This document shows, one piece after another, positions 1 to 64,000 of a stretch of DNA of 64,000 bases. The stretch's first letter is position 1, and every line of letters begins with the position of its first letter. This stretch comes from an uncultured SAR116 cluster alpha proteobacterium (lineage in GTDB: Bacteria > Pseudomonadota > Alphaproteobacteria > Puniceispirillales > GCA-002684695). Where the stretch lies: positions 1 through 64,000 of the forward strand of contig CACAIE010000006.1 in NCBI GenBank assembly GCA_902532475.1, read 5' to 3'. Made by a program: the position numbers and the translations under genes. The notes beneath the pieces are model-generated. The model saw only the letters and a program-made list of their open reading frames with translations. It searched no databases and was not told the DNA's origin.

Positions 1-1
1 T

Positions 2-259
2 AACGAAAAACTTCATTGGATGAATAGAAGGGCAAATTTATTTATAGGTGGTGTTAGAAGTCCTCAAAAAGAAGGTTCAATTATAAAAATTGGCAATGTT
101 AAGTTAGAGGTGAGACAAGAAACCGCTCCATGTGAAATGATGGAAAAAGTGAAAACAGGTTTATTTAAAGCACTGGAAAAAAATTGGAGAGGTGGTGTTT
201 GTTGTAAAGTAATTGAGCCAGGTCATATTTCAATTGGTGATGATGTTCAAATAACATAA
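2..259 (+). CDS. MOSC domain-containing protein, C-terminal part (5' end truncated by window edge)
   Basis: Frame open from base 2 (NEKLHWMNRRANLFIGG...PCEMMEK...WRGGVCCKV...GHISIGDDV), typical of MOSC domain C-termini. Confidence 0.75.
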   Translation, partial: NEKLHWMNRRANLFIGGVRSPQKEGSIIKIGNVKLEVRQETAPCEMMEKVKTGLFKALEKNWRGGVCCKVIEPGHISIGDDVQIT

Positions 260-261
260 AA

Positions 262-293
262 AAACTCTGCCAATTTTTGGCAGAGTTTTTTAT
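262..293 (+). terminator. Rho-independent terminator
   Basis: ACTCTGCCAA-TTT-TTGGCAGAGT perfect stem followed by a T run, just after the MOSC stop codon. Confidence 0.9.
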
Positions 294-403
294 TTCTGGG
301 AGGAAACTATAAATTATATACCATATCAAATAGTTTAACAGTTGATCTTTTATTGAAAATAATTGTTTCTAATTTGGAAACAATGGAAAATTAAGCTTAT
401 AAA

Positions 404-862
404 ATGAAAAAACTTCAATGTATCATACATGCGCCTTCAAAAAATACCTTATTAATTAAACAAAAAGTAACTGATGCATTGATAGAGAAAACTTCAAATT
501 TAGATATATCAATATCAAGCCCTTTTGAAACTAACGCTAAAGATATTCTTGAAGCTGATGGATTGCTTATAGGAACCACAGAAAATTTAGCGAGCATGGC
601 AGGTGCGACAAAAGATTTTTTTGATAGAACTTACTATGATTTGCTAGGGAAAAAAGAGGGTTTACCTATAGTGATTTGGGTTAGAGCTGGACATGATGGC
701 ACTGGAACAGTTAAGCAATTAACAGGCATTATAACAGGTTTGAGATGGAAACTGGTTCAAAAGATATTGGTTTGCCACGGTGAATGGAGCAAGAGATTTA
801 TAGATGAATGCACAGAATTAGGTTTAGGCCTTGCGATAGGCCTGGAGTCAAATATTTATTGA
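404..862 (+). CDS. Flavodoxin/NAD(P)H-dependent FMN reductase-like protein
   Basis: ORF; DGLLIGTTENLASMAGATKDFFDRTYY flavodoxin-like FMN-binding motif. Confidence 0.75.
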   Translation: MKKLQCIIHAPSKNTLLIKQKVTDALIEKTSNLDISISSPFETNAKDILEADGLLIGTTENLASMAGATKDFFDRTYYDLLGKKEGLPIVIWVRAGHDGTGTVKQLTGIITGLRWKLVQKILVCHGEWSKRFIDECTELGLGLAIGLESNIY

Positions 863-1608
863 GTCTGTTTTGAGATTGTTCTTATTACAGAAATACCAAA
901 AAAATAAAATGATGAAGCGATCCACAACCAAAATATAAGGTTTGAAATTGTCCCAGCTTCATTGGGCTGAAATCTTTCATGTATCAACCTAAAGGAGGTT
1001 GCACCCCATAAAACAGTCATTGGTATAGTGATGGGCCTCCATGCTTTTACTCTTAATGGATGAATTAATTTGATGGGAGCGAAGGTTAAGATACAACAAA
1101 CTCCAATAACTATAAGATTGGTAAACTGACTTGTCTCAAGTAAAAAGAAATAAAGAACTAATACGTTCCAAAACGCTGCAAAGCCTTTAAAATAATAATC
1201 AGAAGTTTTCATAGACGTGTCAGCAAAAGTATAGCAACTCACTGCCATTATAGCTGCGGCGGCTGGTATGGAGAAATCCTCAGGAACCATTTCAAACCAA
1301 TATATCATAAGAGCAGGAAGAACTGAGTAATTAAACATATCTACAACATTGTCTAATGAAGCTCCGTCAACTTGAGGTGTAACCTGAGAGACTTTAGCTA
1401 ATCTAGCTAAAGTTCCGTCAACACCATCTACGAGAAGTGCTAGTCCCATAAAAATAAATGCTAACTCTTGTTTTCCTTCAAAAACTGCAATTAAACCCAA
1501 AAAACCTAAAACAATTCCTGATGTAGTAAAACTATGAACTGCCCATGCAGCAGCCTTTGCACGGGCTTTATGTTTTTTCTCATTAATTTCTGTTTCAGAA
1601 ATTGACAT
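856..1608 (-). CDS. pcs: Phosphatidylcholine synthase (CDP-alcohol phosphatidyltransferase family)
   Basis: DGVDGTLARLAKV...GASLDNVVDMFNYSVLPALMIYW motif characteristic of bacterial Pcs. Confidence 0.9.
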   Translation of the reverse strand: MSISETEINEKKHKARAKAAAWAVHSFTTSGIVLGFLGLIAVFEGKQELAFIFMGLALLVDGVDGTLARLAKVSQVTPQVDGASLDNVVDMFNYSVLPALMIYWFEMVPEDFSIPAAAAIMAVSCYTFADTSMKTSDYYFKGFAAFWNVLVLYFFLLETSQFTNLIVIGVCCILTFAPIKLIHPLRVKAWRPITIPMTVLWGATSFRLIHERFQPNEAGTISNLIFWLWIASSFYFFGISVIRTISKQTQ

Positions 1609-1764
1609 TTTATAAAATTCGTAAGCAATTGTTTATTAAGATAATATTACAAATATAAATATTTTATTGCAATACTGAAATAAAGTTTAAAATTTATTGA
1701 AGAATCTTAAAAAAAATGACAGAATTTATAAATTACATAAATTTTATTTTATAGGTATATAACT

Positions 1765-2478
1765 ATGGGACATTTAGATGAAAAAAGACAGCTTGCCGCT
1801 GCTTTTAGATGGTTTGCCCGTTTGGATATGAATGAAGGTGTAGCAAACCACTTTAGCTTAGCAGTTTCTGATGATGGACAAAAATTTTTAATGAACCCAG
1901 TTGGTAAATATTGGTCAAAAATCAAGTCAAGTGATATCTTGGAATTAGATGCCAGAAATGAACCAGAAAACATTGGCCCGGTTGTGGATGAAACAGCTTG
2001 GTGTATTCACGGCGCTATTCATAGAAAAGTTCCAAATGCTCGGTGCGTTATGCACCTTCACCCCAGATATTCTACAGCCCTATCATGTCTTAAAGATCCA
2101 AAGTTACCCGCTCTAAACCAAGAAAGCATGATGTTTTTTAATAGAGTTTCCTACGATTTAGAATTTGGTGGTCTTGGAGTTGGTGATGAAGGTGAAAGGA
2201 TAGCAAGTAAAATTGGAAATAATTCTATACTTATGATGGGACAACATGGCATTCTTGTTATAGGATCAAGTGTAGCTGAAACTTTTGATAAAATGTATTA
2301 TTTTGAAAGGGCTGCGAGGATATATATTACTGCACTCCAAACAGGCAAAGAATTGATATTTTCCTCAGATGAGATTGCAGAAAAAACAGCCCAACAATCT
2401 GAAAATTATTTTTCAGACCTCCACTTTAATGCTGTTCTTGATGTTTTAAATGAGGAAGAACCCGAGTATCTTAATTAA
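1765..2478 (+). CDS. Class II aldolase/adducin family protein
   Basis: GVANHFSLAV...HGAIHRKVPNARCVMHLHPRYSTALSC...GQHGILVIG. Confidence 0.9.
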   Translation: MGHLDEKRQLAAAFRWFARLDMNEGVANHFSLAVSDDGQKFLMNPVGKYWSKIKSSDILELDARNEPENIGPVVDETAWCIHGAIHRKVPNARCVMHLHPRYSTALSCLKDPKLPALNQESMMFFNRVSYDLEFGGLGVGDEGERIASKIGNNSILMMGQHGILVIGSSVAETFDKMYYFERAARIYITALQTGKELIFSSDEIAEKTAQQSENYFSDLHFNAVLDVLNEEEPEYLN

Positions 2479-2550
2479 TGATAATAAAGGATTTTTCCAT
2501 TTTATTGAAAATTCTATCGAGAAGTATTTAGCACTTGATCCTTAAGTGGG

Positions 2551-4194
2551 TTAAGATTTAAATGGTGTTAAATTTGACCGGGGCAAAGGATCTTTCCCTA
2601 GTATCATGTCGGATGCTTTTTCTCCTGCCATTATACTTGGAGCATTAATATTCCCATTTGTTATTCTTGGGAAAATTGACGCATCTACAACTCTCAAATT
2701 TTGGACGCCAATAACTTTGCATTCCGGATCAACGACTGACATAGGATCATTGATACTTCCCATCTTCATTGTTCCGCAAGGGTGGTAAGCACTTTGAGCT
2801 TTTTCTCTGATAAATTCATCTATATCATTATTTGAAACTTTTTTATTTCCAGGTTGGATTTCTTTACCACAAAATTTTGATAATGAGGGTTGATTTAAAA
2901 TTTTTCTTGTAATTTTAATACAATTTCTAAAATCCTCCCAATCATCTGGATGACTCATATAATTGAATTTAATTTCTGGTTTCAATTTTAGATTATTGCT
3001 AGTAATGCGAACCCAACCTCTTGATTTAGACCTCATTGGCCCTACATGAAATTGAAATCCATGACCTTTAATAGCAGAGCTCCCATCATAATTAATAGCA
3101 ACAGGCAATAGATGGTATTGAATGTCTGGATAAGGAATATTACTTTTTGAACGAATAAATCCTAATGTTTCAAAATGATTTGTTGCTCCTAAGCCAGATT
3201 TAAATAAAAGCCATTGCATTCCAATAAAGGCTTTTGAAATTGGATTCATATGTTTGTATAAAGAAATAGGTTTTTTACTTTCAACTTGAAAGTATACTTC
3301 TAAATGGTCTTGAAGGTTTTCACCTACACCAGGTCTATTTTCTATTATTTCAACATTATTTTTTTTAAGTAGTTTTGATGGTCCAATTCCAGAGCGCTGT
3401 AATATTAAAGGACTACTAATACTGCCAGCAGAACAGATAATTTCTCTAGATGCATAAAGTGTTTTATTGATTCCATTATGATTAAATAAAACACCTTTTG
3501 CTGTTTTATTTGAAAAAATTATTTTCTCTACAAGGGCGTTTTTGAATAATTTTAGTTTAGTTGATTTTAGCGCAGGCCTTAAATAAGCGTTTGCAGTTGA
3601 CCACCTTCTACCTTTCCATATTGTCATGTCGGCGGGTCCAAACCCGTCCTGCTGATAACCATTATAGTCCTTTGTTGTTAAGAAACCTGCCTCACTAGCA
3701 GCTCTAACTACAGCATCGTGGAGAGGGTTCTCTCTGATTCCTTTAGTGATATGTACAGGGCCACTAATTCCTCTCCAACCCTGTTCACCCCCATGTGAAT
3801 TTTCTTGTCTTATAAAATAAGGTAGAACGTCAGAGAAACCCCAGCCTTTTGCACCACTTTTTTCCCAATAATCAAAATCACAAGCATTTCCTCTGACATA
3901 AATCATTCCATTTATTGAAGAGGATCCACCAATCACTTTTCCTCTTGGGCAGGCTAACTTTCTTCCATTGAGGTGAACTTCAGGTTCTGAGGTATAACCC
4001 CAATTATAACGTTTCATATTCATTGGATAAGACAAAGCAGCAGGCATTTGTATTAATGGTCCAAAATCACTGCCGCCGTACTCAAGAAGCGCAACTTTAT
4101 ATTTTTTTTCTTCAGTTAATCTGAATGCTAACGAAGAACCGGCAGACCCTGCACCAATAATTATGTAATCAAAAGTACTAATTTTTTTCTCCAA
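2551..4194 (-). CDS. GMC-family oxidoreductase, choline dehydrogenase-like
   Basis: FDYIIIGAGSAGSSLAFRL, CPRGKVIGGSSSINGMIYVRG, YHPCGTMKMG, NINAPSIMAGEKASDMI. Confidence 0.9.
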   Translation of the reverse strand: MEKKISTFDYIIIGAGSAGSSLAFRLTEEKKYKVALLEYGGSDFGPLIQMPAALSYPMNMKRYNWGYTSEPEVHLNGRKLACPRGKVIGGSSSINGMIYVRGNACDFDYWEKSGAKGWGFSDVLPYFIRQENSHGGEQGWRGISGPVHITKGIRENPLHDAVVRAASEAGFLTTKDYNGYQQDGFGPADMTIWKGRRWSTANAYLRPALKSTKLKLFKNALVEKIIFSNKTAKGVLFNHNGINKTLYASREIICSAGSISSPLILQRSGIGPSKLLKKNNVEIIENRPGVGENLQDHLEVYFQVESKKPISLYKHMNPISKAFIGMQWLLFKSGLGATNHFETLGFIRSKSNIPYPDIQYHLLPVAINYDGSSAIKGHGFQFHVGPMRSKSRGWVRITSNNLKLKPEIKFNYMSHPDDWEDFRNCIKITRKILNQPSLSKFCGKEIQPGNKKVSNNDIDEFIREKAQSAYHPCGTMKMGSINDPMSVVDPECKVIGVQNLRVVDASIFPRITNGNINAPSIMAGEKASDMILGKDPLPRSNLTPFKS

Positions 4195-4262
4195 AAAATC
4201 AAACTAGAAAAACTATATCTAAGAATTTAAATTTTATCATGTTAATTATGTTTAAGAAGATT

Positions 4263-5423
4263 TTAACGAGTTTTAAGAACTGAATCTTTGATTATACTTT
4301 CAAGTTCATTAATGCTTGCAACCCTAGGGTTAGTAAGTGCAGCGGCATCCTTGTTTGATTTTATAGCCAATTCATTAATTTTATCATTTTTGACGCCAAT
4401 CTTGCCAAGACCATCTGGAATTTCTAAATCGTCCAATAGATTACAAATATTAGAGTAAAGATCATCAAATTTACCAGGTTTCTCGTATAATGCGAAATGC
4501 ATAAAGTTGATTTTTTGAGATATTGCATTTTTATTAAATTGTAAAATTTTGGGCAACAAGATAGCATTAGTAAGGCCATGTTGTGTGTTATATACTGCCC
4601 CTACCATATGGCTAATTGCATGGACTAACCCTAATCCTTTAAGAAATGAAATGCCTGTTAAACAAGAACCAATTAACATGCCGCCTCTAGATGCAATATT
4701 ATCAGGGTTTTGATAAACTTCTGATAAATGACTGCCAATCAACTTTAGCCCTTCAAGGGCCATCCCATCTGCAACGGAATACAAAGAATTAACACTATAA
4801 GCCTCTATTCCATGAACCAAGGCATCCACACCTGTCCAAGCAGTTAAAGGTTTTGGTAAGCCTAACGTTAATTTAGGATCTAAAATAGCAGCTATGGGCT
4901 TTTGATTTGGGTGCCAAATGCATAGTTTCATACCTAATTCAGAATTAGTGATCATTGCTGTGCTTTCAGTTTCAGCTCCTGTTCCTGCTGTAGTAGGGAT
5001 ACAAATAAGTGGAGGAAAGTTGTTTAATTTAGTGATTGGAGGTTTGTCATAATCAAATTCCCATAACCCTTGAGGGTTATTAGCAATAAGGCTTATTGCC
5101 TTACCACCATCCATGCCAGAGCCACCACCAATAGCTATTATAGAGTCATGACTTCCATTTTTAAAAGCAAGTTTGCCATTATTAATTTCTTTATCCAATG
5201 GATTAGGACTTATTTCTGAAAATAAATTACATGTAATATGTGAATTATTCAGATCTTTAAGAAGGCCATTTATAAAAGGTAATGTTTTAGTTCCTCTATC
5301 AGTCACAACTAATGGCCGTTTTAGGTTGTTTAGTTTACATAAATTAGGCAACTCTTTTATTCTGTCTGGGCCATAATAAATTGGGATAGGAAAAGACCAA
5401 TCGGTATTGCTTAAAAAGTCCAT
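4263..5423 (-). CDS. Iron-containing alcohol dehydrogenase
   Basis: GGGSGMDGGKAI, PTTAGTGAETE, GVDALVHGIEAY, GLVHAISHMVGAVYNTQHGLTNAI. Confidence 0.92.
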   Translation of the reverse strand: MDFLSNTDWSFPIPIYYGPDRIKELPNLCKLNNLKRPLVVTDRGTKTLPFINGLLKDLNNSHITCNLFSEISPNPLDKEINNGKLAFKNGSHDSIIAIGGGSGMDGGKAISLIANNPQGLWEFDYDKPPITKLNNFPPLICIPTTAGTGAETESTAMITNSELGMKLCIWHPNQKPIAAILDPKLTLGLPKPLTAWTGVDALVHGIEAYSVNSLYSVADGMALEGLKLIGSHLSEVYQNPDNIASRGGMLIGSCLTGISFLKGLGLVHAISHMVGAVYNTQHGLTNAILLPKILQFNKNAISQKINFMHFALYEKPGKFDDLYSNICNLLDDLEIPDGLGKIGVKNDKINELAIKSNKDAAALTNPRVASINELESIIKDSVLKTR

Positions 5424-5498
5424 ATTTCTCTCAAAATTAATCTTTTTTTAAGTAAAACATTGAATATCAAAAGTAAATAAATAACTTTTTGAATGAGT

Positions 5499-6374
5499 TT
5501 AGTGAAGTTTTTTTGAAGTTTCGTCTTTTATAGAAAGTTTTTTCTCTCGCCATATAATTATTAGACCTGATAAAACTATTCCAATAACACCTGGAAAAAG
5601 TTGACTAATGGGTGCCTCACTGAAAAATACCCATCCTAGCAAAAATGAAGATGGTATTCCTAAATATTCAAAGGGGGCTAAAGTGCTTGGAGAAACAAGC
5701 CTATAGGCATAGCTAAAAAGAATTGAAGCCAAGCCGCCTAAAATACCTATTAAAATCATAAGTCCCCAATGTGAATTATTCTGGATATGAGAATACTCAG
5801 TTGTTGATAAAAGAATTAAAAATGATCCTAAATATGAAAAATTTATAGAATAAAAATTGATTTTTGCACTTGAAAAATTTTCTGGAATAAACTTTAGAAC
5901 AATATTTGAAATTGCCCAAAATAAAGCAGCTAATAATGGTAAGATAGAATAATAATTGAACACTTCACTTGTTGGGTTCATTATGATTAACACCCCTACA
6001 AAACCAATGATGATTGCTGACCATCTAAAAATCCCTATTCTCTCCCCCAGGATGACTATAGATAAAATTACAATGAATATTGGTGAAGAAAATGTTAACG
6101 TTGTTGCTGTTGCAAAGCTCATATTAATGATGGAAATATAATAAAAAATTTGCATTAGCACAAAACTAATTCCTCTCAAAAAACAAAGAAGTAGAAATTT
6201 TTTGGTTATATCTTTGAAAATAAATGATATTTCTTTTGTTAAAATCAAAAGGAATAAAATTGGAGCTATTGCAAAAAAATTTCTAAAAAAAGCTAATTGT
6301 GTCGTTGGGTATAAGTTTCCTAACGACTTAACAATAACACCATAGAAATCAACAAAAACTATACCCAATAACAT
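5499..6374 (-). CDS. DMT-family (EamA) transporter
   Basis: Ten-TM hydrophobic pattern with EamA features (GRIGIFRWSAIIIGFVGVLIIMNP). Confidence 0.8.
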   Translation of the reverse strand: MLLGIVFVDFYGVIVKSLGNLYPTTQLAFFRNFFAIAPILFLLILTKEISFIFKDITKKFLLLCFLRGISFVLMQIFYYISIINMSFATATTLTFSSPIFIVILSIVILGERIGIFRWSAIIIGFVGVLIIMNPTSEVFNYYSILPLLAALFWAISNIVLKFIPENFSSAKINFYSINFSYLGSFLILLSTTEYSHIQNNSHWGLMILIGILGGLASILFSYAYRLVSPSTLAPFEYLGIPSSFLLGWVFFSEAPISQLFPGVIGIVLSGLIIIWREKKLSIKDETSKKLH

Positions 6375-6461
6375 GGAAAGTATTGCTAAAAAAACTTTAT
6401 TATATTTTTCTAAAAAAATGAGAATGCCTTCAAGTATAACTAAATTTAAAATTATAGAATA

Positions 6462-6758
6462 TTAATTTTTGATTTCTAAATCAATACCAATACTGGAACC
6501 TCTTGAACTGCTAAAACCAAAATATAGTTTTGGAAAAATGGTTTTCTTATTAAGGTTAGAATTTTGCTTAGTAAAGTTTATTTCGAAAGGGCACTTTTCA
6601 TCTCTATTAAACATTAAATATTTTTTGTTGCTTTCACATTTATAAAAACATTTAATTTCATTCAAAATAATTTGAGTTTCAGATAAATGACAGCTTTCAG
6701 AGAAAACAGAAGTAGGAAAGCAAATTATAAACGAGATAATAAAAATTAATAATTTCAA
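6462..6758 (-). CDS. Hypothetical secreted Cys-containing protein
   Basis: ORF with N-terminal signal peptide (MKLLIFIISFIICFPTSVFSE). Confidence 0.5.
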   Translation of the reverse strand: MKLLIFIISFIICFPTSVFSESCHLSETQIILNEIKCFYKCESNKKYLMFNRDEKCPFEINFTKQNSNLNKKTIFPKLYFGFSSSRGSSIGIDLEIKN

Positions 6759-6779
6759 GATTTAGTTTCTTGATATTTA

Positions 6780-7037
6780 TTAATATTCACAAATTGATCC
6801 AATAGAGCCATCTATATTTTTTTGTTTGAAATATATCTTTTTATCAATTGTAAAAGCAAAACCACTATCTTTTTCTCCAGAAGTACACGATACTTCACCA
6901 ATATACTCCCAGTTAGGGTTGTCATTTCCAATATCTGTCATCACAAATCCAAATATTGACATACTAACTAATAATGTAAACATTTTATAACTTCCTTTAA
7001 TTATTTTCATATATTTTGTATTATTAAATCTAGGCAA
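6780..7037 (-). CDS. Hypothetical small secreted or membrane protein
   Basis: ORF with hydrophobic N-terminal region; true start may be an internal Met. Confidence 0.4.
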   Translation of the reverse strand: MPRFNNTKYMKIIKGSYKMFTLLVSMSIFGFVMTDIGNDNPNWEYIGEVSCTSGEKDSGFAFTIDKKIYFKQKNIDGSIGSICEY

Positions 7038-7110
7038 AAAATTCTCTTAAATAAGGCAATTTTGTGTATTAATAACGTAAATTAAAAATAAATTGTTATA
7101 GGCTAATTAA

Positions 7111-7650
7111 ATGAAAACTATAATTGCTTTAATATTGTCATTGATTTCAACCAATGTTTACGGTGATACCGTTGTGGAAAATTTTAACTCAAATCCAGGG
7201 AATCGCTGGCAGTTTTTTACTGACCAAGTTATGGGAGGCAAGTCTAATGGGAAGCTAGAGTTTTTTTTTGAAGAAAATGACCATTTTGCAAGAATGACCG
7301 GGGATGTTTCAATTAAAAATAATGGTGGTTTTATTCAGTTTAGAACGGACATAATTAAAAAATTAGATGATAGTTTTAAAGGTATTAAACTAAAAGTTCG
7401 TGGTAATAATCAAAATTATTTTATTCATATAAGAACAACGGGTTCGGTCTTACCATGGCAATATTATGACAAAGAGTTTTTTGCCTCAAATGAATGGAGT
7501 GAGGTTGAATTAAAATTCACAGATTTTAAAAAATCTAGTACTTTTATGAGAAAAAAATTTAAAGCTTCTAGTGTTAAAACTATAGGCATTGTAGCTTATG
7601 GCAGAGAACATAAAGCTAAAATTGAAGTTAGTGAGATTTCTATTTACTAA
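7111..7650 (+). CDS. CIA30-family (complex I intermediate-associated 30-like) protein, secreted
   Basis: Signal peptide; WQFFTDQVMGGKSNGKLEF...GFIQFRTD motif. Confidence 0.8.
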   Translation: MKTIIALILSLISTNVYGDTVVENFNSNPGNRWQFFTDQVMGGKSNGKLEFFFEENDHFARMTGDVSIKNNGGFIQFRTDIIKKLDDSFKGIKLKVRGNNQNYFIHIRTTGSVLPWQYYDKEFFASNEWSEVELKFTDFKKSSTFMRKKFKASSVKTIGIVAYGREHKAKIEVSEISIY

Positions 7651-7659
7651 GAAAATTTA

Positions 7660-8112
7660 ATGATGAACTACGATATACTATTTCTACATTTGGATCATTA
7701 TAAAAAATGGTTAAACTTATATTACAAATACGCTGAATACTATCAAGTAGAAGTTCCTGAAAATAACTTTAACCTTACCTGGGAATGGCTTAATGATATA
7801 AATCATCCCTTGAGAGGTATAGTTGCTAGTTTTGAAAACTCTTTAATTGGCTTTGCACATTTTCGATCAATGCCAAGTCCATTAGATTCTTGTAACATTG
7901 GGTTTTTAGATGACTTATATGTATTGCCAGAATATAGAGGAAATAAAATTGGTCGCTCTTTGATAGAAAAGGTAAAAAAAGAAGGTGAAAAACAAGGTTG
8001 GCCTTATATAAATTGGATTACAAAAGATGATAATTATCCTGCTAGAACCTTATATGATAAAATAGCCAATAAAACTGATTGGAACTATTACGAACTTATA
8101 GTTAAAGAATAG
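7660..8112 (+). CDS. GNAT-family N-acetyltransferase
   Basis: FLDDLYVLPEYRGNKIGRSLIEKV acetyl-CoA binding motif. Confidence 0.88.
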   Translation: MMNYDILFLHLDHYKKWLNLYYKYAEYYQVEVPENNFNLTWEWLNDINHPLRGIVASFENSLIGFAHFRSMPSPLDSCNIGFLDDLYVLPEYRGNKIGRSLIEKVKKEGEKQGWPYINWITKDDNYPARTLYDKIANKTDWNYYELIVKE

Positions 8113-8117
8113 TATAT

Positions 8118-10142
8118 TTATAAGTCTTTGGGATTTGTATTGATGATATTGTTCACACCTAACTCAATTCCTGCTTTATATCCACTGTAAATTGAAGTTG
8201 CTATCATTCCAGGTGCAACACAATCACCTACTTTGTTTATTGATTTTATGTTGTTATTTTTAAGATTTTTGGCATTAAGCAGTTCATCATAAAGAAAATC
8301 AATTGGCTCTCTTCTTGTAATAGGGATAACCCAGTCAGCTTGAATACTTTTTACTTTACCAGTGAAAACACACTTAATGTTAAGGCTTTTATGGTTTATT
8401 TCTGAAATCAAATTATTGGTTATCAGTTCAACACCTCTGTTAATCAATTCAGCATTTGAACGATATATTTCTTCAGTAAATGAACCCCATTGCCCCACCC
8501 TACCTGCTGGAGTGATTAGACAAACTTTATAACCTATTTGTGACAAAAGATTTGATAAAACTGAACCTAAGTAATAATGATCATCGTCATAAACCACAAC
8601 TTTACCTTTTGGTAACTTATTGTTTTTAAGAACAAAATCTGGGTTTATAACTTTTGAATTTTTATCAACTATTATTCGGGAGTTAAGGTTTTTACCAATG
8701 CCATCTGTAGTCCATTTTGCTCCTGTTGCAATCATGACATGATCTGGATTTACCTCAAAAATATCATCGACTTGCATATTACTTTGCAAAAATACTTCTA
8801 TATTTTTAATTTTATTTATTTGGGATAATCTCCAGTCTTTAACTCGGGACCATTCTGATAATCCAGGTAACTTGCACTCTAAGTTAATCCTTCCCCCAAG
8901 TTTATCTTCTTTTTCAGCGAGTAATACATTAAAGTTTCTTTCACCAAGAACTCTAGTTGTCTCTAAACCTGCAGGTCCTCCACCAATTACAAGGACAGTT
9001 TCTTTTCTGTTTTGTTTTTTTATTTTTTCAGGGTGCCATCCTTTTCTCCATTCCTCTCCGATAGTTGGGTTTTGAGTACAACGAATAGGAACCCCTATTG
9101 AATTATGTGCGTAACAAATATTACATCCAATGCATTCACGGATATCTTCATAACGTCCATCACGAATTTTATTTGGCAAAAATGGATCAGAAATAGAAGG
9201 CCTCGCAGCTCCTACTAAATCTTGGATATTCTTTTTTATTACATTTGCCATAGTATCTGGAGAGGTAAATCTTCCAACAGCGACTATAGGTTTACTAGTT
9301 ATTTGTTTTGCTTTTGCAATATTTTTCTGCAGTGAGCCTTCCTTAACAAATCTTGAAGCGCCCATTTCAATTTCGTAATCGGGAACTGTTAAGTCCCAAA
9401 AATCAGGGCTTTCACTGAGGATAGAAAAAGCATCATATGTTTCTGGATCATTTATATCTACAGAAAAACGAACAGCTACAGCACATTTATCTTTAACAGC
9501 TTCTTTAGTTGTATTTACAAGTTCTTGAATTATTCTGACTCTGTTTTCTAGAGATCCTCCATATTCATCAGACCTGTTATTCGTTTTTGAATTAAGAAAC
9601 TCAGAGATTAAATACCCGTGAGTTGCGTATACATATACAATATCAAACTCAGCCTCTACAGCTCTCAAAGCTGCTGCTTTTTGCCAATCAATAATATCTT
9701 TAATATCGGATTTATCTATTTTCCTACTTTGGATAGGATGGTAAACATCAATGTTTGTAATAGGTCTACTCATTAGTCCGATTGGAGGAATTCGGCTGTC
9801 AAGATTGCCTACAAAATTTCCTCCCAACCATAATTCTACACCTGCCAAGGCATTATGTTCATGGATTTTATTTGTAGTCAGTAAATGAGATTTTATATCA
9901 TCTTTATTCCATAATCTTGCATATGGATATGGGGCGTCATCTGAAGAAGGGTGAACAGAGCAGTATTCAGTGCAAACTACACCCCACCCTCCTTCAGCTT
10001 TAATTCCTCTCATGGAAGCGAGTGTTTTTGGTCTCGCCCATCCCATACCTGAACAATGTGGAACTTGATAAAAACGATTTTTTGATTTCACGGGGCCCAA
10101 TTTAATTGGATCAAAAAGTATATTATGATTTTTATCTCTCAT
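8118..10142 (-). CDS. TMADH/2,4-dienoyl-CoA reductase-like NADH:flavin oxidoreductase (dimethylglycine or trimethylamine dehydrogenase-like)
   Basis: Old-yellow-enzyme N-terminal barrel, CIGCNICYAHNSIGVPIRCTQNPT 4Fe-4S motif, VLVIGGGPAGLETTRVLGERNFNVLLAEKEDKLGGR dinucleotide fold. Confidence 0.88.
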   Translation of the reverse strand: MRDKNHNILFDPIKLGPVKSKNRFYQVPHCSGMGWARPKTLASMRGIKAEGGWGVVCTEYCSVHPSSDDAPYPYARLWNKDDIKSHLLTTNKIHEHNALAGVELWLGGNFVGNLDSRIPPIGLMSRPITNIDVYHPIQSRKIDKSDIKDIIDWQKAAALRAVEAEFDIVYVYATHGYLISEFLNSKTNNRSDEYGGSLENRVRIIQELVNTTKEAVKDKCAVAVRFSVDINDPETYDAFSILSESPDFWDLTVPDYEIEMGASRFVKEGSLQKNIAKAKQITSKPIVAVGRFTSPDTMANVIKKNIQDLVGAARPSISDPFLPNKIRDGRYEDIRECIGCNICYAHNSIGVPIRCTQNPTIGEEWRKGWHPEKIKKQNRKETVLVIGGGPAGLETTRVLGERNFNVLLAEKEDKLGGRINLECKLPGLSEWSRVKDWRLSQINKIKNIEVFLQSNMQVDDIFEVNPDHVMIATGAKWTTDGIGKNLNSRIIVDKNSKVINPDFVLKNNKLPKGKVVVYDDDHYYLGSVLSNLLSQIGYKVCLITPAGRVGQWGSFTEEIYRSNAELINRGVELITNNLISEINHKSLNIKCVFTGKVKSIQADWVIPITRREPIDFLYDELLNAKNLKNNNIKSINKVGDCVAPGMIATSIYSGYKAGIELGVNNIINTNPKDL

Positions 10143-10384
10143 AAATTAACTTTCCTGATTTCAGTTTTGCTGTTCTTTTCAATTTCAACAGGATTATAGT
10201 GATCAAATTTGCAACATATCCTATAAATTTCGAGTGTTTTTTCAGAAATAAATCCCCTGTTAAAAAAGTACATAGCTGCACCATAACGGGTATAACCTGA
10301 TTTTGTAATATTAATAGGGGTGTTTAAAAATTCATATTGAGTAAAATCCTCTTCGGTTTTCAGTAAGGTTTTTTTAAGAGTCAT
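10139..10384 (-). CDS. Hypothetical 81-aa protein, 4-nt overlap with both flanking genes
   Basis: ORF overlaps the stop of the upstream gene (10381-10384) and the start of the downstream gene (10139-10142). Confidence 0.7.
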   Translation of the reverse strand: MTLKKTLLKTEEDFTQYEFLNTPINITKSGYTRYGAAMYFFNRGFISEKTLEIYRICCKFDHYNPVEIEKNSKTEIRKVNL

Positions 10385-11592
10385 TTTCTTAATGGAGGAG
10401 TAAGATTGCGTCTGCTTAGTTTGACAAAAGGTGCTTTAACAATAAAGGCTTTCTTCATCATTTTAAAATACTCTAATTCTCTTAAAACGTAAATTTCAAC
10501 CCATAAATTTGATTTAATTTTTTGCCCATATGGAAGCTTAAGGGTTGCTAGTGCAATACTTTTCTTTGCAGTTGGTGACCATGTTGCTGCTGTAATTATG
10601 CCCACTTCCAAATCTTTGTTATGATAAATTATTGCACCATCGGCTGGTTCTTTCCCATCTATTTCTAGGGCAACAAAGATAAATTTATTTTCATTATTTT
10701 CTCGAGCTTTTTGAATTGCAGCTTTGCCATTAAAGTACTGTTTTGTCATGTCAACCATCCATGACATTCCAATCTCATCGGGTTTTTTTGCTCTATTATT
10801 TCTCACCGCATGTTCACTAGTAATGAAATCAGAATTAGCTATTATAAACCCCGTTTCAATTCTAGCAATGTTCAAAGCATTAAATCCTATAGCTCTAATT
10901 CCTAAATCTTCACCAGCTTTCCAAAGATTATTCCAGACTGCAGTTGATAGTTTGTTAGGTAAAAAGATTTCATATCCCAGATCGCCAGTAAAACCAGTTC
11001 TAGAAATTAAAATATCATCAGTGACCTTAATCATTTCAAAGGGTTTTAGTTGATCAATAGATTGATACCCTGCATTAATTAAAACTGCAGCTGAAGTTGG
11101 TCCTTGAATAGAAAGACCTGCAATTAAATTTGTTTCTTCTAAAATTTCAACATTAAATCCTGATGAAGTATCGATAAACCAGGGTAAATGTCTTTCCTGA
11201 CAGCAAAGCCTAAAACTAGTATTATTAAATTTAAACAGCGTTCCATCATCCAAAACATTACCCTCGTCGTCACACCATATTGTATATTGAACGGTGTTAT
11301 TTTTTTGCTGGCCAACATTCCTTATCGTAAGCTTGTTTAAGAAGTCTTCTGTATCAGGTCCTGTTATTCTATATTTGATTAATGGCGAAATATCGAACAA
11401 GCTTGCTGTTGATCGAATAGCAAAATATTCAAGCTCTTGATCTTGAACTATACTAGCTGCTTTATATCCTGACCAATCATACCAATACCCTTGTGTCATC
11501 TCTTTAGAAAACATTTCGTAAAAAGGAGTTTTTAAAAGGGGTTGTTTAAAATTGTTTTTATTTTCTTTAAAGTTATTCTTCATAAGCTTCAT
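10381..11592 (-). CDS. Aminomethyltransferase (GcvT)-family protein
   Basis: GCV_T-like features: LFDISPLIKYRITGPDTEDFLNKL, GLSIQGPTSAAVL, ISRTGFTGDLGYEIFLP. Confidence 0.88.
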   Translation of the reverse strand: MKLMKNNFKENKNNFKQPLLKTPFYEMFSKEMTQGYWYDWSGYKAASIVQDQELEYFAIRSTASLFDISPLIKYRITGPDTEDFLNKLTIRNVGQQKNNTVQYTIWCDDEGNVLDDGTLFKFNNTSFRLCCQERHLPWFIDTSSGFNVEILEETNLIAGLSIQGPTSAAVLINAGYQSIDQLKPFEMIKVTDDILISRTGFTGDLGYEIFLPNKLSTAVWNNLWKAGEDLGIRAIGFNALNIARIETGFIIANSDFITSEHAVRNNRAKKPDEIGMSWMVDMTKQYFNGKAAIQKARENNENKFIFVALEIDGKEPADGAIIYHNKDLEVGIITAATWSPTAKKSIALATLKLPYGQKIKSNLWVEIYVLRELEYFKMMKKAFIVKAPFVKLSRRNLTPPLRK

Positions 11593-11595
11593 TGA

Positions 11596-13176
11596 TTAAT
11601 TGTTTATATCCTTAATAATCTGTTTTGCAGCATTAATCCCTGAGTTTCCGTTTATGCCACCTCCAGGATGTGTTCCAGAACCGCAGATATATAACCCAGA
11701 TAATGGAGTTTTGTAATTTGAGCATTTAAAAACTGGTCGTAATGAGTACATCCTGTCAATTTGAAGTTCACTATGGTGCCAATGACCTCCAGGAACATTG
11801 AAGGAATTTTCAATATCTTGGGGTGATAAGAATTGAGATGCTAAAATTGACTTTTTTATTCCAGGTGAGAAAGACTCTAACCTTGATAAAACATCATTTT
11901 GCAACTTTTCTCTAGATTTTTCCCAACCATTTTTTAAATTATAGGGTGTGTTTTGAATTATAATTGATGCTATTGCCGCACCATTTGGCGCAAGTGACTG
12001 ATCAAAACGATTTGGAAATACTAATTCAAAGTTTGGATCAGTTGGAAGTTCTTGGTACTTTGAAGGGTTAAAGTTTTTTTCTACATGTTCAATAGAGGGA
12101 GCATAGACTATTCTGGATGACAGTTGATTTTCATCAAGGCCTTCAAAAACAGGTATCCTATCAAGTGCTAGATTTAGTTTTGAAACATTTCCATGGTAAC
12201 GGAGAGATTTTAACTCTCTAATAAAGCCAGTATCTAATCTTTTGGTGCCAATAAGCTCTAAAAATGTTAATATAGGGCTAACTGAAGAAAGCACAATTCT
12301 TGATTTATATTCATTTCCTTCCTTAGTTATAACGCCATCTATTTTTCCATCTTTAATAATAAAATTTTTTACTGTTTGACTGAATAAAGTTGTTACACCA
12401 GAACTTTCAACAGATGCATAAAAGGATTTTATTAATTGTTCCATGCCACCAACAGGGAAAATTTGTACACCTTGTTGACCGTTAAATTCACCTGAAAATC
12501 TGTATAATAATCCCATTAAAGATGTTGGAGATCTAGGGCCAAGACGAATTCCCAAAGTTGAATCAAAAGAGACTATTCCCGATAAAAGATCACTTTCAAT
12601 TTCCTCTTCTAGAACGTCAGCAACACACATTAATATCATTCTGAAAAATTCTTGAAACTCCTCTTTCCCTTGAAGCCGTAAATCCAAGCCTGCTTTAATA
12701 AATTTTAACTTTCCAAGAAATGAAATGTTTTCTTGATTGATAGGGGTATTACTAATAAATCGTTTTAATAAATTAGCTTGATTAAATAATCGCTTTCTAA
12801 GTTTCAGCCAACTATGATTATCCTCTGAATTGATACCTTCAACATTAGAGCCATATTCCCCATTTAAAAATACATGATTATGATTTTGATCAATCGAAAT
12901 AGAAGGAATGATTTTATTTTTTATTTCTAGCCCATGATCAAATAAATCTAATTCTTTTATAACCTTAGAGCTCAAATGATTGATTAAATGAGGAAGAGTG
13001 GCAGTATTATACCCTTTAAAAATTTCATTTGAAACAGCCATTCCACCGGGTTTGGAAGAAGACTCTAATAAAAGAACTTTTCTGCCACTTTTAGAAAGTT
13101 TTACCGCTGCAGCCATTCCATTATGACCTGCACCAACAATAATTACATCATATGACTTCATAGGCACTTCTTGCAT
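11596..13176 (-). CDS. FAD-dependent, phytoene-desaturase-like oxidoreductase
   Basis: YDVIIVGAGHNGMAAAVKLSKSGRKVLLLE; C-terminal GLYICGSGTHPGGGINGNSGINAA. Confidence 0.88.
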   Translation of the reverse strand: MQEVPMKSYDVIIVGAGHNGMAAAVKLSKSGRKVLLLESSSKPGGMAVSNEIFKGYNTATLPHLINHLSSKVIKELDLFDHGLEIKNKIIPSISIDQNHNHVFLNGEYGSNVEGINSEDNHSWLKLRKRLFNQANLLKRFISNTPINQENISFLGKLKFIKAGLDLRLQGKEEFQEFFRMILMCVADVLEEEIESDLLSGIVSFDSTLGIRLGPRSPTSLMGLLYRFSGEFNGQQGVQIFPVGGMEQLIKSFYASVESSGVTTLFSQTVKNFIIKDGKIDGVITKEGNEYKSRIVLSSVSPILTFLELIGTKRLDTGFIRELKSLRYHGNVSKLNLALDRIPVFEGLDENQLSSRIVYAPSIEHVEKNFNPSKYQELPTDPNFELVFPNRFDQSLAPNGAAIASIIIQNTPYNLKNGWEKSREKLQNDVLSRLESFSPGIKKSILASQFLSPQDIENSFNVPGGHWHHSELQIDRMYSLRPVFKCSNYKTPLSGLYICGSGTHPGGGINGNSGINAAKQIIKDINN

Positions 13177-14770
13177 GTTTGGTTGGCTTCTTGAGGTCTC
13201 TTAAGATTTCTATAGCTGCGTTTCTTCCGGGAGCCCCCATTACTCCACCACCTGGGTGAGTTGAAGAACCACAAATATATAATCCGCTTACAGGGCTTCT
13301 GTATTGAGCATATCCTGGGATAGGTCGATTAAAAAGAAGCTGGTCAAAAGTAAGTTCACCTTGAAAGATATTACCTTCAGTTAATCCTACTTCATTTTCT
13401 AATTCTTTTGGTGTTCGGATTTCCATGTGTATAATCTTTTCTCTGAAACTAGGAGAATATTCTTCTATTTGTTTAACAACAGTTTCACCAAACGCCTCTT
13501 TGTTAGCTTCAGTCCAATCATTTCCATAAACTTTTGGAGGGCAATATTGAACAAAGCAGCTCATAAAATGCTTTCCAGGAGGTGCCATTGTAGGGTCAGT
13601 GGTAGTGGGTATCATCATATCAAGAAAAGGGTCTTTGGACCAGGTTCCGTTTTTCCAATCATCGTATGCTCTTTCCATTCTCTCTATGCTATCTGTAAAG
13701 TGGATATCACCCTTTAGGCAAGGATCACCTTTTGGTACCGCTGGAAATTCTGGCATACTATCGAGACCAATATTAACTTTTCCTGAGGAACCCCGTATTT
13801 TAAAATTTTTAACTTTATTTATAAACTTTTTTGGTAGATTTTTTTCATTAACTAATTTTAGAAAGGTTCTTTTGACATCTGCATTTGAAATTATCGTGGA
13901 TGAATAATATTCATTACCGTTTTTAAGGGCAACACCTTTAGCAGAATTATTGTTAACTAATACGTTTGTGACCTCAGACTCAGTTATAATTGTGCCTCCA
14001 AGAGATTTAAAAGAGGATGATAGAGCTTGTGTTATTGCTCCCATTCCTCCTCTTGCATATCCCCATGAACCAATTGAACCATCTACTTCACCCATATAAT
14101 GATGAAGTAGAACATAGGCTGTTCCTGGCGACATTGGTCCTAGTGCAGTGCCAATTATACCTGAGACTGCTAACGATGCTTTTATCACATCATTTTCAAA
14201 GTATTCGTCTAAATAATCTGAAATTGACATGGTCCAAAATCTAATTGTTTCTGCCATTTGATTTGGTGTAAGTTCATTAAACTTTTTAATTAAATAAAAA
14301 ATCTCAGAAATATCTTTTAACTTAAAGCTAGCTGGGTCAGGTGCAGTCCTCATTAATAGTGGTTGAATAAACCGACATTGCCTAGTTACATCTCTAGAAT
14401 ACCTTTCGTAAGCCTCACTGTCTTTGTTGCTAAACCTTGCCATTTCACGCCTTTTTGAATGGTAGTTTCTATAAGATGCTAAGTAGTCTCCATTTTTGGT
14501 GAAAACAGTGCCTCCTTCAATGCCTATGATTTGAAGTCCATGCTTAGGAAGTTCTAAATCACGCATAATTTCTGGTCTGAACAAACTGCAGACATATGAA
14601 CAATTTGAATATAGAATGTTTGGAGTAAGTTCTCTACTTACTGCTGCTCCACCAATCCAATCATTTTTTTCTAACACTAAAACGTTTAGGCCAGCTTTTT
14701 GTAAGTAGCATGCACTCACAAGACCATTGTGGCCGGCACCGATAATAATAGCGTCAAATTTTTGAGTCAT
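13148..14770 (-). CDS. FAD-dependent, phytoene-desaturase-like oxidoreductase (paralogue of the downstream gene)
   Basis: FDAIIIGAGHNGLVSACYLQKAGLNVLVLEKNDWIGGAA; GLYICGSSTHPGGGVMGAPGRNAA. Confidence 0.88.
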   Translation of the reverse strand: MTQKFDAIIIGAGHNGLVSACYLQKAGLNVLVLEKNDWIGGAAVSRELTPNILYSNCSYVCSLFRPEIMRDLELPKHGLQIIGIEGGTVFTKNGDYLASYRNYHSKRREMARFSNKDSEAYERYSRDVTRQCRFIQPLLMRTAPDPASFKLKDISEIFYLIKKFNELTPNQMAETIRFWTMSISDYLDEYFENDVIKASLAVSGIIGTALGPMSPGTAYVLLHHYMGEVDGSIGSWGYARGGMGAITQALSSSFKSLGGTIITESEVTNVLVNNNSAKGVALKNGNEYYSSTIISNADVKRTFLKLVNEKNLPKKFINKVKNFKIRGSSGKVNIGLDSMPEFPAVPKGDPCLKGDIHFTDSIERMERAYDDWKNGTWSKDPFLDMMIPTTTDPTMAPPGKHFMSCFVQYCPPKVYGNDWTEANKEAFGETVVKQIEEYSPSFREKIIHMEIRTPKELENEVGLTEGNIFQGELTFDQLLFNRPIPGYAQYRSPVSGLYICGSSTHPGGGVMGAPGRNAAIEILRDLKKPTKHARSAYEVI

Positions 14771-14903
14771 AATCTTATTTTATTACTAATTTATATAATT
14801 TTAAAGAACTTGATAATATGAATTTTATTAAGAAACACTTGATAATATTTTGTATATCGTGAAAGATCTAATAATTAAAGTTTTAATTGAGAGGAAAATA
14901 ATA

Positions 14904-15965
14904 ATGAAACTAATAAAGAATTTATTAATTGGTCCTTTTGTGGGACTAGCTTTTTTGATTAGTTTTTCTCTAAGTTCTAACGCAGCTGATAGTGAATTAG
15001 TTGTTTTTGACTGGGGAGGATACGAAGACCCGGGTTTCTTTCAAGCCTATGTTGAAAAATATGGCGATAGCCCAACATATTCCTTCTTTTCTGATGAAGA
15101 GGAAGCATTTCAAAAAGTACGTGCAGGCTTTCGCGCCGATTTGGGACATCCTTGCTCGCAATCAGTTGTTAAATGGAGAAATGCTGGCATCATAGTACCT
15201 ATCGATACTTCTCGCCTTAAAAATTGGGACAAGGTAATGCCTAATTTTGCAAATATGGAAGGTTGGAATGTTGATGGAAAACAATGGGCTGTTCCAATTG
15301 ATTGGGGTGCAACTGCCTTGACTTATAATACTGAAGAAGTAAGTGCCGATGAGGCTTCTTCTCTTTATGTTTTCGCAGATCCAAAATTTCAAGGCCGTGT
15401 ATCATTAGTAGATAATGTTGATGATGCTTACGCTTTAGGTTTTCTAGCTGCCGGTATAAGAGATTGGAATAAATCAACAGATGCAGACTTTAAAAAAGCT
15501 TCCGCTTTTTTACGGGAAGTACATAAAAATGTTCGAACTTATCATGCAGACGGTGCAGAAGGTGCTGAGCTAATGAAAACCGGTGAAATCTTACTAGAAT
15601 GGACCTGGAATGAAGTTGCAGCAACTTTAGGCTGGGACGGACTTCCTGTTGCAATGAACCGAGATACTAAAGAAGGATCTTCAACTTGGGTTTGTGGATA
15701 CACTATGATGAAAGATGCTCCTGGTTCAGAACAGAAGGCTTATGATTTTCTTGATGCATGGCTGGATGACTCATCCGCTGAATACATTCTTACAGAGTGG
15801 GGTTATGGCCATTCAAATGGTAAAGTAATGGATGCAATTGGCGAGGAGAATGGGTTTGGATCTCTAGAAAGCTATGCTGCCAACACTTTATGGCAATCAC
15901 CTACTGATCCAGCATTGCGTGAAAAAATGATTAAAGAATGGGAACTAATTAAAAGTGGATTTTAA
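14904..15965 (+). CDS. PotD-like ABC transporter substrate-binding protein (start moved to MKLIKN)
   Basis: Signal peptide; VFDWGGYEDPGFFQAYVEKYGDSPTYSFFSDEEEAFQKVRAGF; Shine-Dalgarno GAGAGG upstream of ATG 14904. Confidence 0.85.
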   Translation: MKLIKNLLIGPFVGLAFLISFSLSSNAADSELVVFDWGGYEDPGFFQAYVEKYGDSPTYSFFSDEEEAFQKVRAGFRADLGHPCSQSVVKWRNAGIIVPIDTSRLKNWDKVMPNFANMEGWNVDGKQWAVPIDWGATALTYNTEEVSADEASSLYVFADPKFQGRVSLVDNVDDAYALGFLAAGIRDWNKSTDADFKKASAFLREVHKNVRTYHADGAEGAELMKTGEILLEWTWNEVAATLGWDGLPVAMNRDTKEGSSTWVCGYTMMKDAPGSEQKAYDFLDAWLDDSSAEYILTEWGYGHSNGKVMDAIGEENGFGSLESYAANTLWQSPTDPALREKMIKEWELIKSGF

Positions 15966-15988
15966 TTAGTTTTCAAGTTACCTTTATC

Positions 15989-16020
15989 AATTCAGAGGCG
16001 ATTTTTATCGCCTCTGAATT
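15989..16020. terminator. Bidirectional Rho-independent terminator between convergent genes
   Basis: AATTCAGAGGCGAT-TTTT-ATCGCCTCTGAATT 14-bp perfect stem. Confidence 0.8.
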
Positions 16021-17102
16021 TAATCCAAAAATCCAACTAGACTGTTGACATCCATTTTGAGTTTAACGGTTTCTCCAATTTTATAATCCATTTGACCAAA
16101 TGAATTCTGAGCTGAGACACTTAATGCTTTGGCGTTTGAGCCACATTCAATTTTGTAGTAGGTTGTTACGCCAAAATAAGAAATATCCGTTATTTTTCCA
16201 GAAATTAAACCTTTAGAGTCAGAATTCTTTGTAATAATTGAAATCATTTCTGGTCTAATACCGATAATGATTTTGTTATTTGATAACTTTCCAGAAACTT
16301 GGTTCTTTGGTATAAAAATGTCCCCCAAGATTTTACTTTTAACCTTAAGACCATCCTTTGTTTCTAAGGCTTTCTCATTTATAAAATTCATGTCACCAAT
16401 AAATGAAGCAACTCTTTGAGAGGCAGGTCTTTCATATAGCTTTCTTGGCGAGTCAACTTGTTCAACCTCTCCATCAAACATGACTGCCACTTTATCGCTC
16501 ATAGTAAGAGCTTCTTCCTGATCATGTGTCACTAAAATAAAAGTTATTCCTACCGCTCTTTGTAAATGTCGAAGTTCCAATTGCATTTGTTCACGGAGTT
16601 TTTTGTCCAAAGCAGATAAAGGTTCATCAAGCAACAGTACTTTTGGCTTAAGAATTAGAGCTCTAGCTAATGCAACACGTTGTTTTTGCCCTCCGGATAA
16701 TGCATTTGCTGATCTTTGGTTTAAGCCCGTCAAACCAACAAGTTCAAGAACCTGACTTATCATTTCATCTTTTTCAGCTTTTGAAAGATTTTTTTTACGT
16801 AAACCGTATGAAACATTTTGTTCTACATTAAGATGAGGGAAAATCGCATAATTCTGAAAAACCATATTTGTAGGCCTTAAGTTTGGTTCGACGCCGTCCA
16901 TAGATTTATTATCAATCAGGATTTTGCCAGAGTTTGGAATTTCAAATCCTGCAATCAGTCTTAATAGTGTTGTCTTCCCACAACCTGAAGGACCTAATAA
17001 CGAGAAAAACTTTCCTTGATCTATCTCTAATGAAACCCCTTTTACTGCGTTTACTTCTCCAAAGCTCTTACTAACATTTTGTACTTGCACTAAATTATTC
17101 AT
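16020..17102 (-). CDS. PotA-like ABC transporter ATP-binding protein
   Basis: Walker [33 protein letters not shown], Walker B; C-terminal TOBE domain. Confidence 0.92.
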   Translation of the reverse strand: MNNLVQVQNVSKSFGEVNAVKGVSLEIDQGKFFSLLGPSGCGKTTLLRLIAGFEIPNSGKILIDNKSMDGVEPNLRPTNMVFQNYAIFPHLNVEQNVSYGLRKKNLSKAEKDEMISQVLELVGLTGLNQRSANALSGGQKQRVALARALILKPKVLLLDEPLSALDKKLREQMQLELRHLQRAVGITFILVTHDQEEALTMSDKVAVMFDGEVEQVDSPRKLYERPASQRVASFIGDMNFINEKALETKDGLKVKSKILGDIFIPKNQVSGKLSNNKIIIGIRPEMISIITKNSDSKGLISGKITDISYFGVTTYYKIECGSNAKALSVSAQNSFGQMDYKIGETVKLKMDVNSLVGFLD

Positions 17103-17126
17103 TTTTATTTATCCCTATTGTTTCAT

Positions 17127-17924
17127 TTACAAAACAGAACTTCGAGAGTTTACGGCTCTTCTTCTGAAATACTCGCTTAAAGAAAGCAAAATAAAAGAAG
17201 TGACCAAAAGAAGAGTGCCCAAGGCCATAGTAGTAGGTAATTTTTTTGGAAATCGGAATTGTGCCCATATATACACTGGCAAAGTTGTATCAGTACCAGT
17301 TAAAAAGAAAGCAATGATAAATTCATCTAATGATAATGTGAAACCAATCAATAAGCTTGCCATTATTCCTGGAAAAACAAGGGGTAAAATTATTCTGTAA
17401 AACGTACCAAATTGATTTTCTCCTAGGTCCATTGAGGCTTCTTCCAAGCTGATATCTAAGTTATTAAAGGCAGAGTTCATAATTAAAATTGAGAATGGCA
17501 TAATTAACAATGTATGACCAAGAACAACACTCCAAAGATTAAGTGATAAGCCTAACTGCATCAGTACAATTAAAAGAGCCACCCCTACAATTATTTCAGG
17601 TAAAACAAGAGGGGCTAAAATAAATGTTAAAGAAATTTGTTTTCCAGTAAAATCGTATCTTGTTGCGGACCTTGAGGCCAGAATGCCCAAAATGGTAGCG
17701 AGTACACTTGAAGATACCGCTACAATGAGAGAATTTCTTAATGCTTCATGTAAGGTGCTCTGGTGCAAAAGGGTTTCGAACCAATGAAAAGTAAACCCAG
17801 TTAGCGGAAACGCAATGATTTGACTTGAATTAAAAGAAAAGATTGGTAATAGCAAAGCCGGAGCATATAAAAAAATAAGATATGTGAAAGCAAAAAATTT
17901 TAGATATTTAGAAGATCTTGTCAA
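17127..17924 (-). CDS. PotC-like ABC transporter permease
   Basis: EEASMDLGENQFGTFYRIILPLVFPG EAA loop; multi-TM. Confidence 0.9.
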   Translation of the reverse strand: MTRSSKYLKFFAFTYLIFLYAPALLLPIFSFNSSQIIAFPLTGFTFHWFETLLHQSTLHEALRNSLIVAVSSSVLATILGILASRSATRYDFTGKQISLTFILAPLVLPEIIVGVALLIVLMQLGLSLNLWSVVLGHTLLIMPFSILIMNSAFNNLDISLEEASMDLGENQFGTFYRIILPLVFPGIMASLLIGFTLSLDEFIIAFFLTGTDTTLPVYIWAQFRFPKKLPTTMALGTLLLVTSFILLSLSEYFRRRAVNSRSSVL

Positions 17925-17925
17925 T

Positions 17926-18789
17926 CTAGTATCTCCTCAAATATTTTTTATTAAATAACACGAAGACAATTGAAATAAACGCCACAATCATTAATGAAGA
18001 AGCAGATAAGGCAGCAGCAAGTGGAGCATTATTAGCTTTTGAAAATTGAACTTGTATCATGTTTGCTATCATCAGCCCGTCAGTACCTCCAACTAGCTTT
18101 GGTGTAATATAATCTCCAACTGTAGGAATAAAAATTATCAAAGCAGCTCCCACAACGCCTGGTGCTGAAAGTGGTAAAATGACCCTAAAAAATTGATGAA
18201 ATGGGCCATCCCCCAAGTCTCTGCTAGCTTCTAACAATGATCGATCAATTTTCTCCAGTGAAACAAAAATAGGTAAAATGGCAAAAGGTGCCCATCCATG
18301 AGTTAATGCTATCACAACAGCATTAGCGTTATATAGGATGAATGTCACAGGCTCGGTAATCATTTCCAACCATAATAGCAATGAATTGAAAACTCCATTA
18401 TAACCCAATATTACTTTCCAGAGGAACATACGAAGTAAATAACTAGTCCAAAAGGGGATTGTGATTAAAAACAACCATAGTGCCTTTCTTTCACCCCCGT
18501 GAAAGGAGATAAAATATGCCATTGGATAAGCAAGCAGAACGGTAAAAAATGTAACCGTAAGTGATATGATAAGTGATCTCTGAAAAAGCAATTGATAAAC
18601 GGGTTGTGTTGCTGCTTCTATATAATTATTAAGAGTAAAAGTTTTATCCAGAACAAGATAATCCTGCGTCCAGAAACTCAATAAAAACATCATAGTTAAT
18701 GGAGCAGCCAACAAAAGAAGGCTGAAAATAAAAGGAATAGATAATAGCCGCCAGCCTTTTTTGGTTTCTGTTCTAATTGCGAAAATCAA
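17926..18789 (-). CDS. PotB-like ABC transporter permease
   Basis: LLEASRDLGDGPFHQFFRVILPLSAPG EAA loop; multi-TM. Confidence 0.9.
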   Translation of the reverse strand: MIFAIRTETKKGWRLLSIPFIFSLLLLAAPLTMMFLLSFWTQDYLVLDKTFTLNNYIEAATQPVYQLLFQRSLIISLTVTFFTVLLAYPMAYFISFHGGERKALWLFLITIPFWTSYLLRMFLWKVILGYNGVFNSLLLWLEMITEPVTFILYNANAVVIALTHGWAPFAILPIFVSLEKIDRSLLEASRDLGDGPFHQFFRVILPLSAPGVVGAALIIFIPTVGDYITPKLVGGTDGLMIANMIQVQFSKANNAPLAAALSASSLMIVAFISIVFVLFNKKYLRRY

Positions 18790-19988
18790 AACTTAGCCTT
18801 CATCTCTTTGTTTAAATTATAGACTGTATTTGTATCTGGTTCTTTATTTAAACTCAAAATAGGAATGATTTTTCGTAAATGGTCATGATGTGATTTAATG
18901 CCATATTCTAAGTCTGATAGAAAAAAACCTTCAAATGATTTAGCCTCCATAGCTTCATTAGACCAAATGGTTAGTTGAACATCTTCATCAATTGCATGTT
19001 GATCAATTCTATTGCTAAGATACCTAGCTAATTTTTGTTTTCTATTTTCTTTTTTATGTCGGTAAATAGCGCCTCTCAATAAAGTTAATTTAGTAGAAAT
19101 AGGAAACTCTTGGTAAAACTGAACTAATTCAGGAGTAACAGCTATTACAGCATTAGGAAAAATTCCGAAGTAGTTCCATGACTTATGAAGTTTTTTAGGC
19201 AAATGCTTAGCAGGAGTAGAAAGATTTTTGTAATTTCTTACACTCCAGTATCGCCCAGCCTTTCCAGAAAACTTTGCATGTGTTTTAGAAGTTCCGTTTA
19301 CAAAAGGTTCATCAAAATAGTTATTGCCATATAAGTCTTGTAATGAAGGGTGTGCCATAGGAACATGGTAGCCTTCATTATCTACATCCCTAACTGACTT
19401 CCAGTTAACATTTGAAGTTTGTGTCCAAATATCACCTGCAGGGACCATTTCCTCAATTTTGTAATAAGATAACTCCTCTTCAAAAGGCATCATAAGTTCT
19501 TTTACAGATGGCTGAGGACCCTTATTTAGTCTAACAAAAACAAATCCATTCCATATTTCGCAGTCTAGCCTTTTGAGCCCAAATTTATTTTTATCTAGTT
19601 TAGGAAAAGAACTGGGTTTAGCAGGGCCTCTTAATGAGCCATCAAAATTGTATACCCAACCATGAAATGGACAGACAATTGCAGAGCATTTCCCTTTTCT
19701 ATCAGCAACTACTCTTGAACCTCTATGTCTGCAAAGATTATTAAACGCGCGTATTACTTTTTTATCGTCTCTAAGTATTAATATTCTCTCTTTGCATATA
19801 TCAAAAGTGATGTATTCCCCTATAGAACTTACATCTGACTGATGACAGATTAGTTGCCAATGACTATAAAATAGGCTTTCTTTTTCTATTTCTAATAATT
19901 CTGAATTGTGATAGCTCCAACTTGGAAGCCCAGTTCTATCCCATACTTTCGGGACAGAAATATCTCTAGGAACATTTAGTTTATTCAT
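18786..19988 (-). CDS. Rieske aromatic-ring-hydroxylating-type oxygenase, alpha subunit
   Basis: Rieske CRHRG...CPFHGW; mononuclear Fe motif DVDNEGYHVPMAHP. Confidence 0.92.
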   Translation of the reverse strand: MNKLNVPRDISVPKVWDRTGLPSWSYHNSELLEIEKESLFYSHWQLICHQSDVSSIGEYITFDICKERILILRDDKKVIRAFNNLCRHRGSRVVADRKGKCSAIVCPFHGWVYNFDGSLRGPAKPSSFPKLDKNKFGLKRLDCEIWNGFVFVRLNKGPQPSVKELMMPFEEELSYYKIEEMVPAGDIWTQTSNVNWKSVRDVDNEGYHVPMAHPSLQDLYGNNYFDEPFVNGTSKTHAKFSGKAGRYWSVRNYKNLSTPAKHLPKKLHKSWNYFGIFPNAVIAVTPELVQFYQEFPISTKLTLLRGAIYRHKKENRKQKLARYLSNRIDQHAIDEDVQLTIWSNEAMEAKSFEGFFLSDLEYGIKSHHDHLRKIIPILSLNKEPDTNTVYNLNKEMKAKF

Positions 19989-20018
19989 TGTTAAAAAATC
20001 TCTGTGAAGCCAATTTAA

Positions 20019-21227
20019 TTAATTTAATCTAATTTTATTGATAGATATTAAAATAAAAACAAAAATTATAAAAGTTATTCCAAATAAAATCTGAGTAAAT
20101 TGTATATTTGTAAAATCGCTGACTATACCAAAAATCATTGCACCAAGTGCTGCAGAACCCATGTTTACCATTGTCCAGATACTCATGACTCTTCCTCTAA
20201 ACTTATCACTCAACTCAAGTTGAATTTTAGATTGGATTGAAATGCCCAAAGATGTAGCTAAAAAGCCTAAAATAAAAACTAAAAACAATACAGTATTAAA
20301 ACTATCAGCAAAACCGATAATTAAAACTGCAATCGGGATAGATAAAGCTAAAATTAAATTACCTTTTGATATTCCTAACCCCGCAACTTCTTTGCTTCCC
20401 AGTGTTTTGAAAATAGAGGAAACAAGTGCACCAGCTCCTGCAACTGCAGTAATTAAACCTAAACCAGATGGACCTTTAGAGAATATACCTTCAGAAATAA
20501 GAGGCAAAGTTTCCAAAACCCCCCTTCCTATAAATGCTGTAACACCGCTTAGAATAATAGAAAACTTAATAATATTACTTGATAAAATTAATTTCGTTCC
20601 CTCAAAAAATGAATACAAAATTGTATTATTTTTGTTTTTTTCTATTTTGAGCTCTCTTGGTTTAATAATTGTTATAAAAACCATTGTAGGGAGATAAGCA
20701 AATACAGAAAAAAGAATTGTACTATTGACTCCAATCAATTGAATTAAAGTGCCTCCTATTGCAGGGCCAATTAATCTTGATGTATTAAAATTTACTGCTG
20801 TTAACGCTACTACAGAAGGTAGTTGAGAATTATTAACTAACCGAGGAGCCAAAGACATTCTAATAGGGTGACTAGCTGAAGCAATGACACCAATAAACAA
20901 ACAGAAAACCGCTAAAATATTTGGATTCAACAAGCTAAAACTTAATGACAAAAATAATAAAAATGAACATACTATCATCGCGCTGTATGATAGAAAGAAA
21001 GCTAGGCGAATATTCATCCTATCAATAATTACTCCAAAAAGAGGCCCACTTATAAGGGTAGGAGCCAAAGTAAGAAAAGCAGTAAAACCAACAAAGCCTG
21101 GAGAATTAGTCAGTTCCCATGCAAGCCACCCCAAAACCACTCTTTGAATCCACAGCCCATGAAGAGAAATAAAACTTCCCAATAAATACAATCGAAAACC
21201 TGGAGATTTTAATGCAGAAATATTCAT
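20019..21227 (-). CDS. MFS transporter (enterobactin-exporter/MFS_3-like)
   Basis: 12-TM pattern; FRGRVMSIWTMVNMGSAALGAMIFG. Confidence 0.85.
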   Translation of the reverse strand: MNISALKSPGFRLYLLGSFISLHGLWIQRVVLGWLAWELTNSPGFVGFTAFLTLAPTLISGPLFGVIIDRMNIRLAFFLSYSAMIVCSFLLFLSLSFSLLNPNILAVFCLFIGVIASASHPIRMSLAPRLVNNSQLPSVVALTAVNFNTSRLIGPAIGGTLIQLIGVNSTILFSVFAYLPTMVFITIIKPRELKIEKNKNNTILYSFFEGTKLILSSNIIKFSIILSGVTAFIGRGVLETLPLISEGIFSKGPSGLGLITAVAGAGALVSSIFKTLGSKEVAGLGISKGNLILALSIPIAVLIIGFADSFNTVLFLVFILGFLATSLGISIQSKIQLELSDKFRGRVMSIWTMVNMGSAALGAMIFGIVSDFTNIQFTQILFGITFIIFVFILISINKIRLN

Positions 21228-21317
21228 AATCTATTCATAATCTCAGCAAATTATATAGATATTTAGCTATGTAGTATATAAGTATTATTTAAGGGAAATT
21301 TTTGGTTTTATAAATTA

Positions 21318-22595
21318 ATGTCTAAAAACATTGTTGTTTGTAGAAAATGTTTATTGAAATGGGAAGACAGTAAAATTCCATTAGAATGCCCACATTGTTT
21401 TTCTAAAAAATTAATTGGTCACAGAGAATTAAATGATTTAAACATTGCCCATTTGGACTGTGATTCCTTTTATGCATCAATAGAGAAAAGGGATAATAAG
21501 GAACTTGAAAAAAAACCAGTTGTAGTTGGAGGAAGTCAGAGAGGTGTCGTCGCAGCAGCCTGTTATGTATCAAGAAAATATGGAATTAGGTCTGCAATGC
21601 CAATATTTAAGGCAAAAAAACTATGCCCTGAAATAATTATAATTAGACCAAGAATGGAATATTATATAACAATTAGTCGCAAAATTAGATCGATTATGGA
21701 AACAATAACTCCTTTAATCCAACCCGTTTCTATTGATGAAGCGTTTCTTGATTTATCTGGAACAGAAAAACTCCACAAAAATATACCTGCGATTTCTTTA
21801 ATAAAATTGCAAAAAAGGATATTTAAAGATATTGGGATCACGGTATCAGTGGGGTTATCCTATAATAAATCTCTTGCAAAATTAGCTTCAGAACAAAAAA
21901 AACCCAATGGTTTTTTTGTGCTTGGCAGGGATGAAGCTAGTGATTGGCTTTCAAAAAAACCTATTTCAATTATTTATGGCCTTGGAACTTCCACAGTAAA
22001 AAAGTTGAACAATATTGGTGTATTTTTATGTAATGATCTTTTAAAATTTCCTTATTCTAAAATTGAAAAAATTTTAGGAGGAAATACTAATAAAATATTA
22101 AGTATAGCCTCTGGCATAGATGAAAGGCCTGTTGTCAAAGATACTGTTATTAAAAGTGTTTCTGTAGAGACAACTTTTACTAAAAGGTATAGTGAAAAAC
22201 AAATTAAAAATGAGCTTCATTTGTTATGTCAGAAACTATCCAATAGACTAAAAGACAAGAGCTTTTTAGGAAAAACGCTAACACTGAAACTAAAAACATC
22301 TAATTTTAAGACATTGACAAGAACCATCTCATCAAAAGAGCCATTTCAAATGGCTCACCATTTGTTTTCAAATTCTGAACAATTATTAGAAATAGAGTTA
22401 AAAAAAGAAATTGAATATAGGTTAATAGGAGTTGGAGTGTCTAATTTAATAAATGAAAATGAAAACAATCAAGGCTTTTACTTTAATGACCAGGTTGTTC
22501 AAAAGAAAAATAAACTGGAGAGAGCGTTAGATGATATTAATCAAAAAATAGGTTCAAATTCAACAAATATTGGCCGCCATTTTACTAATAATTAA
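21318..22595 (+). CDS. dinB: DNA polymerase IV with N-terminal zinc-ribbon-like extension
   Basis: IAHLDCDSFYASIEKRDN, VSIDEAFLDLSGTE, SVGLSYNKSLAKLASEQKKPNG; N-terminal CRKC...CPHC. Confidence 0.93.
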   Translation: MSKNIVVCRKCLLKWEDSKIPLECPHCFSKKLIGHRELNDLNIAHLDCDSFYASIEKRDNKELEKKPVVVGGSQRGVVAAACYVSRKYGIRSAMPIFKAKKLCPEIIIIRPRMEYYITISRKIRSIMETITPLIQPVSIDEAFLDLSGTEKLHKNIPAISLIKLQKRIFKDIGITVSVGLSYNKSLAKLASEQKKPNGFFVLGRDEASDWLSKKPISIIYGLGTSTVKKLNNIGVFLCNDLLKFPYSKIEKILGGNTNKILSIASGIDERPVVKDTVIKSVSVETTFTKRYSEKQIKNELHLLCQKLSNRLKDKSFLGKTLTLKLKTSNFKTLTRTISSKEPFQMAHHLFSNSEQLLEIELKKEIEYRLIGVGVSNLINENENNQGFYFNDQVVQKKNKLERALDDINQKIGSNSTNIGRHFTNN

Positions 22596-22652
22596 TTCAT
22601 GATATAATTAAAATGTTTTATTATTTATCTTAAACTTGAAGAGGTTTAAAAA

Positions 22653-22904
22653 ATGTCTGATCAAAAATGGAATAAAAATGCTCTTAATTATGGTGAAAAC
22701 AATCAAGAGAATTCTGCGGACGCATGGAACAAAAACGCTTTAAATTATGAAAATGAAAAGAGGGACACCAAAAAGAAATTAAAGAATGATCAAGTTGGTT
22801 CCAAAAATGATCAATGGAATAAGAATGCAAATGGATATGGATTAACTGAAAGTAAAAACAATCAAGATCCTTGGAATAAGAATGCTATGAATTATAAAAA
22901 ATAA
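22653..22904 (+). CDS. Small repeat protein with four WNKNAxNY motifs
   Basis: Four WNKNA[LNM][NG]Y units whose codons differ synonymously; SD-like GAAGAGG upstream. Confidence 0.8.
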   Translation: MSDQKWNKNALNYGENNQENSADAWNKNALNYENEKRDTKKKLKNDQVGSKNDQWNKNANGYGLTESKNNQDPWNKNAMNYKK

Positions 22905-22908
22905 TAAA

Positions 22909-23499
22909 TTAAAGACTTTTAAATTTCAAAAAATCATTTTTGTTGTCTATATCAAAATAAAATCCTTCTGATTTTGTATTAAATTTAACGAGGTTTTCTG
23001 AATTTTTATCTAGGATTTCTTTCCCACCTTTATCACCATTAAGAAAACACAATTGTTTGAAGTAATTCTTTCCAAAAATTACTGGGTTACCCGTTGTTTT
23101 TTTTCTATAAGGTGCAACGATTGTTGAACCTCCTCCATTTTGTTGATGGAAATCTATAATATCATTATAATCATTTGTCGCTAATAAAGGCATATCAGCC
23201 AAGCAAATCATTGCTGAAGAACTATTTTTAGGCAAGTTCAAAACACCTGCTGATATTGATGAACTTATTCCAGTCTCATAATTTTGATTATGAATTATAT
23301 CAACTTTAAACCCTTTTAAAATGTTGCAAATTTCTTTATGGTTTCGGCCTGTAACAATAATTACTTTTTTTGCTTTGGAATTAATAATTTCATTTACTGT
23401 ATGCAAGATCAGGGGTTTGTTATTTATCTCAGACAATAATTTATTTGATTTTCCATGTCTGGTAGATTTTCCCGCAGCCAAAACGATAGCGTCAGACAT
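22909..23499 (-). CDS. MobA/MocA-like nucleotidyltransferase (molybdenum cofactor cytidylyltransferase-like)
   Basis: IVLAAGKSTRHGKSNKLL, ICLADMPLL, GNPVIFGKNYF. Confidence 0.85.
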   Translation of the reverse strand: MSDAIVLAAGKSTRHGKSNKLLSEINNKPLILHTVNEIINSKAKKVIIVTGRNHKEICNILKGFKVDIIHNQNYETGISSSISAGVLNLPKNSSSAMICLADMPLLATNDYNDIIDFHQQNGGGSTIVAPYRKKTTGNPVIFGKNYFKQLCFLNGDKGGKEILDKNSENLVKFNTKSEGFYFDIDNKNDFLKFKSL

Positions 23500-23507
23500 A
23501 TTTTAAC

Positions 23508-24527
23508 TCACGTAAATGTTATATTATTATGTGTTTGAATAATTTGCGCCATTATTGACACAGAAATTTCTGCAGGGCTTTTAGCAGAAATATTTAAACC
23601 AATAGGTCCATTTATTCTTTCTGTGTCTTTTTTACTAAAACCTGCATCAATTAAACGTTTAATCCTTGATGCGTGAGTTTTTTTACTTCCTAGGCAACCA
23701 ATAAAAAAAGCATCACTTTTGAGAGCTTGAAACAAAGCTGGGTCATCTAACTTTGGGTCATGAGTTAACGTAACTATTGCTGTTTTTTTATCTATGGGAT
23801 TTTTTGAAAAATATTCATCAGGCCATTTTTCTATTAATTTACCTAAAGGAAAACGATCTTTTGAAGCAAAGACTTTTCTTGGATCTATTATTTCAACAGA
23901 AAACCCACAGGAATTAGATAATGGCACCAATGTTTGAGCAATATGAACTGCCCCTATGATAATGATTTTTGAATTTGGGTAATAAGAATATTTAAACCAT
24001 TTTTCATCTAAAGAAATTCCTGTATGAATATTCTTAAGTTTGCTAAATTGTTTTTTTACTTCAATTTCTGGATCATGGTCATTAGAAGTGTGAAAATTTA
24101 CGTAATTTTTATGATTTTCCAAATCCATTGCAACTGAAAATGGCTTTCTATTGTTAATGGATCGTATCATTTCATTTAAACTGTCAGAATAATTGTTAAA
24201 GTGTTCTATGTAGACAGATACTTCCCCCCCACAGGTTAATCCAACCTCCCAAGCTTTTTCATTGCTTACACCAAATTTTAATATTGTTGAATTGCCACCA
24301 TTTATGATTTCAAGAGATTTCTCTATAACAGAACCTTCAATACAACCACCAGATACTGAGCCAAAAATTTCTGAATTTTCTGAAACCAACATTTTACTTC
24401 CTACTGGCCTGGGAGAACTTCCCCACGTTTTAATTACAGTAGCTATTGCAAATCTAATTTTTTTTTTGGTCCAAGTCTTTGCTTTTTCAAGCAACCCAAA
24501 ATCTTCTGAAGTTTCTAAATACACCAT
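23508..24527 (-). CDS. XdhC/CoxI-family protein
   Basis: IATVIKTWGSSPRPVGSKMLVSENSEIFGSVSGGCIEGSV; IIIGAVHIAQTLVPL; FIGCLGSKKTHASR. Confidence 0.9.
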   Translation of the reverse strand: MVYLETSEDFGLLEKAKTWTKKKIRFAIATVIKTWGSSPRPVGSKMLVSENSEIFGSVSGGCIEGSVIEKSLEIINGGNSTILKFGVSNEKAWEVGLTCGGEVSVYIEHFNNYSDSLNEMIRSINNRKPFSVAMDLENHKNYVNFHTSNDHDPEIEVKKQFSKLKNIHTGISLDEKWFKYSYYPNSKIIIIGAVHIAQTLVPLSNSCGFSVEIIDPRKVFASKDRFPLGKLIEKWPDEYFSKNPIDKKTAIVTLTHDPKLDDPALFQALKSDAFFIGCLGSKKTHASRIKRLIDAGFSKKDTERINGPIGLNISAKSPAEISVSIMAQIIQTHNNITFT

Positions 24528-24637
24528 GTTTTAACACCCTATGATTTAACAAATTTAAAATTATAAAAAGATATTATAATTTATACACGAATGAGACAAA
24601 AATCTTCAAGTTAACTATCTAGAAATTTTTGTGGAAC

Positions 24638-25399
24638 CTAAAAGTTTCCCATTGCAATAAAGGAGATATTTTTATAGTCTTTCTTTCCATATTTAAATAC
24701 ACTTCCATCCAAGTTTTCAACTCTTCCTCCAGCGAAACGAAGCACAGCATCACCTGCTGCTGTGTCCCACTCCATAGTAGGGCCAAACCTTGGGTAAACA
24801 TCTGCTTCTCCGCAAGCAACTAGGCAAAACTTTAAAGATGATCCAATGGACACTGTTTTTGATACATTATTTTGAGCTAGCCAATTATTAGTTTCATCAT
24901 CTCTGTGGGATGCGCTAGCAACGGCAATAATAGAATCCTTAATTAATTTTCTAATCTCAATTTTTTTTATCTGGTTTTTTTCTTCTTCAAAAGACCCTTT
25001 GGATTGTGTCCCATAAAATAGTCTATCCAGTGCAGGAGCATAAACAATCCCCAGAACTGGAATGCCATTTCTTATTAATGCAACATTAACTGTAAATGAC
25101 CCTTTACCATCAAATTTTAAAAATTCCTTAGTCCCATCTAATGGATCTACAAGAAAAAATTCTTTCGGTGCTGTCAAATTATGACTTGTGGGATTTTCCT
25201 CAGAAACAATAGGAACTTTTGGAAAGAATTTGGTTAGTGTGTCAATTAAAATTTTTTCAGCCACTTTATCTGCAATTGTCACTGGGCTTCCATCATTCTT
25301 AATAAGCCTAGTGGGTTTTAATTCGTATATTTTTATGATTTCTTGCCCGGCATATTTTACTGCTGGCAAAAGAGTTTCAACTATTTTTGGCTCATCCAT
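24638..25399 (-). CDS. cysQ: 3'(2'),5'-bisphosphate nucleotidase
   Basis: FFLVDPLDGTKEFLK, IVSEENP, PTMEWDTAAGDAVL. Confidence 0.9.
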   Translation of the reverse strand: MDEPKIVETLLPAVKYAGQEIIKIYELKPTRLIKNDGSPVTIADKVAEKILIDTLTKFFPKVPIVSEENPTSHNLTAPKEFFLVDPLDGTKEFLKFDGKGSFTVNVALIRNGIPVLGIVYAPALDRLFYGTQSKGSFEEEKNQIKKIEIRKLIKDSIIAVASASHRDDETNNWLAQNNVSKTVSIGSSLKFCLVACGEADVYPRFGPTMEWDTAAGDAVLRFAGGRVENLDGSVFKYGKKDYKNISFIAMGNF

Positions 25400-25478
25400 G
25401 GTGTTCTCTAAGTGTGATTTTATTATTTTAATTTATGGTTTACATAGGATAAAAAATTAACAATGTTTCGCTAAAAAT

Positions 25479-26207
25479 TTAAATATTAATAACTATTGTT
25501 ATTAACGCAATCAATATTAACATTAACAGTGCTGCTTTTCTGAAATAACCACTGCCTGATTGATTAAAGTATTTTGCCCCAAGCCATGTGAAACCAATAT
25601 AGATTGGAAACGCAAAAGTACTAACAATTAGCAAGTTAAAAGTCATCATTCCATAAACAAACTGTGTCAGTGTTGTTAACAAAGACATGCAGCCCATAGT
25701 TATAATGATATTTGACCTCGTTACTTCGGCATCATCATTTCTTGCCATCAATACGGTTACAAAAGGTGGCCCTCCTACACCTGCAGCACCATTGACCAAT
25801 CCAGAAAAACCACCACCCATTATCATTGTCCAAATGTTAATCACGCCTTTTGGCTTCCATCCGCTGGCGAGTAATGCAACCATCAATATTACCATTACAG
25901 AAATAAAAATCTTAATAATCTCAGGTTCTAAAGACACGACAAAATAAAATCCAATAGGAATAGTAAATAGAAGGGCCAAAATCATAGGTAAGACAACCTT
26001 TACTTCCCCTTTCTTTAAAGCTGGTGGCATTAAATACAATACAGTTGGTACTTCAACCAAATACATTATTACTAAACCTACCGCTGGTGTAAGTATATTG
26101 GACAAAATTGGAACCATTAAAAGAGCAGCGCCAAAACCTAAAAAACCTCTTAAAAACCCACCAAGAGCGATCGCTACCGAACATCCAATCAGGCCTAAAA
26201 AAGACAC
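25479..26207 (-). CDS. TauE/SafE-family sulfite exporter-like membrane protein
   Basis: GGFLRGFLGFGAALLMVPIL; GGGFSGLVNGAAGVGGPPFV. Confidence 0.88.
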   Translation of the reverse strand: MSFLGLIGCSVAIALGGFLRGFLGFGAALLMVPILSNILTPAVGLVIMYLVEVPTVLYLMPPALKKGEVKVVLPMILALLFTIPIGFYFVVSLEPEIIKIFISVMVILMVALLASGWKPKGVINIWTMIMGGGFSGLVNGAAGVGGPPFVTVLMARNDDAEVTRSNIIITMGCMSLLTTLTQFVYGMMTFNLLIVSTFAFPIYIGFTWLGAKYFNQSGSGYFRKAALLMLILIALITIVINI

Positions 26208-26328
26208 TTCTATTGGAAGTAAATCAATTATTAATTCGTTTATAAGTTGATAAAATATAAATAAACTTTTGTTAAATCTAGTTATATATTAGTTGTCTAT
26301 ACATAATAAAAAAAGAAATAATTAATAT

Positions 26329-26745
26329 ATGAGGCAATATAGTAATAAAATTCAAATCACTTCAAATGGTATTTGTATTAAAAATATCACTCAGTCGGTT
26401 AATAAAATTGTTTCGCAATCAGAAATTAAAAATGGAATAATAAACTTAAGTATCTTGAACACTACAGCTTCTCTCTTGATTCAAGAAAATGCTGACCCAG
26501 ACGTTTTGAAAGATATAGAGACATTTTTTAAGAAATTAGTATCCATGGATGAAAATTATAACCATTCTTCTGAGGGTTTAGATGATATGCCAGCACATAT
26601 AAAAGCCGCTCTTACCAATTCTAATTTAACTCTTAGTATAATTGACAGCAGCCTTCAATTGGGTGTTTGGCAATGTATTTATTTATTTGAGCACCGAATA
26701 ATCACGAAAACCAGAACGGTGTTGGTTCATATACTTGGAAGCTGA
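26329..26745 (+). CDS. YjbQ-family protein (secondary thiamine-phosphate synthase-like)
   Basis: NTTASLLIQENADPDVLKDIE; DDMPAHIKAAL; LQLGVWQCIYLFEHR. Confidence 0.9.
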   Translation: MRQYSNKIQITSNGICIKNITQSVNKIVSQSEIKNGIINLSILNTTASLLIQENADPDVLKDIETFFKKLVSMDENYNHSSEGLDDMPAHIKAALTNSNLTLSIIDSSLQLGVWQCIYLFEHRIITKTRTVLVHILGS

Positions 26746-26790
26746 TATAAGGAGTTATTTAAATTAAAACAAAAGTATAGATTAATATTT

Positions 26791-27957
26791 ATGGAATTAA
26801 AATTGTTTGAAAATAGATTGGAAACTTTAAAATCAAAACTTGATTTTAATAACGTTGAGTTAGCGTTAATTACTGACGAGGACTCAATTTATTATTTTAC
26901 TGGATACTATGATTATCTTCACATGGATTTTGGCAGGCCTACAATTTTGTTTGTTTCTCCTGAAAAAGGCAGTCAATTAATTACTCCAGAAATGGAACGC
27001 CATATGGCTAAGGCTTCAGCTCAGGTTGATAAAATAAGTTTTTGGAACGATGGGAAGGGTGAAGAATGGCGTGAAAATCTTCCTGAAATTTTAAATAATG
27101 TAAACACTGTTGCTTTTGAACCAAATTTAATGCCACCCTTGGTTCAAAACTTTATTAAAAATTATTTAGTTGAACTAAACACTATAGACTTAGTCCCAAT
27201 TATTTCTGAAATCCGCATGATAAAATCTGCAGAAGAATTAAACTTAGCTCGCCATGCAGGGCAGGTTGCTATTGCAATGATGAATGCAGGACATGAAGCA
27301 ATAAATGATGGTGTTGCAGAATATGAAGTTGCTATAGCTACCTCTCAGGCAGGAACAAGGATGGCAGCAGAATTACTAAATAAATATTATGATGACGATA
27401 GAATGTCTCCAAATACCCATTTTCTTCAAATTATGTCATCTGGTGATAGTATATCGATGCCACATCGAAGGGCTTCAAATAAAGTGATGAAATTTGGTGA
27501 GCCGGTTTTTTTATGCTTTTGTGGAATGACTAATTTCAATCGTTTTAAATTAGGCTTTGATCGTACATTTTGGATTGGAAAAATTCAAAATAGCCAACAA
27601 GAAAAAGTTTATGATATAGCAATTAAAAGTCAGTCAGCTGCTCTATCAAAATTGAAACCAGGCGCAATGGCTGAAGAGATACATAAAGCTTATTCTGAGG
27701 TTATTCAGGATGCTGGCTTTGAATACCCATTTAGATGTGGCAGGGCTACGGGCTATAGTTTTTTAGAAAAACCACAAATTGTTTCTGGTGACAAAACTGT
27801 TATAAAACCAGGTATGGTTTTAGCAATTGATGGTTCTGTAACATTTAATTCAAAGTTTAGAGTTCAAGTTGGAGATAGTTTTATAGTTACTGAAGATGGA
27901 TATGAGTGTATAACTCCTTATCCTAAAAAGATTAATGAAGTAATAATTAAAGATTAA
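26791..27957 (+). CDS. M24-family Xaa-Pro peptidase/creatinase-like protein
   Basis: MELKLFENRLETLKSKLD...SAEELNLARHAGQVA...YPFRCGRATGYSFLEKP...VLAIDGSV. Confidence 0.85.
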   Translation: MELKLFENRLETLKSKLDFNNVELALITDEDSIYYFTGYYDYLHMDFGRPTILFVSPEKGSQLITPEMERHMAKASAQVDKISFWNDGKGEEWRENLPEILNNVNTVAFEPNLMPPLVQNFIKNYLVELNTIDLVPIISEIRMIKSAEELNLARHAGQVAIAMMNAGHEAINDGVAEYEVAIATSQAGTRMAAELLNKYYDDDRMSPNTHFLQIMSSGDSISMPHRRASNKVMKFGEPVFLCFCGMTNFNRFKLGFDRTFWIGKIQNSQQEKVYDIAIKSQSAALSKLKPGAMAEEIHKAYSEVIQDAGFEYPFRCGRATGYSFLEKPQIVSGDKTVIKPGMVLAIDGSVTFNSKFRVQVGDSFIVTEDGYECITPYPKKINEVIIKD

Positions 27958-27960
27958 TGA

Positions 27961-28722
27961 ATGTCTAAAAATGTATTAATAACTGCGGGTGCTTCTGGAA
28001 TTGGTAAAGCAATGGCAGAAGCATTTGAAAAAAATGGAGATAGTATCTGGATTGTAGATAGTGATAGAGAAGCCATTGAAAAATGTTCAAATAATTGGAA
28101 TAAATCCATTTTAGATGTTCGCGATGAAAAATCAATTTTGAAGCTGTTTGAAGAAATCAAACTAAAGTGGAAAGGCGTTGATGTTCTTTGTGCGAATGCT
28201 GGTATAAAGGGTCCAACTTCTTTGATCGAAAACATTAGTTTAGAAGAGTGGAAAGATTGCTTAGATATCAATCTTGATGGTGTATTCTTGTTTTCAAAAT
28301 TAGTTGCACCTATTATGAAAAAACAGAGATCAGGTTCCATAATCATAACTTCGTCAACAGCTGGAATTTTTGGTTTTAGTCATAGATCACCTTACGTAAC
28401 TTCGAAATGGGGTGTTATAGGGTTAATGAAATCATTGGCTATAGAGCTTGGTTCCTATGACATAAGAGTAAATGCAATTTGTCCTGGATCAGTGGAGGGT
28501 GAACGCTTAGAAAAAGTTGTAGAAGCTGAAATAGCATCAAAGAGAATGACCCGGGAAGAGATCTATAATGCTTACACTGCAGGCACTTCTATGAAAAAAT
28601 TAATTAAAGCTGAAGATATTGCAAATATGGCTCTATTTTTATCAGGTCATGGTTCAAGATTAGTGAGTGGACAAGTTATAGCTGTGGATGGGCATACGGA
28701 AGTTCCTGACCCTAAAGTTTAA
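27961..28722 (+). CDS. Short-chain dehydrogenase/reductase
   Basis: TAGASGIGKAMAEAF, NAGIKGP, SPYVTSKWGVIGLMKSLA. Confidence 0.92.
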   Translation: MSKNVLITAGASGIGKAMAEAFEKNGDSIWIVDSDREAIEKCSNNWNKSILDVRDEKSILKLFEEIKLKWKGVDVLCANAGIKGPTSLIENISLEEWKDCLDINLDGVFLFSKLVAPIMKKQRSGSIIITSSTAGIFGFSHRSPYVTSKWGVIGLMKSLAIELGSYDIRVNAICPGSVEGERLEKVVEAEIASKRMTREEIYNAYTAGTSMKKLIKAEDIANMALFLSGHGSRLVSGQVIAVDGHTEVPDPKV

Positions 28723-28805
28723 TGTGTTCATAAAAAACTTACTTTTTATTTCACTTTTTGAGATTCTATGTTTAATTAATTTCTAAAAAATTATTATAAA
28801 GTTTT

Positions 28806-29801
28806 ATGCACCCAATTATTGCTACATTAATAAAAAGAATAGGACTTGGATTCGTCTCATTATTTTTTGTGAGCTTAATTATTTTTAGTTCATTAAATCT
28901 TTTGCCAGGTGATTTTGTTGAAGCTGTTTTAGGGCAGTCCAGAACTGAAGAAACTGTTGCAACTTTTAGAAAAGAACTTGGATTAGATAAGCCCTTTCAC
29001 ATAAGGTATGTAAAATGGCTTTCGGCAGCAGTCCAAGGCGATCTTGGTAGTACGTTTTCAGGAAGAAATGCGAGTTATGCAAACCAACCTCAGCAGAGTA
29101 CTGCAAGAACAGTGACAGGTTTATTAAAGCCAAGGCTTTACAATACGTTTTTTCTTGCTGCTATGACGGCCCTGATAGCCGTTCCTCTATCATTATTTTT
29201 AGGTATAACTGCAGCTTTATATAGAAATACTTTTTATGATAGGACTGTTAATGCTTCGGCATTAGCAACAATTTCAATGCCAGAATTTTTTGTGGCGTAT
29301 ATATTAATTATTTGTTTGGCATCAATATACCAAATTTTTCCTTCTCTTTCTAATGTGACGGCATCAACTCCATTTTTTGAGAGAGTGTATCTGTCTATTT
29401 TACCTGCACTAACCCTAACTCTTGTAACGGTTGCCCATATGATGAGAATGACAAGGGCGGCTATTATTAATCTTCTGTCTTCCCCCTATATTGAAATGGC
29501 TCAGCTGAAAGGCTTGTCAAGGTCAAAAGTTATTTTAGAACACGCCCTTCCAAATGCATGGGCACCTATAGCAAATATAATAGCATTTAATCTAGCTTAT
29601 CTAATTGTTGGAGTTGTAGTAGTAGAGGTTGTATTTGTATATCCTGGTGTAGGTCAATTGATGGTTGATTCTGTTATTAAAAGAGATATTCCAGTTGTTC
29701 AAGGATGCGCATTGGTTTTTGCTTTGACCTATATTCTTCTTAATTTAATTGCTGATGTAATTTCAATAATTACCAATCCAAGGCTGTTGTATCCAAAATG
29801 A
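28806..29801 (+). CDS. DppB/OppB-like ABC transporter permease
   Basis: N-terminal SLNLLPGDFVEAVLG; EMAQLKGLSRSKVILEHALPNAWAP. Confidence 0.92.
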   Translation: MHPIIATLIKRIGLGFVSLFFVSLIIFSSLNLLPGDFVEAVLGQSRTEETVATFRKELGLDKPFHIRYVKWLSAAVQGDLGSTFSGRNASYANQPQQSTARTVTGLLKPRLYNTFFLAAMTALIAVPLSLFLGITAALYRNTFYDRTVNASALATISMPEFFVAYILIICLASIYQIFPSLSNVTASTPFFERVYLSILPALTLTLVTVAHMMRMTRAAIINLLSSPYIEMAQLKGLSRSKVILEHALPNAWAPIANIIAFNLAYLIVGVVVVEVVFVYPGVGQLMVDSVIKRDIPVVQGCALVFALTYILLNLIADVISIITNPRLLYPK

Positions 29802-30721
29802 GTAAATTAGATAACCAGTATTCTGCCAAAGATGAAGTTGCAACTGTCTTTATTAGGCGAACATTTTTTCAGCGCGCATTAATAACCTTAAAGAAAGCTC
29901 CCTTTACTGCATGGCTTGGGATGACAATTGTCTGTGTTTATATTTTTGTAGCTGTTTTTGCTCCTTTTATTGCTCCATACGGCGAAGCTCAAATTTTTAA
30001 AGATCCTTATGCTCCATGGGACGAAATTCATGTTTTTGGAACTGATAGGCTGGGAAGAGATATTTTAAGCCGTTTGATTTATGGTGCTAGAAACACAATG
30101 GGAATTGCAATTCTAACAACGTTATTGGCATTTATAATTGGCGGTGGCTTGGGTTTGCTTGCAGCAATCTTAAGAGGTTGGGTTGATCAGTTTTTAGCAC
30201 GGTTTGTTGATATACTTATGGCAATTCCAAGCTTAATTTTTGCGCTGATGTTACTGTCGATATTTGGGTCAACGGCTTTCAATTTAATTATAATTATAGC
30301 TGTATTAGATTCTACCAGAGTATTTAGGTTATCCAGAGCTGTGGGGATGAATGTTGCGGTTATGGAGTACGTCGAAGCCGCTCGGCTTCGAGGGGAAAAA
30401 ATTAGTTGGATCATGGGAAGAGAAATTTTACCTAATATTTTACCACCTCTTGTCGCAGAGTTTGGTCTGAGGTTTTGCTATGTTTTTTTAATGATTGCTT
30501 CTTTATCCTTTTTGGGAGTTGGAATTCAGCCACCAACCGCAGACTGGGGATCTATGGTAAGAGAGACAGGAGAATTAATACAATATGCGCAATATGATAT
30601 AACCGCTGCGATGACGCCAATACTTCCGGCGGCAGCAATTGGTATATTAACTATAGGTGTAAACTTTGTTGTTGATTGGTTTTTATATTTAACAAGTGGG
30701 CTAAAAGATGAGCACAAATAA
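29798..30721 (+). CDS. DppC/OppC-like ABC transporter permease
   Basis: HVFGTDRLGRDILSRLIYGARN; EAARLRGEKISWIMGREILPNILPP. Confidence 0.92.
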   Translation: MSKLDNQYSAKDEVATVFIRRTFFQRALITLKKAPFTAWLGMTIVCVYIFVAVFAPFIAPYGEAQIFKDPYAPWDEIHVFGTDRLGRDILSRLIYGARNTMGIAILTTLLAFIIGGGLGLLAAILRGWVDQFLARFVDILMAIPSLIFALMLLSIFGSTAFNLIIIIAVLDSTRVFRLSRAVGMNVAVMEYVEAARLRGEKISWIMGREILPNILPPLVAEFGLRFCYVFLMIASLSFLGVGIQPPTADWGSMVRETGELIQYAQYDITAAMTPILPAAAIGILTIGVNFVVDWFLYLTSGLKDEHK

Positions 30722-32333
30722 TACAGATAGTTCAATTTTGCTTGAAATGAAAAATGTATCTATCGAGGGATACAGTGACGAGTCATGGCATCCTATTATA
30801 AATCAAGTAGATCTAAGTATAAGAAGAGGGGAGGTTTTGGGTTTGATTGGAGAGTCAGGTGCGGGAAAATCAACGCTTGGATTGGCTGCCATGGGTTTTG
30901 TGAGGTCAGGGTGTAGATTTACTGGGGGCTCTGTTTTATTCAATGGGAAAGACTTAACAAAAATGAACGAAAGAGAAAAACAAAAACTTTGGGGTACCAA
31001 GTTTTCTTATGTTGCTCAATCTGCAGCGGCAGCATTCAATCCAGCCCATAGACTAATAAATCAAACGATAGAGGCTTCCGTGAGCCATGGCATTGGTAAA
31101 CAAGATCAACTTCAAAGGGAGGCTATTAAGCTGTATAGAGAGATGCAATTGCCAAATCCTGAAGAAATTGGTGATCGTTACCCACATCAGGTTTCGGGTG
31201 GTCAGCTTCAAAGAACAATGACAGCGATGGCTATGACATCAAAACCAGATTTAATAATTTTTGACGAACCTACAACAGCCTTAGACGTAACTACGCAGGT
31301 TAACGTTCTAGCAACCATTCGTAATATAGTTAAAGAGCATAATACTGCGGCAATATACATTACTCACGACCTTGCAGTAGTTGCTCAAATGGCAGACAGA
31401 ATTCAGGTTCTGCGTTATGGTGATACCATTGAGGAATCTGAAACTAATAACATGTTAAAAACTCCTAAAGAAGACTACACAAAATCACTTTGGGCTGTCA
31501 GGTCAATAAAGAAAAAAGAAAAGAAAACCACAGACAGCATTTTAAGTATTGAAAATGTTGATGCTTCATATGGCTCAGGTCCAAAAGTACTTCAAAATGT
31601 TTCAATTAATGTTCCTAAAGGTGGCACAGTTGCAATTGTTGGAGAGTCTGGATCAGGTAAATCTACTACTGCTAGAGTGATTACTGGTTTATTGCCTCCT
31701 CAAAAGGGAAGAATATTTTTTGAGGGTAAAAAGTTGGAAGCTAACTTAGATGAAAGGTCAAAAGAAAACTTAAGGCGAATTCAGATGATTTATCAATCTC
31801 CTGATACTTCCATGAACCCAAGGCACACAGTTAAAGATATTGTTGGCAGGCCACTCGAGTTTTACCATAATATGAAAGGCAATGAGTATTCAAAAAGAGT
31901 AATAGAGCTTTTAAATTTGATAGAATTAGACGAAAGCTTCATTGATAGATTGCCTAGTGAACTATCTGGCGGTCAAAAACAAAGAATTTGTATTGCTAGG
32001 GCTTTGGCAGCTGAACCCGAGTTAATTATTTGTGATGAAGTGACTTCTGCATTGGATCAAATTGTCCAGGAGGGCATCCTCAAACTTTTACTTAGATTGC
32101 AAAGTGAATTTAATATTTCATATATTTTTATTACTCATGATATAGCAACTGTGAAAGCAATCTCAGATGAAGTTGTAGTAATGCATAACGGATACGTTGT
32201 AGAGCAAGGAATGAAAAGTAAAATTTTTTCTCCTCCACATCCTGACTATACAAAATTACTTTTATCTTCTGTTCCAGAAATGGATCCAAAATGGCTAACA
32301 AAGATATTGTCTTCCCAGAAAAGTAAATATTAA
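30708..32333 (+). CDS. Fused DppD-DppF-like ABC ATPase (two ATPase domains)
   Basis: Two Walker A motifs (GESGAGKSTLG, GESGSGKSTTA) and two signature motifs ([16 protein letters not shown]). Confidence 0.93.
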   Translation: MSTNNTDSSILLEMKNVSIEGYSDESWHPIINQVDLSIRRGEVLGLIGESGAGKSTLGLAAMGFVRSGCRFTGGSVLFNGKDLTKMNEREKQKLWGTKFSYVAQSAAAAFNPAHRLINQTIEASVSHGIGKQDQLQREAIKLYREMQLPNPEEIGDRYPHQVSGGQLQRTMTAMAMTSKPDLIIFDEPTTALDVTTQVNVLATIRNIVKEHNTAAIYITHDLAVVAQMADRIQVLRYGDTIEESETNNMLKTPKEDYTKSLWAVRSIKKKEKKTTDSILSIENVDASYGSGPKVLQNVSINVPKGGTVAIVGESGSGKSTTARVITGLLPPQKGRIFFEGKKLEANLDERSKENLRRIQMIYQSPDTSMNPRHTVKDIVGRPLEFYHNMKGNEYSKRVIELLNLIELDESFIDRLPSELSGGQKQRICIARALAAEPELIICDEVTSALDQIVQEGILKLLLRLQSEFNISYIFITHDIATVKAISDEVVVMHNGYVVEQGMKSKIFSPPHPDYTKLLLSSVPEMDPKWLTKILSSQKSKY

Positions 32334-33508
32334 CTACCTGTTTGTTTGCAAATTTCTAAACATAAAAGCGAAAAATTCTTTTCATTGCTTATGCTCAAAG
32401 GTTGCTTTCTTGAAGAAAGCATCACTATTGATACTTCATTGATTGGGTCTATCCAAATCCACTGGCCATGAATTCCGATTGCACAAATTTCTTTATTATC
32501 CAATCCTGATTGATACCATTTTGATCGATAGCCCCCCTTAGGAAACAATCTACCAACCTCTTTATTTGGCCAGGGGTATTTATTTTCATAGTCAATTAGA
32601 TTTGCCATTACATCTTCTGAAATGATTTGTTTCCCCTCTAAAGAGCCTTTGCACCTAACCATTTCGGCAACTTTAGTTAAATCATTGGAAGTCATGCAAA
32701 TGCCACCGGCAGTTCGAGGAGAGTCTTCATGGTCAAGAGTTACATAGGCATCAGCATTTGGTTTGCATTTTTGATATATTTCATTTGCGAACAAGTTTGA
32801 AAACTTTGTTTCTGTTACTCTTTCAATAATCCATCCTAGAAGATCAGTATTTGGTGAACAATATTGATATTTTTCACCATGATTGATTTCAGATTTGGGT
32901 ATCAGTTTTAAAAATCCCTTTAAGCCAACCCTGTTTTTTGATGTATGTGGATTAAAGCCTGTGGCTTCTCTGTAGAGTTTAAATAATCCTGTTTTATCAA
33001 GGTAGTCTTCTTTAAAGTTTGAAGAAACAGTCATGTCTAATAAATTTCTTATAGTAGAATTTTTATATGCGCTTTCTCCTACTTCGGGAATGTAAAATGT
33101 AATTTTTTTATTTGGTTTTATAAGACTTTTGTTTATAAGAATGCCAGCCATTAAGCTAGTTAGGGACTTAGAAACTGAAAAAAGGATATGTTGATTATTT
33201 TTAAGGTTGAGATCATTGTGCCATTCAAAAATTTTTTTTCCTTTTTTTATTATTAAAAAACTATCTGAAAAACTTTTTTGCAAAAAATCAGTAATTTTTA
33301 TCTCTTCCTTATACTTATTAGTAAATTTTAACGAACTTAGATCCTCTAATTTACTTTGAACATTTTTTGGCTTTTCACCTTTTTTTATTATTGAAACAGG
33401 TAAAATATTTCTAACATTAGAAAACGCTATTCTGTTGTGTGGGTAAGTTCTCCAATTGCTCAATGAAAAACTTTGATGTTTATTATCATTCTGTCTATCT
33501 AGTTTCAT
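32330..33508 (-). CDS. Serine hydrolase, beta-lactamase/class C family
   Basis: ILFSVSKSLTSLMAGIL (SxxK), YQYCSPNTDLLGWIIE (YxN-like), GGICMTSNDLTKVAEM. Confidence 0.85.
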   Translation of the reverse strand: MKLDRQNDNKHQSFSLSNWRTYPHNRIAFSNVRNILPVSIIKKGEKPKNVQSKLEDLSSLKFTNKYKEEIKITDFLQKSFSDSFLIIKKGKKIFEWHNDLNLKNNQHILFSVSKSLTSLMAGILINKSLIKPNKKITFYIPEVGESAYKNSTIRNLLDMTVSSNFKEDYLDKTGLFKLYREATGFNPHTSKNRVGLKGFLKLIPKSEINHGEKYQYCSPNTDLLGWIIERVTETKFSNLFANEIYQKCKPNADAYVTLDHEDSPRTAGGICMTSNDLTKVAEMVRCKGSLEGKQIISEDVMANLIDYENKYPWPNKEVGRLFPKGGYRSKWYQSGLDNKEICAIGIHGQWIWIDPINEVSIVMLSSRKQPLSISNEKNFSLLCLEICKQTGS

Positions 33509-33715
33509 CTTAAAACGCCCCTAGTTTTTAAATTAATTATCAATATGCTTTGGGAGTATTGTGTTTACAAGAAATTTTAACATTTAAAAAATGATTAAAC
33601 CTTGATAAAAAACTGCAAATATGTATTTATGATACCCATGGAATATCAAATTTTAGTAAAAACTAGTTTTGCTTAGTTATAATTCTTTAATTTCAAATTC
33701 AAAGGGAGAGAATAA

Positions 33716-35326
33716 GTGTATACAATTGAAAAGTTAAAAGGGCTTTTTGCAACCGGTCAGATAGGTAGACGTGATTTTATACAAGGAGCTGTGGCCCTGG
33801 GCGCAACAATTTCAGCTGCGACATCAATGTCTTCTTCTGTTCTGGCGTCAACACCTAAAAAAGGTGGAACTTTAAGACTTGCAATCAGTTCAGGAACTAC
33901 AACAGACATTTTAGATATGTCAGTATCAACCGGAGCGGTCTCAGAACTAGTCCATGGGTATGCTATCTATAACAATATTGTTGAAATCGGTGCAGATGGA
34001 TCTGTTGTACCTGAGTTGGCAGAGACAATGGAAACTGATGACGCAAAAACTTGGAGATTTAAAGTTCGAAAAGGTGTTGAATGGCATAATGGTAAATCTC
34101 TAGATGTTAATGATTTGATGGCTTCAGTTAATTACCATCGAGGCGATGACAGCAAATCATCTATTAAAGGACAATTAGCGGAGATTTCCGATGTTAGAGC
34201 TGACGGAGACTATTTAGTTATAGAGCTCAATGGTCCAAACTCAGATTTCCCTGTTATGCTAAGTGATTATCATGCCCCTGTTCAAATTGGTGGCTCAGAT
34301 GGCAAACTTGTTGATCCATTAGCTGGCATTGGAACAGCCGGTTATGTGAAAAAAGAATATAATCCTGGTGTGAATGCTTCTTTTACTAGAAATCCTAATT
34401 ATTGGAAATCAGGACACGCGCATTTTGATGAGATAGAAACAACAATCGTTGCTGATGCAACAGCCAGGCAGCAAGCATTAATGACTGACCAGGTTGACTG
34501 TATTGATGATGTTTCTGCGCCTACTGCGAATTTATTAAAGCGTAATCAGCAGCTAGAATTATTATCTGTTACTGGGACAATGCATAGAGTTTTTGCCATG
34601 CGTTTAGACACGCCGCCATTTGATAATAATGATGTTAGGTTGGCTATTAAGTATGCTGCAAGAAGACAAGAAATGGTTGATAAAGTATTGCTTGGTTATG
34701 GTCAGATTGGTAATGATCATTCTATTTCGCCAACTCAGAAATATTTTAACACAGACTTAGCCCAAAGAGAGTTTGATGCTGAAAGAGCTCGTTATCATTG
34801 GAAAAAAACAGGCATTGGCGACAAGCCTGTTGTTGTCCATGCATCAGGTGCTTCACTTGATGGTTCTGTTGATGTTGCTCTTTTACTTCAGGCATCTGCA
34901 AAAGAATGTGGAATTAATCTAGAAGTTAAGAAAGAGCCAAATGATGGATACTGGTCTAATGTTTGGAATAAACCTGGGGTTGGAATGTGTACTTCATATT
35001 GGAGTGGTAGACCGACACCTGATTGGATGTTCTCAACATGTTGTATTGCTGCTTCTGAGTGGAATGACATGGCATGGAGGGACACACCAGCTGCAAATGC
35101 TTTTAACACTCTTGTAACGGCAGCAAAAGGTGAACTCGATGATAAGAAGAGACATGATATGTATTTTGAGTGTCAAAGACTTATGAATGAAGACGCAGGT
35201 TATTTAACATGGTCTTATGGTCAAAATCTTTCTGCGCATAACAAGAGGCTTGCTCACCCATCTCAAGTTGCAGGTAATTGGCATTTAGATGGATGTAAAA
35301 TTACAGAACGTTGGTGGTTTGCTTAA
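33716..35326 (+). CDS. DppA-like ABC substrate-binding protein with Tat-like signal, GTG start
   Basis: GRRDFIQGAVALGATISAATSMSSSVLA; family 5 SBP features (VRKGVEWHNGKSLDVNDLMASVNYH). Confidence 0.9.
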   Translation: MYTIEKLKGLFATGQIGRRDFIQGAVALGATISAATSMSSSVLASTPKKGGTLRLAISSGTTTDILDMSVSTGAVSELVHGYAIYNNIVEIGADGSVVPELAETMETDDAKTWRFKVRKGVEWHNGKSLDVNDLMASVNYHRGDDSKSSIKGQLAEISDVRADGDYLVIELNGPNSDFPVMLSDYHAPVQIGGSDGKLVDPLAGIGTAGYVKKEYNPGVNASFTRNPNYWKSGHAHFDEIETTIVADATARQQALMTDQVDCIDDVSAPTANLLKRNQQLELLSVTGTMHRVFAMRLDTPPFDNNDVRLAIKYAARRQEMVDKVLLGYGQIGNDHSISPTQKYFNTDLAQREFDAERARYHWKKTGIGDKPVVVHASGASLDGSVDVALLLQASAKECGINLEVKKEPNDGYWSNVWNKPGVGMCTSYWSGRPTPDWMFSTCCIAASEWNDMAWRDTPAANAFNTLVTAAKGELDDKKRHDMYFECQRLMNEDAGYLTWSYGQNLSAHNKRLAHPSQVAGNWHLDGCKITERWWFA

Positions 35327-35341
35327 AAAACTCATTAAAGT

Positions 35342-35377
35342 TAAAAAAGAGCGGTAATTTTTACCGCTCTTTTTTTT
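35342..35377 (+). terminator. Rho-independent terminator after the SBP gene
   Basis: AAAAAAGAGCGGTAA-TTT-TTACCGCTCTTTTTTTT. Confidence 0.9.
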
Positions 35378-35390
35378 GTTAGGCAAAGCA

Positions 35391-36500
35391 ATGAAAATAA
35401 AAAAACTAGAAACTTTTTCAAATAAGTATCTTGGGTTTGTAAAAGTTACAACTGACACTAATGATATTGGATGGGGACAAGTATCTACTTATAACGTAGA
35501 CATAACTGCCCAAATATTTCATAGGCAAGTAGCTCCATGGTCAATAGGTATAGAATTGGATGATGATAAACCAGATTTTTTTGATCATTTGCAGTTAATT
35601 TTAGAAAGAGAGCATAAGTATCCAGGCTCTTACTTGCTTAGGGCGTTATCTGGTTTAGATACGGCTTTATGGGATTTATATGGAAAATTAAAAGAAAAGC
35701 CAGTCGCTTCCTTGATAGGCGGAAAACCAAAGAAAATAAGAGTTTACGGATCTTCAATGCGAAGAGACATTAAGCCAGAGGATGAGTCAAAAAGGTTATG
35801 TAGATTGAGAGATGACTATGGTTTTTCAGCGTTTAAATTTAGAGTTGGTTCAGAGTGTGGCCGTGATACTGATGAATGGGAGGGTCGATCCGAGAAAATA
35901 GTTAAATTATTATCTCATGATCTTGGAAGTGATGTTGAAAAACTTGTTGATGGTAATAGTTGTTTCAGTCCTAGGAAAGCCATTGAATTAGGAAAAATTC
36001 TAGAAGACCACGATGTCTGTCATTTTGAAGAACCATGCCCTTACTGGGAGCACAATCAAACAAAAAAAGTTAAAGAAGCTCTTTCTATAGATGTGGCAGG
36101 TGGAGAACAAGATTGTGATATCTCAACTTGGAAGTCTACACTGGAAAAAGAAATAGTTAATATCGTTCAGCCAGATGTTATGTATATGGGTGGTTTATAT
36201 AGAACATTGCAAGTCGCTAATATGGCTAATAAATTAGGTTTGCCTTGCACTCCCCATGCAGCAAATTTATCTTTAGTCACTGTCTGTACAATGCATTTGC
36301 TGACTGCTATTCCAAATGCTGGAAAATATCTAGAATTTAGTATTGAAGATGAAACTTATTACCCCTGGCAAAAAAATATTTTCACGAGAGACCCATTCAA
36401 AGTTAAAGATGGCTTTGTCAATGTGAGAGACGAACCCGGTTGGGGCGTGGAAATAAATCCTGCATGGTTGGGAAAATCTGAATATAGAATCAGTGAATAA
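35391..36500 (+). CDS. Mandelate racemase/muconate-lactonizing (enolase superfamily) enzyme
   Basis: ALSGLDTALWDLYGKLKEKPVASLIGG; FKFRVG; HFEEPCPYW; DVMYMGGLYR; ATG at 35391 preferred over the upstream TTG that lies in the terminator. Confidence 0.9.
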   Translation: MKIKKLETFSNKYLGFVKVTTDTNDIGWGQVSTYNVDITAQIFHRQVAPWSIGIELDDDKPDFFDHLQLILEREHKYPGSYLLRALSGLDTALWDLYGKLKEKPVASLIGGKPKKIRVYGSSMRRDIKPEDESKRLCRLRDDYGFSAFKFRVGSECGRDTDEWEGRSEKIVKLLSHDLGSDVEKLVDGNSCFSPRKAIELGKILEDHDVCHFEEPCPYWEHNQTKKVKEALSIDVAGGEQDCDISTWKSTLEKEIVNIVQPDVMYMGGLYRTLQVANMANKLGLPCTPHAANLSLVTVCTMHLLTAIPNAGKYLEFSIEDETYYPWQKNIFTRDPFKVKDGFVNVRDEPGWGVEINPAWLGKSEYRISE

Positions 36501-36514
36501 ATTATGAGTAATTT

Positions 36515-37453
36515 TTATTTTGGTGGAATTTTCCCATTATGAAAAGATTTAAAAAAGTTGTCTAAAGGTGCATAGATATTTCCATAATTAAGTTCAAAAT
36601 GCTTGTGATGAAGATGGTGAAAATAATCTGACAATTCTAGAGTTTTATTTTTAAATAAAACCAATTTATCAAATCCTGCGTGAGATTGGGCGGGTCCAAT
36701 TCCCCAAAAAAGACCAGTCAAAGTAATAATATAAGGATTAACAGGTATTAATAGCCACAATAATAGAAAGCTGAAATAAGGGATATGCTCTAATGGATGC
36801 ATGGATATTCCTGTCCATGGTCCAGTATTTACATTTCTGTGATGAACTGCATGTGCAATTTTATAAATTTTTGGAATATGAAGAAAGCGATGGATAAAAT
36901 AAAAATGTACGCCTCCAGCAAATGGCATTACAAAAATACATAAAATTAAGTAAAGTGAACTTTCATTCCATGAAATAGTCTGGATTCTTTCACTTGCATA
37001 CATCCATAAGATTAAACATTCATATAATGACCAAATTGTACATCCGCTAATAATACTCCAAAATATATTATCCTTCACTTGGTTGTTGAATAGAAATTTA
37101 TTACTTTTTTCGTTAGGCCAACGAGAATAATATTTATAATCAAGCAATTGATTTTTACGAATATATAACCACCAATGAATTCCGCCAGCAAAGATAGTCA
37201 AAAGAAAAACATTCCTTAACCAGATTAATAAAATCCAGCTAATATCCAAAACTGCCATTTTTTCAATACTTGGTGATAAGTAAAACCACCCTAAATAGGC
37301 AAAAGCAAAATAAGCTATCCACCAAGGAAAGAAAAAATTAAACAGCCAATTTATAGATTTAATGATAGGAGGTGGAAAATGATAAACGGGTGGTATTTTT
37401 ATCTCTTCCTGGGGTACATAACCCCTTCCACTTTCATTTATCCTTCTATCCAT
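36515..37453 (-). CDS. Sterol desaturase/fatty acid hydroxylase-family membrane protein
   Basis: His boxes HRFLH, HAVHHRN, HHLHHKHF. Confidence 0.88.
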   Translation of the reverse strand: MDRRINESGRGYVPQEEIKIPPVYHFPPPIIKSINWLFNFFFPWWIAYFAFAYLGWFYLSPSIEKMAVLDISWILLIWLRNVFLLTIFAGGIHWWLYIRKNQLLDYKYYSRWPNEKSNKFLFNNQVKDNIFWSIISGCTIWSLYECLILWMYASERIQTISWNESSLYLILCIFVMPFAGGVHFYFIHRFLHIPKIYKIAHAVHHRNVNTGPWTGISMHPLEHIPYFSFLLLWLLIPVNPYIITLTGLFWGIGPAQSHAGFDKLVLFKNKTLELSDYFHHLHHKHFELNYGNIYAPLDNFFKSFHNGKIPPK

Positions 37454-37522
37454 TGTTTCAATTAATAATAATTAATGTTAAGATAATTGAACAATAATTT
37501 TGATACAAAAATCAAGAAAAAC

Positions 37523-37732
37523 TTAATTTGGGGTATCTTTAACAAAACAAACTGAGTACATCGGCTTTCCATCAAAAAGGTCTTTTCTTTCAGGACCGTC
37601 CATGTATTCAAATTTCTGGGAAGTTATTTTGCCATCCATTCTATAACCTTTAGAGGATAGTTTTCCTCTGTGAAATTCTAAAGCTGCCGCTTCAAAGCTT
37701 TCTGCAATAATAGTAATTCGGTTTTCAGACAT
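37523..37732 (-). CDS. Hypothetical 69-aa protein downstream of aceA
   Basis: Intact ORF, same strand as aceA. Confidence 0.55.
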   Translation of the reverse strand: MSENRITIIAESFEAAALEFHRGKLSSKGYRMDGKITSQKFEYMDGPERKDLFDGKPMYSVCFVKDTPN

Positions 37733-37780
37733 AAAATTATCCCTTCATATTAAGATTTATAAAATTCTTTTATAGTTAGC

Positions 37781-39085
37781 TTATTCAGCAGCATCAGAGA
37801 CTTTTTTACCATGGAATTGATCCTCTTCAGTTGAACCTGATAATGCTGTAGTAGCAGAGGAACCGCCCTTTACAGCCACTGATATTGCGTCAAACCACCC
37901 AGCCCCAACTTCTCTTTGGTGCCTGTGAGCTGTGTAGCCAATTTCTTCAGCTGCAAATTCTGCGTCTTGTACTTCGCTATATGCTGTCATGCCTCTTTTT
38001 TTGTATCCATGGGCAAGCTCAAACATGCTGTAATTCAGAGTATGAAATCCTGCCAATGTAATGAATTGGAATTTATAGCCCATTGCTCCAAGTTCCCTTT
38101 GAAACCTGGCTATATCGTCTTTAGATAGATTAGCAGTCCAGTTAAAGCTTGGGCTACAGTTATATGCTAATAATTGATCTGGGTATTTACTTCTTATTGC
38201 CTCAGCAAACCTTTTAGCTTGATCTAAATTGGGTGTGGATGTTTCCATCCATATAAGATCGGCATATTCGGCATATGCTAAGCCTCTAGTTACACATCTG
38301 TCAAATGAGCTTTCTTGAGTTAAAGTATAAAATCCTTCTGTAGTTCTTTCTCCGGTCAAATAAGGGTGGTCACGTTCATCAACGTCAGAAGTAATCAATT
38401 TAGCGGATTCAGCATCAGTTCTTGCAATTATTAATGTGGGAACTCCTGATACATCGGCTGCTAATCTTGCGGCGTTCAAATTTGCTATATGCTGTTTAAC
38501 CGGAATTAGTACTTTGCCCCCCATATGACCGCACTTTTTTTCTGCCGCTAGCTGATCTTCAAAATGAACACCGGATGCTCCAGCTTCTATATATCCACGA
38601 GTAATTTCAAATGCATTTAAAACTCCACCAAAACCTGCTTCTGCGTCAGCAATTATAGGAGCAAACCAATCTCTTTCTGGTTTTCCGCTTTCTAGAACTT
38701 CTATTTCATCAGCCCTAGCAAGTGTGTGGTTGATTTTTTTAACTAATTCAGGCCCTGAGTTAGCTGGGTATATTGATTGATCAGGATACATTCCGCCACC
38801 TAAATTATTGTCAGCTGCAATTTGCCATCCAGATAAGTATATGGCCTTCAATCCTGCACGAACTTGCTGCATAGCTTGGTTTCCCGTCATTGCACCAAGA
38901 GTGTTTACATAGTCCTCTGAATGAAACAATGACCATAATTTTTCAGATCCTCTATGTGCAAGGGTATGATCAATTTTAACAGATCCAGAAAGTTTTTTGA
39001 CGTCTTCAACTGAATAATCTCGTTTTTTATTTTTAAATCTTGAAGTGCTTGTGTTGTTAATCTTTTCAAATGTATCAGACATCAT
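37781..39085 (-). CDS. aceA: Isocitrate lyase
   Basis: [13 protein letters not shown] signature; [25 protein letters not shown]. Confidence 0.96.
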
Positions 39086-39166
39086 CCATCACCCATGAAA
39101 ATATGCAAATTATAAAAATAAAATTATAACAAGGTTTATAAATTAAATCATTGAAAAAAGTGAAAA

Positions 39167-39256
39167 TTTGTAATATTGTAAAATTTACAAATATACAATT
39201 TGTAAAGAATTACAATAAATTAATTTTACAAAACCACAACCCATGATTTTACAAAA
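39167..39256. promoter_or_regulatory. Cluster of TTTACAA/TTGTAAA operator-like repeats in the divergent aceA/regulator intergenic region
   Basis: TTTGTAA 39167-39173; perfect inverted repeat TTGTAAA-A-TTTACAA 39176-39190; TTTGTAA 39199-39205; TTTTACAAAA 39224-39233 and 39247-39256. Confidence 0.65.
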
Positions 39257-39258
39257 CA

Positions 39259-40680
39259 TTGCAATCAAAAACTGAAAAAATATTAATTGGGCATAAGCTT
39301 AAAAGGTTAAGACAGAGCTTGAGTATAAGCCAACTTGACATGTCTAGAGAATTAGAAATTTCACCAAGTTATCTAAACCTTTTAGAGAACAACCAAAGAC
39401 CTATAACCGTTCATTTGCTTTTTCGAATAGGTCAACTATATAACATTGATTTTAAGGAATTTTCAGATGATGAAACTGGAAAAATAACTGCTGAGCTCAA
39501 TGAAGTTTTTTCTGAACCTGTTATTAAGTCAAATGATATTTCTAAAAGGGAAATCAAAAACCTTGCAAGTTCATCCCCTATAATTTCCACTGCTATTATC
39601 AATCTTTACGAAGCTTATAGAAAATTAAGAGAAGAAATTCATGTGAATAATAAAAACATAAACTTTGACATGAAATCTACACCACTGCAGAGTGTCAGGC
39701 TATTTTTAACAAAATCCAAAAATTTTTTTTCTGTAATAGAACAGGCTACAAAATCAATCAGATCAAAGGCAAATATAAAAGACAATTCAAGTATGTTTAT
39801 GAGTTTAGAAAACTATTTAGAGGAAACTTTCAAAATTCAAATTAAAGTTTTACCACAAAAAATCATGGAAAACCTCCTAAGTAGAAATGATCCTCACAGA
39901 AGTAGAATTTTAGTATCAGAATCATTGAATATTCAGGAAAGAGTTTTTCAAATTAGCAGTCAATTAGCTTTAATAGAATTTGAAGATGCAATAGATGAAA
40001 TTATAAATAAATCTAATTTAACTAATAAAGAAGAAAAATATTTATTAAAGATCACTCTTTCGGGTTACTTTGGATTATCACTTATGATGCCGTATGATGA
40101 GTTTAAACATTCTGCGTATGAAACAAGACATGACTTAGAAACTTTGGCCACTAGATTTTCCGTAAGTTTTGACCAAGTTTGTCAAAGATTAACAACGCTT
40201 AATAGAAGGAATGATACCGGCATTCCTTTTTTTTACTTTAAGTTTAATGAGGCAGGCCATATCGCTAACAGACTATCATCATCCGACATAAAGTTCCCTT
40301 ATTATGCTGGTGCAAACCCAGACTGGAGTGCTCACCAAGCGTTTAGGGAGCCAGGAAAAATCTTTGCTCAACTGTCTGAGTTGGAAGACGGAAAAAAATT
40401 TATCAATATTTCCAAAACAATGAAACCACCGAGGACGTCAACGGGAGAAGGAGATGCGTCATTATTTTCAATTATTTTAGGGTGTGACATCAGGCATGCT
40501 GAAAATATAATTTACGCTGAGAAAATTATTCAAAATAAGTCTTCAAAGATTTCTAAAATAGAACTTGGTTGCAGAATATGCGGTATAAATGTTTGTGAAC
40601 ACAGAGATCAAGGGCCTGCAAGTAGTGTAAGTTTTGATCCAAATATGAGGTACAGTGGCCTGTTTGAATTTAGTAATTAA
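39259..40680 (+). CDS. XRE-family regulator with C-terminal IrrE/ScfR-like (short-chain fatty acyl regulator) domains
   Basis: HTH KLKRLRQSLSISQLDMSRELEISPSYLNLLENNQRPIT; C-terminal CRICGINVCEHRDQGP; TTG start assumed. Confidence 0.88.
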   Translation: MQSKTEKILIGHKLKRLRQSLSISQLDMSRELEISPSYLNLLENNQRPITVHLLFRIGQLYNIDFKEFSDDETGKITAELNEVFSEPVIKSNDISKREIKNLASSSPIISTAIINLYEAYRKLREEIHVNNKNINFDMKSTPLQSVRLFLTKSKNFFSVIEQATKSIRSKANIKDNSSMFMSLENYLEETFKIQIKVLPQKIMENLLSRNDPHRSRILVSESLNIQERVFQISSQLALIEFEDAIDEIINKSNLTNKEEKYLLKITLSGYFGLSLMMPYDEFKHSAYETRHDLETLATRFSVSFDQVCQRLTTLNRRNDTGIPFFYFKFNEAGHIANRLSSSDIKFPYYAGANPDWSAHQAFREPGKIFAQLSELEDGKKFINISKTMKPPRTSTGEGDASLFSIILGCDIRHAENIIYAEKIIQNKSSKISKIELGCRICGINVCEHRDQGPASSVSFDPNMRYSGLFEFSN

Positions 40681-40725
40681 ATCCAAATATATGATATTAG
40701 GCTAAGATTTTTTATTTGATAAAAA

Positions 40726-41163
40726 TTAATTTTCCATCCAAATTGTTGTTGGGCCGTCATTTACAAGTGAGATTTTCATATCACCCCCAAAAACACCCAT
40801 TTGGCAAGGTATGCCAATTTCTTGAAGCTTTTCAGTAAAGTATTCGTATAATTTCTGACCTTTTTCTGGCGGTGCAGCTGATGAAAAACCAGGTCTATTG
40901 CCTCTTGAAGTGTCAGCGGCAAGTGTGAATTGGCTGACAACAAGAGCATCACCACTAATATCTTGGATAGATTTATTCATTTTACCATTTTCATCATTAA
41001 ATATTCTAAGTTTTGAAATTTTTGATGCTAAGTTTTCAGCCTGCAATTCAGTATCTTCATTCATAGCGCACACAAAGACTAGTAAGCCATTTTCTATTTT
41101 AGATGTTAATTCTTCATTTATAGTAACACTAGCTTTAGTTACTCTTTGAATTAAGGCCCTCAT
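40726..41163 (-). CDS. dtd: D-aminoacyl-tRNA deacylase
   Basis: [15 protein letters not shown] start; [36 protein letters not shown]. Confidence 0.95.
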
Positions 41164-41254
41164 TATTTCCTCCACATAATATTCAGTGTTAATCAATTGA
41201 CTAAAAGTATAAAAAAGTCTGTATTAAAATAAAATAAAGAAAAAAAGTAAAATA

Positions 41255-41368
41255 ATGAATAAAAAAACTTTTAAAGTTTTGGCAAGTGGCTGTGCTCATG
41301 TGAATGCAGATAAAAAAATGGGTCGTGACAGCTTGAGACAGGTTTGGATTCAGAAAATAAAAAATTGA
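41255..41368 (+). pseudogene. Possible truncated gene remnant, metallophosphoesterase N-terminus-like (37 aa)
   Basis: MNKKTFKVLASGCAHVNADKKMGRDSLRQVWIQKIKN; resemblance to a metallophosphoesterase N-terminus is from memory only. Confidence 0.3.
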
Positions 41369-41426
41369 AACAACTTAGCAAAAACAAATTATATATAATT
41401 TGATACAAATACGAAAGGCAAAAACT

Positions 41427-42836
41427 ATGGATTGGGATGACTATGAAAAATGGGGAAAGGAAGGCATAAAATGGGGATCAAATTATAGAAAAACAATTCG
41501 TGAATTGCCAGTAAGATCTCAACTAAAGCCTGGCCAGGTTTTTAATTCAATTCCTAATAGTCCTCCAGAAAACCCAGAATCTTTAGAGATAATATTTGAT
41601 GATTTCAAAACGAAAATTGTTCCTGGTATCACGCATTGGCAGCACCCAAGATTTTTTGCCTATTTCCCAAGTAATGCTGCTCCCGCGTCTGTATTTGCTG
41701 AAATGCTGGCTAATACAATGGGCTCACAATGTATGCTTTGGCAAACTTCACCTGCTGCCACTGAGCTAGAGGAAAAAATAATTGATTGGCTAAGAATAGC
41801 TATGAACCTGCCTTCTGAGTTTAAAGGTATTATTCAGGACACAGCATCCTCAGCTACATTGACTGCAGTTTTAACTATGAGAGAGAAATCACTGGGTTGG
41901 ACAGGCAATAAAACCGGTCTATCAAACCGAAGTAGGCTCAGGATATATGCCTCTGAGGAGGTTCATAGCTCTATAGACAGAGCTATTTGGTTTTCAGGGA
42001 TAGGAGAGGACAATTTAGTCAGAATCCCTGTCTATGGCGATTTAAGGTCAATGGACACTGATGAATTGAGAAAGGCAATTCAAAGAGACAAAGAAAAAGG
42101 TTATGTGCCAGCAGGGGTTATTGCTGCTACCGGAGGCACTTCTACTGGTTCATGCGATAATATTTCAGACGTTTCTGATGTTGCAACTGAAGAAAATCTA
42201 TATCTTCATGTTGATGCAGCATGGGCAGGTTCTGCAATGATTTGCCCTGAATTTAGAAATTTATGGTCAGGCATTGAAAAGGCTGATTCTATAGTATTCA
42301 ATCCTCATAAATGGTTGGGGGCTCAATTTGATTGCTCAGTTCAGTTTTTAAGAGACGCTTCAATGCAAAAAAATACCCTATCAATTTCACCTGAATACCT
42401 AAAAACTAAAGGCGTTACAGGAATTACAAATTTATCAGACTATACAATTCAATTAGGGAGAAGATTTAGAGCTTTAAAACTTTGGTTTTTGCTTCGTGCG
42501 GAGGGACTTTCGGGTCTTAGGAAAGTTATTAGGGATCATATCAAATGGTCAACAGATTTACATGATAGTATTAAGGAATTAAAAAATGTAGAGATTTTAA
42601 CTCATCCCATTCTTGGGTTGTTTACTTTTAGATTTGTTAGTGAAAAGACAATTAAAACTAACGAACTAAATGAAAAAATTTTACAAGAAATTAATGATGA
42701 AGGAACGATTTACTTAACTCCGACTAAGGTTAAGGACAACTACGTTATAAGATTTACTGCTGGAACATTCGAATTGAAAGAAGAGGACGTCCATTTAGCA
42801 TATAAATGTATTAAAGAAAAATCTGAGAAATTATGA
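41427..42836 (+). CDS. PLP-dependent group II decarboxylase (aromatic-L-amino-acid decarboxylase-like)
   Basis: HPRFFAYFPSNAAPASVFAEML, DTASSATLTAVL, HVDAAWAGSAMICPEFR, SIVFNPHKWLG; ATG 41427 preferred. Confidence 0.9.
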   Translation: MDWDDYEKWGKEGIKWGSNYRKTIRELPVRSQLKPGQVFNSIPNSPPENPESLEIIFDDFKTKIVPGITHWQHPRFFAYFPSNAAPASVFAEMLANTMGSQCMLWQTSPAATELEEKIIDWLRIAMNLPSEFKGIIQDTASSATLTAVLTMREKSLGWTGNKTGLSNRSRLRIYASEEVHSSIDRAIWFSGIGEDNLVRIPVYGDLRSMDTDELRKAIQRDKEKGYVPAGVIAATGGTSTGSCDNISDVSDVATEENLYLHVDAAWAGSAMICPEFRNLWSGIEKADSIVFNPHKWLGAQFDCSVQFLRDASMQKNTLSISPEYLKTKGVTGITNLSDYTIQLGRRFRALKLWFLLRAEGLSGLRKVIRDHIKWSTDLHDSIKELKNVEILTHPILGLFTFRFVSEKTIKTNELNEKILQEINDEGTIYLTPTKVKDNYVIRFTAGTFELKEEDVHLAYKCIKEKSEKL

Positions 42837-42843
42837 AATAAAT

Positions 42844-43425
42844 CTATAAATTTCTTTCAATTAGGTTTCTGATTTTAGCAATGGCTACTTCAGACGCTTC
42901 TTTGAAGGAAATAGTTCCCCCAAGAGATTTGTCTTTATTAATTAAAAATATAGTGGAGGTATGGTCTAAAGAGTAGTCTTGTTTGCTGATAGGGACAATT
43001 TTTCTATAAATTCCCCAAGATTTTGATAATTGTATGATATCATTTTCATCCCCAGTTAAGCCTAGAAAAATATCATTAAAATTTGACAAATATTCATTCA
43101 TCAAAACAACCGTGTCTCTTTGTGGGTCTAATGTAATAAATATAGTTTGGATGTCTTTGTTTGATAAATTCAATTCGTCAATCCATGAAGAAATTTCGTA
43201 TAGAGTTGTTGGGCAGACTTCTGGGCAATTAGTAAAACCAAAGAAAAGGATTGTAGGCTTAGCAGAAAATATTTTTTCTGTTATTGGGTCACCTTTATGA
43301 GAGGTCAGGCTGAAAGGTTCTCCAATGGAAAAAGTCTGTTTTTCGGGTAGTTTGGAAATATTTAAATAAATAATAGATCCTAAAATGATTAGGGTTATTG
43401 TTGAAATGATTGTTCTTTTAAAAAT
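42844..43425 (-). CDS. SCO1/SenC-family protein; no ATG/GTG/TTG at the N-terminus, ATT start proposed
   Basis: Manual translation upstream of the track ORF gives (M)FKRTIISTITLIILGSIIYLNISKLPEKQTFSIGEPFSLTSHKGDPITEKIFSAKPTILFFGFTNCPEVCPTTLYEISSWIDE; CPEVC copper motif lies upstream of the track start. Confidence 0.75.
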   Translation of the reverse strand: MFKRTIISTITLIILGSIIYLNISKLPEKQTFSIGEPFSLTSHKGDPITEKIFSAKPTILFFGFTNCPEVCPTTLYEISSWIDELNLSNKDIQTIFITLDPQRDTVVLMNEYLSNFNDIFLGLTGDENDIIQLSKSWGIYRKIVPISKQDYSLDHTSTIFLINKDKSLGGTISFKEASEVAIAKIRNLIERNL

Positions 43426-43547
43426 AGCATTTTCCTTTTAGTTGCTTTTTAACATATTGGTGTTTCTGAGAAGGCATTGTAACAAAAAGTAATAAAGTAT
43501 ATAAACATATCATAATTATTTTAATTTTTAGTTTATGGACTTTAGAA

Positions 43548-44531
43548 TTGGAAGAAAATTTTTCAAGAAGAAAGTTATTAGAACCAATCGAGCTAAAAGC
43601 ATTTAATGAAAAATCGGATGCTGTAGGATTTTTGCAACTTGGAAGTCACTTAGTTGCTATTTCTTTTTTAATTTTTTTACATTACGTTGCAATGGGATCA
43701 TGGTGGGTAATATTAACAGGTTTTATACTTGGTACGCTTATTAATTTTCTTTATGCTGCCCAACATGAGCTTAGCCATTCTACAGTATTTAAAACTGCAA
43801 AATTAAATGAAGTATTTGGACGAATTATTGGTTTCTTTATGCTTTTTCCAAGAGATTTTGATCAAATTATGCATTTTGCCCACCACAAATGGACACAGGA
43901 TTGGGAAAAAGATGGTGAATTAGTGAGGGAGCCGTTCACACTTAAAACCTACCTTCTATGGTTTTGGGGTGTTACTTATTGGTATAATAGAATTTCTGGG
44001 ATAATTAGAAGAGCCCAAGGTAATATTGTAGAGCCTTATATCAAAGCGTCTGAAAACTCTAAAGTGATTAGAGAGTCTAGAATTCATTTAATTGGATACC
44101 TATTAATTCTATTAGCTTCATTATATTTTGAAACATGGACTGCATTAAACTTTTGGTTGCTTCCAATATTATTAACTAAGCCCATCCATCAGATGCAAAA
44201 TACAATTGAACATCTTGGGTTGTCACATAAAAAAGATATTTTACAAAATACTCGCTCCACAAGGACAAATGTTGTACTGAGATGGCTTTGCTGGCAAATG
44301 CCTTACCACACTGCGCACCATATTTTTCCTTCTGTTCCCTTTTGGAAATTAAAAGCATTAAATTCGAAAATAGAACGAAAATCAGGAAAGGTATACAGTA
44401 TGGGTTACATTGAATTTCAAATTGAAGTCTTTAAGCGTTTTTGGCAGAAAGACGAAAGTCAATGGCCCATGAATGAGGTTTGGATAGTATCCAGAAAGGA
44501 TGGCACTCATCTAAGAGTGCCTGCAGAATAA
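43548..44531 (+). CDS. Fatty acid desaturase
   Basis: His boxes HELSHS, HFAHHKW, HTAHH; TTG start. Confidence 0.9.
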   Translation: MEENFSRRKLLEPIELKAFNEKSDAVGFLQLGSHLVAISFLIFLHYVAMGSWWVILTGFILGTLINFLYAAQHELSHSTVFKTAKLNEVFGRIIGFFMLFPRDFDQIMHFAHHKWTQDWEKDGELVREPFTLKTYLLWFWGVTYWYNRISGIIRRAQGNIVEPYIKASENSKVIRESRIHLIGYLLILLASLYFETWTALNFWLLPILLTKPIHQMQNTIEHLGLSHKKDILQNTRSTRTNVVLRWLCWQMPYHTAHHIFPSVPFWKLKALNSKIERKSGKVYSMGYIEFQIEVFKRFWQKDESQWPMNEVWIVSRKDGTHLRVPAE

Positions 44532-44532
44532 A

Positions 44533-45378
44533 TTGTCGCAAAAACTTAAAATATTTACCTCCTATTGGGCTATGTCCCCTCATGACCAATCAGGAATAAA
44601 ATTACCAGACGAACAAATATGCGAAATGGTATCTGAAGCAGGCTATAATGGAATGGCAATAGATTTAGGCGCGTCAGATGTAAAAAAAGCATTTGAACTT
44701 CGACCTTTAATGGAAAGAGTTGGCTTAACTCCATTAATTGTTGCTTTCCCAAAATCTGTTGAATCGCTTGGTGAGACCATGAAAATGGCAAAAGACTTTG
44801 GCTCACCCTTTATCAATGTAATCGGCCAAGTTATGCCCATTTCTGTTGATGGCATGATACCAGTGATAAGAACTTGGATAGAAATGGCAGATAAAATAAA
44901 TATCCCTATACAATTTGAAACACATAGAAATTGTATAACTAACGACCTCTATTCCACACTTCAGTTATTGGACGCTATTCCTGAGATGAGAATGTGCTCG
45001 GACTTATCCCATTATGTTGTCGACAGAGAGTTTTGGTTCCCTTTATCAGATAGGGACTTGAGGATGATTGCTAGAATTCTTGAAAGATCTGATAGCTTTC
45101 AAGGTCGTGTAGCTAGTAGGCAACAAATCCAACTTCAAATTGACTTTCCTCAACACCAAAAATGGGTTAATCTTTTTAAGGACTGGTGGCAGGAAGGCAT
45201 AGAGGGTTGGAGGTCAAGAAATCCAAAAGGGAATTGTTATTTTTTATGTGAACTAGGGCCACCAGAATACGCAATGACTGATAAAGACGGAAGAGAGTTG
45301 TCAAACAGGTGGGAAGAAGCGTTGAAAATTAGAAGTTGGATAATAGATATTTGGAGCAAACTTGAAAAGGTTAAATAG
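44533..45378 (+). CDS. Sugar phosphate isomerase/epimerase (xylose isomerase-like TIM barrel)
   Basis: IFTSYWAMSPHDQSG...IPIQFETHRNCITNDL...MCSDLSHYVVDREFW; TTG start 1 nt after the preceding stop. Confidence 0.85.
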   Translation: MSQKLKIFTSYWAMSPHDQSGIKLPDEQICEMVSEAGYNGMAIDLGASDVKKAFELRPLMERVGLTPLIVAFPKSVESLGETMKMAKDFGSPFINVIGQVMPISVDGMIPVIRTWIEMADKINIPIQFETHRNCITNDLYSTLQLLDAIPEMRMCSDLSHYVVDREFWFPLSDRDLRMIARILERSDSFQGRVASRQQIQLQIDFPQHQKWVNLFKDWWQEGIEGWRSRNPKGNCYFLCELGPPEYAMTDKDGRELSNRWEEALKIRSWIIDIWSKLEKVK

Positions 45379-45389
45379 GATTATTGCAA

Positions 45390-45656
45390 ATGCTTGAAGG
45401 TGTTAAAAGTAATAATAAAGTTCGTAATAAAAAGTTAAAATGTAGTGGGTGTGGAGTTGATTTTATTTGTACTTCTGGCCCTCCAGGAAGTTGTTGGTGC
45501 CAAAACTCTCCAAATCTACTTGAAAATTGGGATTTAGCCGATAATTGTTTGTGCCCTGACTGTTTGGCTGCTGGCCAAAGAGATTCTATGTTATCAAAAC
45601 GTGAAAATCATTTGGCTTCAAGGAAATCACAGAGTTTGCGAAAAAAGAATAATTAA
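45390..45656 (+). CDS. Cysteine-rich CWC-family protein
   Basis: CSGCGVDFICTSGPPGSCWCQNSPNLL...CLCPDCLAA. Confidence 0.8.
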   Translation: MLEGVKSNNKVRNKKLKCSGCGVDFICTSGPPGSCWCQNSPNLLENWDLADNCLCPDCLAAGQRDSMLSKRENHLASRKSQSLRKKNN

Positions 45657-45722
45657 GAATTATTTTTTTCAAAAAAATATACTAAACCCATATTTCTATA
45701 ATTAGAGAAAAAGTTTTGTTTT

Positions 45723-46277
45723 ATGAAAATCTTTGCTAAAATTTGTTTATTTTTTTATTTTATAATTTTGGCTTTGGGTTTTAATAATATTTCTATCTCA
45801 AAAGATTTTTATGCAATTAGCTTTAACTCAATTGAAGGTGACAAAATATTTCTATCTAGCTACAGAAATAAGGTGATTTTTGTAGTTAATACAGCTTCCT
45901 TTTGTGGGTTTACAGGCCAATTTAGAGGCATTCAAAATATTTGGAGAAAATACAAAAGTGATGGGTTGATTGTTATAGGGGTCCCTTCGAATGATTTTGG
46001 TCAGGAGGCAAACACTAATTCAGAAGTTAAAAATTTCTGTAGCATGAACTTTGATGTCGATTTTATAATGACTGAAACCAGCAAAATAAGAGGTAAAAAT
46101 GCCCATCCTTTATTTAAATATTTGACTTCATCTTTAGGGTTGAGAAGCACACCAAAATGGAATTTTTATAAATATATAATTAATAAGAATGGAGTGCCAG
46201 TCAAATATTTTTCATCCATGACAAGTCCTGAAAGCCCAAAATTACTAATAGCTATTGAAGAAGAATTATATAATTAA
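45723..46277 (+). CDS. Glutathione peroxidase family protein with N-terminal signal
   Basis: VNTASFCGFTGQFRGIQNIW; IGVPSNDFGQEANTNSEVKNFC. Confidence 0.9.
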   Translation: MKIFAKICLFFYFIILALGFNNISISKDFYAISFNSIEGDKIFLSSYRNKVIFVVNTASFCGFTGQFRGIQNIWRKYKSDGLIVIGVPSNDFGQEANTNSEVKNFCSMNFDVDFIMTETSKIRGKNAHPLFKYLTSSLGLRSTPKWNFYKYIINKNGVPVKYFSSMTSPESPKLLIAIEEELYN

Positions 46278-46301
46278 TTTAATGAAATGAAGTTATCTGA
46301 G

Positions 46302-46595
46302 TTAGTTCGTAGTTGTTGAGCTTGAAGATATTTGCTCACCATCACTTCCATCCCAAACTGAAGCGACTGCCAATCCTAAGGCTATAGCAACCCAGCTTAA
46401 ATTTACAAAAGAAGCAAAACCTAACCCAGAAGAATTTAGAACTTGAATAGCATTTGATCCACTTTGTGCACTGGCTGCAACTGCCTTATCTGGTGATGAG
46501 AAAACCTTCAAACTTTGATTAGAGGACTGTGCAAAAGCTTCTAAAATGTTAAGAAAAATAAAAGCTATTAAAAATATTTTGGTAAGTGTTTTCAT
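46302..46595 (-). CDS. Small secreted or membrane protein with Ser/Thr-rich tail (YjbE-like architecture)
   Basis: Signal peptide, one TM-like segment (FVNLSWVAIALGLAVASVW), DGSDGEQISSSSTTTN tail. Confidence 0.55.
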   Translation of the reverse strand: MKTLTKIFLIAFIFLNILEAFAQSSNQSLKVFSSPDKAVAASAQSGSNAIQVLNSSGLGFASFVNLSWVAIALGLAVASVWDGSDGEQISSSSTTTN

Positions 46596-46742
46596 TAAAC
46601 ATAAATCGAAAATGATTAGGAACTAATAATATTTATAACGACAAAAATAAGAAAGTGTAAAATTATTTTTTAACCATAATTTAATGGCATTAATTTTGCT
46701 GAGTTGACTTTAATCAATCAATATATAAAGGGATTCATTAAT

Positions 46743-46949
46743 ATGCATTTATCACAAAACCATGCTCAAGCCATTTTAGACGTTTTTGCAGTAGCTATTT
46801 CCGATTTAGTTTCAATGGGCATGACAGAACAGGATGCAATTAGTGGGTTGTTAGGGCAGGCCTCTGTAAGGGCTGATCACCCAGCTATGGAATTAGCGTT
46901 AGAATTGCATAGGCTTTACCATAAGGATTTTTCTTCAGCCAAAATTTAA
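46743..46949 (+). CDS. Hypothetical 68-aa protein
   Basis: ORF; ATG at 46743 preferred over the track TTG. Confidence 0.55.
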   Translation: MHLSQNHAQAILDVFAVAISDLVSMGMTEQDAISGLLGQASVRADHPAMELALELHRLYHKDFSSAKI

Positions 46950-47461
46950 AACTCCATTAAAGAATGTGTTTTAACTTTCATGTTATTTAATAAGTTTTCT
47001 CCACCTAAATTTGGAAGATTAATTATGAAACCTGCACCAACGATATTTTTATTTTTAAACATCTGAATTAATTTAACTGCTGCTAAAGCAGTGCCACCAG
47101 TTGCTAAAAGGTCATCGATAATAAGAATATTCTTGTGGTCATCGAGCGCATCCTTGTGAAGATGCATTTCAGTGGTGCCGTATTCAAGATCAAACTTTAC
47201 TTTGAAGGTTTCTCCAGGAAGTTTATCAGGTTTTCTCATAGGGATAAAAGCTGTATCTAATTTATATGCAATAGCCCCAGCCATTATAAATCCTCTTGCT
47301 TCAATGCTGACTATAGCATCTATTTGAGTTTTTGCCCATGGTTCTGTCATTTCATCTATTAACTGCTTATATAAATCAGCCTTCTGCAGTAGGGTCGTGA
47401 TATCTCTAAATTGAATACCTTTAATGGGGTAATCTACTATAGTTCTAACAAATTCTTTCAA
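46946..47461 (-). CDS. apt: Adenine phosphoribosyltransferase
   Basis: DYPIKGIQFRDITTLL; SIEARGFIMAGAIA; ILIIDDLLATGGTALAAV. Confidence 0.96.
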   Translation of the reverse strand: MKEFVRTIVDYPIKGIQFRDITTLLQKADLYKQLIDEMTEPWAKTQIDAIVSIEARGFIMAGAIAYKLDTAFIPMRKPDKLPGETFKVKFDLEYGTTEMHLHKDALDDHKNILIIDDLLATGGTALAAVKLIQMFKNKNIVGAGFIINLPNLGGENLLNNMKVKTHSLMEF

Positions 47462-47546
47462 CTTTTATCTCCTAAAAATTAATTTAACCTTATAATAACC
47501 AATTGATTATACTACAAAAAACAATTTTTAACTAAATGTAGTAAAA

Positions 47547-47987
47547 TTACCAGTTTCCTTCATTTTTCATTGATGACCAGGGCTCCTTTATTTCCATGGG
47601 TTCTCCTTCTTGAAGCAATTCTATAGAAATACCATCTGGAGATTTTATAAATGCCATATTGCCATCTCTTGGTGGCCTGTTAATGACTATTCCATTATCA
47701 ATAAGTTTTTGACAAAAATCGTATATATTGCCCACTCTGTAGGCTAAATGACCGAAGTTTCTTCCTCCCGAGTAAACTTCAGAGTCCCAATTGTAAGTTA
47801 ATTCAAGAGCGGGTCCATTCTTAGTGTTGTAATCTATCTCGTCTTTTGGTGCACAAAGAAAAAAATTTGTGTATCTACCCTTTTCACTATCGACTTTTCG
47901 AGCCAATTTTAATCCTAAAATATCACAATAAAACTTAAGTGAATCATCAACATTGCTTATTCTAACCATTGTATGAAGGTAAAACAT
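47547..47987 (-). CDS. gloA: Lactoylglutathione lyase / glyoxalase I
   Basis: HTMVRISNVDDSLKFYCDILGLKL; ELTYNWDSEVYSGGRNFGHLAYRV. Confidence 0.92.
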   Translation of the reverse strand: MFYLHTMVRISNVDDSLKFYCDILGLKLARKVDSEKGRYTNFFLCAPKDEIDYNTKNGPALELTYNWDSEVYSGGRNFGHLAYRVGNIYDFCQKLIDNGIVINRPPRDGNMAFIKSPDGISIELLQEGEPMEIKEPWSSMKNEGNW

Positions 47988-48022
47988 CTATAATCTCCAA
48001 AATAAAGTTTTTAAAACTATTA

Positions 48023-48880
48023 CTATCTATTTTTTTCCCAAATCAGTAAACAAATTAAAGATAAAATAATAATAAGAGCTCCGAATAATGTTTGATAACT
48101 AGGTATTTCGCTAAAAATTAAATATCCAATAATTAATACAGGAATTATATGAAAATATTGTATTGGGGCAAGAAATGAAGCCTGTGATAACCTAAATGCC
48201 TTTATATAAAAATATTGAGCGCTAGTTGCTAATAACCCAGTTAAAATCATAAATATTAATTCATTAAGTGATACTTCTTTCCAAGTGTATATGCAAAAGG
48301 GAAACGATAAAATTGAGATGCCTACGGAATACCAAACCATCAACTGTATTTCTGAAAACTTTTTTGATAGAAATTTTTGAAATATTGTAGATAAAGATCC
48401 ACAACAACTACCTAGTAAAGCTAATAAAGCTATAAGTTGAATAGAATTACTTTCCGGTGAAAAAACAAGTAAGATTGATAAAAATCCTACAATTAAAACT
48501 AACCATCTCCCCTTTGATTGTTTCTCGCTTAAAATAAAGAAGGCAAAAATACTCATTATACTTGGTCTTAAGTAACCAATTGTACTTACTTGTGCCAATT
48601 GAATATTAGAGATAGTAAAAAATTGAATTGATATTGCCATAAAGGAAAGTACAACTCTTATTAAGTTTGCCTGAAACTGTCCAAAAATATTCTTTTGGTT
48701 TTTAACGTAAAACAAAATTGGAATTATAATAATCGAACTAGAAATTGAGCGCATAAAAACAATTTGAAAAACTGAAAAATCTCCAACCAGTGTTTTTATT
48801 AAAATTATATGTGCAATTAAAAAAACTTCATTGAAAATTAGCCAGTAAAGGCCGGTAAAGTTATTATCTTTTACAGACAA
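48023..48880 (-). CDS. DMT-family (EamA) transporter
   Basis: Multi-TM pattern with two EamA-like halves. Confidence 0.8.
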   Translation of the reverse strand: MSVKDNNFTGLYWLIFNEVFLIAHIILIKTLVGDFSVFQIVFMRSISSSIIIIPILFYVKNQKNIFGQFQANLIRVVLSFMAISIQFFTISNIQLAQVSTIGYLRPSIMSIFAFFILSEKQSKGRWLVLIVGFLSILLVFSPESNSIQLIALLALLGSCCGSLSTIFQKFLSKKFSEIQLMVWYSVGISILSFPFCIYTWKEVSLNELIFMILTGLLATSAQYFYIKAFRLSQASFLAPIQYFHIIPVLIIGYLIFSEIPSYQTLFGALIIILSLICLLIWEKNR

Positions 48881-48897
48881 GATAAAACAACAATTAA

Positions 48898-51348
48898 TTA
48901 ATTTTTTAGAATGTTTGCAAACATTCTAAAGGCCCCAGGAACTAGATTGTCCATTTGATAGAACAGATTGAGAGCACAGTGTATATAACGGCCTTTACCA
49001 AAATCTGTAACTAATAACCCTCCCAATAGTGGTTGCTCATTATCATCAGACATCATAAATAATGGGGTATAATTATCATCCCACTTTGAAGCAAAATATA
49101 AACCTCTTTCTTTTACCCAATTATCAAAATCTCTAGGAGTTATTTTGTTTGGACTATTTAACAATACATGATCTGAATCTAAAAAACCAACTTCAGCTCT
49201 AGGGTTTGTAACACGCCATCTTATAGAAGGACTTCCAATTTTTAAAAAATAAGGGCAACTCTTTCTTTCATCCCAGTTGTCTTGAGGCCTTTGGTATTCT
49301 GTTACATAATTTCCGCCATCATGTATCCATTTGTTAATCTTATTAAAAACTTTATGAATAGGTCTTGAGGCGCCTGCAAAAACACCGGTAACTATAGTAT
49401 CAAATTTCGAAAAATCTTCGGAAATGATTGCTTCATCAGACAACAATTTTACATCTGCTCCAAGCATTTTTGCCCATTTCCAAGCATTATCAGCATAGCC
49501 ATCAATCCACCCTATTTTTAGTCCTGATAAGCTTTTAATCTTTACATTTAAAATAGAAAGTTCAGACTTGTTTTCAAATAAGATCTTTCCTGTGTGGTTA
49601 TAGCCAAACTCAGATATTTCAGATAACCCTTTATCATTTGATGAAAGATATATTTTTTCTAAGCCTTCATCAACTGATGTGGGTATTTGTATTTCTGAAG
49701 TAAACGTAATCCCCTCAAAATTATTATTATCCTTCAAGTTTACACTTGTATTATTACAAATATAATTTTTTGGATGAATTAATTGTAAATTAGTTTCATG
49801 ATTGGAAAACTTATTTACAAGGAATTTTACATTTATTTTTGAAAATTTATTATTTTGATTATCATTATTTATAAAATTTAGAATTTTATTTGTTTCTAAA
49901 CTAGCTATAACGTCAGGTATTATAGATAAGTTTTCATTTGGCATAACGTTTATTGAAAATGATGTATTATTAACTGTGAAGTCAACAGATGCATAAACAC
50001 CTTTGGGCTCTAAGGCAATGCCATGCCATTCTTGATATAAATCTTGATACGTTTCACTTTGATTTATTAATCCTTCAAAAGCATAGTTAATTCTATTAGA
50101 AGAAATATTTTCCTTATGTTTGAATTTTAAATCAGTTTTAAATGGAGTTATTATATTACAATCTACCTGGGTTAGATTTACTGTATTATTTTTATGTATT
50201 GATAAATTTGCTTTAATCTTACCGCCAAAAAAATGAAAACCGGAATTGAAGTTAAGACTTGGCAACAATGATATACAGTCTGCCATTGCAGCTGAACATT
50301 GTTTTTGTTTTAATTGAACTCTATGAACATGTTCTTTAGAAATTGATTTTTCTGCACTTTCCAAAAATGTTTTTAATTTACACAAACTTTTAATCAATAG
50401 TTCTGTACTATTAAAATTGTCAATAGCTTCCTCTGAGAACTTATGAGCTTCGACAAGATCTTGTTTTCCATTATTATCTCTCGAAAATTCAGATAAATCC
50501 AAAAGATTCTTTGGTACTAATCCTCCAGTAATATCTCCCTCAATAAAATTACCTTTAAGCAAGTGCAAGGGGACTGAAAGATTATCTTCAAAAGCAAGTT
50601 GGCCTATATTTTGAGTAGCATGGTATGATCGAGACCATTCACCAATTTGGTTATATGTGCCACCAAAGATATTATTAAAATTGCCTATTTCAATCCAGTG
50701 AGATGCTTTAGGAGGGGCTTCTTCATCATCATATGAACCTCCACCACCTCCCCAAGCAGGAAGAAAGATTTGAGAGATTTTCCAAGTTTCGAATTCAATT
50801 TCTGGATAAATATCTTCTTTATCAGAAGTCTCATATGCTTCTATAGTTGCTCTTGTTACAGCACGATGATGTCCATGCTGGCCATCTACATCAAGAAAAG
50901 TAGGAATAATAATATCAGGCTTATAAGCTCTTACCATTAGTATCATTCTTTTTATTGTATGTTCCTTATCCCAAAATCCAAATGTCTCCTCAGCTGATTT
51001 TGATAAGCCAAAGTCATTAATAGAACTATCCCTATTATCTGCAAGCCATCCAATATCAACCCTTAGGACAGACATTGCCTTAAGTAATTCAATAGTTCTT
51101 AATGCACCGAGGCTATCATCTCTTTCTGGTCCAATGCTATTTTGGCCTCCTTGTCCTCTTACTGCATTAACATATGAGACATGGTAACCTTCATCTAGTG
51201 ACAACTTAGCAAGCAATCTGCTGGCTTCGTCATCTGGATGAGCGCCTGTTTGCATAAATGAGACTGTTGATTTGAGTGATTGTAGGTGAGACCACAGGGA
51301 CCTATTTAAAAACTGGTATTCTTGACTCTCTATCTCTGCTTTTCTCAT
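48898..51348 (-). CDS. Large PIG-L (LmbE) family deacetylase with extended C-terminal region
   Basis: FMQTGAHPDDEASRLLAKLSLDEGYHVSYVNAVRGQGGQNSIGPE; PTFLDVDGQHGHHRAVTRATIEAYE; C-terminal FDTIVTGVFAGASRPIH. Confidence 0.88.
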   Translation of the reverse strand: MRKAEIESQEYQFLNRSLWSHLQSLKSTVSFMQTGAHPDDEASRLLAKLSLDEGYHVSYVNAVRGQGGQNSIGPERDDSLGALRTIELLKAMSVLRVDIGWLADNRDSSINDFGLSKSAEETFGFWDKEHTIKRMILMVRAYKPDIIIPTFLDVDGQHGHHRAVTRATIEAYETSDKEDIYPEIEFETWKISQIFLPAWGGGGGSYDDEEAPPKASHWIEIGNFNNIFGGTYNQIGEWSRSYHATQNIGQLAFEDNLSVPLHLLKGNFIEGDITGGLVPKNLLDLSEFSRDNNGKQDLVEAHKFSEEAIDNFNSTELLIKSLCKLKTFLESAEKSISKEHVHRVQLKQKQCSAAMADCISLLPSLNFNSGFHFFGGKIKANLSIHKNNTVNLTQVDCNIITPFKTDLKFKHKENISSNRINYAFEGLINQSETYQDLYQEWHGIALEPKGVYASVDFTVNNTSFSINVMPNENLSIIPDVIASLETNKILNFINNDNQNNKFSKINVKFLVNKFSNHETNLQLIHPKNYICNNTSVNLKDNNNFEGITFTSEIQIPTSVDEGLEKIYLSSNDKGLSEISEFGYNHTGKILFENKSELSILNVKIKSLSGLKIGWIDGYADNAWKWAKMLGADVKLLSDEAIISEDFSKFDTIVTGVFAGASRPIHKVFNKINKWIHDGGNYVTEYQRPQDNWDERKSCPYFLKIGSPSIRWRVTNPRAEVGFLDSDHVLLNSPNKITPRDFDNWVKERGLYFASKWDDNYTPLFMMSDDNEQPLLGGLLVTDFGKGRYIHCALNLFYQMDNLVPGAFRMFANILKN

Positions 51349-51420
51349 TATAATTCTTGTAATATGATTTTACGTCATATTAATATGATATTATAAATAA
51401 GTTAAAACAAATATTTAATT

Positions 51421-52686
51421 ATGGAGGAAAAAATGAAAAAAATAAAATTACTTTTATTTTCTATTTTTGGTTCAGTATTTATTTTTGGGAGTATTTTAGC
51501 AAATGCTGTAGAAATAGAATATTGGCAGTATACATATAAAGCTAGGGTTGAAGCGATTGACAAGTTAATTGCTAATTTTGAGAAAGCTAATCCAGGCATC
51601 ACTATAAAACATACAAATTTCCCATATGCTGACTACCGTAAAAAAGTTGCTATTGCCATTTCATCTGGTGATGGACCAGATCTAGTTCAGCTTTATTATG
51701 GTTGGTTAAATGATTACAGAGATAGTGGATTAATCCAGCCCCTGCCAAAAGATGCTTTCTCCCATGATGAAATAGAAAGCAATTTCTTTAAAATGGTTTC
51801 TTCAATGAAAGTAGATGGAGAATACTGGGGGCTTCCAACTGCAGTAAGATCTTTAGCATTATTTTACAATAATGATCTACTTAAGGAGGCAGGTTTATCT
51901 GGTCCTCCTGAAACTTTAGATGACTTAGTAGATTACGCAAAAAAACTTACAAAACGAGATGGTAGTGGAAACATGATCCAAGAAGGCTTGGCGTTTGATG
52001 GCGGCATTGGGCAAACACACCATTTTTGGAGAGAAGTATTAGTAAGACATTATGGAGGTCAGCCATATTCTGATGATGGCCAAAAAATAGCTTACAATAA
52101 TGATGCTGGAGTAAAAGCTCTAACGTATCTTACTGACTTTGAGAAAACTCATAAAACAACTAGTAATGGTTTTATGAATAGAGGACAGGATGGTTTTGCT
52201 GCTGGGAAAGTTGGTTTATATATTGATGGTTCTTTTAGAATTTCTAAATTTGTTAAAGCTGAAGGATTAAATTTTTCTATTTCTGAATTGCCTGGTCATA
52301 ATGGCACAAGATATAACTTTTCATCATTTTGGGCAAATGCACTTAGTTCAAAAGCTAAAGGGGAGAAAAAAGAGGCTGCAGCAAAATTTTTAGCTTATCT
52401 AACTTCAGATGAAGCTATGCAAGTATGGTTGGATACTGTTGGAGAACTTCCAGCAAAACCATCAGTAGCTCTTGTAGATGAAAATAAGCAACATGAATTA
52501 TATGGACCGTTTATTCGTGGCCTTGATTATGCGACTGCAACTACATTTATTTCAGAAAAGCCTCAAAGACAATCTGTAGTTGATGCTTATGACATGGTTG
52601 TTCTACAAGGAGTATCACCTAAAGATGCAATTGAAAAAGTTGCAAAAAAAGAACAAGAATTACTTGACGATTTCTTTGGAAATTAA
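51421..52686 (+). CDS. Extracellular solute-binding protein, family 1 (sugar-type)
   Basis: Signal peptide; EIEYWQYTYKARVEAIDKLIANFEKANPGITIKHTNFPYADYRKKVAIAISSGDGPDLVQLY. Confidence 0.9.
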   Translation: MEEKMKKIKLLLFSIFGSVFIFGSILANAVEIEYWQYTYKARVEAIDKLIANFEKANPGITIKHTNFPYADYRKKVAIAISSGDGPDLVQLYYGWLNDYRDSGLIQPLPKDAFSHDEIESNFFKMVSSMKVDGEYWGLPTAVRSLALFYNNDLLKEAGLSGPPETLDDLVDYAKKLTKRDGSGNMIQEGLAFDGGIGQTHHFWREVLVRHYGGQPYSDDGQKIAYNNDAGVKALTYLTDFEKTHKTTSNGFMNRGQDGFAAGKVGLYIDGSFRISKFVKAEGLNFSISELPGHNGTRYNFSSFWANALSSKAKGEKKEAAAKFLAYLTSDEAMQVWLDTVGELPAKPSVALVDENKQHELYGPFIRGLDYATATTFISEKPQRQSVVDAYDMVVLQGVSPKDAIEKVAKKEQELLDDFFGN

Positions 52687-52692
52687 TTCTTA

Positions 52693-52728
52693 AAAAGAGA
52701 AGGTCTAAAAAGGACCTTCTCTTTTCTT
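52693..52728 (+). terminator. Rho-independent terminator or attenuator between SBP and permease genes
   Basis: AAAAGAGAAGGTC-TAAAAAG-GACCTTCTCTTTT. Confidence 0.85.
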
Positions 52729-52748
52729 TCTAAAAAAATGTTAAATTG

Positions 52749-53651
52749 ATGATTAAGAATTTTTGGGAAAACCTGTCTATTAATCAAAAGCTCGCTATTA
52801 CTGCGTGGGTTTTTTTAGCAATTCCAATTATATTTTACGTAACAATAAGATTTTATCCTACTTATGAAGCATTTTATGTTTCTTTTATGAAATGGAATTT
52901 ACTTGGTGCTAAGAAGTATATTGGCTTTAAACACTATATTCGCATTTTTAATGATGAAGATTTTTGGATAGTTCTTTGGAACACAATTAAATATGCACTA
53001 ATAGGTGTTCCAATCAGCTTATTAATTTCTTTTACTGTTGCTTATTACTTAAATGAAATAAAATTTGGCCATCAAACAATAAGAGCATTTTATTTTGTCC
53101 CTTTTCTTACAACAGCAATTGCAATGGCATGGGTATGGAGATGGTTTTATCAACCTATGCCGATTGGATATTTTAATATAATGCTCTCCTATGTTGGTAT
53201 ACCCCAGCAGCCATTTTTAAGGTCCATAGAACAAGCTCTTTATTCTGTGATGGCTCCTGCTGTTTGGGCTGGTTTGGGTTTTCAAATTGTTATTTTTATA
53301 GCGGGTATAAGAGCTATACCAAAAAGCCACTTTGAAGCTGCTGAAATTGATGGTGCAGGAAGGTTACAAATTTTAAAAGAAATCATTTTACCAGCACTTA
53401 AGCCTACAACGATATTTCTAGTTGTTATATCAACTATAGGGTTTTTAAGAATTTTCGATCAGGTTTATAGCATGAGTGAAGATAGTGCAGGTGGTCCGTT
53501 AAATGCAACTAAACCTCTTGTCTTAATGATTTATGAATATGCATTTGATATCTATAAATTAGGTCGAGCATCTGCACTTACAGTTATTTTGTTTTTATTA
53601 CTTTTAACAGTAAGCCTTCTTCAACTCTGGTTTATGCGGAAACAAAAATGA
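52749..53651 (+). CDS. Sugar-type ABC transporter permease (MalF/UgpA-like)
   Basis: EAAEIDGAGRLQILKEIILPALKP EAA loop; six-TM pattern. Confidence 0.9.
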   Translation: MIKNFWENLSINQKLAITAWVFLAIPIIFYVTIRFYPTYEAFYVSFMKWNLLGAKKYIGFKHYIRIFNDEDFWIVLWNTIKYALIGVPISLLISFTVAYYLNEIKFGHQTIRAFYFVPFLTTAIAMAWVWRWFYQPMPIGYFNIMLSYVGIPQQPFLRSIEQALYSVMAPAVWAGLGFQIVIFIAGIRAIPKSHFEAAEIDGAGRLQILKEIILPALKPTTIFLVVISTIGFLRIFDQVYSMSEDSAGGPLNATKPLVLMIYEYAFDIYKLGRASALTVILFLLLLTVSLLQLWFMRKQK

Positions 53652-54496
53652 CTAACTCAAACCAAATAATTGAAAAGCTTGAACACCTTAATCCAAAAAA
53701 AATAATTATTTGGACACTTGTATTTTTAGGAAGCATAGTGATGGTTACCCCCATCATTTTTATGATCAGTATGTCTTTTAAAACTGGGCAAGAGGTCTAT
53801 ATATTTTCTTTATTTCCAGAAAAGGCTACATTAAAAAACTATATATTTGTTTTGACAGATTCTAAATTTATATATTGGGGGTTAAATTCCTTATGGGTTG
53901 CAACATTTAGTACCTTATCAGTTTTGTTTTTTGATAGTCTAGTTGGCTATACTTTAGCAAAGTATAACTTCAGAGGAAGGGAAATAATATTTGTTGCGAT
54001 CTTAAGTACACTAATGATCCCAACAGAGATGCTTATAATTCCATGGTATATGATGTCACGAGAGTTTGGCTGGATTGATACTTACTGGGGAATTGCTTTT
54101 CCTGGTTTAATGACAGGTTTTGGAACTTTTCTAATGAGGCAATTTTTTATGAACCTGCCAGATGAACTGATAGAGGCTGCAAGAATTGATGGTTGGTCAG
54201 AATTTGCAATATGGTGGAAAATTGCTATGCCCCTTGTAGTGCCTGCCCTTTCAGCATTGGCAATATTTCATTTCTTAGGTAATTGGACAGCATTTCTATG
54301 GCCTCTTATAATAATAAATGATCCAGATATGTATACAATTCCTGTTGGTTTAGCCTCATTTAATGGTGAATATGAGATGAACTGGGAAATTGTTATGACT
54401 GCATCGTGCTTAGCTACAATTCCAACTTTGTTTGTTTTTATTATTCTCCAAAAGTATATAATTAAAGGCATTATGCTTGCTGGTTTAAAAGGATAG
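53648..54496 (+). CDS. Sugar-type ABC transporter permease (MalG/UgpE-like)
   Basis: EAARIDGWSEFAIWWKIAMPLVVPALSALAIFHFLGNW. Confidence 0.92.
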   Translation: MTNSNQIIEKLEHLNPKKIIIWTLVFLGSIVMVTPIIFMISMSFKTGQEVYIFSLFPEKATLKNYIFVLTDSKFIYWGLNSLWVATFSTLSVLFFDSLVGYTLAKYNFRGREIIFVAILSTLMIPTEMLIIPWYMMSREFGWIDTYWGIAFPGLMTGFGTFLMRQFFMNLPDELIEAARIDGWSEFAIWWKIAMPLVVPALSALAIFHFLGNWTAFLWPLIIINDPDMYTIPVGLASFNGEYEMNWEIVMTASCLATIPTLFVFIILQKYIIKGIMLAGLKG

Positions 54497-54500
54497 AATA

Positions 54501-55970
54501 ATGAAAAAATATGATAAATTTCCTGCTAAGGTATATGTTGATACATTTTTAAAGCCAGACTTGCATATCTACAAAACAGTTTTTAAAGACGCTCTTTTTC
54601 AAATTAATTATGCACAATGTATAATGTTGAAAGAGCAAAAAATAATTTCTGATGAAGAGGCAAAAATTATTTTTAAAAATCTAAATGAAATAGAAAATGA
54701 ATTTGATTTTGAAAACTTAGAATATAATGAAAAATATGAGGATTTATTCTTTCTTATTGAAAAAACATTAATTGATAGAATTGAAGTTGATATAGCTGGA
54801 AAACTTCACACAGGGCGTTCTAGAAATGACATGGAACATACAATGTTTAGAATGGAACTTCGTAAATGTATTATATTAATAATAAAAGATCTTTTTTCAT
54901 TATTAGAACATTTGATTAAAAGGAGTGAAAAAGGTACCTCTGAAATTATTTTACTCTATACACATGGACAACCCGCTCAAGCCTCAACTTTAGCCCATTT
55001 TTTATCAGCAGTTATTGAATTTTGTTTGAGGGATATTGATAGGCTTACTAAGGCACTGGATTTGGTTAACATGTGTCCTATGGGTGCAGCAGCAATTACA
55101 ACATCAGGATTTCCTTTAAGTAGAGAACGTATGGCGGAACTTTTAGGTTTTGAGAAGATAGTTAATAATTCTTATGGAGCTATTGCCAGCTGTGATTATA
55201 TAACCACAACTTATTCAGCTCTAAAAATAGCCTCTATAAATCTAGGAAGGTTTGTTCAGGAATTGGTGACTTGGACTGGTTTTGAAGTAAGTCAAATATA
55301 CGTCCCTGATGGGTTTGTTCAAATATCTTCTATTATGCCCCAAAAAAGAAACCCAGTTCCATTGGAGCACTTAAGGTTAAGGCTTTCACTTTGCAATGGT
55401 GAGTGTGATAAAATTATTAACACAATGCATAACACACCCTTTGCTGATATGAATGATTCGGAAAGGGAGGTTCAGTCAGAAGGTCATAAAGCCTTTAGCC
55501 TAATGTCTAAGATACTTCCGCTTTTATCAGGATTTGTTGAATCAATCGAAATAAATAAAAAATCGGTTAAAAATAGAATTAAATCTTCTATGGCTACAAT
55601 TACTGAACTAGCAGATAGTATGGTTAGGGAAGAAAATATTAGCTTTAGGCAGGCTCACGAAGTTTCACATTTTTTATCCAGAAAACTTATTTCAAAAGAT
55701 ATTGCTTTGGACGATGTTGATTTTGAAGAGTTTGCCAGTATATTTAAAAAAATAATTGGAGTAAACCCGTCTATTTCAAATGAACGGTTTAAAGAGGTAT
55801 GTACTCCAGAATATTTTGTAAAAGTAAGAAACCTCCCTGGAGGACCATCAGAAAAATCAATGGAAAGTGATTTAGAAAATCATAAAAAAAATTTAGAAGA
55901 ACACAAAATATATATATCTAATATTGAAAAATTTATTAATGACAGTGCAAATCAAATATCGGTAATTTAG
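54501..55970 (+). CDS. Argininosuccinate lyase/fumarase-superfamily C-N lyase
   Basis: KLHTGRSRNDMEHT, QISSIMPQKRNPVPLEHLR signature, TITELADSMVREENISFRQAH. Confidence 0.88.
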   Translation: MKKYDKFPAKVYVDTFLKPDLHIYKTVFKDALFQINYAQCIMLKEQKIISDEEAKIIFKNLNEIENEFDFENLEYNEKYEDLFFLIEKTLIDRIEVDIAGKLHTGRSRNDMEHTMFRMELRKCIILIIKDLFSLLEHLIKRSEKGTSEIILLYTHGQPAQASTLAHFLSAVIEFCLRDIDRLTKALDLVNMCPMGAAAITTSGFPLSRERMAELLGFEKIVNNSYGAIASCDYITTTYSALKIASINLGRFVQELVTWTGFEVSQIYVPDGFVQISSIMPQKRNPVPLEHLRLRLSLCNGECDKIINTMHNTPFADMNDSEREVQSEGHKAFSLMSKILPLLSGFVESIEINKKSVKNRIKSSMATITELADSMVREENISFRQAHEVSHFLSRKLISKDIALDDVDFEEFASIFKKIIGVNPSISNERFKEVCTPEYFVKVRNLPGGPSEKSMESDLENHKKNLEEHKIYISNIEKFINDSANQISVI

Positions 55971-56000
55971 AAACAGAATTCTTAAAATATAGAGGCAAAA

Positions 56001-57098
56001 ATGGCTAATGTACAATTTGAAAATTTATTTAAAAATTATGGTAACGTTAAAGCTGTTCATGACTTTAATCTTAAAATTGATGAGGGAGAATTTATTGTTT
56101 TAGTTGGACCATCAGGATGTGGAAAGTCTACTACTTTAAGAATGATTGCAGGATTAGAGGATATTACTTCTGGACTAATATACATTGATGAGAAAGTAAT
56201 TAACAAAATTCATCCTAAAAATCGTGACATAGCTATGGTTTTTCAAAATTATGCTCTCTATCCGCATTTATCAGTCAAAGATAATATTTCATTTGGGCTG
56301 AGAGCTCAAAAAATTCCTAGGGCTGAAGTGGAAAAAAGAGTAGTGGAAGCCTCCGAAACGCTTGGTCTGGAAGGATTATTATCGAGAAGACCTGGAGAAT
56401 TATCAGGTGGTCAAAAACAGCGAGTGGCAATGGGAAGAGCAATTGTAAGAAACCCTAAAGTATTCCTGTTTGATGAACCTTTATCTAATTTAGACGCTAA
56501 ACTTCGTCATAAGATGAGGGCAGAAATGAAAAAACTTCACAAGAAAGTTGGAACCACTACTATTTATGTTACTCACGATCAAATTGAAGCGATGACTTTG
56601 GCTGATAGAATTGTGATAATGAAGGATGGTCTAATTGAGCAAGTTGGTACACCAGATGAAGTATACAGAAGGCCTAACAATATCTTTGTAGCTAGTTTTA
56701 TTGGCACGCCAGCAATGAATTTTATAGAAGGTGAAGTAAGTAAAGTTTCTAAAGCATCGTCAATGATTATGCTGGAAGATCAAAAAAGTATAAAACTTAA
56801 AAGTAATAATTTTTATAATAACCAAAATATTATCCTAGGACTAAGACCAGAAGATATAACTATAACATCTGAAAATTCTGGTAAAAATGATAATATAATA
56901 GGATTGGATGCAGAAATTTCTGTAATTGAGCCTATGGGGCACGAAACTGTGGTAATTTGTGACAGTAATTATGGAGAGTTAACTGGAAAGGTCGAGAGTA
57001 ACAGCAAATTAAAAGAAAACATGGCTGTGAAACTAAATGTGAGTTTAGAAAAAGTTTATCTTTTTGATAAAAAGTCAGAAAAAAACTTAAATCTTTAA
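56001..57098 (+). CDS. MalK/UgpC-like ABC transporter ATP-binding protein
   Basis: [62 protein letters not shown]. Confidence 0.95.
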
Positions 57099-57100
57099 GT

Positions 57101-58045
57101 TTATTTTTTATATACAGCGCATCCCATTAATGAGATTAAATCATCATTTATAATGTGTAATGGAATTTGTTTAACGTAATTTTTCATTCTTCCAGGAATT
57201 AAAAAGTTTTTTAAAATTAAATCATTAGGGAGTATGGTGTAAAGTCTTACTAAAAGACCGCCACTCAAAAACACTCCACCTCTTGCTCCATAGATTAAAG
57301 CTACAGATGCAGCAAATTTACCCAATAATTCAAATAATATTTTACAGGCTTCGTACTCCAGCCCTTTTTTATTCGCTATAGCACTGGCAACTATTTCTTC
57401 TGAGGTCAGCTTGAGACTGGAATTATTAATTTTACTCAATGCTTCATAAATTAATGTTATGCCCGGACCGCTTATAAGTCTTTCGGATGACACTCTAGGA
57501 TAATCATTCTGAATAATATCTATTACGTCTCTGGAAGTATTTTTCTTCTCAGAATAGGGTATATGACAATAACCACCTTCACCTGAAATGACTATTGATT
57601 TCTTATTATGCTGTTTAACACAAGAAACTCCTAAACCTGTGCCTAAAGCTATATAGGCAAAGTTTTGATTTTTTGATTCAATACTATTGATTGTGGAATA
57701 TGATGAAGGTTTTATTTCAGGTAAATAATAGCAAGCTGCCTCTGCATCATTAAAAATACAAACATCACTGATTTTAAAAAAACCCATAATTTCTTTTTTT
57801 GATATTATAAGATTACTATTAGTAATTTCTATTTTATCGTTTTCAACAGGTCCAGCCGCACATATTCTTATTTGTTCAATTTTTTTATTATAATTCTTTG
57901 CATAATTTGCAATCAATTCTAGAGAGGAAACGCCACTTTTGTACCTAACTTTAGATAATCCAGTGACACTAAAACCATCTGAAAAGCCAACTCTCAAATG
58001 TGTGCCGCCAAAATCAGCAACAAGCTTTGTTATTTTTTGAGTCAT
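57101..58045 (-). CDS. glk: Glucokinase
   Basis: LVADFGGTHLRVGF; FNDAEAACYYLP; AYIALGTGLGVSCV; GGVFLSGGLL. Confidence 0.88.
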   Translation of the reverse strand: MTQKITKLVADFGGTHLRVGFSDGFSVTGLSKVRYKSGVSSLELIANYAKNYNKKIEQIRICAAGPVENDKIEITNSNLIISKKEIMGFFKISDVCIFNDAEAACYYLPEIKPSSYSTINSIESKNQNFAYIALGTGLGVSCVKQHNKKSIVISGEGGYCHIPYSEKKNTSRDVIDIIQNDYPRVSSERLISGPGITLIYEALSKINNSSLKLTSEEIVASAIANKKGLEYEACKILFELLGKFAASVALIYGARGGVFLSGGLLVRLYTILPNDLILKNFLIPGRMKNYVKQIPLHIINDDLISLMGCAVYKK

Positions 58046-58090
58046 AAAATTACTAAATTAAATCTAAGAAATTTAATAATTTTTATACTA

Positions 58091-58252
58091 CTAATCAACG
58101 AAAAAAAAGGAAATTAAAGATACTGTTATTGATACAAATAATGATAAACTAAATGCTACTCCTAATATTAAAAGTAAATTTAATACAATTAATAAAATAC
58201 TTAGGTTTTTTGAAAAATAGAAAATATCAATCATATACAGCCTTTTGTTCAT
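58091..58252 (-). CDS. Possible 53-aa small membrane protein (below track length cutoff)
   Basis: Manual translation: MNKRLYMIDIFYFSKNLSILLIVLNLLLILGVAFSLSLFVSITVSLISFFFVD. Confidence 0.35.
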   Translation of the reverse strand: MNKRLYMIDIFYFSKNLSILLIVLNLLLILGVAFSLSLFVSITVSLISFFFVD

Positions 58253-58319
58253 GATATGTTCTTTATATCATTAAATGAAAAATATCAACCTTATATTTAA
58301 AAAATAATTATTTTTTGAA

Positions 58320-59006
58320 TTATAAAAGATTAATAAAACTAGCAATTAACCCAATAAAACCCCCAAATACACCCCCCCAGATTACTAGCCAACCAAGGTG
58401 ATTATCTATTATATCTTTGATCATTTTTTTGATGTCATTAGGAGACAGTTCATTCAATCTGTTATCAACTAAATGTTCAATGTCATTATGTAAATTATTG
58501 ACAACCTTTTTATCCAGTTTTGTTTCTTTTTGAGTTTCAAGCATATTTGAAACTAAAGTTTCTAATTTATTGATTATGGGTTTTCTAAGAGGTTCTAATG
58601 CTTTTCTTCCTCCTACCATAGAAAGCATTTTTCCTAGTTGTGATTTTTCAATTGAGACTGTTAAACCTTCAAAAATATTATTATAATTAATATTCGTCTT
58701 TATTGTTTTGATTGATTCTGCTCCAAAATTACGAGTAAATGTTTCAATGTTCTGTGTTGTAAAGAATTCTTCCAAAATTAATTCTTTAATGGCAGTTTTG
58801 AAAAAACTAAAATTTTTTGGAATTATACCAGAACCATAAATAAAAGGGATCTTTTCAAATAACATATGGATTGCTATCCAGTTTGTAATGCCTCCTGATA
58901 AGCTGAATAAGCCAATCATTAGTATTATATTATTCTCGAATGGGTTCAAAAAACCAACTATTGTTATTAATAAAGCGATTAAATTAGTTACATTTGATTT
59001 ATTCAT
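58320..59006 (-). CDS. DUF445-family membrane protein
   Basis: GGITNWIAIHMLFEKIPFIYGSGIIPKNFSFFKTAIKELILEEFFT. Confidence 0.8.
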   Translation of the reverse strand: MNKSNVTNLIALLITIVGFLNPFENNIILMIGLFSLSGGITNWIAIHMLFEKIPFIYGSGIIPKNFSFFKTAIKELILEEFFTTQNIETFTRNFGAESIKTIKTNINYNNIFEGLTVSIEKSQLGKMLSMVGGRKALEPLRKPIINKLETLVSNMLETQKETKLDKKVVNNLHNDIEHLVDNRLNELSPNDIKKMIKDIIDNHLGWLVIWGGVFGGFIGLIASFINLL

Positions 59007-59069
59007 GATTTTTCTTCTATTAATATTAAAAAAAGATAAAATAAATTTGCTATTCCTTAACCCAGATAC

Positions 59070-59097
59070 TTGACAAATTTAGTGTAAAAGATATATT
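59070..59097 (+). promoter_or_regulatory. Sigma70-like promoter of rplU-rpmA-obg
   Basis: TTGACA (59070-59075), 16-nt spacer, TATATT (59092-59097), about 80 nt upstream of rplU. Confidence 0.6.
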
Positions 59098-59175
59098 TCG
59101 GCGTTCAAACTATTTTAAGGTGCTAAAAAAGAAATATTATAAATTTTTATTTTAGAAACCAAGGAAAAATTAAAA

Positions 59176-59667
59176 ATGTATGCTGTTATTAAAACCGGTG
59201 GCAAACAATACCGTGTAGAAAATGATCAAAAAATCTTAGTGGAAAGAATAAATGCTGATGAAGGTACAATTGTTACTTTGCCAGATTTGTTAATGGTTGT
59301 TGATTCTGGAAAAATTTCAAAAGGAAGCGAATTACAAAACATGGCTGTATCAGCAACAGTTATACGTCAAACTCGTGGGCCAAAGATTATTACTTTAAAA
59401 CACAGAAGAAGAAAAAACTCTCGACGCGTCAAGGGTCATAGGCAAGACTTAACATTACTTAAAGTAGTCGGGATTGGAGATCCAAAAAAATTAGTTCTTA
59501 AAAATGAGAAGAAAGTTAAAAGTAGTAAGCCCGAAACTGAAAAAAAATCTCAAAAACCAAAAACTGAAGATAAACTAAAAAAAGAAACAAAACCAGCAAG
59601 CACAAAGAGTGTAAAAGAAGGTAAAACTTCTAAAACCAAGGTTGGCACCAAGAAAGATAAAAAATAA
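59176..59667 (+). CDS. rplU: 50S ribosomal protein L21 with Lys-rich C-terminal extension
   Basis: MYAVIKTGGKQYRVENDQKILVERI; KHRRRKNSRRVKGHRQDLTLLKV. Confidence 0.96.
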   Translation: MYAVIKTGGKQYRVENDQKILVERINADEGTIVTLPDLLMVVDSGKISKGSELQNMAVSATVIRQTRGPKIITLKHRRRKNSRRVKGHRQDLTLLKVVGIGDPKKLVLKNEKKVKSSKPETEKKSQKPKTEDKLKKETKPASTKSVKEGKTSKTKVGTKKDKK

Positions 59668-59681
59668 TTTAGGAGAAATTT

Positions 59682-59951
59682 ATGGCACATAAAAAAGCGG
59701 GAGGTAGCTCAAGAAACGGTCGTGACTCAGCTGGAAGACGTTTGGGTGTTAAAAAATTTGGTGGTGAAAAAGTTTTAGCTGGTAATATTATAATCAGGCA
59801 GAGGGGAACTAAAGTACATCCAGGAGAAAATGTTGGGATGGGTAAAGACCATACTCTTTTTGCTTTAACTGAAGGTGTTATCAAGTTCCGTCAAAAATCT
59901 AGAGGTAGAATGTTTGTTAATGTTTCTAGTGAGGTTGAAGCAGCTGAATAA
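59682..59951 (+). CDS. rpmA: 50S ribosomal protein L27
   Basis: [29 protein letters not shown]. Confidence 0.98.
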
Positions 59952-59989
59952 AAATTAAATATTTACCCATAACCGTTTAGGCGGTTAAA

Positions 59990-60985
59990 ATGAAATTCCT
60001 TGATGAAGTTAAAATATATTTAAGAAGTGGCAATGGAGGACCTGGCGCAGTCAGTTTCAGGCGTGAAGCCAATGTTCCGTTTGGTGGACCAGATGGTGGA
60101 GATGGTGGAAAAGGTGCTGACATAATTGTCGAATGTGTTGAAGGCCTTAATACATTAATAGATTTTAGGTATAAGCAACATTTTAAAGCAGAAACAGGGC
60201 ATTCAGGGGCTGGGAGAAATAAATCTGGGCACAGTGGTAATCCAACTTTAATTAAGTTGCCCTTAGGAACACAAATTCTTTCTGAAGATAAAGATTCATT
60301 ATTAATTGATCTGGTCAAAATTGGACAAAAAGAAATTCTTCTTGAAGGGGGAAAAGGAGGCAAAGGAAATGCTTGGTTTAAATCCTCAACCAGACAAAGT
60401 CCTAGATATTCTCAACCAGGTATTTCTGGAGAAGAGTTGTGGGTTTGGTTTCGTTTAAAATTAATTGCTGATGTGGGACTAATAGGACTTCCTAATGCAG
60501 GAAAATCAACATTTCTTTCTGTTGTAAGTGCTGCAAGACCAAAGATAGCTAGTTATCCATTTACAACACTTCATCCAGGATTAGGTGTAGCTGAGATTGA
60601 TGATCATGAGTTTATTATTGCGGATATTCCTGGTCTTATTAAGGGAGCTCATTTGGGCTTGGGTCTTGGGACTAAGTTTTTAGGCCATATAGAGAGATGC
60701 AAAGTTCTTTTGCATTTAGTAGACTGCTGTGATGAAGAACCTGTTGAATCATGGAAAGTTGTTCAAAGAGAAATAATTCAATACGGAGCTGAATTAGAAA
60801 GTAAAAAATGTATAACTGTTTTAACTAAATCAGATGCATTATTAGATGAGCTAACTGAAGAAATTCTTCAAAATTTAAAAAAAGCTGGAGCTAAAAATGT
60901 ATTATATATTTCATCAATTTCTAAAAAGGGAATACCTAATCTATTAAGAAAGGCATCTAAAATAATAACTAACTTTAAAGACTAA
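59990..60985 (+). CDS. obgE: GTPase Obg/CgtA
   Basis: MKFLDEVKIYLRSGNGGPGAVSFRREANVPFGGPDGGDGGKG; GLPNAGKSTFLSVVSAARPKIASYPFTTL. Confidence 0.98.
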   Translation: MKFLDEVKIYLRSGNGGPGAVSFRREANVPFGGPDGGDGGKGADIIVECVEGLNTLIDFRYKQHFKAETGHSGAGRNKSGHSGNPTLIKLPLGTQILSEDKDSLLIDLVKIGQKEILLEGGKGGKGNAWFKSSTRQSPRYSQPGISGEELWVWFRLKLIADVGLIGLPNAGKSTFLSVVSAARPKIASYPFTTLHPGLGVAEIDDHEFIIADIPGLIKGAHLGLGLGTKFLGHIERCKVLLHLVDCCDEEPVESWKVVQREIIQYGAELESKKCITVLTKSDALLDELTEEILQNLKKAGAKNVLYISSISKKGIPNLLRKASKIITNFKD

Positions 60986-61082
60986 AAAATAAATTGTATG
61001 ACTAAAATTGGATAGTTAATCAAATATATGTTAAGTTATCCTCTTAAAATTAACCTAAAATAAAGTCCAGATTAAGATATTT

Positions 61083-62261
61083 ATGAGTAAAGTACCTAAA
61101 ACCCCAAAAATAAAACTTGATACTGACATAGACTTAAATAAATTCTTTTCAAGCTATAAAAGAATAATAATAAAAGTTGGAAGTTCTCTGCTTGTTGATA
61201 AAAAAACAAGAAAAATAAGAAGTGATTGGCTAGCTGCTTTTAGTAAAGATGTTTCTTCTTTACTGAAAATTAACAAAGAAATTATCATAGTATCTTCAGG
61301 CGCAATTGCACTTGGTCGAAATTCAATTAATTCACCTGAAAATATTTTAAATCTTCAAGAAAACCAAGCAGCAGCATCTGTAGGCCAAATTGAATTGGCT
61401 TATTCATGGAAAGACGCCCTTGAAAAAGAGAAAATCAAGTGTGCGCAAATTTTACTTTCTCCAGATGACACTGAAACTAGGAGAAGGCATCTAAATGCAA
61501 GAGCTACAATTGCAACATTGATAAAATCAAAAATAGTACCTGTTATAAATGAAAATGATACCGTTACTACAAGTGAAATTAAATTTGGAGATAACGATAG
61601 ATTGGCTGCCAGAGTTGCACAAATGTCTTCTTCTGATCTATTAATTTTATTATCTGATATAGATGGACTATACGATAAAAATCCACATCAGTATGAAAAT
61701 TCTAAACATATTCCAGTAGTTAGTGAAATTACAGACAAAATTATAAATATGGCAGGTTCCTCGCATTATGAGCATGCGTCAGGTGGAATGATTACAAAAT
61801 TAGAAGCAGCCAAAATTACTAGATTATCGGGCTGCACTCTTATAATATGTAATGGAGAGAATGAACACTCTATTTTGAAATTGTCGCAGGGATGCAAACA
61901 TACTATTTTTATAGTAAATGACACTCCATTAACAGCTAGAAAAAAATGGATTGCTGCAGGGTTAAATATTTCAGGGAGTTTAATTGTTGATAAAGGCGCA
62001 ACTGAAGCACTTAAAAAGGGGAGCTCTCTGTTGCCAGCAGGTGTAATTAAAGTGAGAGGGATTTTTGAAAAAGGGGACTTGATAGATATTTATAGTGATT
62101 ACAAGACTAAAATAGCTTCTGGGTTAACATCTTATAATTCCAAAGAAGTAGAATTAATTATGGGCAAAAAAACAAAAGATATTTATCAATCACTAGGCTA
62201 TTCTGGTAGAGATGAGTTAATTCATAGAGATGATTTAGTATTAAAAACATCATCGAAGTAA
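61083..62261 (+). CDS. proB: Glutamate 5-kinase
   Basis: RIIIKVGSSLL; IIVSSGAIALG; NENDTVTTSEIKFGDNDRLAARVA; C-terminal PUA domain. Confidence 0.96.
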   Translation: MSKVPKTPKIKLDTDIDLNKFFSSYKRIIIKVGSSLLVDKKTRKIRSDWLAAFSKDVSSLLKINKEIIIVSSGAIALGRNSINSPENILNLQENQAAASVGQIELAYSWKDALEKEKIKCAQILLSPDDTETRRRHLNARATIATLIKSKIVPVINENDTVTTSEIKFGDNDRLAARVAQMSSSDLLILLSDIDGLYDKNPHQYENSKHIPVVSEITDKIINMAGSSHYEHASGGMITKLEAAKITRLSGCTLIICNGENEHSILKLSQGCKHTIFIVNDTPLTARKKWIAAGLNISGSLIVDKGATEALKKGSSLLPAGVIKVRGIFEKGDLIDIYSDYKTKIASGLTSYNSKEVELIMGKKTKDIYQSLGYSGRDELIHRDDLVLKTSSK

Positions 62262-62282
62262 AAAACAGGATAATTAATTAGT

Positions 62283-63539
62283 ATGCAAATTAATGATATT
62301 TTAAATAATATAGGTAAAAAATCCAAAGTTTCTCAAAGAGAAATTGCTGCTTCTAGCCATCAAATAAGAAAAAATATATTAAAATTATGTGCGAACAAAA
62401 TCAATCAAAACACTAATCTAATTATAGAGGCAAATAAAATTGACGTTAGTGTCGCTAAGAAAAACGGATTAAAAAATTCATATATAGATAGGCTAAATTT
62501 GGATGAAAAAAGAGTAAAAGCTATGGTGAAAAGTTTGAATGATATCTCCAAATTGCCGGACCCATTAGAAAGAAAATTAGAAGAATGGGAACGTCCAAAT
62601 GGATTAAGGATAACTAGACGACCAACACCACTTGGTGTTTTGGGTGTCATCTATGAATCTAGACCTAATGTTACAGCAGATGCAGCAGGACTGTCTATAA
62701 AATCTGGAAATTCAGTTATTTTAAAGTGTGGATCTGATAGCTTTAATTCATGTGAAATAATATCTGAATTAATAAGAAAATCATTAACTGAATGCAAAGT
62801 CTCATCTAATGTTGTTCAATTGGTGCCATCTAAAAATAGAGAAGTCGTTGATCATATGCTAAAAATGTCAGGAATTATTGATGTAATAATTCCAAGGGGA
62901 GGAAGGTCGTTAGTTGAGAAAGTTCAAAGTGATTCAAGTGTTCCAGTTTTTTCACATCTTGAAGGCATTTGCCATATTTATGTTGATGAATTTGCTAACT
63001 TTGAGAAATCAGTATCTGTGGTTGTGAATGGTAAAATGAGAAGAACTGGTATTTGTGGAGCTACAGAAAGTCTTCTAATTAATAGAAACATTGCCAAATC
63101 GTTTCTTCCGATAATATACTCTGATCTTAAGGCATCAGGATGTGAAATGGTTGGTGACAAAAAATCTAAATCAATCATTTCGGATATGGAACTTGCCAAG
63201 GAAGAAGATTGGTCGACTGAGTATCTTGGTCCAAAAATATCTATAAAAATTGTTGATGATATTGTTGATGCGATTAAACATATTGAAAAATTTGGAAGCC
63301 AACATACAGATGCAATAATGACTGAAAACAAAGCAAATGCAGATATTTTTACTAAGTCGGTTGATAGTGCAATAGTTATGGTAAATGCTTCAACACAATT
63401 TGCTGATGGAGGTGAATTTGGTTTAGGAGCTGAAATTGGCATTTCAACAGGTCGCTTACATGCTAGAGGGCCAGTTAGTGCTGAACAATTGACGAGTTTT
63501 AAATATGTTGTACACGGAAATGGGCAAATCCGCCCCTAG
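62283..63539 (+). CDS. proA: Gamma-glutamyl phosphate reductase
   Basis: RPTPLGVLGVIYESRPNVTADAAGL; FGLGAEIGISTGRLHARGPV. Confidence 0.96.
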   Translation: MQINDILNNIGKKSKVSQREIAASSHQIRKNILKLCANKINQNTNLIIEANKIDVSVAKKNGLKNSYIDRLNLDEKRVKAMVKSLNDISKLPDPLERKLEEWERPNGLRITRRPTPLGVLGVIYESRPNVTADAAGLSIKSGNSVILKCGSDSFNSCEIISELIRKSLTECKVSSNVVQLVPSKNREVVDHMLKMSGIIDVIIPRGGRSLVEKVQSDSSVPVFSHLEGICHIYVDEFANFEKSVSVVVNGKMRRTGICGATESLLINRNIAKSFLPIIYSDLKASGCEMVGDKKSKSIISDMELAKEEDWSTEYLGPKISIKIVDDIVDAIKHIEKFGSQHTDAIMTENKANADIFTKSVDSAIVMVNASTQFADGGEFGLGAEIGISTGRLHARGPVSAEQLTSFKYVVHGNGQIRP

Positions 63540-64000
63540 TAGGGCCCATGAACTGCCAAATTATATTCATGATTATAGAAAAATTAAAGTGGGGTTGATG
63601 GGTGGGTCATTTAACCCTCCTCACAAAGGTCACTATAAAATAGCTAAGTTAGCTTTGGTAAGTCTTAATTTAGATGAAGTTTGGTGGTTGGTGAGTCCAC
63701 AGAATCCATTTAAGTCTTCAAAAAACATGCTACCCCTTTCTAAAAGATTAGAGTTAACTAAAGAAAAAGCCCTTCATCCAAAATTCAAAGTTCTCAAAAT
63801 TGAAAGTTTATTTAATACAACAAATACTTACAGCTTACTAAATAAAATGCTTCCTCGTTTTCCAAACATAAAATTTTTATGGATTATGGGTTCTGACAAC
63901 CTGTTTGAATTTCATAAATGGCATAAAGTAAATTTTATTTCACATTTGCTTCCTATCGCAGTAGTCAATAGACCAAGTTTCTCTCACAGAGCATTGAATA
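63520..64000 (+). CDS. nadD: Nicotinate-nucleotide adenylyltransferase (3' truncated by window), overlaps the proA end by 20 nt
   Basis: Manual translation MGKSAPSRAHELPNYIHDYRKIKVGLMGGSFNPPHKGHYKIAKLAL...FLWIMGSDNLFEFHKWHKV; ATG 63520 or internal ATG 63598. Confidence 0.9.
   Translation, partial: MGKSAPSRAHELPNYIHDYRKIKVGLMGGSFNPPHKGHYKIAKLALVSLNLDEVWWLVSPQNPFKSSKNMLPLSKRLELTKEKALHPKFKVLKIESLFNTTNTYSLLNKMLPRFPNIKFLWIMGSDNLFEFHKWHKVNFISHLLPIAVVNRPSFSHRALN

Follow-up and report, generated by a model that had tools for sequence, protein, structure and literature searches.

A small SAR116 protein with four conserved WNKNAxxY motifs, a candidate multivalent docking protein

Introduction

Small proteins confined to one genus are often written off as spurious. 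One candidate for such dismissal lies in a 64,000-nucleotide stretch of DNA (the window) from an uncultured SAR116 cluster alphaproteobacterium, where a short open reading frame downstream of dinB encodes nearly the same tryptophan-led octapeptide four times. Is this frame a gene at all, is it the peptide or the nucleotide repeat that is kept, and what might a protein built around four copies of one motif do in the cell?

Results

The frame runs from 22653 to 22904 on the + strand and translates as MSDQKWNKNALNYGENNQENSADAWNKNALNYENEKRDTKKKLKNDQVGSKNDQWNKNANGYGLTESKNNQDPWNKNAMNYKK, an 83-aa product with polar, Asn-, Lys- and Asp-rich linkers, a pI of 9.3 and a GRAVY of -2.0. Translation and codon comparison place WNKNAxxY in it four times, all on the + strand, with the tryptophans at W6, W25, W55 and W74: motif 1 is WNKNALNY (residues 6-13; 22668..22691), motif 2 WNKNALNY (residues 25-32; 22725..22748), motif 3 WNKNANGY (residues 55-62; 22815..22838) and motif 4 WNKNAMNY (residues 74-81; 22872..22895). 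Motifs 2, 3 and 4 are preceded by D23, D53 and D72, respectively, and this Asp at W-2 is fixed in repeats 2-4 of all three lineages compared. An earlier note on this DNA, made from the letters and their translation, had given the same translation and four units exactly, and the synonymous codon differences it described from unit to unit are present in the sequence. The symmetry of the 19-30-19 motif spacing suggested duplication of a two-motif unit, but we rejected this because the flank similarity between the two halves is borderline only (shuffle p 0.04-0.07).

The note's author knew of no family with this motif, and sequence searches of Pfam, PHROGs, NCBIfam, PADLOC and PDB returned no family match either; the PADLOC result also led us to set aside a defence system, and the string WNKNA had no match in a paper search. 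Homologues, whose absence the note had named as the sign of a chance frame, do exist. Orthologues occur in 3 of 60 related genomes, all of the same SAR116 genus (E = 4e-20 to 4e-16), and the public records with an orthologue are SAR116-cluster AG-333-N20, CPC30 and AG-899-J15 (E = 2e-21 to 6e-18). The gene is thus carried by three of the four other congeneric genomes, with all four motifs kept. The orthologues have an aligned ATG start, are 83 aa each and align without gaps, and the 19-30-19 spacing is identical in all lineages, which is weak evidence, as neighbouring genes likewise have few or no internal gaps.

Outside the genus, no relative was found among 136 SAR116-order genomes or 385 genomes sampled across the class, nor in plasmids, phages or IMG/VR viral contigs, and a phage or plasmid origin was rejected on the latter result. 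A scan of 84,980 species gave matches confined to the genus, with patterns that require WNKN and near-identical preceding residues and that very diverged relatives could escape. Weak profile matches in SAR116 family f4 (G079, E = 0.001; G046, E = 0.2) fall in oxidoreductase-like and lytic-transglycosylase-like proteins that have no motif, and were discarded as chance. Outside the gene, the genus genomes contain four WNKNA-coding sites, each in a short frame with 21-44 aa between stops, so the motif was seen in no other protein. By these comparisons the gene belongs to a real, genus-restricted protein family with no described relative that we could find.

Three diverged lineages agree at all 24 fixed motif residues but at only 10 of the 58 other residues (Fisher p = 4e-13, a guide only, given that residues are non-independent), and 10 of the 20 non-Trp motif codons have changed synonymously. 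In each diverged pair, the 24 codons of the six fixed motif positions differ by 7-8 synonymous changes in ~12 synonymous sites and by no nonsynonymous one, which upholds the earlier proposal of selection on the peptide motif. In the linkers, dN is 0.65-1.05 against a dS of 0.8-1.7, values that are rough where dS is near or above 1; the linkers therefore come close to a dN/dS of about 1 among orthologues, which the note had taken as the mark of an unselected frame, and the motifs do not. The small gene as a whole has a dN/dS of 0.23-0.48; its neighbours dinB and the MobA-like gene downstream have 0.11-0.17 and 0.22-0.34, respectively. Synonymous sites in the motifs diverge as much as those in the linkers (motif ps 0.58-0.67 in diverged pairs), so the repeat is not conserved as a nucleotide sequence. 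The residue at position 6 is repeat-specific across species (L, L, N/S and M/I in repeats 1-4); since each repeat keeps its own variable residue, the four copies are older than the species split and have escaped homogenisation.

These patterns bear directly on whether the frame is a chance one, or a DNA or RNA repeat with incidental translation, as might be supposed in an AT-rich genome for a gene that has no relatives outside its genus. The motif amino acids are frozen while their codons change synonymously, frame and length are kept in all lineages, there is no Rfam match, and the leader and 3' region show no notable folding (z -1.4 to +1.0). We reject this explanation, to which we give almost no probability: the comparisons indicate a functional protein-coding gene, in which the selected feature is a peptide motif.

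The upstream neighbour is dinB, encoding DNA polymerase IV (21318..22595, + strand; NCBIfam equivalog PRK02794), which ends 57 nt before the small gene on the same strand. Downstream lies a convergent gene for a MobA-like NTP transferase (22909..23499, - strand), whose stop codon is 4 nt from that of the small gene, and next an XdhC-like gene. The orthologues sit likewise between dinB and the MobA-like gene, the gene order over ~10 kb around the locus is common to the orthologue-bearing genomes, and dinB and the small gene have the same order and strand in all four genomes with the small gene. The conserved position beside dinB that the note had proposed as a check holds within the genus but not beyond it: dinB is present in 56 of 136 SAR116-order genomes and the small gene in only 4, and in other SAR116 families with dinB no such gene lies downstream at the loci read. 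The dinB link is positional and within the genus only. The fifth congener, G004 (83% complete), is uninformative on the small gene, because dinB and the three downstream neighbours (MobA-like, XdhC-like and TauE-like) are absent from it too; the whole block may be missing through an assembly gap, and we did not use this genome as evidence of dinB linkage.

Three observations on the neighbourhood stand apart from the small gene. The XdhC-like orthologue of CPC30 (L070, G003:C7:36487-37485) contains one in-frame TAG, in a region whose record has ambiguous bases, and this may be a consensus error or mark a pseudogene. Opposite the TauE-like gene, an 86-aa antisense ORF (25687-25947, + strand) stays open in each of the three relatives at 78-83% identity, probably as a side effect of conservation of the sense gene. 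SAR116 family f4, several genomes of which are 90-95% complete, has none of the 56 dinB matches, while f1, f2 and f3 have dinB; DNA polymerase IV may have been lost in f4.

Within the gap between dinB and the small gene lies TGATATAAT (22600..22608, + strand), a perfect extended -10 element and candidate promoter of the small gene. TGnTATAAT is invariant in four genomes while the leader 3' of it varies through indels and substitutions; it is expected 6.6 times per window by chance in such AT-rich DNA, and the evidence lies in its conservation and place. A purine-rich, ribosome-binding-site-like GAAGAGGT (22638..22645, + strand), loosely kept in relatives, precedes the ATG at 22653. The invariant element suggests that the small gene has its own promoter, and as the element is conserved and well placed, separate transcription is at least as likely as co-transcription with dinB. 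The note had suggested co-transcription as a possibility, with which strand and adjacency agree. The surroundings of dinB and the small gene contain no LexA-type box (GAACN7GTTC or GTTCN7GTTC); LexA-type matches elsewhere in the window are off this pair and as numerous as chance predicts, and SOS regulation was rejected.

The orthologues have a pI of 9.0-9.8, a net charge of +3 to +10, a GRAVY of -1.7 to -2.0 and glycine contents of 4.8, 4.8 and 6.0%. On a charge-hydropathy plot they fall far on the disordered side (mean H 0.28-0.32, boundary 0.43-0.46), and AlphaFold gives no globular fold (mean pLDDT 50.5, pTM 0.10), so that the chain is predicted to be mostly disordered. The AlphaFold model has weak helical turns that overlap each motif (H8-11, H27-44, H59-62 and H73-80), of low confidence and based on three sequences; on a helical wheel, W (0 degrees), A (40 degrees) and Y (340 degrees) share one face, which supports a putative short inducible helix.

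Discussion

Frozen short motifs within a freely changing chain favour multivalent docking, and conserved motifs in a fast-evolving, predicted-disordered chain are what the multivalent short-linear-motif class displays. We give nearly an even chance to the reading of a disordered, multivalent protein that docks through its four short motifs on one kind of folded partner. It would be a small, cytosolic tether in which each D-x-W-N-K-N-A-x-x-Y unit serves as a recognition motif for a pocket of that partner, most likely in the form of a short helix that the Asp initiates and that has W, A and Y on one face; four copies on fast-evolving polar linkers could raise affinity by avidity or gather several partner molecules. 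Retention of all four copies in every lineage supports docking. Against a simple one-face helix, N2, K3 and N4 show the same invariance as W, A and Y; a further point against the docking reading is that position 6 is aliphatic in three repeats and polar (N/S) in the third. We propose more tentatively that WNKNAxxY is a previously undescribed recognition motif and the protein a scaffold dedicated to bringing together as many as four copies of a single partner. DinB is a candidate partner by position only.

The basic composition that accompanies this disorder would also suit a small nucleic-acid-binding protein, in which W and Y stack on bases, K and N contact the backbone or base edges, and the protein coats single-stranded DNA or RNA, possibly as a DinB helper in translesion synthesis or as an RNA chaperone. 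Four motifs of aromatic, Lys and Asn residues, the high pI and positive charge, and the constant adjacency of dinB all fit such a role. However, each motif offers one invariant Lys, and an invariant Asp stands before W, which leaves few positive charges, and net charge varies three-fold between orthologues. A partnership with DinB in particular sits poorly with the absence of such a protein from most dinB-bearing SAR116 genomes, with the apparent promoter of the small gene and with the lack of a LexA-type box, and we consider nucleic-acid binding unlikely.

Somewhat less probable again is stress protection by a hydrophilin or LEA-like protein, whose disordered, hydrophilic chain would shield other proteins under osmotic stress or freezing. 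The very low GRAVY, the N/K/D-rich composition and the presence of a consensus extended -10 element before a single small gene are as expected of one. Such proteins depend mainly on composition, though, and not on exactly frozen W/Y motifs, and no LEA or hydrophilin model in Pfam or NCBIfam matches. Hydrophilins combine high hydrophilicity with glycine above 6%, and the glycine contents here are at or below that threshold.

The look of frozen repeated cores between variable spacers is also that expected of a multi-core peptide precursor, in which each WNKN would be crosslinked from Trp to Asn and then cut out. Dynobactin, a radical-SAM crosslinked RiPP, is WNSNVHSYRF with a Trp1-Asn4 bond (PMC13067283), and its W1, N2, N4 and Y8 coincide with those of WNKNAxxY. 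The His6-Tyr8 pair of dynobactin is absent from WNKNAxxY, though, motif 1 begins at residue 6 with no leader peptide before it, and the immediate neighbours include neither a maturase nor an exporter. A search for SPASM domains was positive in 8 of 14 control genomes but found none in five genus genomes or in two further SAR116 genomes; the genomes searched are 61-88% complete, and absence from any single one is uncertain. Of ten representative radical-SAM proteins from the genus, nine were assigned to families without a known role in peptide crosslinking (MoaA, MiaB, HemW, MtaB, LipA, CofG, CofH, RlmN and a B12-type KedN5-like protein), and the tenth, L088, has no NCBIfam assignment at the strict cut-off of 1e-40. 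With no SPASM radical-SAM enzyme found in the genus and no leader peptide, a dynobactin-type precursor is very improbable. Two large radical-SAM proteins of the genus are at L099:580-2604 (- strand) and L088:787-2451 (+ strand), and L099 matches the B12-dependent KedN5 methyltransferase family with a score below the cut-off.

By analogy with the actin-binding repeats of cortactin/HS1, the four motifs might instead bind along a filament of MreB or another bacterial homologue of actin. The repeat region of cortactin, too, is disordered alone and binds along its filament (PMC5711941, PMC11102864), and one orthologue weakly matches the Pfam HS1 repeat over motif 2 (E = 0.44). That match is at chance level (11.4 bits, cut-off 27) and occurs in one of three members, and the repeat spacing is 19-30-19, not 37; filament binding seems to us highly doubtful.

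This protein bears an unusually clean signature: its linkers are nearly unconstrained, yet none of its 24 motif residues has changed, and this points to the motif as the working part. Discovery of a partner would show the way in which a lineage-specific, motif-only protein is integrated into the cells of a major ocean bacterial group, and if the scaffold proposal is true, that partner would reveal a lineage-specific assembly in this abundant uncultured marine group.

Each of the known systems closest to this protein resembles it in part. Among the dynobactin and darobactin core peptides, dynobactin shares the WNxNxxxY pattern (PMC13067283), but the SAR116 protein has no leader, no His6 and no adjoining exporter, packs four copies into 83 aa, and comes from a genus in which no SPASM maturase was found. 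Cortactin/HS1 (PF02218) has a disordered repeat region, and its profile matches motif 2 of one orthologue locally and weakly, but the score is at chance level, the repeat length differs and the ligand of cortactin is eukaryotic actin. With hydrophilins and LEA-like proteins it shares small size, strong hydrophilicity and 5-6% glycine, but it differs from them in its exactly conserved aromatic motifs and the absence of a profile match. We know of no short linear motif equal to WNKNAxxY, and this family is found in one bacterial genus only, unlike multivalent short-linear-motif proteins in general; what it has in common with them is its architecture, with several frozen short motifs set in a polar, fast-evolving, disorder-like chain.
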